The notes under the pieces were generated by a model. That model was not told the origin of the DNA. It made no database searches and was given only the letters and a program-made list of their open reading frames with translations. From Lysobacterales bacterium (GTDB lineage: Bacteria; Pseudomonadota; Gammaproteobacteria; Nevskiales; Salinisphaeraceae): 44,592 nt of DNA. How positions within the stretch are numbered: position 1 is the stretch's first letter; every line of letters starts with the position of its first letter. Shown piece by piece: positions 1-44,592 of the stretch. A program made the translations under genes and the position numbers. The stretch is taken from positions 3,694 to 48,285 of the forward strand of contig PBAO01000022.1 in NCBI GenBank assembly GCA_002715985.1, read 5' to 3'.

Positions 1-1
1 G

Positions 2-190
2 GGGATCGCCCCTGCCGCGGGTCAGACCGGCCCGGGCCGCATGGGCGACGGCGATCTGATGAACGGATCGATGATGCAATGCGGGATGATGGGCGGCCCG
101 ATGATGATCGCCTGGCTATTGTTCGTACTCCTTGTCCTTGTCGTGCTGGTGCTAGCCATCGTGGCGCTGATCAAATACCTGCGTAGTTGA
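2..190 (+). CDS. Met-rich small single-span membrane protein, 5' truncated
   Basis: An open frame enters from the window edge and ends at TGA 188-190, giving the last 62 residues of a protein. The visible part starts with a Gly/Met-rich stretch containing several Met-Met pairs and one Cys, then has one strongly hydrophobic helix of about 22 residues, and ends with a short basic tail (KYLRS). Met-rich clusters beside a membrane helix are common in proteins that handle copper, and the next gene is a multicopper oxidase 75 bp downstream on the same strand. A copper-associated role is therefore inferred from context. No family was recognised, and the true start lies outside the window. Confidence 0.55.
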   Translation, partial: GIAPAAGQTGPGRMGDGDLMNGSMMQCGMMGGPMMIAWLLFVLLVLVVLVLAIVALIKYLRS

Positions 191-265
191 GCAACTCCAG
201 GATCCGATGGGCCCATCATTCCCCTGAATCACTGAAAGCGAGCCCGGCTCAAGAGCGAATCTCCT

Positions 266-1894
266 ATGACGACGATCGACCTGAAACGCCGCATGCTGTT
301 GCGGTCCGTGGGCGGCCTCGCGGGTATCACCGTTTTGGCGCCCACAGCCCTATTGACGGCATATCACGACACAGCAGTCGCAGGTACAAATCGCGATGGC
401 GCGGCTCATTACGGCCTCGAAAACGGCCCGTTCGACGTCGACATCCGGCTGCGTGCGCAGCCGCACACGGCGCCCATTCTCCCCGGGACGCCCAGCGAGG
501 TCTGGCGCTATACGGCCGAGCTGCGCAACGGTCCCGCGGATACCATCACCCCGGTGGGCGGCAGCTACACCGGCCCGTTGATCCGGCTGCGCCGCGGCCA
601 GCGTTTCCACGCCCGGCTGGAGAACGGCCTGCCGGAGGACACCACCGTGCATTGGCACGGCCTGCACGTGCCGTCGGATGTGGATGGCCAGCCGCGGCTG
701 CCGATCAAGCCCGGCGAGGCGATGACTGTCGCCTTCGATGTCGTCGATCGCGCTGGGCTGTATTGGTACCACCCGCATCCACACGGCCCTAATGGTGGCC
801 GAGTCGGCTTTCAATCCTATGCCGGGCTGGCCGGGCCGCTGGTCATCGAGGACGAGGCTGAACGCGCGCTCGGCCTGCCGGCCGGGGAGCGGGAAATGTT
901 CCTGGTCATCCAGGACCGCAGTTTCGCCGGCGACAACGAGTTGACCTATCTCGACAGCGGCATGGGCACCATGATGACCCGCATGCGCGGCTTCCTCGGC
1001 GACCGCATCCTGGTCAACGGACAACCGGATACGGCACGCGAAGTCGCCACCCGACCGTACCGTCTACGCATACTCAACGGCTCCAATTCGCGTATCTACA
1101 AACTGGCGTGGAGCGACGGCCGCCCCATGACCGTGCTCGGTACCGACGGCGGCCTGCTGGGTGCGCCGCGTCAATACCCGTTCGTTACCCTGGCGCCGGC
1201 CCAACGTATCGATCTGTGGGTGGATTTGTCCGCCAACGAGCCCGGCGATGAATTGCACCTGCTCAGCGACAGCTACCAAGCCGGGATGATGGGTGACGGC
1301 ATGGGCGACGGTTGCAAGAGAGGTAGTCGTAGGGGCGGCAGGATGGGAAACATGATGGGTGGCTCGGAACTACCAGCCGGCGCCCGCTTCGACATACTCC
1401 CCCTGCGTGTAACGCGGCGCGAACGCGGCAACGAACGACTGCCCAAACGTCTCGCCGAGGATTTGCAGGCGCCGCCGGTCGAGCGCGACGCCCCGGTACG
1501 CCGGTTCAAACTGAGCATGGTGATGATGCGTGGCTTCGCCATCAACGGCCGCCAATTCGAAGGTGCCACCGTGGCCGACGACGAAATCGTGCGCTTGGGA
1601 AGCACCGAGGTCTGGGAGTTTGTCAACGACTCGATGATGCCCCACCCCATGCACGTGCACGGGTTGCAATTCACGGTCGTGGACCGTCGCCAAGTCGGTA
1701 GCCGCCGCGGTTGGGCCGGCTTGGCCGCCGGCTTGGTGGATGCCGGCCAGCACGACACAGTCCTCGTGCTCCCGGGCGAACGCGTGCGGGTCGCGTTGAC
1801 CTTCACCGATTTCGAGGGGCTCTATTTATATCATTGCCACAACATGGAGCACGAGGACAACGGCATGATGCGTTACTATCGCGTTCGCTCATAA
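266..1894 (+). CDS. Tat-exported multicopper oxidase (CueO/CopA-like)
   Basis: 542 residues. The N-terminus has a twin-arginine signal (KRRMLLRSVGG) followed by a hydrophobic segment, so the protein should be folded in the cytoplasm and exported to the periplasm. All four copper-binding motifs are present: HWH at residues 129-131, HPHPH at 169-173, HPMHVH near 460, and HCHNMEHEDNGMM at 523-535. In the last motif C524, H529 and M534 would be the type 1 copper ligands. A Met/Gly/Arg-rich insertion lies near residues 340-370, resembling the Met-rich segments that bind Cu(I) in CueO-type cuprous oxidases. The likely role is oxidation of Cu(I) and copper tolerance. The small Met-rich membrane protein upstream supports this. 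The exact substrate cannot be read from sequence. Confidence 0.93.
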   Translation: MTTIDLKRRMLLRSVGGLAGITVLAPTALLTAYHDTAVAGTNRDGAAHYGLENGPFDVDIRLRAQPHTAPILPGTPSEVWRYTAELRNGPADTITPVGGSYTGPLIRLRRGQRFHARLENGLPEDTTVHWHGLHVPSDVDGQPRLPIKPGEAMTVAFDVVDRAGLYWYHPHPHGPNGGRVGFQSYAGLAGPLVIEDEAERALGLPAGEREMFLVIQDRSFAGDNELTYLDSGMGTMMTRMRGFLGDRILVNGQPDTAREVATRPYRLRILNGSNSRIYKLAWSDGRPMTVLGTDGGLLGAPRQYPFVTLAPAQRIDLWVDLSANEPGDELHLLSDSYQAGMMGDGMGDGCKRGSRRGGRMGNMMGGSELPAGARFDILPLRVTRRERGNERLPKRLAEDLQAPPVERDAPVRRFKLSMVMMRGFAINGRQFEGATVADDEIVRLGSTEVWEFVNDSMMPHPMHVHGLQFTVVDRRQVGSRRGWAGLAAGLVDAGQHDTVLVLPGERVRVALTFTDFEGLYLYHCHNMEHEDNGMMRYYRVRS

Positions 1895-2557
1895 ACCGAA
1901 CCACCCTCGCGCGCAAGACCCTCGACACCAGTTCCGGCTTCCGTCATATCGACTCTGTGGCGAGAGTGTCGCGAACGCACATGGTGTCGACCTGTCGAGA
2001 ACCCGCCGGTCGCCGAGCGTCCGGGTGTGAATCCGGCAACCGCGGCTTAATGGCGCCGCTGGTCGTCTCGCCCGGCCTCGACGACCTGTTAGATGAAGCG
2101 CGCCCGATCCAGCCTCACCGAATCGGTGGCACTTTCGACCGGCGTATTCTCAACAGGTCTACCGTCGACTGGAGCAGGCCAGTAGAACAAGGCTATCCCT
2201 CTTTACCGTAGGTCATCGGCGTGGCGCAGCCTGATGCGCTGTCTTTGTCGCGTTGCCTCCCCGCTGCAGATCGAATCGGACCCATGTCCTAGCTTTGTGC
2301 CAAGCGTGCGTGTGAAATATTGCAGCACCGCTATTGACAAAGCGCCGCAACTCTGCTTTTTTGGTCGTGAACCCCCTGCCACTTGGGTATATAAGTGGCC
2401 CTTCAAGTCTCGCCGGATCGCGCGACGAGGCGGCTTTCGAGCTTCGATCCTTTCTTCGTAACCCCGCTGCTCTTTACGGCAGCTTATTCCAACCCACTCT
2501 TGGGGAGCATCATCCCCAATGAGGGCGTGGTGTGTCCCCTATTCCAGGAGAAACACC
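1895..2557 (+). other. Gene-free stretch between the oxidase and the ICE genes
   Basis: About 660 bp with no convincing gene. Short frames here have no recognisable family and no clear ribosome site. A TTGACA-like hexamer lies at 2334-2339, but no good -10 follows at the usual spacing. A short inverted repeat (CCACTT/AAGTGG) lies at 2379-2398 around a TATATAA sequence. The last 60 bp form the leader of the next gene. The stretch may be the seam between metal-resistance cargo and ICE backbone; no insertion-sequence ends could be identified. Confidence 0.4.
2499..2557 (+). promoter_or_regulatory. Palindromic 5' leader, copy A
   Basis: The inverted repeat TTGGGGA/TCCCCAA (2500-2506 and 2513-2519) is followed by GGTGTGTCCCC and the ribosome site AGGAG (2546-2550), seven bases before the ATG. 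The 62-base stretch ending at the start codon aligns closely with the stretch upstream of the ardC gene at 3293, including an identical GGAGAAACACCATG end. The two genes probably share post-transcriptional or operator control; the mechanism is unknown. Confidence 0.6.
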
Positions 2558-3178
2558 ATGTCTGAGTACTTCGATCTTCATACGCAAGGCATCGGCTATC
2601 TGAACCGGATCCGCGAGGTTCGTCCCAAAAACGGCTCACCGTTCTGGGCCTGCGACATCGTGGCTTTGCACGGTTCCAAGGATAACGTCAATCACACACG
2701 CTTTGATTGCCGCGTTAGCGGTGCCAAGGCTATCGAGCTCGTCCAGCAGTACCAGGAGGCCGTAGAACAAGACCGCAAGGTCTTGATTGGTTTCCGGTTT
2801 GGCGATCTATACCCAGACACGTTCACCTATACCAAAGGCGAACGTGCCGGCGGGACAGGCGTCAGCCTGAAAGCCCGCCTGCTCTACATCGGCTTTATCA
2901 AGCTCGATGGCGAGACTGTCTACAACGCCGAGACGGAATCCAACAACGGCGAGGGACCGGAATCGCAACATAGCGACGCCGGATCCAGGACCGCACCCGA
3001 ACCGGAAGCGGCCACGCCTGAATCGTCCGAGTCGGATCCTGACAGCATGCCGGCCGAAATCGCACTGTCGAAAGACGACCCTGACTTCCAGGAGCGCAAG
3101 GCTGCGCTCAAGGAAGCAGGCTATCGTTTCGACGGCCAGGACAAGGTCTGGCGTCTGCCAGCTGCTACCGCGGCCTAA
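2558..3178 (+). CDS. DUF3577 / STY4534-family ICE protein
   Basis: 206 residues from the ATG at 2558, chosen because AGGAG lies seven bases upstream and because the family begins at this point. The N-terminal 135 residues match the DUF3577 family (STY4534 family ICE replication protein) as I know it: YFDLHTQGIGYLNRIREV near the start, FDCRVSGAKA in the middle, and DTFTYTKGERAGGTGVSLKA towards the end. A low-complexity Ser/Glu/Pro linker (about residues 135-170) leads to a short C-terminal segment ending VWRLP. Family members lie in SPI-7/PFGI-1-class integrative conjugative elements and are annotated as replication-associated, but their biochemical role is poorly known. A strong terminator follows directly. 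Confidence 0.85.
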   Translation: MSEYFDLHTQGIGYLNRIREVRPKNGSPFWACDIVALHGSKDNVNHTRFDCRVSGAKAIELVQQYQEAVEQDRKVLIGFRFGDLYPDTFTYTKGERAGGTGVSLKARLLYIGFIKLDGETVYNAETESNNGEGPESQHSDAGSRTAPEPEAATPESSESDPDSMPAEIALSKDDPDFQERKAALKEAGYRFDGQDKVWRLPAATAA

Positions 3179-3190
3179 TCGGCCAAACCA

Positions 3191-3217
3191 ATCGGGACAT
3201 TCGCGTCCCGATTTTTT
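3191..3217 (+). terminator. Rho-independent terminator after the DUF3577 gene
   Basis: Perfect 8-bp stem ATCGGGAC/GTCCCGAT (3191-3198 and 3205-3212) with a 6-base loop and a run of six T. It separates the DUF3577 gene from ardC, so each is probably its own transcription unit. Confidence 0.9.
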
Positions 3218-3236
3218 ACTTCGCTTTCAATCCCAT

Positions 3237-3292
3237 CGGGGAACATTGTTCCCCGCGGGATCGGTGTTTCCCCTTTTTTATGGAGAAACACC
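3237..3292 (+). promoter_or_regulatory. Palindromic 5' leader, copy B
   Basis: A 17-base perfect palindrome with one central base (GGGGAACA-T-TGTTCCCC, 3238-3254) is followed by GGTGTTTCCCC, a T-run and GGAG (3282-3285) seven bases before the ardC start. Its spacing to the ATG equals that of the leader at 2499-2557. An RNA hairpin, a protein-binding operator, or both would fit. Confidence 0.6.
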
Positions 3293-4180
3293 ATGGCTAA
3301 AACGAACATTCGGCAACAGATTACCGATCAGTTCATCCAAGCATTGGAACAGGGGACACGGCCCTGGCGCTGCCCCTGGGATCAGACTCAGACATTCAAC
3401 ATCCCGGTCAATCTGTCCACGGGTGATGATTACCACGGCATCAACGTGGCCATCCTGTGGGCGATGCAGCTGGATCAGAAGTTCAGTACCGGCCACTGGC
3501 TCACCTACCGTCAGGCCCAAAAGCTGGGCGGTCAGGTTCGCAAGGATGAGCACAGCACACCGGCTGTTTTCTACAAGGCCATCGAGAAAGAGACGGACGA
3601 AGTCGACGAAGACGGCGAAGCTGTCACAGAGCAGATTCGTATCTTGCGACACTTCAATGTCTTCAATCTCGATCAGATCGACGGCCTCGAAGCCCCGGAT
3701 CCGCGACCGCGGTTCGATTTCGAGCCGATCGAGGCGGTCGAGCGGATCGTTAATGCCACCGGCATTACCGTTCTGCACGGCGGCGCACGGGCTTGCTATC
3801 AACCGAACACGGACATCATTGCGATGCCCGATCGCGATCGGTTCAGTTCGGCGGCGGATTACAGTGTCACCGTTCTTCATGAGCTGGCCCACGCCACCAA
3901 GACGCGGGATCGCTGTAATCGACCGAAGTACCAGACCACTGTTCGCAAAGGCGCTTACGCCTTCGAGGAGCTATGTGCTGAGATAACCGCTACTTACGTT
4001 ATGTCGGCACTTGGCCTTCACGGTCAGATCTTCGAGGACAGCGCGGGCTATATCGATTACTGGCTCAGTATTCTCAAAGAGGACCAGTCAGCGATTTTCC
4101 GGGCGGCGGCTCAAGCCGAGACCGCCTATCAATGGTTGATTGGCCACCTGCAGACACAGGAAACGCCCAGGGCGGCCTGA
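3293..4180 (+). CDS. ardC: ArdC-family antirestriction / ssDNA-binding metallopeptidase
   Basis: 295 residues. The N-terminal half matches the ArdC ssDNA-binding domain (starting IRQQITDQFIQALEQG, with PW-rich and GINV..LW motifs). The C-terminal half is a zincin-like metallopeptidase with HELAH at residues 196-200 and a downstream FEELCAEI segment that can supply the third metal ligand. ArdC-type proteins, including TraC of RP4, coat single-stranded DNA entering a recipient during conjugation and protect it from restriction. The gene lies between an ICE replication-associated gene and the relaxase, which fits that role. It has a clear GGAG ribosome site and a terminator directly after the stop. 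Confidence 0.88.
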   Translation: MAKTNIRQQITDQFIQALEQGTRPWRCPWDQTQTFNIPVNLSTGDDYHGINVAILWAMQLDQKFSTGHWLTYRQAQKLGGQVRKDEHSTPAVFYKAIEKETDEVDEDGEAVTEQIRILRHFNVFNLDQIDGLEAPDPRPRFDFEPIEAVERIVNATGITVLHGGARACYQPNTDIIAMPDRDRFSSAADYSVTVLHELAHATKTRDRCNRPKYQTTVRKGAYAFEELCAEITATYVMSALGLHGQIFEDSAGYIDYWLSILKEDQSAIFRAAAQAETAYQWLIGHLQTQETPRAA

Positions 4181-4189
4181 ACCCACACA

Positions 4190-4214
4190 GCCCCGCACAA
4201 CGCGGGGCTTTTTT
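4190..4214 (+). terminator. Rho-independent terminator after ardC
   Basis: Perfect 7-bp stem GCCCCGC/GCGGGGC (4190-4196 and 4202-4208) with a 5-base loop, followed by six T. It begins nine bases after the ardC stop codon. Confidence 0.92.
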
Positions 4215-4367
4215 CGCGCGGGAACGACGCGCGCAATGCAATCATGCGAGGATAAGTGACAATGGTTTCACCCGTACCGTTGCGGTTATCAACCGGCCCT
4301 TGCTGCTTCGGCAGCAAACTCCGCTCGGATCGTGAGACGGAGTGTCCTTTCGAGGATCCGATCCTGC

Positions 4368-4417
4368 GTTCTCGGTGGGCACAGACGCTCAACCTCAGCC
4401 CACCGACAGCCGAGAAC
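4368..4417. repeat. Inverted repeat / bulged hairpin
   Basis: CGGTGGGC at 4373-4380 pairs with GCCCACCG at 4398-4405. The flanking GTTCT (4368-4372) pairs with AGAAC (4413-4417) across a 7-base one-sided bulge. Alternatively GTTCTCGG pairs with CCGAGAAC directly. No T-run follows, so it is not a standard terminator. Confidence 0.6.
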
Positions 4418-4469
4418 GCTTCACATAGCGCTAGGTGTTGTGTACTGGCGCCCCTTTTTAGCTGATTCA

Positions 4470-4549
4470 GGCGTGGTTGCGCCGTGGCCTTCCCAGGGCC
4501 GGCTCTCGGAGCCGATCACGGGAAGGCCACGGCCTTCCTTGACCACGCC
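4470..4549. repeat. Nested long inverted repeat, candidate oriT or structured RNA
   Basis: Three nested stems are visible. The outer stem is GGCGTGGT (4470-4477) with ACCACGCC (4542-4549). The central 14-bp perfect stem is GCCGTGGCCTTCCC (4481-4494) with its complement at 4520-4533. A small inner stem GGCTC/GAGCC lies at 4501-4505 and 4509-4513. The nearest gene downstream is the relaxase, about 460 bp away. Confidence 0.65.
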
Positions 4550-5006
4550 GGCTGCTCGTCACCGGAAGTCGACGATGCCCCTTTGTGCGGTGAGCCGTGC
4601 CCAGAGCGAATCAGGTTCCGACGCCCCGATACCGAACCCCGCGTGACCGGGCCTTACTGACGGCGAGGCCGATGTCATAGCCTCGGGGCAATCCTCCAAT
4701 CAGGCGATGCGCGCTTTCACACCGCAGCGCGTCGCGAGCACCACGCTCAAACCGGTATTCACCCGGGCCGCGCCAATGCGCGGCCTTTCACATTGCAACA
4801 GCAGTGACGGCGAAAGGCTGAAGGGCTGGCGCAAAGGGCCAATGGAATAGATTTTTGAATGGTAATGGGCTTATCCGATCAAAGGCTCGCATAGAGCCCA
4901 TGAAAGGGCGAAAGGGTCGCGCGAGAGCGCAAGGGTTTAAATCCATTCGGTTCCCGAGTGAATTTATTGCACCCATAACCAGCACCATCCGGCATGATCG
5001 ATCCTC

Positions 5007-6800
5007 ATGATCGTTTCGCATTTCAAGAAATGGCTCCGCCCCAGCGATGACGCTGGAACGGCCGATGGTGCTGAGCGCCATCGCTTCAAAGTTCTACCCT
5101 CATCGGAATTGCTCGCCCCGTTTGAAGGGGAGCTCGCAGCGATCCGTGCCCGCGCCGGTGTCCCAGCCGAACATTGGCGATCGCTGTATCAGACGGTCTT
5201 CGATAATTATGCGGCACTGGTTCAGCGCCTTCCGGCGTCGGAATCGCACCATCACGCGGGGGCTGGTGGCCTGCTACAGCACGGCATTGAAGTCGCGCGC
5301 CATACTCTGGATCTGAAACAGGGCATCATCCTGCCGCGCGGTGAAGCGCCGGAGGTTCAATCTCGAGTGCAGGATCTATGGACGTACGCCTGCGTTACCG
5401 CCGCCCTGCTCCACGATCTCGGCAAGCCGGTCACGGATCAGTGCATCACGCTCTACGACGGGCCACCGGGCCGGCGCAGTGCCTGGTCGCCAGTACACGG
5501 CCCGATGCCGATCGGGGCGACCTACGCTATCGAGTTCAATCCAGCACGTGTCTACCGCCACCACGAGCGCATACCGCCGCTGTTGGCCCACCACCTGATC
5601 CCGCTCGCGGGCTTACAGTGGATCGCCGGCGACCCGAACGTATTGCACAACTGGCTCGCCGCGATCCAAGGCGACTTCGAGGACGCCGACGCGATCGGCG
5701 AAATCGTCGGCAAGGCGGATGGCTTATCGGTCGCCCGTGACCTGAGTGGGAGTACGAAAGTTCGGCTGCCGACCGCCAAGGCCAAGCCGTTAGTGGAACG
5801 CCTGATCACCGGCCTGCGGTACTTGCTGGATCACGATGCCCTGCCCTTTAACCGCCGCGGCGCCGCAGCCTATCTCGACGGCGACACGCTCTGGCTGGTG
5901 TCTAAGACCACGCTCGACAAGCTGCGCCTTCATCTTATCGAAGAAGGTCAGCCGGGGATTCCCACGCGGAATGACCGGCTGATGGATGAACTGCAACAGC
6001 ACGGCTTGTTGGTCGCCAACGACCAGGACCGCGCTGTATGGACGTGTCGGATCACCATCGGCGATTGGCAGAGAAAACTGACATGTCTGCGCATGGAGGC
6101 CAGTCGGATCTGGTCGGCCCCCGATCGACGACCGAATCCCATGGATGGCCACGTCGAACCGGTCGGATCTGAGACAGAAGCCGCCGCGACAGACGAGGAC
6201 GAAACCGGCCAAGTCGCCAATGAAACTGCACAGTCCGCGGAGCCGAACTCAACTGAGGCTAAAGAAGCTCGGGGGGAAGACGACCAACAAGCGGTATCAT
6301 CGATAGATGATCTGCCCTTGCCGTTCGACCTAGCGGCCGACTCAGCGGGCGAAGGTGAGGCTGCAACAGAATCCAAACCGACTGTTCGGGACGAACCCGT
6401 TACCGCCCATAAGGCAGATGGCCAAGTGGCTGGCATGGCGGCCAGCGAAGACGCCGGCAAGCGTTTCGTGGCTTGGCTCAAACATTCCATTGAAAACCAG
6501 ACGGTGCCGATCAACACGGCCCAGGCACGGATCCACGTGCTACCCGAGGGCCTGGCGCTAGTGTCACCCCGGATATTCCGGGACTTCGATTCGGCGAATT
6601 GGAGTCATGCGCAGAAGCGCTTTCAGAAGCTCAAGCTGCATCGGAAAACGCTCCGCGACGAAAACATCTGGACGTGCCAAGCAACAGGCAGCCGAAAACA
6701 ATCTCTGCTGAAGGTGATTCTGATTCCCGATGCTGCTGGGTCGCTGGGCGTGAATCTACCGAAGCCGAACGCAGCGATCACATTGCTGCACACGGAATGA
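5007..6800 (+). CDS. traI: MobH-family conjugative relaxase (TraI_2)
   Basis: 597 residues. The N-terminal TraI_2 domain carries the MobH triple-histidine segment (HHH at 81-83, followed by AGAGGLLQHGIEVA) and an HD motif (LLHDLGK, H136-D137), the metal sites of this relaxase class. An acidic, low-complexity linker covers about residues 380-470. The last 115 residues (KRFVAWLKHSIENQ onwards, with ALVSPRIF) resemble the TraI_2 C-terminal winged-helix domain. The enzyme would nick one strand at oriT and lead it into the recipient. I assign it to the PFGI-1-class ICE relaxases from motif order and neighbours. No integrase follows it, unlike many related elements. The start has no strong ribosome site, so it is slightly uncertain. 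Confidence 0.88.
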   Translation: MIVSHFKKWLRPSDDAGTADGAERHRFKVLPSSELLAPFEGELAAIRARAGVPAEHWRSLYQTVFDNYAALVQRLPASESHHHAGAGGLLQHGIEVARHTLDLKQGIILPRGEAPEVQSRVQDLWTYACVTAALLHDLGKPVTDQCITLYDGPPGRRSAWSPVHGPMPIGATYAIEFNPARVYRHHERIPPLLAHHLIPLAGLQWIAGDPNVLHNWLAAIQGDFEDADAIGEIVGKADGLSVARDLSGSTKVRLPTAKAKPLVERLITGLRYLLDHDALPFNRRGAAAYLDGDTLWLVSKTTLDKLRLHLIEEGQPGIPTRNDRLMDELQQHGLLVANDQDRAVWTCRITIGDWQRKLTCLRMEASRIWSAPDRRPNPMDGHVEPVGSETEAAATDEDETGQVANETAQSAEPNSTEAKEARGEDDQQAVSSIDDLPLPFDLAADSAGEGEAATESKPTVRDEPVTAHKADGQVAGMAASEDAGKRFVAWLKHSIENQTVPINTAQARIHVLPEGLALVSPRIFRDFDSANWSHAQKRFQKLKLHRKTLRDENIWTCQATGSRKQSLLKVILIPDAAGSLGVNLPKPNAAITLLHTE

Positions 6801-7737
6801 ATTGCTTTTTTCGGCTCGACTAGCAAAGTTCCGTTTATCATCGCGGTATCGATGGTCGACAGTCGTAAGCCCCATCAGATGGCAATTCGTTGCACCCATT
6901 TCACTGTCGCGGCAATGGTTGAGTGGGCCAACGAGGCCGTTGGCGTGGCCGAGACTGAGCCCGTCTCTGACAAGTTGCCCGCGTTGCGCGCTTTCGCGAG
7001 ACGTTTGAGAATCCGCTGCAATTGATGCGGCTGTCGTGACAGATAACAAGCTTCAAACAGCGCAGGCCATTATTTACATATCGTGGTCGAAAATAGCCTT
7101 TGGTGGAAGGTAGGCACACGAGTATCATGCCCGCGTGGCCTTCCTGGAATATCTAGTCGCACGACGCTGGGGGTATTTTTGGGGGTACCTTGCGCTTAGT
7201 TCAACTGAAAACATATTGATGAGCAGTGTCTTATCGGATATTTATTGGTGCCGCCCCGGCACCACGCGACATCACGAACAGAGCATTCCCAGCTCTCGTT
7301 ATCGTCAGTGCTTTCGCAGGTTATCGACTGTGGATGGCACTCGCTCGCTCGAGCGCCAATCGTTTTCGCCGGCTATCCGCTGCGGTCTGTCGATGCCTCG
7401 ACCCGTGCAGCGCGTGGGCGCTATACACGGCACGCAACGACGAGTCGAGAGCGGCGATTTGCGGCTTCGGCATACCGAACACCAGATCGAACGCGCCCAT
7501 CCCTGTTCATGCTCGTGACCTGGCCAGGCCAATCCCGGCGACTCGTAGCGTCTTGGCGGCATTGCCGTGCGAGGCCGCGCGGCATACCGTCTGACTGGCC
7601 ATCTGCAAAGCGCTCCGTACGCGCACGGATAGCAATCGGGCACACTCGATCTATCATTTCGCGCCTTCGTTAAGGCAAACGAGACCGGCCGGGTCACGGG
7701 CACCGGCCAATCTATTCAAAAAAACAAGAGTCTTGAT
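6801..7737. other. Long gene-free stretch at the presumed ICE/chromosome border
   Basis: About 940 bp in which no frame has a recognisable family, a clear ribosome site or consistent coding character. It holds the tandem GGGGGTA repeat at 7168-7187 and a T-run just after the relaxase stop. No tRNA-like fold, integrase remnant or insertion-sequence end was recognised. It may be a decayed element end. Confidence 0.4.
7168..7187 (+). repeat. Tandem TGGGGGTA direct repeat, possible element-end sequence
   Basis: Two identical TGGGGGTA octamers (7168-7175 and 7180-7187) are separated by four bases, giving a 12-base period. From memory, similar GGGGGTA pairs occur near the attachment sites of tyrosine-integrase islands. 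No tRNA or integrase is adjacent here, so the reading is tentative. Confidence 0.3.
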
Positions 7738-8379
7738 ATGTGGTCCTGGATCATGGAGAACGCCTCCGGCCTGTCGGCCGTGGGAACATTTCTCACCCTT
7801 CTGGTGTGGCTGTTCTACGCTCAGCTGCTGCTATACAGCTTCCAACGTCAGCGCCGCTCGCGTCTGTTGATCAATCAGGCCTATGGCAACGACACGAGCT
7901 CGATCTGTTTATTGAGCAACATGTCGCACGAGCCGGTCTATATCCAGCTGTTGCTGATCACGCTATCGACCAGTGAGGGCAATACGACGTGTTCGATCAC
8001 CGATATCGATCGCTCCCGCGGCAAGCATACGAATATTACGGACGGCTCGGTAACGCGCCAGGGGCCACTGAACTCCGGATCGTCGATGACGACCGGCACG
8101 TTCAACGACATGATTCTTCAGGCCGCGCGCGAAAACTCGGTCACGGATATCGATACCGAAGATTTGACCTCCCTGGGCCTGCACTCGATCCGCATGACAG
8201 CGATCATCAACTACGGCCCCGACGGCGATTCAATCGGCTTCGAGCGCGATTTCCTGATTCAGGGCGCAGCCGAAAACGGAGATGATCTCAAGATCCGGCC
8301 GCGCACCGTGGCCACGATCCGTTTGAAGAGTCGCCGCTCGCGCAAGCGCATGGCGCGCTGGATCGAGAGAATGAACTGA
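7738..8379 (+). CDS. Uncharacterised protein with one N-terminal membrane helix
   Basis: 213 residues. One hydrophobic helix (about residues 14-36) is followed by a basic patch (RQRRSR) and a soluble domain that looks beta-rich. Its start, LLINQAYGNDTSSICLLSNMS, resembles a family of unannotated membrane-anchored proteins I have seen in gammaproteobacteria. The C-terminus is strongly basic (KSRRSRKRMARWIERMN). The positive-inside rule puts the soluble domain in the cytoplasm. No enzyme motif is visible. It stands alone, with 937 bp of noncoding DNA upstream and 131 bp downstream. Function unknown. Confidence 0.75.
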   Translation: MWSWIMENASGLSAVGTFLTLLVWLFYAQLLLYSFQRQRRSRLLINQAYGNDTSSICLLSNMSHEPVYIQLLLITLSTSEGNTTCSITDIDRSRGKHTNITDGSVTRQGPLNSGSSMTTGTFNDMILQAARENSVTDIDTEDLTSLGLHSIRMTAIINYGPDGDSIGFERDFLIQGAAENGDDLKIRPRTVATIRLKSRRSRKRMARWIERMN

Positions 8380-8511
8380 TCATCACACGCCGTGCCCTCG
8401 CGCGTGCTCGTCGCGACGTGCCGGCGTATTTCGCCGGAAGGGAAAGTATCGCGGAACCTTTGAGCCGCAGTACCATCCAAGCACGCAAATCATGATCAAC
8501 AGGCCTTAGCC

Positions 8512-9027
8512 TTGTCCGAGCAATCGTTCCAATCAGCGGCGCATTCATATTCAGCGACCGGTTATCGCGCCGCCGATCCGGCGTGTGATCCGGTCGGTGC
8601 CCTGCATCCTCGCCTGGCTGCCGACTGCCACCTGCTGGGCCGGCTCGAGCGCGCCAGCGTGTTGTTGCATCGCAACGCCCGTGTCGCCTGGCTGATTCTA
8701 GTGCCCGACACCGATGCACTCGGCTGGCACGAACTCGACGATGCCGAGCATGACCGAATCAGCCGCCAGGTTCGTGATCTATCGATCACGGCCGGCGAGT
8801 TCTTTGTTGCGGACAAGATGAACGTGGCCGCGATCGGCAACGAGGTGCCACAGATGCATGTGCATATTGTGGCCCGGCATGAACACGATGCCTGCTGGCC
8901 GAAGCCGGTCTGGGGCCATCTGCCCCCGGGCGAGGGGTATGCCGTGTCTCGTATCGATGCGATCACGGCCGCGCTGGCCGATATGCTGAACCTGAGAGCG
9001 GTGGCACGGGGCGACACCCATGCCTGA
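8512..9027 (+). CDS. HIT domain protein
   Basis: 171 residues if read from the TTG at 8512; no in-frame ATG or GTG lies close enough before the conserved LHPRLAADCHLLGRL segment. The histidine-triad motif appears as MHVHIVAR, preceded by GNEVPQ, so the predicted activity is nucleotide or dinucleotide phosphate hydrolysis or transfer. The C-terminal WPKPVWG segment is typical of this bacterial subgroup. The last eight bases overlap slyX, so the two genes are co-transcribed and probably translationally coupled. The start codon is the uncertain part; the natural substrate is unknown. Confidence 0.85.
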   Translation: MSEQSFQSAAHSYSATGYRAADPACDPVGALHPRLAADCHLLGRLERASVLLHRNARVAWLILVPDTDALGWHELDDAEHDRISRQVRDLSITAGEFFVADKMNVAAIGNEVPQMHVHIVARHEHDACWPKPVWGHLPPGEGYAVSRIDAITAALADMLNLRAVARGDTHA

Positions 9028-9229
9028 GCCGACCCTCGACGAACTGGAGATCCGTATCGCTTATCAGGACGATACGATCCGCCAGCTCAGCGAACAGATC
9101 TATCGCCAGGATCAGGCGCTGGCACGTCTCGAGGCACGCTGCCAGGCCTTGGAACAACGCCTGACACAGATGCAGGAACAAGACGGTGAGATCGCCTCGT
9201 CGGGCGTCGAGCGCCCACCGCACTATTGA
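9020..9229 (+). CDS. slyX: SlyX-family coiled-coil protein
   Basis: 69 residues, almost wholly a predicted coiled coil (residues 4-55, LDELEIRIAYQDDTIRQLSE onwards), ending with the PPHY motif typical of SlyX. SlyX proteins are small cytoplasmic proteins of unknown molecular function, common in Proteobacteria. The start overlaps the end of the HIT gene by eight bases, and a strong terminator follows the stop. Confidence 0.9.
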   Translation: MPEPTLDELEIRIAYQDDTIRQLSEQIYRQDQALARLEARCQALEQRLTQMQEQDGEIASSGVERPPHY

Positions 9230-9239
9230 CGGCGGGCAT

Positions 9240-9272
9240 TAAAAAGCCGACGTCGCGATGACGTCGGCTTCT
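9240..9272. terminator. Bidirectional terminator between slyX and the convergent gene
   Basis: Perfect 11-bp stem AAGCCGACGTC/GACGTCGGCTT (9244-9254 and 9260-9270) with a 5-base loop. An A-run on the left serves the minus-strand gene. The T-run on the right is short, so it is weaker for slyX. Confidence 0.85.
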
Positions 9273-9295
9273 TGAGGCACGCTCGATCCGGATGA

Positions 9296-9685
9296 TCAGA
9301 ACTGGATACGGCCGCCGCCGCCCTGGCCGCCGTAGCCACCGCCATAGTTTTCCTGGCCCGGCACCTGAATCTTCTGGCTCTGCTGGCGCTGCATTTCCTT
9401 GAGTTCGTCGATCGCTTTCTCGGCGGCCTGGTTGACCGCGTCCGGGAATTTCTCGATCGCACCGGCCAGATCGCTGGCCTCGAGCTCGAAGGACAACGGC
9501 AGGCTCCCGGCCGGCGTCATCAAGCTCGCCGAGCCTTCATAATGCACCTCGCGCGACTCGTCGTCGTCGCCATTGGCGGTCACCGGGATCAACCGGCGGA
9601 TGCTGCCAACCTTGAGATCCGTGAAGGATTCCTCGCGGTACATGTTCTCGGCATCGATCTTGATCTCGGGCATGTTCTCGGCCAT
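9296..9685 (-). CDS. Conserved small protein of unknown function with Gly-rich tail
   Basis: 129 residues, no signal peptide or membrane helix. The N-terminal part (MPEIKIDAENMYREESFTDL, then KVGSIRRLIPVT) resembles unannotated proteobacterial proteins I remember with the same layout. The C-terminus is Gln-rich, then Gly/Tyr-rich (YGGGYGGQGGGG). The middle segment (PAGSLPLSFELEASDLAGAIEKF) looks like a small mixed alpha/beta fold. It lies downstream of ppc on the same strand with an 87-bp gap. Possible own ribosome site GAAAGGA. Function unknown. Confidence 0.8.
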   Translation of the reverse strand: MAENMPEIKIDAENMYREESFTDLKVGSIRRLIPVTANGDDDESREVHYEGSASLMTPAGSLPLSFELEASDLAGAIEKFPDAVNQAAEKAIDELKEMQRQQSQKIQVPGQENYGGGYGGQGGGGRIQF

Positions 9686-9772
9686 GGCTTGGTCCTTTCA
9701 GCTTGAATAATGCGCACAGGATAACAGCGCCCACCGCCGACGAGCCCAAGGGGTCGCCGACGGCGTGCCGGA

Positions 9773-12568
9773 TCATCCGGTGTTGCGCATACCGGCCGCA
9801 ATCGCGTTGATCGAGCGCAGCACCGGGTCGAGCCAGGCACGGTCGCCGTGCTCGCGATATCGGGTGAGTGCTGCTGTCTGGATGTGATTGAGCGGATCCA
9901 GATAGGGGCGACGCCGATCCAGCGACGTCTGCAGCACCGGATCATCGTCGAGAATCTTGTGCTCGCCGGTGATCTTGAGGATGCCCTGCACCGCGCGCTC
10001 GTATTCGTCGTGGATGGCCTCGAAGATATGACCGTGCCCCTCGGCCAGGCGAGCATACTCGGTTGCAATCGACATATCGGCCTTGGCCAGCGACATCTGT
10101 ACGTTATCGATGATCGTGCGGAAGTACGGCCATTCGCGATACAGCGATTGCAGCGTCTCGGTCTCGACCTCGGCCAGGGCCGTGCCCAGGCCCAACCAGC
10201 CCGGCAGGGTATGGCGCGACTGAGCCCAGGCGAATACCCAGGAGATCGCGCGGATCGAACTCTTGTCGAGCTTGGCCTTGGACGGGCGCGAGCCGGGACG
10301 CGAGCCGATGTTCAGCGCGCCGATCTCGGCGGTCGGTGTCGCGGCCTGGAAATAATCGAAAAAGCCTTCGGTGTTTTCCGTCAGCTCGCGATAGAAGGCC
10401 TCGCCGGTATCGGCCAGACGGCCGGCGATCTCAGAGTGGTCGGCATCCGAGGCCTGGCTGCACGAGGCTTTGAGGGTGCCGGTCACACCGAGCGTCAACT
10501 CGTGCACCGCGGTTTCCGGGTTCGAGTATTTGGCGAAGATCATCTCGCCCTGCTCGGTGAACTTGATGCGCGAGCGCACCGTGCCCGGCGGCTGGCTCAT
10601 GATGGCCTGATGCGTCGGCCCGCCGCCGCGCCCGACGGTACCGCCACGCCCATGGAACAGCACGCAGTCCACGCCGTGGCGCTCACACAGGGCCACGGCT
10701 TCCTGCTGCGCCCGGTAGAGCTGCCAGCGCGAGGTCATGATGCCGCCGTCCTTGCAGGAGTCCGAGTAGCCCAGCATGACTTCCTGGCGCAGCGTTCCAT
10801 CGGCTTCACCGGCCTCGATGAAAGCCCGGTAATGGCTGTTGGCCAACAGCTTGTCGAGTACGGGCTCGATGTGTTCGAGATCGGCCACGGTCTCGAACAG
10901 CGGCGCGATCGACAGGGGCGGCGCGCTGGCGGCCCCCGGCTCATAGACCCCGGTGACCCGCATCAGCCACAACAGCGCCAGTACATCCGATGCACTGTGT
11001 GTCATGGAGATCACATAGCTGCCGAACGCCGCGTTGCCCAGCGTACGGGTGAATTCGCGCACCACGGCCAGCGATTCCAGCGTGTCGTTGACCTCGGAAC
11101 TGACATCCACACGGCCGATGGCCGGCATGTCCTCGCGCGCGAGCTCGGTATTCAGAAACTCGACGCGTGCGTCCTCGTCCATCGATGCATAGTCGATATC
11201 GTGGCCAAGCGCGGCGAAAAGCTCGTGCACACACTGGGTGTGCCGTGTCGATTCCTCGCGCAGGTCCAGCCGCGCCAGATGGAAGCCGAAGGTCTCGACC
11301 AGACGCTGCAGATCCTTGATCTGGTCCTCGGCGATGACTTCGTCTCCGTGACCGGCCAGCGACTCGCGCATCACTCGGATATCGGCGATCAGCGCATCGG
11401 CGCTTTCATAGGCCAGCGGGGTGCGCTCGCTGCGCTCGGCACGCAGGCGCAGCTCGGTCTGGATCTGATCGACCATGGCCGACAGCCGGCGCCGCATGAG
11501 ATAGAGCTTGCGTCGATAGGGTTCGGCGGCATAACGCTCGGGCCGTACGCCGGCATGTGAGGCAATGCGCTGCTCGTCGGCCTCGAGCGAGGCCCAGAAA
11601 TCCTCGCTTGGCTTACACCAGCGCGCCGAGAACGATAAACGGCTGGACAGATCGTCGATCCGGCGCAGGTATTCCGAGAGAATCTCGCGCGATTGCATGC
11701 GCAGCGCATAGCGGGTTTCGCGCGCAGTGACATACGGGTTGCCGTCGCGATCGCCGCCGATCCACGAGCCGAAGGTGAGCACCGTCGGCGCATCCACATG
11801 CGGTTTGCCGTAGGCGTTGGCCACGGCTTTTTCCAGATTGCGATAGATCTGCGGCACGCTGGCGAACAGAGACGCACGGAAGTAATACAGCCCGTTACGA
11901 ATTTCATCCTCGACCGTGGGCCGCGATCCCCGCAGCTCCTCGGTCTTCCACAGAACCTGGATATTCTGGCGGATATGCTCTTCGATCTCTTGGCGCTTCA
12001 AGGCATCGGGGTTGCCGAAGGCCAATTCGTGGAACCACTCGAAGATGCGGCGCAGGGCATCCAGCACCGCCCGCGGCTTGGCCTCGGTGGGATGCGCGGT
12101 GAACACCGGGATGAACGACAGCGTCTGCAACCGGCCCATCAGATCATCGAGTGACACGCCCTGGGCAGCCATGTCGGTAAACGTGCGGTTGAACGAGCCC
12201 AGCCATCGTGGATCACCGTCGGCCGCCAGACTGCGCCGCGTGCGATGCGCGTGCAGCTCTTCCAGCAGATTGGCCAGGTTGAAATAGATGGCAAAGGCGC
12301 GGGTGACCTCGGTCATCGTCTCGGCCGGCAGCGCATCGATCAGCGCCATGAGCCGTGCGCGTTCATCGGCGTCGTCGGCCTCGCGTAGACCGATAAAGCC
12401 GCGACGCAGTGTCTCGACCGTATCGAAGACCTCCGAGCGCGCCTGTGCCTGAAGCACATCCCCCAGAAGTGCCCCGGCACGGCGCACCTGGCCTCGTAGT
12501 TCGCGATCGGCTTCCTGTTGGTCGGCCTGGCCGGTCGCGGGGTGTTTTTCGTTGATTGCTGGATTCAT
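9773..12568 (-). CDS. ppc: Phosphoenolpyruvate carboxylase
   Basis: 931 residues, slightly longer than the roughly 880 of the E. coli enzyme. It converts PEP and bicarbonate to oxaloacetate, replenishing the TCA cycle. The catalytic His motif TAHPTEAKPR lies near residue 156, GYSDSCKDGG near 603, and the catalytic Arg loop FHGRGGTVGRGGGPTHQAI near 641. The protein ends with the conserved C-terminal NTG. The extra length is mostly an N-terminal extension of Gln/Glu-rich sequence. It is transcribed away from the Nudix gene, with about 150 bp between them. Confidence 0.98.
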   Translation of the reverse strand: MNPAINEKHPATGQADQQEADRELRGQVRRAGALLGDVLQAQARSEVFDTVETLRRGFIGLREADDADERARLMALIDALPAETMTEVTRAFAIYFNLANLLEELHAHRTRRSLAADGDPRWLGSFNRTFTDMAAQGVSLDDLMGRLQTLSFIPVFTAHPTEAKPRAVLDALRRIFEWFHELAFGNPDALKRQEIEEHIRQNIQVLWKTEELRGSRPTVEDEIRNGLYYFRASLFASVPQIYRNLEKAVANAYGKPHVDAPTVLTFGSWIGGDRDGNPYVTARETRYALRMQSREILSEYLRRIDDLSSRLSFSARWCKPSEDFWASLEADEQRIASHAGVRPERYAAEPYRRKLYLMRRRLSAMVDQIQTELRLRAERSERTPLAYESADALIADIRVMRESLAGHGDEVIAEDQIKDLQRLVETFGFHLARLDLREESTRHTQCVHELFAALGHDIDYASMDEDARVEFLNTELAREDMPAIGRVDVSSEVNDTLESLAVVREFTRTLGNAAFGSYVISMTHSASDVLALLWLMRVTGVYEPGAASAPPLSIAPLFETVADLEHIEPVLDKLLANSHYRAFIEAGEADGTLRQEVMLGYSDSCKDGGIMTSRWQLYRAQQEAVALCERHGVDCVLFHGRGGTVGRGGGPTHQAIMSQPPGTVRSRIKFTEQGEMIFAKYSNPETAVHELTLGVTGTLKASCSQASDADHSEIAGRLADTGEAFYRELTENTEGFFDYFQAATPTAEIGALNIGSRPGSRPSKAKLDKSSIRAISWVFAWAQSRHTLPGWLGLGTALAEVETETLQSLYREWPYFRTIIDNVQMSLAKADMSIATEYARLAEGHGHIFEAIHDEYERAVQGILKITGEHKILDDDPVLQTSLDRRRPYLDPLNHIQTAALTRYREHGDRAWLDPVLRSINAIAAGMRNTG

Positions 12569-12717
12569 GTTCGGCTTTTATGGAATCGTTTCCCCAAGCC
12601 TGAGCATATCAGCCTGACCGGTACACGCCAGGCCCATCGGGGCGCCGGACACTCTCTGCACCGCCAAGGGGTCAAGCTGCGGTACGATGCATGTTTGATC
12701 CCCGATCGCGGCCTGTC

Positions 12718-13305
12718 ATGTCTCGCCCAATGCGTTTTTGTCCGAACTGTGGTGCGCCGGCCGAGTTCAAGATTCCCGACGGCGACGACCGCAAACGAAA
12801 CGTCTGCACCGCCACCGGCGAAATCTTCTACGACAATCCGCGCAACGTGGTCGGCACGATCATCGAAGCCGACGGCGCCATCCTGATGTGTCGCCGCGCG
12901 ATCGAGCCGCGGCTGGGGTTCTGGACCCTGCCTGCCGGCTTTCTGGAGCTGGGCGAGACGGCTGCCGAAGGGGCCGCACGCGAGACCTGGGAGGAGGCCG
13001 GCATCGTGGCACAGCAGCTTTGTCTGCACTCGATGATCGATGTGACCCATATCGGCCAGATCCATATCTTCTTCACGGCCGTACAACAGGGCATGCGCGA
13101 GCCGGCCGGCCCCGAGAGCAGTGAGGTCGCGTTCGTGCCGATTGACGAGATCGACTGGTCACAGCTGGCTTTTCCGACCATTCATCGTGCCCTGACCCGT
13201 TACATCGCCGATCGACAGACAAGCCAGCCCTGTGGTGTCCACGTCGAGGCACTGGGCGCAGCGGACTGGAAGACGATGAATCTGGCCACCACGCCGCAAT
13301 ATTGA
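12718..13305 (+). CDS. Nudix hydrolase with degenerate N-terminal zinc ribbon
   Basis: 195 residues from the ATG at 12718; an upstream ATG at 12691 would add nine residues, but the family normally starts just before the first Cys. The Nudix box is complete (GFLELGETAAEG then AARETWEEAG), so the enzyme should hydrolyse a nucleoside diphosphate derivative with a divalent metal. The N-terminal zinc ribbon has C8, C11 and C30, but the fourth ligand position holds Thr (CTATG), so zinc binding may be weakened. The IEPRLGFWTLPAGF segment is typical of ADP-ribose/NADH-type members. Substrate unproven. Divergent from ppc. Confidence 0.88.
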   Translation: MSRPMRFCPNCGAPAEFKIPDGDDRKRNVCTATGEIFYDNPRNVVGTIIEADGAILMCRRAIEPRLGFWTLPAGFLELGETAAEGAARETWEEAGIVAQQLCLHSMIDVTHIGQIHIFFTAVQQGMREPAGPESSEVAFVPIDEIDWSQLAFPTIHRALTRYIADRQTSQPCGVHVEALGAADWKTMNLATTPQY

Positions 13306-13394
13306 GCGCGCGAGCGGCCCTCGGCTGGTAGACTTTCGGCCAACCGAACCGATCCACGCGATCACCGAACATCTCGAGGGACGAGGCATAACGC

Positions 13395-13718
13395 ATGACC
13401 TTCGTTGTCACCGAAAACTGCATCAAGTGCAAATACACCGACTGCGTGGAAGTCTGCCCTGTGGACTGTTTCCACGAAGGCCCGAACTTCCTGGCGATCG
13501 ATCCCGAGGAGTGCATCGACTGCACGCTGTGCGAGCCGGAGTGCCCGGTCGAGGCGATTCTCTCCGAGGACGATCTACCGGCCGATCAGGCAGATTTCCT
13601 GGAGCTCAATGCCGAGCTGTCACAGAAATGGCCGGTCATCACCGAAGTGAAGAAACCGCCGGAAGACGCCGACGAATGGGCCGACAAGCCGAACAAGCGC
13701 GAGCTGCTGGAGCGCTAG
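13395..13718 (+). CDS. fdxA: Seven-iron ferredoxin FdxA
   Basis: 107 residues, matching the usual length of the Azotobacter FdI-like ferredoxins. By analogy with Azotobacter FdI, C9, C17 and C50 would hold the [3Fe-4S] cluster and C21, C40, C43 and C46 the [4Fe-4S] cluster. The extra C12 and C25 also match that family. It is a soluble low-potential electron carrier. The acidic C-terminal half is typical. It ends seven bases from the convergent CYTH gene, with no obvious terminator between them. Confidence 0.96.
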
Positions 13719-13725
13719 ACGGCAT

Positions 13726-14235
13726 CTAGAGCATGTCGATGTAAGCGCCCTGGCACAGGGCGTTTTCCTCGATGCCCAGACGGCCCATCAGGGCTCGTGC
13801 TTCGGCCTGGCCGGTTGATGGCGCCTCGTCGTCAGCCAGTACCACCTCCAGCTCCATGAATGTCCCGAGCCTGGCGACCCGGTCGAGATGCACACGCGTG
13901 CGCCCGACCATATAGAGCGTCCGGTTTTTTTCGACCCGCCCACGGATACCGTATGCCGCGGCCAGCACGTCGCGCAGACCGCTCGGCTCGTCGGTGGCGA
14001 TACGCCGATAGAACGAGGCTTTCGGCCCGCTCTGATCACTGCGCTGATAGAAGATCAGCTCGCCGCTTGCCGGTTCTGTCAGAAAGTCACGCAGCTTCAA
14101 ACGACCCGGCCCGCAGTCGAAGAACGTATCGTCCTGTGTGATCGGCGTCGGGCCGCTATCGGCCAGGTCGGCCACGGTCGTCTCCAGCGCCGCCAGGTCC
14201 GCCACGCGAGCCTTGATCTCGATGTTGCGCGCCAT
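13726..14235 (-). CDS. CYTH-domain (CyaB-like) protein
   Basis: 169 residues. The N-terminal RNIEIKARV is the CYTH signature, with the first Glu of ExExK replaced by Asn as in many CyaB-like proteins. Further family features are GRLKLRDF, YQRSDQSGPKASFYRR, RTRVHLDRV and FMELEVVL, which line the triphosphate tunnel with basic and acidic residues. Members include class IV adenylate cyclases and thiamine or inorganic triphosphatases; sequence alone does not choose between them. It starts three bases after the xerD stop, so the two are probably co-transcribed. Confidence 0.87.
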   Translation of the reverse strand: MARNIEIKARVADLAALETTVADLADSGPTPITQDDTFFDCGPGRLKLRDFLTEPASGELIFYQRSDQSGPKASFYRRIATDEPSGLRDVLAAAYGIRGRVEKNRTLYMVGRTRVHLDRVARLGTFMELEVVLADDEAPSTGQAEARALMGRLGIEENALCQGAYIDML

Positions 14236-14238
14236 GTA

Positions 14239-15153
14239 TCAGCCTCGCGGATGATGCTCGCCGTGCAAGGCCTTGAGGCGGGCCCGGGCAACATGAGTAT
14301 AGATCTGCGTGGTCGAGAGATCGGCATGACCCAGCAGCATCTGTACCGCGCGCAGATCGGCGCCGTGGTTGAGTAGATGGGTGGCAAAGGCATGGCGCAG
14401 CGCGTGTGGCGAGACCGAGTGGGCTATACCCGCGCGCTCGGCGTGACCACGGATACGATGCCAGACGTTCTGGCGCGTCATCGCCCCACCGCGGCCCGTG
14501 ACGAACAACGCGTCGGTCACGTGTGCGCCCAGCAACAGCCCGCGAGCGCCGGCCACATAGCGCTGGATCCAGGCGCCGGCGGCCTCGCCGATCGGCACCA
14601 GACGCTCGCGCCCGCCCTTGCCCATCACCCGGATCACGCCCTGACGCGTATTGACCTGCGACAGACTGGCCGAGACCAGCTCGGATACACGCAGGCCCGC
14701 GGCATACATCAACTCCAGCATGGCCCGGTCGCGCAGGCCCAGTTCGGTGTCGGTGTCCGGCGCCCGGATCAGGGCTTCCACGTCACGCTCGCTCAGTGTC
14801 TTGGGCAGACGCTGGCCCTGGGCGGGGCTGTCGATCAGCGCCGTCGGGTCGGCGGTGATTCGCCCGGCACGGCGTTCGTGACGATAGAACTGGCGCAGGC
14901 TGGATAACAGCCGGGCGACGCTGCGCGGGCTGTTGCCCGGGCCGGTGCGCGCTGCCAGATAGGCCTGGATATCGCGCGGTGCGACCGACAGCAGGCCGTC
15001 GGCCGGGCATTGTTCAGAGGCCGCAAACCGGGCCAGATCGGCCTGGTAGGCGGCCAGCGTGGCCTTGGACAGCCCGCGCTCGGCCCACAAGGCATCGATG
15101 AAACGCGCGATGGTTTCGGCAACGGGCTTGTCCAGTGCATCGATTACAGCCAT
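14239..15153 (-). CDS. xerD: Tyrosine recombinase XerD
   Basis: 304 residues from the ATG at 15153, chosen because MAVIDALDKPVAETIARFID fits the normal N-terminus; a longer frame begins at 15213. The N-terminal SAM-like core-binding domain (about 1-95) is followed by the catalytic domain with the expected residues: Arg in AAGLRVSEL, Lys in GKGGRER, HALRHAFATHLL, His in GHADLSTTQ, and the nucleophile Tyr in IYTHV. With XerC it resolves chromosome dimers at dif. The adjacent genes are ordinary core genes, so it is the housekeeping recombinase, not the ICE integrase. Divergent from zapE. Confidence 0.95.
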   Translation of the reverse strand: MAVIDALDKPVAETIARFIDALWAERGLSKATLAAYQADLARFAASEQCPADGLLSVAPRDIQAYLAARTGPGNSPRSVARLLSSLRQFYRHERRAGRITADPTALIDSPAQGQRLPKTLSERDVEALIRAPDTDTELGLRDRAMLELMYAAGLRVSELVSASLSQVNTRQGVIRVMGKGGRERLVPIGEAAGAWIQRYVAGARGLLLGAHVTDALFVTGRGGAMTRQNVWHRIRGHAERAGIAHSVSPHALRHAFATHLLNHGADLRAVQMLLGHADLSTTQIYTHVARARLKALHGEHHPRG

Positions 15154-15163
15154 GGCGAGAGCG

Positions 15164-15169
15164 TATAAT
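15164..15169 (+). promoter_or_regulatory. Candidate -10 box for zapE
   Basis: A perfect TATAAT lies 28 bases before the zapE ATG at 15198 and just outside the xerD start codon. The matching -35 is poor (GATTAC at 16-base spacing). If used, it rules out the longer upstream zapE starts at 15135 and 15168. Confidence 0.4.
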
Positions 15170-15197
15170 GCAGCGCTTTTCCCGACCAGCCGTGCCC

Positions 15198-16292
15198 ATG
15201 TCAAAAGCTTCATCGCTCACGCCCAAACAGCGTTACGAGGCCGATCTGGAACGCACGGATTTCCAGCGCGACCCGGCCCAGGTCGAGGCCGTGGAGGCTC
15301 TTCAGCGCATTTATGACGAGCTGTGCGAGAACCGCACCACCTCACACGGGCTGTTCGGGCGCAAGAAAAAACGCACGCCGGTGACCGGGCTCTATGTCTG
15401 GGGCGGCGTGGGCCGCGGCAAGACGTATCTCATGGACTGTTTCTACGAGGCACTGCCCTTCGAGGACAAGTCTCGTCTGCATTTCCATCGGTTCATGGCC
15501 AAGGTCCACGAGGCCCGCAAGACCTACGCCAACCAGAGCGATCCGCTGGTCAAAATCGCCGACGACTGGGCCAGCGATCGGGTGCTTTGCTTCGATGAGT
15601 TCTTCGTCTCGGATATCGCCGATGCCATGATCCTGTCGCGCCTGACCGAGGCCCTGTTCGAGCGCGGCGTCACTCTGGTCGCCACCTCCAACGTCGACCC
15701 GGACGATCTCTACAAGGGCGGGTTGAAGCGCGAGAACTTTCTGCCGGCGATCGAACGGCTGAAGGCGAACTGCCAGATCCTGCATCTGGCCGACGGTACG
15801 GATTTTCGACTGGACCATATCCAGGAGGCCAGTACCTATCAGACGCCTGCCGGGCCGGCCGCCGACGAAGCCCTGGGCAAGAGTTTCGACAAGCTGGCCG
15901 CCGGGCGCGTGGTGCATGCCGGCAACGTCGAGATCCTGGGACGCAAGATCGCCACCCGCTATCGCGCGGAGAACGCCGCCTGGTTCGAGTTCGACGCGCT
16001 GTGTCGCTCGGCCCGATCGGCCAATGACTATATCGAGATCGCGCGCGAGTTTCCGGTGGTGATGATCTCGGACGTACCCGTACTGGTCGATCGCGACGAA
16101 AACGCAGCGAGACGGTTCATCAATGCCATCGATGAGTTCTACGATCGACGCGTGAACGTGTTTATCGCCGCCGATGCGGGCCCGGACGAGCTCTATGCCG
16201 GCACCGAACTGGCCTTCGAGTTCGAGCGCACGGCGAGTCGCCTGCACGAAATGAGCACGCCGGATTACATCTCCGAGCCGCACCGCAGCTAG
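15198..16292 (+). CDS. zapE: Cell division ATPase ZapE (AFG1-like)
   Basis: 364 residues from the ATG at 15198; longer starts at 15135 and 15168 are disfavoured because the TATAAT box overlaps or abuts them. AFG1-like P-loop ATPase with Walker A GGVGRGKT followed by YLMDCFYEALP, Walker B LCFDEFFVSD, and the sensor-like ATSNVDPDDLYKGGLKRENFLPAI segment. In E. coli ZapE associates with the FtsZ ring during constriction and under low oxygen. It is transcribed away from xerD. The predicted protein is cytoplasmic, without a mitochondrial-type leader. Confidence 0.95.
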   Translation: MSKASSLTPKQRYEADLERTDFQRDPAQVEAVEALQRIYDELCENRTTSHGLFGRKKKRTPVTGLYVWGGVGRGKTYLMDCFYEALPFEDKSRLHFHRFMAKVHEARKTYANQSDPLVKIADDWASDRVLCFDEFFVSDIADAMILSRLTEALFERGVTLVATSNVDPDDLYKGGLKRENFLPAIERLKANCQILHLADGTDFRLDHIQEASTYQTPAGPAADEALGKSFDKLAAGRVVHAGNVEILGRKIATRYRAENAAWFEFDALCRSARSANDYIEIAREFPVVMISDVPVLVDRDENAARRFINAIDEFYDRRVNVFIAADAGPDELYAGTELAFEFERTASRLHEMSTPDYISEPHRS

Positions 16293-16393
16293 GGCCCGTA
16301 CGCCGCGCGCTGCCGTACGTGCGTCGAAAGCCGTATAGACCGGCGCGGCGCGCGCCCACACGCTGACAGGACCTTTTGCCAGCGGAGTGTTTG

Positions 16394-17998
<1,605 letters not shown>

Positions 17999-18026
17999 TC
18001 AGCGAGTGATCGCTGCGCGATAGACG

Positions 18027-18059
18027 CCCCGACGATCGGCCTGATCGCCGGGGTTTTTT
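18027..18059 (+). terminator. Rho-independent terminator after the acyl-CoA synthetase gene
   Basis: An 11-bp stem with one mismatch (CCCCGACGATC at 18027-18037 with GATCGCCGGGG at 18043-18053) is followed by six T. It abuts the stop codon of the convergent glutamate dehydrogenase gene. Confidence 0.85.
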
Positions 18060-21000
18060 CATGCAGCGCCGCTCAGGCTCGTCTGGCCGGGCAGCGTCAG
18101 GCGTGCCAGATCCCGGACCACGACCGTCAGATGCTCGTGGCCCGGTGTTTCGATGGCCTGAAGTTCGGCCAGGCGTGCCGCGATGAAGGCCAGAGTGCGC
18201 TCGTTGTCGGCCTGCCAGTCGGCCAGTGGATCCTCGGCCTCCCGGGTCAGCACCTGATCGACGATACGCTGATGGATGCGGTAGCTGTCGCCGCGCAGAC
18301 TCATGCGCGCCAGGGCCTGCCAGCGCTCGTTGGCCGGCAGCTGATGGATCGCGTTCTGTAGCCAGGACACACCCAGCAGATCGCCCACGCGGTAGTACAG
18401 GCCGGCCACCTCGGTGACGGCCACTTCGCGCTCGGCTGCGAGCGCGGCGATATCCATGATGCCGCCACCGACATCGGCCACGGCAATACGGTGTGCTAAA
18501 TCATCCGGCACGCCAAGCGCCTCCCACTGGGCGTAGGTGGCATCAAAGCGCGTGCGATAAGCGCCGACCAGATAATCGGCCAACGCAGCCGTCAGACGCT
18601 GGGCGCCCGGCTGATAGCGCGCCAGCAGATCCGAGATATCCTCACCCAGCCCGGGCGTGGCCAGCCACCAGTTCATCGCGTGCTTCAGGAAAGCGATGCC
18701 GATACGATGCGCGCGGTACTGCTCGGCCGCCGAAATCGTGCTGTCCAGCGCATCGATGGCACAGAACAGCGACTCGCCGCCCAACCACGCATCGGCCAGT
18801 ACATAACCGCGCACCGCGGCTTCCATACGAGTGCCGAAACCGGCCGGCAGACGATGCGCGCTGGCGATCCCCAGCCGATCGACCATCTGATTGGTCGCCA
18901 GTGTGGCGATCAGCTCGCGTCGCAGCCGATGGCCGCGTACGTCCGGAGCAAAACGCTCGCCGAGGGCGCTCGGCAGGCCATCGAACAGCCAGCCTTCCAG
19001 CGCCGGGTCATCGGCCAGGCCACTGGCGAGCGCGGCATCGGCCAGGGCCAGCTTGTTGTAGGAGATCAGCACGGCGAGCTCGGGCCGGGTCAGGCCCAGG
19101 CGCTCGCGCGAGCGGACTTCGATGGCCTCATCATCCGGCAGACCGTCGAGGCGACGATCCAGCCGGCCGTCGCGCTCGAGCGCACGCATGAAACTGATCT
19201 GCTCGTCGAAGCGCGTGGCGCTTTCGGCCTGCATGAGGCTGATCTGCTGGGTCTGGAGCACATTGGTGCGCAAGACCAGCGCGATCACATCGGGCGTCAT
19301 CTCGGTCAACAGTCGGTTGCGGGCCTCGCGGTCCAACCGGCCGTCGGCCTCGGCCGTGCCGAGCGCGATCTTGATGTTGACTTCCAGATCCGAGGAATCC
19401 ACGCCGCCGGAGTTGTCGATGGCATCGGTATTGATGCGCCCGCCGGCCAGCGCGTACTCGATCCGGCCGGCCTGGGTGAAGCCCAGATTGCCGCCCTCGC
19501 CGACCACGCGGGCACGCATGGCCCGGCCGTCGATCCGCAGCGCATCGTTGGCCCGGTCACCCACGTCGGCATGTGATTCATGGCTGGCCTTGACGTAGGT
19601 CCCGATGCCGCCATTCCAGAACAGATCGACCGGTGCCGCCAGCAGAGCCGCGATCAGCGCGGTCGGCGTGTATTCACGCCGGGTCAGGCCCAGAGCGGCC
19701 ATGGCCTCGTCGGAGACAACGATCTGCTTGGCCGAACGCTCATAGACCCCGCCGCCGCGCGAGATCACCTCGGCGGCGTAGGCATCCCAGCCCGACGCCG
19801 AGGCGGTGAACAACCGCTCGCGCTCGGCATAGCTGGCGGCGGCGTCGGGATCCGGGTCGATGAAGATATGCCGGTGATTGAATGCTGCCAGCAGCCGGAT
19901 ACAGCGCGAGGCCAGCATGCCGTTACCGAACACGTCACCGCCCATATCACCCACGGCCACTGCGGTGAAGGCTTCGTTCTGGCAATCACGCCCCATCTCG
20001 CGAAAGTGACGCTTGACGCCTTCCCAGGCCCCGCGGGCCGTGATGCCCATGACCTTGTGGTCATAACCGGCCGAACCGCCGGAGGCAAAGGCATCGTCCA
20101 GCCAGAAGTCATATTCTGCCGACAAGCCGTTGGCGATATCCGAGAAACTGGCGGTGCCCTTGTCCGCGGCCACCACGAGATACGGATCGGCACCATCGCG
20201 CGCGACCACGCGATCCGGCGTGATCACGGCCTCCCCGATGCGATTGTCGGTGATATCCAGCAGCCCGCGAATGAAGAGCTTGTAACCGGCGATGCCACGA
20301 GCCGCACGGGTGTCGCGATCGATATCTGCGGGCAGGCCCTTCAGCACGAAGCCGCCCTTGGCGCCGACGGGCACGATCACCGCGTTCTTGACCATCTGAG
20401 CCTTCATCAGGCCCAGCACCTCGGTACGGAAATCCTCCAGCCGATCGGACCAGCGCAGACCGCCGCGGGCGATCGGCCCGCCGCGCAGATGCACGCCCTC
20501 GATCTCGGGGGCATAGACGAATGTCTCGACCCAGGGCCGCGGCTCGGGCAATTCGGCCAGACGCGACGAATCCAGCTTGAGCGAAACATAGGGCCGCGGC
20601 TGCCCGTTCTCGTCGCGCTGGTAGTAGTTGGTGCGCAGCACCGCATCCACGACACCATAGAAGGCGCGCAGCACGCGATCGGTATCCAGGCTGGCGATGG
20701 CTTCAAGCGCGGCCTCGATCGCCTCGACTGCCGCGGCTTCGGCCTGGGCCGAGCGCGCCTGATCGGGATCCAGACGCAGACCGAACAACTCGACGATCCG
20801 CGCAACCAGATCGGACTGCTCGGCCAAGCGATCGCCGATATAGACCGGGGAGAACGGAAGCTCTGTCTGCAACAGATAGCGCGCAACACTGCGCACGAGC
20901 ACGATCTCGCGCGCAGAGAAACCGGCCTCGACGACCAGACGGTTCAGGTTGTCGTTGGCCACCCGCCCGGCCATGATTTCAGCGAAGAGCTCGGCCAGCG

Positions 21001-22858
21001 CGTCCCGGCGCGGACGCTCGGCCAGGCGGGTGGCCGCCGGATGCCGTGCCTCGAACTCGTGGATCCACTGGCTCGCAAACCCGCTGCGCTCCACGGTGAA
21101 CGGGTGCTGGTTGATCACGGCCAGACCGAAGTATTCGAAGATCGGCAACACCTCCGACAGCGCCGGTGCTTCGCCGCTGCCGTAGAGCTTGAGCGTAACG
21201 GTATCGTCGTCACCCGCGCCCGCCACCCGCAGCACCGGCAGGCTCTGACCGGCCAGCTCGGCCAGCACCCGGGCATCGGCGATGGCTTCGTCGGCGTCGT
21301 TGCGACGTTGATAGGAGCTGTCGAAGGCATGTGCATACGCCGGCATCGACAGCCCGGCCTGGCGGGCCGCCGCCAGGAATCGATCCGGCCAGGCACGGGT
21401 CTGGTCGACGAGCTGGCGCTCGATCTCGGCCGTGGCCGGCGTGGGCGTATCGGCTTCGGTGGCGATCTGGAAAACCAGGCGCACCACCGAGCCACGCAGG
21501 AAATCGGCGTCCGCATCCTGGCGCTGGCCGGCCAGCGCGGTTTCCAGCGTGGCCTCGATCTGCTGGCGCAGCGCCACGGTATAACGCTCGCGCGGAATAT
21601 AGACGATCGCGGAATAGAACCGTCGATACCGGTCGCGCCGCAGAAACAGGCGCAGGCGCTCGGTCTCGCGCATGTTGAGCACCCCGGTCACGGTATCGAA
21701 CAGCTCGGCCTCGCTGGCCTGGAACAGCTCATCGCGCGGGAAGGTCTCCAGGATATAGCGCAGGCTCTTGGCCGCGTGCGAGCGATCACGAAAGGCCGCT
21801 CTGGCCATCACGTGGCTGATCTTGCGACGCAGCAGCGGGATATCCCGCGGGCTGGCGCGATAGGCATCGCCGGAGAACAGCCCCAGAAAGCGATGCGCAC
21901 CGATGACGTTGCCGGCCGCGTCCAGCCGCTTGATGGCGATTACATCCATCGTCTCCGGATGATGGATCCAGGCGTGACGGTTGGCCTTGGTAATCACTGC
22001 CAGGCGCGGCGACTGGGTGTATTCGTCCAGCACGGCAGCCGGCGCGACGTAGCCGTCGGGATCGACGCCGGCACGATCCTCGCGCAACAGCCCCAGGCTG
22101 GTGTCGGGCAGGTCGATCATCGCCTCGCCGTCGGTGTCGGTGTCGACGGCACGACAGCGATAACCCAGAAACGTGAAGTGATCGTCGGCCAGCCATGACA
22201 GGAACGCCTGTGTTTCCAGGCGCTCTTCCCGGTCGATGCCGCTGGCCGCGCGTTCCAGATCGTCGATGACCTGCTGCAGGCGGCGACGCATGGCACGCCA
22301 GTCGGTCACCACGGTATGGACATCCACCAGGCTGGCGCGAACCTGCTCGACCAGGCCGTCGCGGTCCAGCCCGGCCGGTGCGGCGAACTCCACGCGAATG
22401 AGAGATTCGCTCGTCCTGTGATCGCCCGGGGGGTGTTCATTCGCGCCGCTGATCGCGCTTGGCCGGCCATCACTATCGCGGGTGACCGCCACCACCGGAT
22501 GAAGTGTCCAGTCGATTTCGGCGCCGGTCGCCCGAACGGCCAGCGCCACGGTGTCTACCAGAAACGCCATGTCGTCGGCCACGCTGATCAGCGCGGTATC
22601 GCAATCACTGGCGCTGTCGTCGATGGACACGATCTCGATCAGCGGCGTGCCCGGCGAACGCGGGTGCGCGATCTGTGCGTAGTGCGCCATCACGGCCTCG
22701 TACACACGCTCGGTCGAGCGCGCGGCCAGCACCGACGCCGGCACGCCCTCGAGATAGTGCTCGGCAAAGGCGATCGCCGCGCGGGGATCCGTTATTCGCG
22801 AGTCGTCATCAATGAACGTACGGATTTCTGCCAGTACACGAGCGGTCTGGGTATTCAT
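18059..22858 (-). CDS. gdhB: Large NAD-specific glutamate dehydrogenase
   Basis: 1599 residues, the normal size of the 180-kDa bacterial NAD-GDH class. It oxidises glutamate to 2-oxoglutarate and ammonia with NAD+, mainly for amino-acid catabolism. The N-terminal half holds the ACT-like regulatory segments (for example FLSWLADDHFTFLGYR). The catalytic core begins near residue 790 with ARGGLRWSDR, then VPVGAKGGFVLKG near 833, GDMGGDVFGNGML near 974, GEGGNLGFTQAGRIEYA near 1126, and NSGGVDSSDLEVNIK near 1153. The long helical C-terminal domain is complete. It forms a single-gene unit convergent with the acyl-CoA synthetase gene. In characterised members the N-terminal part gives allosteric control. 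Confidence 0.97.
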   Translation of the reverse strand: MNTQTARVLAEIRTFIDDDSRITDPRAAIAFAEHYLEGVPASVLAARSTERVYEAVMAHYAQIAHPRSPGTPLIEIVSIDDSASDCDTALISVADDMAFLVDTVALAVRATGAEIDWTLHPVVAVTRDSDGRPSAISGANEHPPGDHRTSESLIRVEFAAPAGLDRDGLVEQVRASLVDVHTVVTDWRAMRRRLQQVIDDLERAASGIDREERLETQAFLSWLADDHFTFLGYRCRAVDTDTDGEAMIDLPDTSLGLLREDRAGVDPDGYVAPAAVLDEYTQSPRLAVITKANRHAWIHHPETMDVIAIKRLDAAGNVIGAHRFLGLFSGDAYRASPRDIPLLRRKISHVMARAAFRDRSHAAKSLRYILETFPRDELFQASEAELFDTVTGVLNMRETERLRLFLRRDRYRRFYSAIVYIPRERYTVALRQQIEATLETALAGQRQDADADFLRGSVVRLVFQIATEADTPTPATAEIERQLVDQTRAWPDRFLAAARQAGLSMPAYAHAFDSSYQRRNDADEAIADARVLAELAGQSLPVLRVAGAGDDDTVTLKLYGSGEAPALSEVLPIFEYFGLAVINQHPFTVERSGFASQWIHEFEARHPAATRLAERPRRDALAELFAEIMAGRVANDNLNRLVVEAGFSAREIVLVRSVARYLLQTELPFSPVYIGDRLAEQSDLVARIVELFGLRLDPDQARSAQAEAAAVEAIEAALEAIASLDTDRVLRAFYGVVDAVLRTNYYQRDENGQPRPYVSLKLDSSRLAELPEPRPWVETFVYAPEIEGVHLRGGPIARGGLRWSDRLEDFRTEVLGLMKAQMVKNAVIVPVGAKGGFVLKGLPADIDRDTRAARGIAGYKLFIRGLLDITDNRIGEAVITPDRVVARDGADPYLVVAADKGTASFSDIANGLSAEYDFWLDDAFASGGSAGYDHKVMGITARGAWEGVKRHFREMGRDCQNEAFTAVAVGDMGGDVFGNGMLASRCIRLLAAFNHRHIFIDPDPDAAASYAERERLFTASASGWDAYAAEVISRGGGVYERSAKQIVVSDEAMAALGLTRREYTPTALIAALLAAPVDLFWNGGIGTYVKASHESHADVGDRANDALRIDGRAMRARVVGEGGNLGFTQAGRIEYALAGGRINTDAIDNSGGVDSSDLEVNIKIALGTAEADGRLDREARNRLLTEMTPDVIALVLRTNVLQTQQISLMQAESATRFDEQISFMRALERDGRLDRRLDGLPDDEAIEVRSRERLGLTRPELAVLISYNKLALADAALASGLADDPALEGWLFDGLPSALGERFAPDVRGHRLRRELIATLATNQMVDRLGIASAHRLPAGFGTRMEAAVRGYVLADAWLGGESLFCAIDALDSTISAAEQYRAHRIGIAFLKHAMNWWLATPGLGEDISDLLARYQPGAQRLTAALADYLVGAYRTRFDATYAQWEALGVPDDLAHRIAVADVGGGIMDIAALAAEREVAVTEVAGLYYRVGDLLGVSWLQNAIHQLPANERWQALARMSLRGDSYRIHQRIVDQVLTREAEDPLADWQADNERTLAFIAARLAELQAIETPGHEHLTVVVRDLARLTLPGQTSLSGAA

Positions 22859-22936
22859 CGAAGCAACCGGCCACGGGGAGACAAGACTTGACGTTACGCC
22901 CTGGACCGCGGCGGACTCAAGCCTTGTAGAACCGGC

Positions 22937-23599
22937 TCAGGTGCGTGGCGTGCTTCGGTTGTCGGGCTGGGTATCCGGAGCCGCGGCCTGAAACGCGGCC
23001 AGCGACAGACAGGCCCGATAGACCCGCCGCAGCCGCGGGTAATCATCCAGGCGCACGCCGTAGCGCTCGGCCATGGCAATCTGTGGAACAACGCAGACAT
23101 CCGCCAGACTGGGCCGGGCCGTGAAACAGAACGAATGGCTCGTATCGGCCTGTTCGGCCAGCAACGATTCCATCGGGCCGAACGCCTTGTGCAACCAATG
23201 CTCGAACCAGGCCCGTCGATGCGCATACTCGACGTGCATTGCGTCGCGCATATAGCGCAGCACCCGCAGATTGTTCAATGGATGGGTATCGGCAATGGCA
23301 ATCTGGGCAAATGAGCGAATCCGGGCACGCAGAGCAATAGGCCCGGGCAAAAGCGGACGCTCGGGATAGCGCTCCTCCAGATACTCCAGAATGGCCGATG
23401 ACTGCGAGATGATGAGATCGTTCTCGACCCAGAGCGCCGGGATCAGGCCTTGTGGATTGACTTCGAGAAACGATTGCCGATCAGCGGCCGCGCCGTCCAG
23501 CCCCGTGAAAATCGACTCATAGGCCACACCTTTATAATTCAACGCGATCCGTACCCGATGGGCAGACACGCTTCGGTGATGGGTAAACAGTTTAAGCAT
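22937..23599 (-). CDS. Glutathione S-transferase family protein (zeta/MAAI-like)
   Basis: 220 residues from the ATG at 23599. The N-terminal thioredoxin fold starts MLKLFTHHRSVSAHRVRIAL, with the Ser/His segment expected for the glutathione site, then VNPQGLIPAL with the cis-Pro and SQSSAILEYLEERYP for the gamma-Glu-binding helix. The helical C-terminal domain contains PSLADVCVVPQIAMAERY, typical of GSTs. The S-x-S segment and overall order resemble maleylacetoacetate isomerase (zeta class), but neighbouring genes do not show an aromatic degradation pathway. The frame stays open far upstream, antisense to other genes; that part is not coding. Divergent from the next gene, 75 bp away. Confidence 0.9.
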   Translation of the reverse strand: MLKLFTHHRSVSAHRVRIALNYKGVAYESIFTGLDGAAADRQSFLEVNPQGLIPALWVENDLIISQSSAILEYLEERYPERPLLPGPIALRARIRSFAQIAIADTHPLNNLRVLRYMRDAMHVEYAHRRAWFEHWLHKAFGPMESLLAEQADTSHSFCFTARPSLADVCVVPQIAMAERYGVRLDDYPRLRRVYRACLSLAAFQAAAPDTQPDNRSTPRT

Positions 23600-23674
23600 G
23601 AGCGGGCAGACAGCGGACCAATACCACGACTCTAGCAAATCGCCCTCTGTGACTGACCGGCCGACGAGGTCAAG

Positions 23675-24040
23675 ATGACAACCGAAACACCGCAACCACC
23701 GATCGAGACCGACAACGCGCCACAGACCAACGAGCGCAACGTGCTGCTGGTCACCTACGTGCTGTACGGCCTGTCCTGTTTCTTTTTCCTGACCGCGATC
23801 GCCGGCGTGATCGTCAATCACGTGAAACTCGGCGAACTGGCGCGAGGCAGCGTGGCGTGGAGCCATCATCGCTGGCAGATGCGCACATTCTGGTTCACGA
23901 TCTTCTGGAGTGTGGTCTGTCTGATCCTCACGCCCTTCGTGATCGGCTTGCTGGGTTATCTCGTGCTCTGGATCTGGTGTGCCTATCGTTTTGTTCGCGG
24001 TATCGCGGTCTTTGCCGATGGCCGGGCCATGCCCGGCTGA
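23675..24040 (+). CDS. Small membrane protein (DUF4870-like)
   Basis: 121 residues. A polar N-terminal 22 residues is followed by a first hydrophobic helix (about 25-48) and two more close to each other (about 70-105). The SHHRWQMRTFWFTIFWSVV segment and the ending WCAYRFVRGIAVFADGRAMP match a family of small proteobacterial inner-membrane proteins known to me, similar to DUF4870. GAGG lies five bases before the start. The next plus-strand gene starts about 97 bp downstream and could be co-transcribed. Function unknown. Confidence 0.85.
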   Translation: MTTETPQPPIETDNAPQTNERNVLLVTYVLYGLSCFFFLTAIAGVIVNHVKLGELARGSVAWSHHRWQMRTFWFTIFWSVVCLILTPFVIGLLGYLVLWIWCAYRFVRGIAVFADGRAMPG

Positions 24041-24137
24041 TCCGCCCTCGCCGGGCAGGCCGTACGCGCCGCCGAGCGCCCGCACGCACGTGTTACCGTC
24101 TAGCCTGATTCGCTGTGGATCGCTACCGCTGGTATCC

Positions 24138-26117
24138 GTGTTGTCCGACACCCAAGCCGTCTCGCCTGCGCCGCGCCTGGTCGAGGATTTCGACCAAACG
24201 CTGGCACGCCTGGCCGACGCACCGGCGTTTTCGAAATACACGCACCAGAGCCAGCTGCTGGTGCGTACCGCCAAGCTGCTCAAGGCGCCGGGCGGCGTGG
24301 CCGTGCTGGCTGATCGGGCCGAGGGTTTCGATGCGGCCGGCGTATTCGCCGGTACGGACTGGGACATGCCGGCCGGCCTACAGCCCGGGCTCGTCGGTCC
24401 CACGCTGCGCGCCGGCGGCGACGCTGCCACGCTGGAATGCCTGAGCGAGCTGCGCCTGCTGGCCATCGCCGAGGCGCGCACCCCGCATGCCGATCTGTCG
24501 GCCGAGGCCGCACGCACGTTTCTGGCCGAGGCCATGGCGGCCAATCTCGATCTTCTGTTCGGCGAGGCGACCGAGGCCTCGCGCGAACGCTCGGCCGCCG
24601 ATCGCGCGCGGTTGCACGGGCTGTTCGATCTGTTGGCACATCGGCTCGGCATGGGGCTTATCCTCGACCGGCTCCTCGCCGAGGTGGCCGAGATCATGGC
24701 CCAGCGCCCGATCATGCGGGATCGTGCCGTCGCGCTCATTCAAGCCGCCGGCCAGGCACTGACACAAACCCGCGTTGATGACAGCGTGGCCGCGATGACC
24801 CGCCACTGGCTATCGGCCATCGAGGCGCCCAGCGTACTTGCCCAGGCCGAAGGCGATGGCTACGCCGCCGCACTGGCCGCCTGCGACGCCGAACAACTGG
24901 CCGCCGAGGCCGGCGTTTTCGCTGCCTCGATGAACGAAACCGGCTTGGTGGCTCGTGATCACGCCGTTCTGGTTCGACATCTATCCGTGCACGCCCCGGC
25001 CCTGATTCCAGCCGCGCTGGGCTGTAACGCGATCGGCGAGGCCGCCTATGCCGCCCATGCCGCGGCTATCGGTGCGTTGATCGATCAAGCGATCACGCCG
25101 GATACGGCTCATGCCATCTATGGCCTGTCGCGTCTTTTGAGCGCCGGCCTGGTATTGCAAAGGCCGGTGCTGCCGGGCCTGCAGCGCCTGGCGCGCCTCG
25201 AGCTTCATCCCGAGGCCGTGGCTGCGCTCTTGCCCGCGGCACCCGCCGATCACGAGGGCGCGCGTACCCGGCTACTGGCCGGGGCCTGTGCGGTACTCGG
25301 TCAGCCACGCGGCGTGGATCAGGGTCACAACCCCACCTGCCAATCCGCGCGGGCAATCAGCCTCTGGGCACAGAATGATCCGGGCTATCTGCTCGAGCTG
25401 GTGGCGTCCGCGGCCCGTGATCACGATATCGTCATGGATTTCGAGGGGCAGCTCATGCACTCGGCCGGGCTCGATGCAGGCATGGCCAAGACGCTGCATA
25501 CCGAGCTGGATGCGCTCTCGCGCCTGCTCACGCCGCATATCGACCGGCTCTATGTCGAAATGGGTCGACACACGGTCGGCCGGCCGGGCGACGGGCATCG
25601 CTGGATCAACCCGGAAATGCACGGTTGGTGGGTGACTCGCGATTTCGCAGCCCTGATCGAGCTTTCGAGCAATGCGATCACCGATTGCAGCGATTTCATA
25701 CGAGCCTTCTACAGCGCCTATCACCCGGCCTATAACGGCGACCGGGCGCTGGCGTATATCCAGCCGTGCGGCATTGCAGCCACCACATCAAGCGGTGACT
25801 GGATCGGCTGGCACGCAATCGCCATCCAGCGCGTTGCCCGGGACGAGACGGGCGCCTGGCGGGTGTATTTCTACAACCCGAATCGCGACAAGGCCCAGAA
25901 CTGGGGCCATGGCATCGTGACCTCGACCGACGGCCACGGCGAGCTCGAGGGCGAGTCCTCGTTGGTGTTCGAGGATTTTGCCGCGCGCCTGTATGTGTTT
26001 CATTACCGCAGCGCCGAGACCGGTGACCCGGGCCGCGTGCCGGAGGCGACAATCACGTCTGTTCGCGCCGCCATTGCCGCCAGCTGGGGCAGGCATTTTC
26101 AGTGGCACGACCGCTGA
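24138..26117 (+). CDS. Uncharacterised 659-residue protein with possible papain-like Cys-His-Asn site
   Basis: 659 residues from the GTG at 24138; the frame is open back to 23979 but that part overlaps the previous gene and has no coding character. No family was recognised. Residues 1-390 look all-helical and Ala/Leu-rich. The C-terminal part has GHNPTCQSARAISLWA with C401, then GWHAIAIQ with H559, and VYFYNPN with N580. A Cys at the start of a helix, a His on a strand and an Asn or Asp about 20 residues later is the order of papain-like cysteine peptidases and transglutaminases. This catalytic reading is my inference. No signal peptide. A strong bidirectional terminator follows. Confidence 0.8.
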   Translation: MLSDTQAVSPAPRLVEDFDQTLARLADAPAFSKYTHQSQLLVRTAKLLKAPGGVAVLADRAEGFDAAGVFAGTDWDMPAGLQPGLVGPTLRAGGDAATLECLSELRLLAIAEARTPHADLSAEAARTFLAEAMAANLDLLFGEATEASRERSAADRARLHGLFDLLAHRLGMGLILDRLLAEVAEIMAQRPIMRDRAVALIQAAGQALTQTRVDDSVAAMTRHWLSAIEAPSVLAQAEGDGYAAALAACDAEQLAAEAGVFAASMNETGLVARDHAVLVRHLSVHAPALIPAALGCNAIGEAAYAAHAAAIGALIDQAITPDTAHAIYGLSRLLSAGLVLQRPVLPGLQRLARLELHPEAVAALLPAAPADHEGARTRLLAGACAVLGQPRGVDQGHNPTCQSARAISLWAQNDPGYLLELVASAARDHDIVMDFEGQLMHSAGLDAGMAKTLHTELDALSRLLTPHIDRLYVEMGRHTVGRPGDGHRWINPEMHGWWVTRDFAALIELSSNAITDCSDFIRAFYSAYHPAYNGDRALAYIQPCGIAATTSSGDWIGWHAIAIQRVARDETGAWRVYFYNPNRDKAQNWGHGIVTSTDGHGELEGESSLVFEDFAARLYVFHYRSAETGDPGRVPEATITSVRAAIAASWGRHFQWHDR

Positions 26118-26148
26118 GCGCGGCACCCGGCCTGCGGATGTATCAACG

Positions 26149-26177
26149 AAAAAAGCCTCCGCGAACGGAGGCTTTTT
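26149..26177. terminator. Bidirectional terminator
   Basis: A-run, stem AGCCTCCG/CGGAGGCT around a CGAA tetraloop (26154-26161 and 26166-26173), then a T-run. It serves both the plus-strand 659-residue protein gene and the convergent ATP-grasp gene. Confidence 0.93.
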
Positions 26178-26202
26178 GCTTGTCGGCCAAGCGGGCTGCA
26201 GG

Positions 26203-27429
26203 CTAGACGTAGTAGTCCAGCTCTTCCTGGTGCTTGAGCAGATCTCGTAATTTGTGCGGGTTGTCGCCAAAGAAGAAGACCAGCCCCCAGTGGGTGCCGA
26301 AGGCGTTGCGCTTGGTCACGGTTTCCTGCACCGGCGCGTTCAACTCGTGGAAATCGAAGTATTCGTGCTCGCTGACTTCCTCCGGAATCTCCAGCTTGGA
26401 GACAACGCGCTTGCGCGGGTACACGCCGAAGCAGCCGGCATAGCCCTTGGCGCCGGTGACCTCCTCCGGGAAGAAGGCATCCACCTCCTCCTGCGTGGTC
26501 TTGGGATCGAAGACCAGCATCGAGGCCTGGTAGGCGTTGAACCCGTAGGCACGCTCGATCAGCTCGAAGGCCTTGAAGCCCGGCGGGCGATAGGCCACTT
26601 CGCCGAAGTACATCGTGCCGTCGGAGGTCACGAAGTATTCCGGGTGGATCTGGCCGAACTTGATATCGAAGGTCTTGATCAGCAGCTCGATCTGCTGCGT
26701 GATCAGATGGCGCCAGGATTCCAGCTCCGGCGTGGCCGGCACGAACACCGAATAGCCCAGCGTGACGTACTCCGAGATGTTCAGGAACTGGATCTTGCCG
26801 TCCCAGACCCAGGCTTCGACCGCGAACTCCCAGCCGTCGAGATGGCTTTCCATGAGCAGCGGGTATTCGGCATCCGGGATCTGTTCGATCTCTTCGGCCG
26901 ACTTGATCATGCGATGACCCAGACAGCCGGCCTTGTCGAAGGCCTTGAGATGGATCGGATCTTCGGTATCACCGTCGAGCTTGAGCAGTGTCTGATTCAC
27001 GCGCTTGAAGAACCGATAGACATCGTCGCGCTCGTGCGCTTCCTCGAAGATGCCGACGCGGATACCACCCAGCTGGGCACGACGCTTCATCAGCGCCTTG
27101 TCGCGGAACAACACGGCTTGCCCGTGCAGACGCGGGTTGTCCATCAGCACGGAATTGATTGCCCCTGCCCACTCGACGACTTCCTCGAACAGCGGCACGG
27201 CCGCGTCGACGCCCATATCCTTGAGCTTTTCAGCGATTTCCAGCGAGCGATCGTTCAGGCGTTCGAAGTTCCAGGACACGAACGGAATATCGTGTTCCTT
27301 GCAATAGTCCTCGGCCCACTCCGGGGCAACAACAACATATCGCCGATCGAATCGTTCGGCGGCTTCGATGGCGCCCATCGCCCAGCCAAGCAACGCGATA
27401 TACCCTTTTTCCGGATTTTTTTCTGCCAT
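26203..27429 (-). CDS. ATP-grasp domain protein
   Basis: 408 residues from the ATG at 27429; the frame continues 14 residues further but the family-like sequence begins with MAEKNPEKGYIALLGW. The middle part carries an ATP-grasp fold: LFRDKALMKRRAQLGGIRVG (substrate and nucleotide loop), the strand-rich region YPLLMESHLDGWEFAVEAWVW (shown in parts), and a metal-binding Glu/Asn region near YFGEVAYRPPGFKAFEL. Enzymes of this class join a carboxylate to an amine or thiol using ATP via an acyl-phosphate. The partner substrate is unknown. It could be a carboxylate-amine ligase related to peptide or amino-acid ligases. Convergent with the 659-residue protein gene, monocistronic. Confidence 0.82.
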   Translation of the reverse strand: MAEKNPEKGYIALLGWAMGAIEAAERFDRRYVVVAPEWAEDYCKEHDIPFVSWNFERLNDRSLEIAEKLKDMGVDAAVPLFEEVVEWAGAINSVLMDNPRLHGQAVLFRDKALMKRRAQLGGIRVGIFEEAHERDDVYRFFKRVNQTLLKLDGDTEDPIHLKAFDKAGCLGHRMIKSAEEIEQIPDAEYPLLMESHLDGWEFAVEAWVWDGKIQFLNISEYVTLGYSVFVPATPELESWRHLITQQIELLIKTFDIKFGQIHPEYFVTSDGTMYFGEVAYRPPGFKAFELIERAYGFNAYQASMLVFDPKTTQEEVDAFFPEEVTGAKGYAGCFGVYPRKRVVSKLEIPEEVSEHEYFDFHELNAPVQETVTKRNAFGTHWGLVFFFGDNPHKLRDLLKHQEELDYYV

Positions 27430-27625
27430 GTCGATTCCATCAGACGATGTGTTGCATCGAAGATAGCACACCGACGTGCCGGGCTAACGTCCGGCAAATG
27501 CGGGATCACGGTGCCGCAAGCCTCGGTGGACACCCAGGCCCGGCCGAATGAGGACGCCGGCGGCTCATCGCGCGCTCACCGGCGCCCGAGAGCGTCACCC
27601 GGCGTCGTTCAGGCATGCTCGGCGC

Positions 27626-28486
27626 TCATCCACGCCCGAGTGCTGCATCGAGCACGTCGACGCAGTCATCGTCGATCTTGTGGGTCAGCAGATCGTCGGC
27701 CCGGGTTGTGCCGTAATTGATGGCCATGATCGGCAGCCCTCGGCGCGCGGCTTCGCGAACGAAGCGAAAACCCGACCACACCATCAACGACGAGCCGGCC
27801 ACCAGAACACCGTCCGAGGCCCGGAGCCCGGCCCAGGCACGCTCGACGCGGGATTTGGGCACCGAGCCCCCGAAAAACACGACGTCCGGCTTGAGCACGC
27901 CGCCGCACATCGGGCAGCCGGGCACGTTGAAACACGCGTAGTCGACATCACCCAGCTCGATGTCCCCATCCGGGCGGATCGCATCGGCATCGGTCAACCA
28001 GCCGGCGTTGGCCTCGATCAGCGCGGTCTGCACCTCGTTCCGATGGATGCGATTGCCGCATTCCAGACAGACCACGCGATCCAGACGCCCGTGCAGATCC
28101 ACCACGCCACGGCTGCCCGCGGCCTGATGCAGCCCGTCGACGTTCTGGGTCACCAACAGCGATAACCGCTCGCGCCGACCGAGCCCCGCCAGCGCCTCGT
28201 GACCGGCGTTGGGGCGTGCCCGGGCCACCGGCGGCCAGCCGGCCATACTGCGCGCCCAGTAGCGCTGGCGTTTATCGTGACGTGCAATGAACGCCTGGTG
28301 CTGGATGGGCGTCGCCCCCTTCCAGCCGCCCCGGCGATCACGATAATCGGGAATGCCAGATCCCACGGACAGGCCGGCCCCGCTGAGCACGAACAGCCGC
28401 CGATGCGTATCGATGAAATCACGCAGCGCAGCGACATTATCGTCGCGTGAGACCGCCTGCTCGGTGTCGGCTGCAGTCGTGCTCAA
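27626..28486 (-). CDS. Sirtuin NAD-dependent protein deacylase (Sir2)
   Basis: 286 residues. The sirtuin motifs are in order: GAGLSVGSGIPDYR for NAD binding, TQNVDGLH, the catalytic His in DLHGRLDRVVC, a zinc site with CLEC and CPMC, KPDVVFFGGSVP, and GSSLMVWSGFRFV. It should remove acyl groups from lysine using NAD+ and release nicotinamide. The first 15 residues are a variable extension. The start codon overlaps the HAD gene stop by four bases, so the two are translated as a unit. The class is close to the SIRT4-like/class II bacterial sirtuins by feel, but the acyl specificity is not known. Confidence 0.93.
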   Translation of the reverse strand: MSTTAADTEQAVSRDDNVAALRDFIDTHRRLFVLSGAGLSVGSGIPDYRDRRGGWKGATPIQHQAFIARHDKRQRYWARSMAGWPPVARARPNAGHEALAGLGRRERLSLLVTQNVDGLHQAAGSRGVVDLHGRLDRVVCLECGNRIHRNEVQTALIEANAGWLTDADAIRPDGDIELGDVDYACFNVPGCPMCGGVLKPDVVFFGGSVPKSRVERAWAGLRASDGVLVAGSSLMVWSGFRFVREAARRGLPIMAINYGTTRADDLLTHKIDDDCVDVLDAALGRG

Positions 28487-29133
28487 GCGATCACCTCGTC
28501 GGCCATGCCGGCATCACTCAGCCTGTCCCGCAGACCGGCCACACCGGTAAAATGATGCGCCTGCCAGCCGGCCCCGCGTGCCCCCTCGACGTTCTCGATA
28601 CGATCATCGATCAGCAGACACGCTCCGGCATCCGCCCCCAATGCCGCGGCAACACGGGCATACCCCTCCGGGTCGGGCTTGCGATGGCCGACCACGTGCG
28701 AGGCGAACGGCTCGATGATGTCATCGAAGAACGCGAACCGACGCTGGATATGGCGCCAGTGCACCGGATTGGTGTTGCTGTAGCAGGCAATGTCGATACC
28801 GGCCGACGACAGGCGGCTGACCAGCGCTGCCGTATCGTCGAAGCAGCCCCGCAGCATGGCGTTGAGTTCGAGCACAAAGGCTTGTCGAGACAGCGGTCTG
28901 GAAGCGGCGGCGTTCAGCGCGGCCAGCAGTTCGTCGACGCCGAGCGTGCCTGTCTCGAAGCGCTGGATCCGCGAGAGCCCGTCGTCGCCGTCTGCGGCCA
29001 GCAACAGCTCATCCAGCCGGGCTCCGGGCATGCCGAACGCCTCGGCCAGTCGCGCGTGCGTGACATCACCGGGGGCGACGTCGACGAGCACGCCGCCGAG
29101 ATCGAATACCAGCCAGCTTGGAACATGCGTCAT
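28483..29133 (-). CDS. HAD-family hydrolase
   Basis: 216 residues. Motif I is VFDLGGVLVD (D11), where the second Asp is replaced by Gly as in YihX-like and haloacid dehalogenase-type members. Motif II is CYSNTNPVHW, motif III is GHRKPDPEGYARV, and motif IV is LLIDDRIENVEGA. A helical cap lies between motifs I and II. It is probably a small-molecule phosphatase; the substrate is unknown. The last four bases overlap the sirtuin start, and the acyl-CoA-binding protein gene ends 42 bp upstream, so these three genes may form one operon. Confidence 0.9.
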   Translation of the reverse strand: MTHVPSWLVFDLGGVLVDVAPGDVTHARLAEAFGMPGARLDELLLAADGDDGLSRIQRFETGTLGVDELLAALNAAASRPLSRQAFVLELNAMLRGCFDDTAALVSRLSSAGIDIACYSNTNPVHWRHIQRRFAFFDDIIEPFASHVVGHRKPDPEGYARVAAALGADAGACLLIDDRIENVEGARGAGWQAHHFTGVAGLRDRLSDAGMADEVIA

Positions 29134-29175
29134 GACACGACTCTACGTACGGGCCACCCGTGGTCGATGCAGGCG

Positions 29176-29445
29176 CTATTTCTTGTCGGCATCAAGCAGT
29201 GCGTTGACCTTGTCGATATAGCCCTGCTTGGCGGTCTCGGCCTCGGTGCCCTTGAGCTTGGCCCAGGCATCGTACTTGGCGCGGCCCTTGAAATCGGTCA
29301 TGCCCGGGCGCTTGCCCGATACATCGCCTTCCTTGGCCTGTTTGAAATGAGCATAGAGCGCGAGCAGATCATCGTTGCTCGGCTTCTTGCTCAGCGTTTC
29401 GACGTCTTTCTGGGCCTGTTCGAAGTCGGCTTGTAGATCGGCCAT
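29176..29445 (-). CDS. Acyl-CoA-binding protein
   Basis: 89 residues, the full length of a typical ACBP four-helix bundle. The signature DLLALYAHFKQAKEGDVSGK, followed by RPGMTDFKGRAKYDAWAKLKG, gives the conserved Tyr and Lys residues that contact the CoA phosphate and the acyl chain. The protein buffers and transports acyl-CoA esters in the cytoplasm. It is common in eukaryotes and present in only some bacteria. A strong GAGGAG ribosome site lies upstream, suggesting high expression. It is preceded by folA on the same strand with a 38-bp gap. Confidence 0.95.
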   Translation of the reverse strand: MADLQADFEQAQKDVETLSKKPSNDDLLALYAHFKQAKEGDVSGKRPGMTDFKGRAKYDAWAKLKGTEAETAKQGYIDKVNALLDADKK

Positions 29446-29483
29446 GAGATTCTCCTCTTTTCTAAAACGATCGATTTTCTAGT

Positions 29484-29990
29484 TTATACCGCGGCGCGAA
29501 CCCACGTCACGAATCGGTGGGCCGGCGTCTGCTCTGTCGCGGCAATATATTCTTCGGCCTCGATCCGCCAGGCCAACCAGTCGACCGCGGGGAACCAGGT
29601 ATCACCGTCGTATTCAGCTTCGATATGCGTGATATCCAGACAGTCGGCATCGGCCAGCACCAGGCGATAGACTTCGGCCCCGCCGATGACCATCATCTCG
29701 GGCGCATCGCCCGCGGCTGCCAGCGCAGCCTCGACCGAGGCCACCCGCGTGATGTCATGCCGGGCATCCAGCGTTCTGGAACGCGAGAGCACGATACTGT
29801 GGCGGTTCGGCAATGCCCGGCCGATAGACTCGAACGTCTTGCGGCCCATCAATATCGGCTTGCCGGTGGTCAGGCGCTTGAAGCGTGGCAGATCGCCCGG
29901 AATATGCCAGGGCATGCCGCCATCGGCACCGATGAGGCGGTTTTCATCCATCGCGGCGATGAGCGTGAGCCTGGGCTTCGAATAGGACAT
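29484..29990 (-). CDS. folA: Dihydrofolate reductase
   Basis: 168 residues. LIAAMDENRLIGADGGMPWHIPGDLPRFK (shown as the family N-terminus) holds the catalytic acidic position and the Met20-like loop; PILMGRKTFESIGRALPNR binds NADPH, and MVIGGAEVY is the second NADPH segment. It reduces dihydrofolate to tetrahydrofolate, the partner reaction to thymidylate synthase. It begins two bases after the thyA stop, so translation is coupled. Confidence 0.97.
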   Translation of the reverse strand: MSYSKPRLTLIAAMDENRLIGADGGMPWHIPGDLPRFKRLTTGKPILMGRKTFESIGRALPNRHSIVLSRSRTLDARHDITRVASVEAALAAAGDAPEMMVIGGAEVYRLVLADADCLDITHIEAEYDGDTWFPAVDWLAWRIEAEEYIAATEQTPAHRFVTWVRAAV

Positions 29991-29992
29991 GG

Positions 29993-30799
29993 TCAGACCG
30001 CGATCGGTGCCTTGATGCTGGCGTGGCTGTCGTAATCCTCGACAGCGATGTCGTTGAAGCTGAAGGCGAACACGTCACGCACCTCGGGATTGAGCCATAG
30101 CCGTGGCGCGGGCTTTGGCGTACGCGCCAACTGGGTCTCGACCTGTTCCAGATGGTTCAGGTAGAGATGGGCATCCCCCAGCGTGTGCACGAACTCGCCC
30201 ACGCCCAGATCACAGGCCTGGGCCACCATGTGCGTAAGCAGCGCATAGCTTGCGATATTGAACGGCACGCCCAGAAACACATCACCGCTGCGCTGGTAGA
30301 GCTGGCAGGACAGCCGCCCCTCGGCGACATAGAACTGAAACAGCGCATGACACGGCGGCAACGCCATGTCGTCGACCTGGGCCGGGTTCCAGGCGGTGAC
30401 CAGATGCCGGCGCGAATCCGGATTGTGCTTGATGGCCTCGATCACACGGGCCAGTTGATCGATGGCCTGGCCGTTCGGCGCCGGCCACGAGCGCCACTGA
30501 TAGCCATACACCGGCCCCAGATCCCCGTTGGCATCGGCCCATTCATCCCAGATGCGCACCTTGTTATCGCGCAGATAAGCGATGTTGGTATCGCCGGCGA
30601 TAAACCACAGCAGCTCGTGGATGATGGCCCGCAGATAGAGCTTCTTCGTGGTCAGTACCGGAAACCCGCGATTCAGGTCAAAGCGCATCTGTCGGCCGAA
30701 GACCGAACGCGTGCCCACGCCGGTCCGATCGGCCTTGGTCACGCCGTGATCACGAATCTCGGCCATCAGATCCAGATAGGGTTGTTCCAGTGCCTGCAT
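29993..30799 (-). CDS. thyA: Thymidylate synthase
   Basis: 268 residues from the ATG at 30799; a GTG one codon earlier is also open. It makes dTMP from dUMP with methylene-tetrahydrofolate. The catalytic Cys lies in [12 protein letters not shown], the dUMP site in [21 protein letters not shown], and the N-terminal Arg loop is in [12 protein letters not shown]. Its start overlaps the lgt stop codon as TGATG, a sign of coupled translation in an lgt-thyA-folA operon. Confidence 0.98.
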
Positions 30800-31614
30800 C
30801 ACGTCGCATCCTGACGGGTGTCGGTCTGATTCGGATCGGTGCGCCTGTAGGCCCAGACCAGCATGATGATGCCGGCGATGATCATCGGCGCCGAGTAGGC
30901 CATGCCAAGTGTGACCCAGCCAAAGGCGATGAACCCGGCAAAGGCATCCGGCTGACGGAAGAACTCACAGAACAGACGGAACGTGCCGTAGCCGAGCAGA
31001 AACAGCCCGGAGACAGCGGCACGGGGCCGGGGCCGCGACGAATACAGCCAGAGGATGACAAACAAGAGCAGCCCTTCGAGGCTGGCCTCGTACAACTCTG
31101 AGGGATGACGCGGCTGGGGCCCCACCTCGGGATAGATCATCGCCCAGGGCACGTCGGTGACGCGGCCGACCAGCTCGCCGTTGATGAAGTTCGCGATGCG
31201 TCCGAAGAACAGGCCCACGGGCACGATCGGAGCGATGAAATCCGTGATCTGAAAAAACGTGCGGTGAGTCTTGGCGCCGAAGATCGCCGAGGCCACGAAC
31301 ACGCCGATCATGCCGCCATGAAACGACATGCCGCCGTCCCAGACAGCAAATATCTGTAGCGGATGGCTGAAGAAGAAGCCCGGCTGATAGAGCAGCACAT
31401 AGCCCAGGCGCCCGCCCAGCACCACGCCGAGCACGACATAGAACAGCAGATCGCCGACCTCTTCGCTGTTCCAGCGGATATGCGGCAGGCGCGTGCGCCA
31501 GACAGCAAGCCCCCAGCCCACCAGAAACGACAGCAGATACATCAGACCGTACCAGTGCACGGCCATGGGGCCGATCGAAAACGCGACCGGGTCGATATCA
31601 GGGCGTACGAACAT
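30799..31614 (-). CDS. lgt: Prolipoprotein diacylglyceryl transferase
   Basis: 271 residues from the ATG at 31614, preferred because the family starts just before [20 protein letters not shown]; a longer frame starts at 31641. It is an inner-membrane enzyme with about seven helices that adds diacylglycerol from phosphatidylglycerol to the lipobox Cys of prelipoproteins. The signatures [22 protein letters not shown] and RHPSELYEA are all present, including the essential Arg and His residues. It is the first gene of the lgt-thyA-folA operon. Confidence 0.96.
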
Positions 31615-31662
31615 GGAAAGTATCGCTACGGTGTGGAACAACAGGCCGCGCCGATCGAGGAA

Positions 31663-32193
31663 TCAGCGCACCCAAGCATAGATATGATCGTCCTGCGGGC
31701 CGCGAACATCCGTTCGGTTGGGCCGCGCCGAGCGCCGGCGCAGACAGCCTTCGAACTGCATGCCCAGAGCCCGCAGAACGCCCGCAGACGCCGGATTGTC
31801 GGCGTCACAGCTGGCCCAGATACGATAGACATCGTCCAGTGATTGCACCGCCTGCATCACGGCCCCGGCTGCCTCCGTGGCGATACCGCGGCGCTGATAG
31901 GGCCGCGCGACGATGAAACCGATCTCGACCCCCTCGTCGCTGAACTGGGCCGACACCATGCCCACGACGTCATCGAGCTCGCCGAGCACGATCGCGTAAG
32001 CGAAATCATCGCCGCCAGCCCAGCCCTCGGCGATATCATCCAGATGATCGTCGAGATCGTCGCGGTCGACGTGCGTCGGCCATACCATGTAGCGGGTGGC
32101 CACGGGGTCACTGGCATAGGCCCAGATCGCGGGCACATCGTCGCGGCTCGGCGCCCGCAACGTCAGCCGGTCGGTGACGAGACGGCGCGGCAT
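31663..32193 (-). CDS. GNAT-family N-acetyltransferase (RimJ/RimL-like)
   Basis: 176 residues from the ATG at 32193; a GTG at 32202 would add three. The N-terminal RLVTDRLTLRAPSRDDVPAIW is typical of RimJ/RimL-like GNATs, and the acetyl-CoA loop is in IVARPYQRRGIATEAAGAVM. NPASAGVLRALGMQFEGCLRR is the usual C-terminal segment. The acceptor (ribosomal protein N-terminus, amino acid or small molecule) cannot be told. It lies between lgt and a PfkB kinase gene on the same strand. Confidence 0.88.
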   Translation of the reverse strand: MPRRLVTDRLTLRAPSRDDVPAIWAYASDPVATRYMVWPTHVDRDDLDDHLDDIAEGWAGGDDFAYAIVLGELDDVVGMVSAQFSDEGVEIGFIVARPYQRRGIATEAAGAVMQAVQSLDDVYRIWASCDADNPASAGVLRALGMQFEGCLRRRSARPNRTDVRGPQDDHIYAWVR

Positions 32194-32251
32194 GACGATC
32201 ACGCGGGCCAGCCTCGTGCCGGCCCGGTACGGCCCCGGCCGCCGTCTTTCA

Positions 32252-33199
32252 TCAGCCGAGGGCCTGGGCGTATTCGGCGCCGAACTCGTCGGCCAAACGG
32301 GTCTTGAAATCCTCGAGCGTGAACGAGTGATTCTGTGTGCCCGGGCGCTCGATCTTGATCGTGCCCATCAGCGAAGCGATCCGGCCGATGGTCGGCCAGT
32401 CGCAGCCCTGCTGCATGCCGTAGATCAGCCCGGCACGAAATGCATCACCGCAGCCGGTCGGATCAGCCAGTGCCGCCGGGCTGCCCACGGGAATCTCGTG
32501 TGTCTGGCCGTCAGCGTAGATGATCGAGCCGTTGCCGCCCTTGGTGATGATCAGCGCCTTGAGCTCGGCGGCGATGTCGGCTTCGCTCATGCCCGTTCGA
32601 TCACGCACCAGCTGCGACTCGTAGTCGTTCAGGGCCAGATACGAGGCCTGGCCGATGATGGTCTTGAGCTCATCGCCGTTGAACATCGGCAGCCCCTGGC
32701 CGGGATCGAACATGAAATCGATACCGGCATCGGCGAACTGCTGTGCATGGGCAACCATGCCCTCCTTGCCGTCCGGCGAAACCACGCCCAGCGTGATGCC
32801 GGCATCACTCGGCACGCTCTGCTCGTGGGCGTGGTTCATGGCCCCCGGGTGAAAGGCCGTGATCTGGTTGTCGTCCAGGTCGGTCGTGATATAGGCCTGG
32901 GCGGTATAGGCGTCGTCGATGACCTTGATGTAATCGCGGCTGATGCCGTGCTCGGCCATCCAGTCGCCGTAATCGTCGAAATCCTTGCCCACAGTGGCCA
33001 TGGCCTGGCCCTGGCCACCGAGCAGTGCCAGCGAATACGCGATGTTGCCGGCACAGCCGCCGAATTCACGACGCATGTCGGGCACCAGAAACGACACGTT
33101 CAGCATATGAACCTGATCCGGCAGGATCTCGTTCTTGAACTGGCCCGAATAGACCATGATCGTGTCGAAGGCGATCGAACCGCAAATCAGAGCGGACAT
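32252..33199 (-). CDS. PfkB-family carbohydrate/nucleoside kinase
   Basis: 315 residues. The PfkB signature DPTGCGDAFRAG lies near residue 250 with the catalytic Asp; an N-terminal GSIAFDTIM and the glycine-rich FGGCAGNIAYSLALLG form the substrate lid and pocket. The family phosphorylates sugars or nucleosides such as adenosine and ribose. The nucleoside hydrolase gene 222 bp upstream on the same strand suggests a ribose- or adenosine-type substrate in salvage, but this is only inferred from proximity. Confidence 0.92.
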   Translation of the reverse strand: MSALICGSIAFDTIMVYSGQFKNEILPDQVHMLNVSFLVPDMRREFGGCAGNIAYSLALLGGQGQAMATVGKDFDDYGDWMAEHGISRDYIKVIDDAYTAQAYITTDLDDNQITAFHPGAMNHAHEQSVPSDAGITLGVVSPDGKEGMVAHAQQFADAGIDFMFDPGQGLPMFNGDELKTIIGQASYLALNDYESQLVRDRTGMSEADIAAELKALIITKGGNGSIIYADGQTHEIPVGSPAALADPTGCGDAFRAGLIYGMQQGCDWPTIGRIASLMGTIKIERPGTQNHSFTLEDFKTRLADEFGAEYAQALG

Positions 33200-33420
33200 A
33201 GAACATCCCTAGTCAAGCAAAAATTACGCCCAGCTGGGCATCACAGGCCGCTATCTTGCCACACTTGCGCGCGGCTTTTTATGGCCGCCCGCCTTGAGCA
33301 GCCACCTCGGCGCGAGCACGACACGGCCCCGATCCACGGCTCGCGCTCGTCGGCCGCTCGGCCTCGGCCCGGGACCGACCATGGCCCGTTCACGCCGCGG
33401 CCGGGCCGGGCAAAACGATC

Positions 33421-34371
33421 TCAGCCGGCGCGAGCCGCCAGACCGGCCAGACGCTGTTCGATGCAGGCAAACGCGGCCTCGTCGTCGATGGTCGTGGCCC
33501 AGCGCGCGTTGATCGGCCGGCCGGTGGCCCCGTCCAGATCCACGAGCGTATGGCCATAGGTCATCGGGCTATCGGTCTCGACGGCCAGATGACAATCCTG
33601 CAGATCGAAAAGCATCGGGTCGATGAGAAAAAGCGCGGTGCACGGGTCATGCAACGGCGGGCCATCGTCGAGGCCGATGTTCATGCGGGCCGTCGTGCTG
33701 TCGAGCATATCGGCGACCGCCGTCGTAACAGGCCTGCCGATCTCGCGCAGCCGTGCACGCCGTGGCCCGGTCATACGCAGCTGGTGCGTCACATCCAGGC
33801 CAAGAACCACCAGCGGGATGCCCGCCGCGGCCACACGCGAGGCGACATGCGGGTCCACCGCCATGTTGAACTCCGCCGAGGGCGTGATATTGCCGCCCGC
33901 GCGCCGCGCCCCACCCATCAACACGATCTGTTCAATGCCATCGGCAATATCCGGCGCCATGATCAGCGCCGTGGCGATATTGGTCAGCGGACCGGTGGCG
34001 ATAAGCGTGATCGGCGCATCGGCGCCTCGCAGGGCATCGATCATCGCCGGCACGGCATGACTATCGTCGAGCGGCGTGCCCGGCTCGGCCGCCGCCAGGC
34101 CGTCCAGACCCGTCGCGCCATGGACGTGCTCAGCGGTTGCAAGCGGACGCATCAGCGGTGCCGGACAGCCGGCGTACACCGGCGTGCGGGCCCAGCCTGC
34201 CCAGTCACAGGCGAGCCGTGCGTTGTGCGTGGTCAAGGATAAGCCCACGTTCCCGGCCACCGTGGTGATGGCGATCACCTCGAAGAGCTCGGGCGCAGCC
34301 GCGATCAGCATGAGATTGATGAAATCGTCCTGACCGGGATCGCAGTCCACGATCACACGCCTCGCCGTCAC
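33421..34371 (-). CDS. Nucleoside hydrolase
   Basis: 316 residues of the inosine-uridine preferring nucleoside hydrolase family. The calcium-binding motif DCDPGQDD (D9, D11, D15, D16) opens the protein, and AEFNMAVDPHVASRV carries the conserved Asn/Asp that contacts the ribose. ATGPLTNIATAL is the other family signature. It cleaves ribonucleosides to base and ribose. The first Asp motif reads DxDxGxDD as expected. The base preference cannot be assigned. It lies 141 bp beyond the gcvPB stop and may be read through from the gcv operon or have its own promoter. Confidence 0.94.
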   Translation of the reverse strand: MTARRVIVDCDPGQDDFINLMLIAAAPELFEVIAITTVAGNVGLSLTTHNARLACDWAGWARTPVYAGCPAPLMRPLATAEHVHGATGLDGLAAAEPGTPLDDSHAVPAMIDALRGADAPITLIATGPLTNIATALIMAPDIADGIEQIVLMGGARRAGGNITPSAEFNMAVDPHVASRVAAAGIPLVVLGLDVTHQLRMTGPRRARLREIGRPVTTAVADMLDSTTARMNIGLDDGPPLHDPCTALFLIDPMLFDLQDCHLAVETDSPMTYGHTLVDLDGATGRPINARWATTIDDEAAFACIEQRLAGLAARAG

Positions 34372-34512
34372 GGCGCCCTCACCTGGCCCGTTGGCCGGTT
34401 CGCCGTCACGAGACGACCGATTGAAGGGCCGCAGTCGTCTCCGGCCGTTGTCGCGGTCGAGCGCTCACGTACGCGCTGAGACCGGCCCCGCCGAGCACAC
34501 GATCCCGCCCGG

Positions 34513-36015
34513 TCATGCCACGCTGCGCGCGTCGCCTGTCTCGGCCTCGAATTTCAGGTCGAGATTCTTGGCGGCCGCCACTTCGTCCAGCCGCCGGACA
34601 GGCAGGTTGAACGGGGCCTCGGTGAGCGTGGCGGCATCCACCCGGGCCTCGTCCCGGATCGCGATCATGGCCTCCACGAAACCATCGATCGTTTCCCGGG
34701 ACTCGGTCTCGGTCGGCTCGATGAGCAGACATTCCGGCACCAGAAGCGGGAAATAGACCGTGGGCGCGTGATAGCCGTAGTCCAGCAGGCGCTTGGCGAA
34801 ATCACCCGCACCGACGCTGAGCTCCTGTTTCTGGCGCTTGAGCGTGACGATGAACTCGTGGCTGGCCTTGCGCTCGGGATAGGCCACATCGAAGCCGGCG
34901 GCCTTGAGCCGTGTCATCAGGTAGTTGGAGTTCAACGTGGCGAACTCGGCGACCCGGGTCATGCCCTCGCGCCCCAGCAGGCGTGCATAGACGTAGGCGC
35001 GCAGCAGCACGCCGGCATTGCCCATGAACGCCGACAGCCGGCCGATGGTATGCGGCACGTCGCGCTCGTCCAGCCAGCGATAGGTCGTACTCTCACCCTC
35101 GTCTTCACGCCCGACCACCGGGATCGGCATGAAATCCAGCAGACGCTTGCCGACCCCCACGGCACCCGAGCCCGGCCCGCCGCCGCCGTGCGGCGTGGAA
35201 AAGGTCTTGTGCAGATTCATGTGGATGACGTCGAAGCCCATGTCGCCCGGGCGTACCTTGCCCAGAATCGCGTTGAGATTGGCACCGTCGTAGTACAACA
35301 GCCCGCCGGCCTCGTGGATCATCTTCGAGATCTCGAGGATATCCTGCTCGAACACACCCAGCGTGGAAGGGTTGGTAAGCATGATGCCCGCGGTCTTCGG
35401 CCCGACCTTTTCCCGCAGTGCCGCGACGTCGACATCGCCGTCGGCATCAGCGGGGATCTCGACCACCTTGCAGCCACACATCACCGCTGTGGCCGGGTTG
35501 GTGCCGTGGGCAGCCTCGGGCACGAGGATCTCATCCCGCTCGTGATCACCGCGGGCCTCGTGATAGGCCTTGATCATGGCCACGCCCGTGAACTCGCCCT
35601 GGGCGCCGGCCATGGGCGTGAGCGAGACACCGGCCATGCCGGTCACGGATTTCAGCATCTCCTGCAGCTCGTAGAAGCAGGCCATCATGCCCTGGCCATG
35701 GCTGGCCGGGGCCAGCGGATGACGGCCCAGAAATCCCGGCAACGAGGCCAGCGTGTTACAGGCCCGCGGGTTGTATTTCATCGTGCACGAACCCAGCGGG
35801 TAGAAGTGCGTATCGATGGCGAAGTTCTGCTGTGACAGGCGCGTGTAGTGGCGCACGACATCCAGCTCGGACACCTCCGGCAGGCCGAGCGCGGTATCGC
35901 GCATGGCTGTGGCCGGCAGGTCATCGATGGCCGGGGCGCTGGCCGGCGCCTGAGCGCGCGCCTGACGGCCGGGGCGGCTGTGTTCGAAGATCAGTTGTTC
36001 GGTCATGGTCGTCAT
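34513..36015 (-). CDS. gcvPB: Glycine dehydrogenase (decarboxylating) subunit 2
   Basis: 500 residues from the ATG at 36015; a second ATG three codons on (36006) is equally likely, and a GTG frame reaches 36039. It is the C-terminal half of glycine decarboxylase P protein in the two-subunit form. The pyridoxal-phosphate Lys is in [20 protein letters not shown], near residue 270. With GcvPA it decarboxylates glycine and passes aminomethyl to the lipoyl arm of GcvH. It is the last gene of the gcv operon, 56 bp after tpx, which separates it from its partner gene. Confidence 0.96.
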
Positions 36016-36071
36016 CGTTGTCTTGGCGCCGCACGGCACGGCGACTGGGAAATCAGACAGGTGGCCGCCTC

Positions 36072-36581
36072 TTAGTCGCGCGAAAGCGCGGCCATGGCGG
36101 CCTCGTAGTCCGGTTCCTGGGCGATTTCACTGACAAGCTCGGCGTGAACCACACGATCGTCGCCGTCGGCCACGATCACGGCCCGGGCACACAGCCCGGC
36201 CATCGAGCCGGTCTCGATCAGCACGCCGTAATCCCGGGCGAACGATTTGTCACGCATCATCGAGAGCGTGACGCCGTTTTCCAGCCCTTCGGCAGCACAG
36301 AAACGGCTGTGGGCAAACGGCAGATCGGCCGACACCTGGAGCAGCACGGTATCGGCGCGTGATTCGACACGGGCATTGAACTGCTTGACCGACAGCGCGC
36401 AGGTCTGGGTATCCAGGCTCGGAAAGATATTGAAGATCTTGACGCGACCGGCGAAATCCGAAAGCCCCACGTCGACCAGATCCGAGCGGGTCAGACACAT
36501 GGCCGGCAGGACGTCGCCAACCGCGGGAAAGCCGTCGACGACCTGCAGCGTTTCGCCGCGGCGGGTGATGGTGACACTCAT
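36072..36581 (-). CDS. tpx: Thiol peroxidase (atypical 2-Cys peroxiredoxin)
   Basis: 169 residues. The peroxidatic Cys is C61 in [15 protein letters not shown] and the resolving Cys is C95 in [15 protein letters not shown], the same numbering as E. coli Tpx. It reduces alkyl hydroperoxides and hydrogen peroxide with thioredoxin. The start overlaps the gcvPA stop as TGATG, so its translation is coupled to gcvPA, and gcvPB follows 56 bp later. It therefore should be under the glycine riboswitch unless an internal promoter exists. This insertion between the two P-protein genes is unusual. Confidence 0.95.
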
Positions 36582-37960
36582 CAGGCTGCCTCCGTCTCAT
36601 GGGCCAGCACGTCGGCCAGGGCATCGGCGAAGGCCGCCAGATCGGCCTCTGTCTTGGTTTCCGTGGCACAGACGAGAATCACGTTCTCGTAGCCGGCATA
36701 GAAACGCGACAGATCCAGCCCGCCGAAGATATCGCGCTCGGCGAGCCGGGCCAGCACGCCTTCTGCTGCCACCGGCAAGCGCAGCGCGCACTCGTGGAAA
36801 TAGGCCGAGTCGAAGACTTTCTCGACGCCGGCAATCGCTGTCAGCCGAGCCACCAGATCACGCGTGGTGGCCGCACAGGTGACCGCGACGTCATGCAGCC
36901 CGGTGTTGCCCAGCAGACTCATGTGGATCGTGGCCGCGGTGACCAGAAGCCCCTGATTGGTACAGATATTGGAGGTGGCCTTGGAGCGACGGATATGCTG
37001 CTCGCGCGGTTGCAGCGTGAGCACATAGCCTTCGCGGCCTTCCATGTCGGTGGTCTTGCCGACCACGCGGCCCGGCATCTGGCGCACGTGTTTCTTGCGA
37101 CAGCACAGGATGCCGAAGTACGGCCCGCCGCCGGCCATGGGCGCGCCGAGCGGCTGGCCTTCGCCGACCACGATATCCGCGCCCTCGCCGTGGCCCCATC
37201 GGCCCGGTGCCTTCAGCAGCGCCAGCGACACGGGATTGACCACGCCGATGGCCAGGGCGCCGTTGTTCTGGGCCCAGTCGGTCAAGGCATCGACATCCTC
37301 GATGGCCCCAAAGAAATTGGGCTGCGGAATGACCAGCGCGGTGATGTCTTCATCGGCCCAGGCCGACAGCGCCTCGCGATCGACCTGCCCGGTCGTCTCG
37401 TCGTAGCCGACGGTCTCGAACGTGATCTGCTGGTTCTTGCAGATGTTGTAGGCCACTTCGCGATAGAACGGATGCACGCTGGCCGGCATGAGGATGCGCG
37501 CGGATTTCGACTTGCGATTGGCCCGCACGGCCATCAACACCGCCTCGGCCAGGGCGGAGGCGCCGTCGTAGAGCGAGGCATTGGCCACGTCCATGCCGGT
37601 CAGGCCGGTCATCATCGACTGGTATTCATAGACCACCTGGAGCGTGCCCTGGCTGGCCTCGGGCTGATACGGCGTGTAGGCGCTGTAGAACTCGCCGCGC
37701 GTGGTGATCTCCCAGACCGCCGCCGGGATATGATGCTCGTAGGCCCCGGCGCCGATGAAACACAGCCCGGGCGCGTCCTGGCTGGCCCGATCGTGCATCA
37801 AGCGCGTGACGGCCTGTTCGCTGGCCCGCTCGGGCACGGCCGAGATATCGACATCGCGCAGTGACGGATCGATCTCGGAAAACAGCGCATCGATCGAGTC
37901 GGCGCCGATGGCAGCCAGCATCTGCTGGATGTCGTGGTCGGTATGCGGAATGAAAGGCAT
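36581..37960 (-). CDS. gcvPA: Glycine dehydrogenase (decarboxylating) subunit 1
   Basis: 459 residues, the usual size of the GcvPA half of the P protein. The start [27 protein letters not shown] (in parts) and the segments [26 protein letters not shown] and [18 protein letters not shown] are family signatures. It forms a heterodimeric P protein with GcvPB. It starts 70 bp after gcvH and its stop overlaps tpx. Confidence 0.97.
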
Positions 37961-38030
37961 AGATCAGTCGCGTTGGCAAAGCCGCGCGCGTCGTGGGGTA
38001 CGGCGCGCCTGGGGCAGGCGTTGGGACGGG

Positions 38031-38426
38031 TTAGCTTTCCTCGGCCTCGACGATCTCGCCGTAGGCCTCGGCGTCGAGCAGCCCGTCCAGATCGTCGGCG
38101 TTGTTGACGGCCATCTTGAACAGCCAGCCCTGGCCGAAGGGATCCTCGTTGACACGCTCCGGGGACTCGTCCAGGTCTTCATTGACCTCGACGATCTCGC
38201 CGTCGATCGGGGCATAGATATCCGATGCGGCCTTGACGGATTCCACCACGGCCACGGCATCTCCGGCCGATACCTTGGTACCGGCTTCGGGCAGCTCGAC
38301 GAACACCAGATCACCCAGCGAGCCCTGGGCATATTCGGTGATGCCGACGGTGACCGTGCCATCGCCGTCGTTGGCGATCCATTCGTGGGTCTTGGCGTAG
38401 GACAGGTCCTTGGGGATTTCGCTCAT
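38031..38426 (-). CDS. gcvH: Glycine cleavage system H protein
   Basis: 131 residues from the ATG at 38426. The lipoylated Lys is K65 in [20 protein letters not shown]. It carries the aminomethyl group from P protein to T protein on its lipoyl arm. An AAGGAAG ribosome site lies just upstream. The C-terminal third is very acidic. A longer open frame upstream (to 38717) overlaps gcvT antisense of nothing useful and has no support. Confidence 0.97.
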
Positions 38427-38505
38427 GGCCGTACTTCCTTGTCGGGGCTTGGGTAGTGATTCGAAAACAATGGCCGATTCGATGCACTCGGCTGCGCTGG
38501 CCGGA

Positions 38506-39624
38506 TCAATCGGGGGTCGGTTCGATGCGTGAGCGGCCCTTGCGCACGAACGGATAAGCCACGATACGGGCCGTCTTCCACGTCCCCCGCAGCGATACCT
38601 CGACCTCGCCTTTCCAGGCCACAGGCACGCGTGCGAGTGCGATCGAGCACTGCACGGTCGGGCCGAAACTGCCGCTCGTGATGACGCCGGGCGTGTCTTC
38701 GGCGCTCGTGTGTTCATCGCCGGCCGGGCGCACGGCTGCGCCGTGGCGCATCACCCCGCGTGTGCCCAGCACCAGTCCGACCAGCTTCCTGGCGTCATCG
38801 AGCTCTCGGGCAAGCTCCAGGGCGTTGCGGCCGACAAAATCCCGCTCGGCCGGCTCGAATGCCACCGTCCAGCCCAGGCCGGACTCCAGCGGCGTGGTGT
38901 CCTCGTCCATGTCCTGGCCATAGAGATTCAGCCCGGCCTCCAGGCGCAGGGTGTCGCGCGCACCGAGACCGATCGGCACCACGCCGGCCTGGTGCAGTGC
39001 CTGCCAGGTGGCCACCGCATCCTCGGCGGCCATGACGATTTCATAGCCATCCTCCCCGGTATAGCCGGTTCGCCCGATCGACCACCGGCCGTCGGCAAAG
39101 CCACGAAACGCCCTGAGTGAGGCCGCGCGTTCGGCATGCTCGCCCAGAGCGCACGCGATCTTGTCGGCCGCTTTGGGCCCCTGAACGGCGATGATGGCCG
39201 AGTCCTGGAATTCCTCGACGCTCACCTCGTGATGCTCGGCCATGCCGTGCAGCCAGGCCATATCCTTTTCGGCGGTGCCGGCGTTGACCACGAGGCGATA
39301 CCAGTCCCGGCCCAAGTGATAGACGATCAGATCATCGATCACCCCGCCACGGGTATTGAGCATGCAGGTATAGAGTGCCCGGCCGATCTCGTCGATCTTG
39401 GCCACGTCGTTGGCCAGCACGTGCCGCAGAAAAGCTCGGGCCTCGGGGCCATGCACGTCCACCGGGCGCATGTGCGAGACATCGAACATGCCGGCATCCT
39501 CGCGCACCGCGCGGTGCTCGGCGATCTGGGAGCCATAGTTGATCGGCATGTCCCAGCCGGCGAAGTTCACCAGCTTGGCATCCAGGGCCACGTGTTCGGC
39601 ATGGAGCGGCGTTGTCTTGGCCAT
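38506..39624 (-). CDS. gcvT: Aminomethyltransferase, glycine cleavage T protein
   Basis: 372 residues from the ATG at 39624, preferred over 39663 because [31 protein letters not shown] (in parts) is the normal N-terminus and because the longer start would sit close to the riboswitch. The folate-binding and catalytic regions are present: [28 protein letters not shown] and [22 protein letters not shown]. It transfers methylene to tetrahydrofolate and releases ammonia. It is the first gene of the operon and is preceded by the tandem glycine riboswitch. Confidence 0.97.
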
Positions 39625-39687
39625 ACGGTCGACTCTTGACGCGTGGGCGGGCATGAACGGCACTAAAAGCCGTGATTCGTTGTCCGC

Positions 39688-39866
39688 CGCCCCTCTGTCC
39701 TGGCACCTGAGAGATTAGCCCCGTCGGTGAACCGCCGTCGGCGGTTGCTCTCCAGAGTCGATCGTGGCTGCAAGCAGCCGGCGCGTAGTCCATGAGCCTG
39801 AGCGTTTCCGGGCGGGAATTGCGCCTTCGGCGGCGACACATCGTGGTGCCGCACTCTCCTACGCGA
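39688..39866 (-). ncRNA. Tandem glycine riboswitch (gcvT element)
   Basis: Two glycine aptamers read on the minus strand. Aptamer 1 (about 39862-39785) has GGAGAGTGC, CGCCGAAGGCGCAA and CCCGGAAACGCTCAGGC followed by GGAC. Aptamer 2 (about 39758-39691) has CTGGAGAGCAA, CACCGACGGGGCTAA, TCTCTCAGGTGCCAGGACAG and then AGGGG. The linker holds a GGCTGC/GCAGCC hairpin (39766-39779). The element lies directly before gcvT, and about 60 bases between aptamer 2 and the ATG can serve as the expression platform. In known examples glycine binding turns the gcv operon on. Confidence 0.96.
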
Positions 39867-39883
39867 TTTGCGATCGCATCCCG

Positions 39884-39912
39884 ACTATACCGAGGCCTCG
39901 ATGACCTGCCAA
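39884..39912 (-). promoter_or_regulatory. Sigma70-type promoter of the gcv operon
   Basis: On the minus strand a -35 box TTGGCA (39907-39912) and a -10 box TATAGT (39884-39889) are separated by exactly 17 bases. Transcription would start about 39877, a dozen bases before aptamer 1. Spacing and position make this the best promoter in the window. Confidence 0.8.
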
Positions 39913-40015
39913 ATCCCGGACGCCGGAATCGTGCCACCCGATGCCCGGTTTTCGCAGCCGGGCGCGGTTTTCGCGGCCATTCGAGAATCGGTACACGACA
40001 AGCCGGGCCCGCCGG

Positions 40016-41218
40016 CTAGCGCAACAGGCGGGCCTGGCTGCCGGACAACCCCACAGCCTGCCCCAGCATGAGCCGGCGCACCGGCGCCAGCGCCGTGGCA
40101 CCGGTGATCGCCCAGCCGCGCAGCTCTCGGAGCAGCGGATGGGCGCTGCCATAGAGCCGCTTCAAACCGTCGGTGGCGGCCAGCATGGCCATGTTGTCGG
40201 CCATCCGGGCCCGCTGATAGCGCTTCAGATACGCCAGTGCCCCGGCATCGGCTTGGGCGGCCCGACCGGCCTCGAGGGCATGCACCAATTCGGCCACGTC
40301 CAGCAGGCCCAGGTTCACCCCCTGCCCGGCCATGGGGTGCAGCACATGCGCGGCATCGCCGATAAGTGCGACCCGCGGGTCGACGTAGCGCTCGGCGTGC
40401 ATGAGCTTGAGCGGAAAGGCGGCCCGCGTGTCGATGGACACGATCTCTCCCAGCACATGATCACTGGCCGCGGAAAGTCGGGCACAGAAGGCCTCGTCAT
40501 CGAGTTCGGCCAGCTCGGCGGCCAGCGCGTCATCGGCATGCCAGGCCAGCGAGCAGCGCCCGTCGGCCAACGGCAGAAACGCGACCGGCCCGGTCTCGGT
40601 GAACCGTTGCCAGGCGATATGACGATGATGGCGTTCCGGCGTGACCGCGCCGACCGTGCAGCGCTGATGATAGGACCAGCCCGTGGTGGGAATACCGGCC
40701 GCCTCGCGCACGGCCGAATTGGCGCCCTCGGCGCCCACTACGAGACGGGCTGTCAGTTCGCTGTCGTCGTCGAGTGTCAGCCGTGCGAAATCGGGCTCGA
40801 CCGTGAGGTCGGCCAACAGCGCGGGGCAGAAGACATCGACCTGATCGAGTGCCTGCCAGGCCGTAGCCACCACGAGCCCGTTCTCGACGATATGGCCGAG
40901 CTCGGGCAGGCCCACGGCGGTGTTCTCCAGAAACAATTCCGCGTGATGACCGGCATCCCACACCTTCATTCCGGTAAAGGCACAGATCCGCTCGGCGGCG
41001 ATGGGCTGCCAGAGGCCCAGATTATCCAGCAGCCGGCGCGGCCCCGGGGCAATCGCCGACTGGCGTAGATCGAACTCGGCCCCGGCATCGAAGGCCGGCG
41101 GCGCCTTGGCCTCGACCAGCGCCACGTCGAAGCCGGCCTGAGACAGCGCGACCGCCGCCACGGCACCGACCATGCCGCCGCCCACGATCGCCACGTCATA
41201 TCGTGCCGCCTTGTTCAT
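40016..41218 (-). CDS. ubiI: UbiH/UbiF/VisC-family flavin hydroxylase, likely UbiI
   Basis: 400 residues. An FAD-dependent aromatic hydroxylase: GGGMVG at 13-18 binds the ADP part of FAD, and GDAAHVLHPMAGQGVNLGLLDVAEL is the second FAD/ribityl motif. The usual DG motif reads GAEGANS, with Asp replaced by Glu. Family members hydroxylate the ubiquinone ring. UbiI (formerly VisC) is assigned because the gene order ubiH-ubiI-gcvT equals E. coli; sequence alone would leave UbiF possible. Its start overlaps ubiH by four bases. Confidence 0.87.
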   Translation of the reverse strand: MNKAARYDVAIVGGGMVGAVAAVALSQAGFDVALVEAKAPPAFDAGAEFDLRQSAIAPGPRRLLDNLGLWQPIAAERICAFTGMKVWDAGHHAELFLENTAVGLPELGHIVENGLVVATAWQALDQVDVFCPALLADLTVEPDFARLTLDDDSELTARLVVGAEGANSAVREAAGIPTTGWSYHQRCTVGAVTPERHHRHIAWQRFTETGPVAFLPLADGRCSLAWHADDALAAELAELDDEAFCARLSAASDHVLGEIVSIDTRAAFPLKLMHAERYVDPRVALIGDAAHVLHPMAGQGVNLGLLDVAELVHALEAGRAAQADAGALAYLKRYQRARMADNMAMLAATDGLKRLYGSAHPLLRELRGWAITGATALAPVRRLMLGQAVGLSGSQARLLR

Positions 41219-42444
41219 CGCTTGATTCCTTTATCCACGCGCGGAAGATCATCCAGCAGGGCCAGCCCCATGCTGCGCCGTGCCATGTCGGCGCGCAGCC
41301 CGGGCGCCAGCGACAGACCGAACAGCCCGGCCCCGCGCGCATGGCCCAGCCCCGGCAGATGATTGGAAAACAATCGCACGATACCGTCGGTGAAGTTGGC
41401 CACGCGGTGCTGGTCGGGTTGGCGGGCTTCGGCCCATGCCGCCAGCATATCGGCATCGCCGGGGTCGAAGGCCTCACCTTTGAGGCTCTGATGCTCGCGG
41501 ATGATATCGGCCAGCCCGAGCGCATCGCGGATCGAGAGATTGAAGCCCTGCGCCGCGGCCGGATGCAGCGCGTGCCCGGCGTTGCCGATGAGTGCGGCCC
41601 GTGGGGCCACACCCCGGTCGGCCAGCACCCGGGCCAGCGGATAGGCCCCGCGCGGCCCGGCCAGGGTGAGCGCGCCCAGGCGATGGCCGAATGCAGCATT
41701 CAGCGCTTGGGTGAACGCTGTCTCGCTGGCGGCGCAAAGCGCGGTGGCTTCGTCCGTGGGCACGGCCCAGACCGCCGCGCAGGTATCCGGCGTGCGCGGC
41801 AGCAGGGCCAGCGGGCCGCCGGGCAGAAAGCGCTCGTAGGCGCAGCCGTCGTGGGCACGCTCGGGGGTGACCACGGTGATGATCGCGCTCTGGCCGTAGT
41901 CATCGACCTGTGCGCCGATGCCGAGTGCAGCCCGCACCGCGGAGTTCTGGCCATCGGCACCGATGAGCAAGCGGGCACGCACGGCGCGGCCCTCATCAAG
42001 CGTGAGCACCGGTTGCCCCTGGTCGTCGTAGGCCAACGATTCGAAGCGCGCCGGGGCAATGAGTTCCACATGATCCTGAGCCGCCAGCCGATCACGCAGT
42101 GCGGCGATCATCGCCGTGTTGGGCACCACATAGCCCAGCGCCGGCAGATCGTATTCGTCGGCGGCCACCGTCACACGGCCGAAATGACCGGCCTGGGAGA
42201 CATGCAGACGCTCGATGGCGGCCGCGGCATCGGCCATCGCTCCCCACAGATCCAGCGACTCGAACATGGCCCGCGTGCCCCAGGCCAGGGCCGTGGTGCG
42301 TGCCCTGAGATTGTCATCGGCCGGCGTATCGAAGGCCACGGCCTCGATCAGGGCCACCGACAGGCCGGTATCGGCCAGCGCACAGGCCAGGCTCGCCCCG
42401 GCCAGCCCGCCACCGACGACGGCGATATCGTATTCACGGCTCAC
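41215..42444 (-). CDS. ubiH: 2-octaprenyl-6-methoxyphenol hydroxylase UbiH
   Basis: 409 residues. FAD-binding GGGLAG near residue 11, the DG motif LLIGADGQNSAVR, and the late motif IGNAGHALHPAAAQGFNLSIRDALGLADI (shown in parts) are all present. It acts in aerobic ubiquinone synthesis, adding a ring hydroxyl. It overlaps pepP upstream and ubiI downstream by four bases each (ATGA), so the genes are translated as a coupled unit. Confidence 0.91.
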   Translation of the reverse strand: MSREYDIAVVGGGLAGASLACALADTGLSVALIEAVAFDTPADDNLRARTTALAWGTRAMFESLDLWGAMADAAAAIERLHVSQAGHFGRVTVAADEYDLPALGYVVPNTAMIAALRDRLAAQDHVELIAPARFESLAYDDQGQPVLTLDEGRAVRARLLIGADGQNSAVRAALGIGAQVDDYGQSAIITVVTPERAHDGCAYERFLPGGPLALLPRTPDTCAAVWAVPTDEATALCAASETAFTQALNAAFGHRLGALTLAGPRGAYPLARVLADRGVAPRAALIGNAGHALHPAAAQGFNLSIRDALGLADIIREHQSLKGEAFDPGDADMLAAWAEARQPDQHRVANFTDGIVRLFSNHLPGLGHARGAGLFGLSLAPGLRADMARRSMGLALLDDLPRVDKGIKR

Positions 42445-43778
42445 GTGGGGGTTGCCTCGCTCATCAGGGTTTCGATGTCGTCGGGCTTCTTGACCACATC
42501 ACCGGTCAATACGTCCGGGCCGGCGCAAGTGATGAGCACATCATCCTCGATACGGATGCCCATGCCGCGATAGGCCGCCGGCGCCTCGCTACAATCCGGG
42601 GCCACATACAGCCCCGGCTCGACCGTCAGCACCATGCCGGGTTCCAGCACTCGCCATTCACCGGCCTGCTTGTAGGCGCCCACGTCGTGCACGTCCATGC
42701 CCAGAAAATGGCTCGTGCCATGCATGAAAAAGACACGATAAGATTCTGATTCGATGGCGCTTTCCCGATCGCCGCCAAGCAGGCCGAGCGCAATCAGACC
42801 GTCAACGAGCACATCCCGTGCCGCCAGATGGGGGGCATTGGCGGGCGCGCCGGGCTGGCAGGCCGCGATGCCGGCCTCGTTGGCCGCCAGCACGATGTCG
42901 TAGAGCGCACGCTGGGCGCTCGTGAACCGGCCGTTGGCCGGAAACGTGCGCGTGATATCGCCGGCATAACCGGCGTTTTCGGCACCGGAATCGATGAGCA
43001 CCAGATCCCCGTGCTCGATCACGCTGGTGTTTTCGGTATAGTGCAGAATACAGCCGTTCTCGCCGGCGCCGACGATCGTCGGGTAGGCCCAGTGCATGCC
43101 CGCCCAGCCATAGACGTGATGCAGGGTGGCGGCCAGCTGATATTCGGCCACCCCGGGCTCGCAGGCATGCATCGCCGCCTCGTGCCCGGCGGCAGATACT
43201 TCTGCGGCCCGCCGCATGAGCGCGATCTCGTCATCGCTCTTGATCAGACGCATCTCATGTAGCGGCGTATTCAAAGAGACCGTCGTCGCCGGCGGGATAT
43301 GTCCACGCCCCTGGCTCTCCAGCCCGGCCATGGCTTGGGCGATACGCTGCTCGAAAGCCGGATGAATGCCGCGCGTGAGATACAGCGTGTCGCGCCCAGC
43401 CACGTACTCGGCCAGCCAGGTATCGAACGCCTCGATCGGATAGGCCGCATCGGCGGCGTAATGCGCCACCGCCCCGTGCGTGCCGGCGCGCCTGCCGGTC
43501 CAGGTTTCGGCCGCCGGGTCACGCTCGCGCACGAACAACGTGAACGCACCCCGGGCATGGCCCGGGGCAATGACAGCGATCGCCTCGGGCTCGACAAACC
43601 CGGTCAGATAGCGAAAATCGCTGTTGGCACGGTACGGGTAGTCGACGTCGTTATTGCGATTGCGCTCAGGCGTGGCCGCGAGGATCGCCACCGCGTTGTC
43701 GCCGATCGCTGCGGCCAGGCGCCGGCGATGTAAGCCGGCCCGCTCGATCTCGGCCTGTCTGTTTTCGGTCTGGCTCAA
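42441..43778 (-). CDS. pepP: Xaa-Pro aminopeptidase
   Basis: 445 residues. Creatinase-like N-terminal domain, then a pita-bread metallopeptidase domain with the dimetal ligands in order: two Asp in DSGAENAGYAGDITRTFP, His in HGTSHFLGMDVHDVG, Glu in VLTVEPGLYV and Glu in GIRIEDDVLIT. It removes N-terminal residues that precede proline. It overlaps both neighbours by four bases, in the gammaproteobacterial ygfB-pepP-ubiH order. Confidence 0.96.
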   Translation of the reverse strand: MSQTENRQAEIERAGLHRRRLAAAIGDNAVAILAATPERNRNNDVDYPYRANSDFRYLTGFVEPEAIAVIAPGHARGAFTLFVRERDPAAETWTGRRAGTHGAVAHYAADAAYPIEAFDTWLAEYVAGRDTLYLTRGIHPAFEQRIAQAMAGLESQGRGHIPPATTVSLNTPLHEMRLIKSDDEIALMRRAAEVSAAGHEAAMHACEPGVAEYQLAATLHHVYGWAGMHWAYPTIVGAGENGCILHYTENTSVIEHGDLVLIDSGAENAGYAGDITRTFPANGRFTSAQRALYDIVLAANEAGIAACQPGAPANAPHLAARDVLVDGLIALGLLGGDRESAIESESYRVFFMHGTSHFLGMDVHDVGAYKQAGEWRVLEPGMVLTVEPGLYVAPDCSEAPAAYRGMGIRIEDDVLITCAGPDVLTGDVVKKPDDIETLMSEATPT

Positions 43779-44320
43779 TGCAGGGTCTCCCGTGTCTGCG
43801 GGCCTTCACGTTTGGGCTGGCATTCCAGAAAGATCATCTGGACCGCCACCCGCACGTACTCCACCAGCTCGGCATAGTCGCCTTCGGCCGAGTCGCCATC
43901 TTCCTCGGCGGTGAGCTCGGCCTTGGACAGCTCGCTCAGATCGTTCAACACCTCGCGCACCTCGGCCGACAGATGCGCCGGATTGAAGTCCCCGAAAAAA
44001 CTCAGGCCATAGAGAAAGCCACCGCACCAGCGGGCCAGCGCAGCCACCCGGGTATCCAGATCGACCGTGTCATCATCGGGCAGCAGCGGGCGAAACGACA
44101 GATCCGGGTCGAACAGGCCCTCCAGCGTCATTTCACGCAGAGCATCGAGCGCCTGGCCGAGCTGCTCGCTGGCCACGTCGTCCACCGCGGCCGCCGGCGA
44201 CACCTCGTTATTGATACACAGCATGCCGGTCAGCGTGCCGTGGGTTTCGCCGGGGGTCTGGACCGAGCCGGCCTGGGTCAGCCCGGTCTGCAGGACAGAA
44301 AAGATATCGGTTTGGCTCAT
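43775..44320 (-). CDS. ygfB: YgfB-family (UPF0149) protein
   Basis: 181 residues, all-helical and acidic. Family features include the early GETHGTLTGMLCINNE segment, ARWCGGFLYGLSFFG in the middle, and the C-terminal EYVRVAVQMIFLE. Function is not firmly known in most species; in Pseudomonas aeruginosa YgfB has been linked to regulation of ampDh3. It is the first gene of the ygfB-pepP-ubiH-ubiI operon and overlaps pepP by four bases. Confidence 0.92.
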   Translation of the reverse strand: MSQTDIFSVLQTGLTQAGSVQTPGETHGTLTGMLCINNEVSPAAAVDDVASEQLGQALDALREMTLEGLFDPDLSFRPLLPDDDTVDLDTRVAALARWCGGFLYGLSFFGDFNPAHLSAEVREVLNDLSELSKAELTAEEDGDSAEGDYAELVEYVRVAVQMIFLECQPKREGPQTRETLH

Positions 44321-44390
44321 GAGACGACTGGGATTGTAATCACGGGGGCATGGTAGGCCAGCATCCAGCGTGTGGCGATGGGCCCGGTTT

Positions 44391-44592
44391 TCATCCCGGG
44401 ACCAGCAGCGTCAGCCAGGCCAGATTATAAAGTGCGTGTACGCCCATCACGGGCCCAAGCCGGCCGATGCGCTCATAAAGCCAGCCCAGCACGAGCGAGG
44501 GCAGAAACACCAGCCCGATGGCCACACTTTCACGCAGCGCGACGTGGCCGGCAGCGAACACCACGCTGGCCACGGCATTGGCCGCACTGATC
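44391..44592 (-). CDS. CPBP-family intramembrane metalloprotease, partial
   Basis: The frame runs off the right edge, so only the last 66 or so residues are seen. They include FAAGH, the second CPBP motif with its metal His, a membrane helix (GLVFLPSLVLGWLYE), and VHALYNLAW, the last motif with His and Asn. These features point to the CAAX-prenyl/CPBP membrane protease family. The first motif (EExxxR) would lie beyond the window. Substrate unknown. Confidence 0.8.
   Translation of the reverse strand, partial: ISAANAVASVVFAAGHVALRESVAIGLVFLPSLVLGWLYERIGRLGPVMGVHALYNLAWLTLLVPG

Follow-up and report, generated by a model that had tools for sequence, protein, structure and literature searches.

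A papain-fold protein and an ATP-grasp ligase-like partner as a candidate two-enzyme amide-bond pathway

The window analysed here, a single stretch of 44,592 nucleotides of bacterial DNA, carries a gene for a protein with a predicted papain fold next to a convergent gene for an ATP-grasp ligase-like protein. On balance, the evidence tips towards the interpretation that the papain-fold thiol enzyme and the ATP-grasp ligase form a two-enzyme amide-bond pathway. The ATP-grasp partner, which was missed by the initial annotation, is the best clue to function. A family of several hundred relatives in at least four phyla that had no family model can now be described as papain-fold proteins whose ATP-grasp partner is hardly ever missing. 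An orphan family becomes a testable two-gene system, with carriers that are convenient to work with in the laboratory, among them Halomonas, Marinobacter, Rossellomorea and Planococcus.

The papain-like gene and its relatives

The initial annotation had described a large open reading frame at 24138-26117 on the + strand, and the frame is present at these positions. It encodes a papain-like protein of 659 residues, designated 'CHN', that starts at either GTG 24138 or TTG 24141, and the frame is open upstream as far as 23979. The residue numbers used here were counted from 24138.

A paralogue that is 42% identical was found in the same genome (contig C56, 2725-4677, locus L002), with no ATP-grasp ORF in its fetched flank, and most of the same-genus genomes that were searched have two papain-like copies. 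Searches of 146 related genomes and of 398 Pseudomonadota genomes detected relatives in 17 and 12, respectively. One of these 12 matches was a marginal fragment (G472, E 9e-4) that was left out, so that 11 of the 398 genomes were counted as carriers. The genomes of named species contained at least 580 candidate stretches, of which 80 were kept; one of the two search patterns used for these loci contained the Cys motif. Among the matches listed, the kept relatives came from Pseudomonadota, Bacillota, Actinomycetota, Desulfobulbaceae and one cyanobacterial record, and the identity outside the Salinisphaeraceae was approximately 39-47%. The paralogue, together with the relatives in related genomes, in the phylum and in named genomes, indicates that the ORF is a real, widespread gene.

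In a tree of the papain-like proteins, the copy on a Phormidium willei contig (L099) grouped with a Rhodospirillaceae copy, and that on a Chryseobacterium sp. ISL-80 contig (L078) with the Bacillota copies. These two records may be contaminated or mislabelled.

Pfam, NCBIfam, PADLOC and PHROGs gave no family for the window protein, the two rows returned by NCBIfam being at chance level (E 0.37 and 0.5). When 56 members were compared with Pfam, the matches were scattered and weak and none was papain-like, and a profile search against the PDB sequences produced matches at chance level only. The gene was found in none of the 50,697 records of a phage collection. Of the 72,556 records of a plasmid collection, only a Halomonas replicon of 1.8 Mb contained it, and on these counts a phage or plasmid (mobile-element) origin was rejected.

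Candidate catalytic residues

The initial annotation had also proposed a papain-like site composed of C401 in NPTCQSAR, H559 in GWHAIAI and N580 in YFYNPN, and all three residues are at the positions claimed. On the + strand, Cys401, the candidate nucleophile, is encoded by 25338-25340, His559 by 25812-25814 and Asn580 by 25875-25877; all three were assigned from conservation and from the model described below. A fourth invariant residue, Gln395 (25320-25322, + strand), is located six residues before the Cys and is a candidate for the oxyanion hole. The same spacing separates Q19 and C25 of papain.

Conservation of the proposed residues in homologues had been suggested as a check. A whole-protein search, made without the motif, gave 44 relatives, one of which was a contig-end fragment that did not reach the four residues. 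Gln395, Cys401, His559 and Asn580 were all kept in the other 43, so that no covering relative lacked the Cys or the His. The four residues were invariant in alignment A1 (25 rows, the window protein and 24 of the 44 relatives from the whole-protein search) and in all 56 rows of alignment A2, for which one search pattern included the Cys motif. Alignment A2 consisted of the window protein and 55 of the 80 named loci; those left out were mostly close relatives, along with L110, which has one in-frame stop, and L125, where the terminal stop falls inside the range. The position beside the His is not fixed, since residue 558 varied in A2 (W in 31, L in 15, F in 7, R in 2 and Y in 1 of the 56 rows).

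Predicted fold

The full-length AlphaFold2 model had a mean pLDDT of 91.2 and a pTM of 0.86. The N-terminal region (residues 12-388, 24171-25301, + strand) was predicted to be all-helical and solenoid-like, with a weak likeness to alpha-solenoids when the full model was compared by Foldseek and VIA-align. The papain-like catalytic region, as delimited by the VIA-align rows, comprises residues 361-624 (25218-26009, + strand). Helices in the full model continued as far as residue 388 and the papain-like match began at 361 with an early helix, in reasonable accord with the helical domain of about 390 residues described initially. The export signal that the initial annotation had reported as lacking was likewise not apparent to us, no hydrophobic N-terminus being visible in the sequence.

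In the model, Cys401 is at the N-terminus of helix 401-413, His559 is in strand 555-568 and Asn580 directly follows strand 574-579. A predicted fold that separated the three residues had been named as grounds for rejecting the site; the predicted model orders Cys, His and Asn as papain does. Foldseek found no confident match for the full model (best E 0.26), and VIA-align placed 17 calpain cores on top (Z 7.7-8.8). When the catalytic region was modelled alone (residues 361-659, pLDDT 90.0), Foldseek returned calpain-3 (E 1.5e-3, probability 0.98) and the best 50 VIA-align rows were all papain-like (50/50). The Z scores reached 9.4 for calpains, 8.1 for the PCAT1 peptidase, 7.9 for staphopain, 7.8 for Alr0975 and 6.4 for cathepsin B. 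The comparison with peptidase clan CA that had been recommended thus gave a papain fold for the C-terminal region, and we conclude that the C-terminal ~265 residues, as modelled, are a papain fold. The order of Cys-helix, His and Asn, the predicted fold and the Gln six residues before the Cys are features of the papain-like superfamily. The papain-like site is consequently supported by conservation, by the order of the secondary structure elements and by the fold comparison.

A papain fold alone, as predicted here, is no demonstration of catalysis, and the protein might conceivably be a papain-like scaffold that is catalytically dead. The Cys, the His, the Asn and the oxyanion Gln were nevertheless invariant in every covering relative, and a dead scaffold is considered to be very improbable.

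The best structural match was the calpain core (MEROPS C2, PF00648), with a Z score of 9.4 and 4.3-4.6 Å over approximately 208 residues. The two have the order of Cys, His and Asn in common, but the identity is only 13-17%, and the window protein differs in its bacterial origin, in the helical solenoid at its N-terminus and in having an ATP-grasp partner. Membership in the calpain family was rejected, as none of the 56 members gave a profile match to PF00648 (E <= 10). Transglutaminase membership was likewise rejected, none of the 56 having matched the transglutaminase core (PF01841).

The ATP-grasp partner

Clustering of the neighbouring genes showed that a protein of approximately 410 residues that directly adjoins the papain-like gene is a relative of the window ORF at 26203-27471 on the - strand. 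This convergent partner would have 422 residues if translated from GTG 27471, but its relatives begin at about MxEKNPxKG and the true start is therefore probably the ATG at 27423. It was classified as ATP-grasp ligase-like from the pairing and from PF13535 (ATP-grasp_4), which scored 37.1 bits with the copy at locus L052 and 21.1 bits with the window copy, the cut-off being 27. The two copies are 53% identical in alignment A3, which holds 31 of about 70 ATP-grasp copies. The ligases that it matched weakly included L-amino acid ligases (3vot, 4wd3), PRK07206 and dapdiamide synthase. The window partner has Ala within the E-x-A-x-R stretch, at a place where Asn is usual.

By tblastn, the partner adjoined the papain-like gene in 70 of 81 loci, with an identity of 52-97% (100% at the query's own locus). 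In most loci it is upstream and runs in the same direction, whereas the two genes converge in Salinisphaera and diverge in Marinobacter. The 11 loci with no adjacent ATP-grasp gene included about five shortened by contig ends, which come close to one or both sides of the gene (L048, L051, L084, L085 and L104), and six with flanks present and the ATP-grasp gene missing (L054, L057, L083, L109, L120 and L125).

Pairwise identities indicate that the ATP-grasp protein is better conserved than the papain-like protein, 76% versus 43% between Salinisphaera and Halomonas and 84% versus 65% between Halomonas and Streptomyces. The latter values suggest that the pair was spread by horizontal transfer. 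In the tree, the window papain-like copy was close to other Salinisphaera copies, with the Bacillota group next. The C56 paralogue was placed in the half that contains Marinobacter. The window ATP-grasp protein, however, was closest in A3 to copies from Aquisalimonas, Marinobacter and other proteobacteria. Because the two sets of affinities disagree, partners may have been swapped between pairs.

Phylogenetic association of the pair

Among the 398 Pseudomonadota genomes, the ATP-grasp protein (E <= 1e-40) was present in 11, the same 11 that have the full-length papain-like protein (Fisher p 1e-21, a value that ignores kinship). Among 250 genomes from the same class as G539 (Rossellomorea), six had the papain-like protein and five of those six had the ATP-grasp protein. 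In the sixth genome, the only one of the 250 with a single partner, a 31-residue remnant from the start of the ATP-grasp gene, in another frame, is joined to the middle of the papain-like gene at residue 195 (L150, G664:C10); by its sequence, this locus is a deletion relic of the pair. All 15 named genomes carry both genes. A genome with the ATP-grasp protein and no papain-like protein was not encountered among the 648 genomes (398 + 250). The accessible portions of the literature searched contained no description of such a pair.

The association weighs against the protein being just an intracellular protease or a regulatory peptidase, with gene regulation as the sole reason for its place beside the ATP-grasp gene. 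Calpain cores are the closest folds, as such a protein might have, but strict co-occurrence in 16 genomes and in all gene orientations makes this explanation improbable.

A papain-like partner was located within 1.5 kb of 14 of the 17 ATP-grasp copies; the other three had none in the fetched flank, one of these being shortened by a contig end, and all three were from genomes with another pair. These counts bear on the suggestion that the two proteins form an amidotransferase, in which the papain-like protein, as a glutaminase subunit, would supply the NH3 with which the ATP-grasp enzyme amidates a carboxylate. A dependence of this kind would account for an ATP-grasp protein that was never found without the papain-like protein, and halophiles are known to contain small amide solutes. 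The three ATP-grasp copies that lack a papain-like neighbour argue to the contrary, albeit in genomes that have a second pair, and so does the existence of stand-alone papain-like paralogues. We consider an ammonia supply unlikely.

Stand-alone extra papain-like copies occurred in some genomes, and in several the papain-like copies outnumbered the ATP-grasp copies, for example by 4 to 2 in G549 and by 2 to 1 in G553. An excess of this sort might be expected if the ATP-grasp enzyme attached an amino acid or a peptide to proteins from which the papain-like protein, directed by its solenoid, took it off again. Tubulin tyrosine ligase and vasohibin follow a similar logic of addition and removal, and the solenoid-like N-terminal region is in keeping with the idea. 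No protein target or tag gene recurred in the neighbourhood, however, and the strong conservation of both proteins across phyla (up to 84% for the ATP-grasp protein between Halomonas and Streptomyces) is more in line with a small-molecule substrate that does not vary. If the papain-like protein were purely an eraser, moreover, some genomes would be expected to have lost it and retained the ligase, and there was no such case in the 648 genomes. Protein conjugation and deconjugation thus appear rather unlikely. The ligase never occurring without the papain-like protein in these genomes suggests that the pathway depends on the papain-like step, which would not just undo it; transfer or processing is therefore favoured over pure erasure.

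Comparison with known systems

Glutathionylspermidine synthetase/amidase combines an amide-forming ATP-grasp ligase and a papain-like thiol amidase in one fused protein. The pairing of activities is the same as that proposed here, but in the present case there are two genes, of different families. Assignment to this system (CHAP amidase and GspS) was rejected because the genes are separate and the only Pfam family to be matched was ATP-grasp_4, by the partner, with none for the window protein.

The phytochelatin-synthase-like protein Alr0975 (C83, PF05023), which acts on glutathione, itself the peptide product of ATP-dependent ligases, resembled the window protein in its papain fold (Z 7.8). 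Phytochelatin synthase itself, with glutathione as substrate, transfers the acyl group to another amine. Membership in C83 was not upheld, since none of the 56 members matched the PF05023 profile.

Synthesis of NAGGN, a peptide-type osmolyte, employs a GNAT protein, an ATP-grasp ligase and an asparagine-synthase-like protein, and a GNAT gene adjoins the present pair in 17 of 80 loci. Here, the papain-like protein takes the place of the asparagine-synthase-like one, and an osmolyte role is a candidate only.

In the butirosin pathway, BtrJ is the ATP-grasp ligase. BtrH (BtrH_N, PF14399) is described as the papain-like acyltransferase of that pathway (PMC10318531). An ATP-grasp ligase and a papain-like acyltransferase are thus found within one pathway, as proposed here, although carrier-protein or sugar genes did not recur near the papain-like loci. 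The BtrH_N profile matched none of the 56 members, and membership in that family was rejected.

Proposed pathway

The papain-like protein would be a cytoplasmic thiol enzyme that has Cys401-His559-Asn580 as its catalytic residues, Gln395 in the oxyanion hole and an N-terminal helical solenoid. ATP-grasp enzymes form an acyl phosphate first and the amide next. The partner, as a carboxylate-amine ligase, would convert a carboxylate to the acyl phosphate and couple it with an amine. The papain-like enzyme would then take up the acyl group on Cys401, from the amide so formed or from a related donor, and pass it on either to another amine, as in a transpeptidase or acyltransferase, or to water, as in an amidase or peptidase. 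Phytochelatin synthase and BtrH are papain-fold precedents for hydrolysis or transfer of a Cys-bound acyl group (PMC10318531). The product would most likely be a small amide or peptide metabolite for salt or stress adaptation. Points that count against this reading are the 11 loci with no adjacent ATP-grasp gene, the stand-alone papain-like paralogues, and the low PF13535 score and the Ala of the window partner.

A more specific version of the proposal, which we offer tentatively, is an undescribed pathway of salt-tolerant bacteria, spread horizontally between phyla, in which the ATP-grasp protein and a solenoid-bearing papain-like acyltransferase or glutaminase might produce a compatible solute, a new amide or peptide, or else a stress metabolite.

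Possible link to salt

Ectoine synthase (PF06339) scored above the cut-off in 59 of the 398 genomes and in all 11 genomes with the pair; counted by genus, it was present in 7 of 7 genera with the pair, compared with 35 of 213 overall. Its presence in all 11 pair genomes suggests salt adaptation, and many of the named carriers are marine, saline or soda-lake taxa. These sequence-based counts support a link between the pair and a saline lifestyle, an osmotic function not being thereby proven. The genomes are not independent, and what lies behind the ectoine link may be a saline habitat common to the carriers and not a common pathway. A sigma-B-like motif was found upstream of 7 of 42 Bacillota-type ATP-grasp genes and 14 of 383 other ORFs (p 0.002, uncorrected and from related genomes), a hint of a sigma-B-like promoter. 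If the salt link holds, the pair is possibly an overlooked route of osmoadaptation.

Other neighbouring genes

A scan for a third partner covered 104 of 115 listed flanking ORFs, up to two per side, at 32 loci, and the only recurrent family of note was Hist_deacetyl, in 4 of the 104 ORFs. By tblastn, 6 of 81 loci, belonging to Wenzhouxiangella, Desulfobulbaceae and an Alcanivorax MAG, had an HDAC-like gene close to the pair. The HDAC-type loci (L082:9950-11065, L091, L108, L080, L097 and L110) represent separate lineages, and in L082 the HDAC-type gene overlaps the papain-like stop. A SIR2 gene was found in 3 of 81 loci; in the window, a SIR2 deacetylase gene (27626-28486, - strand) is directly upstream of the ATP-grasp gene, as in the S. 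japonica and S. shabanensis loci. The GNAT acetyltransferase gene adjoins the ATP-grasp gene in its 17 loci, nearly all of them from Bacillota (for example L052:5866-6438, - strand). The SIR2, GNAT and HDAC neighbours together give a hint that the substrate is acetylated; as third partners, they are leads only.

A gene for a small membrane protein of 121 residues, with no Pfam match, is located at 23675-24040 on the + strand of the window, and was found upstream in three of the 81 loci, all from Salinisphaera.
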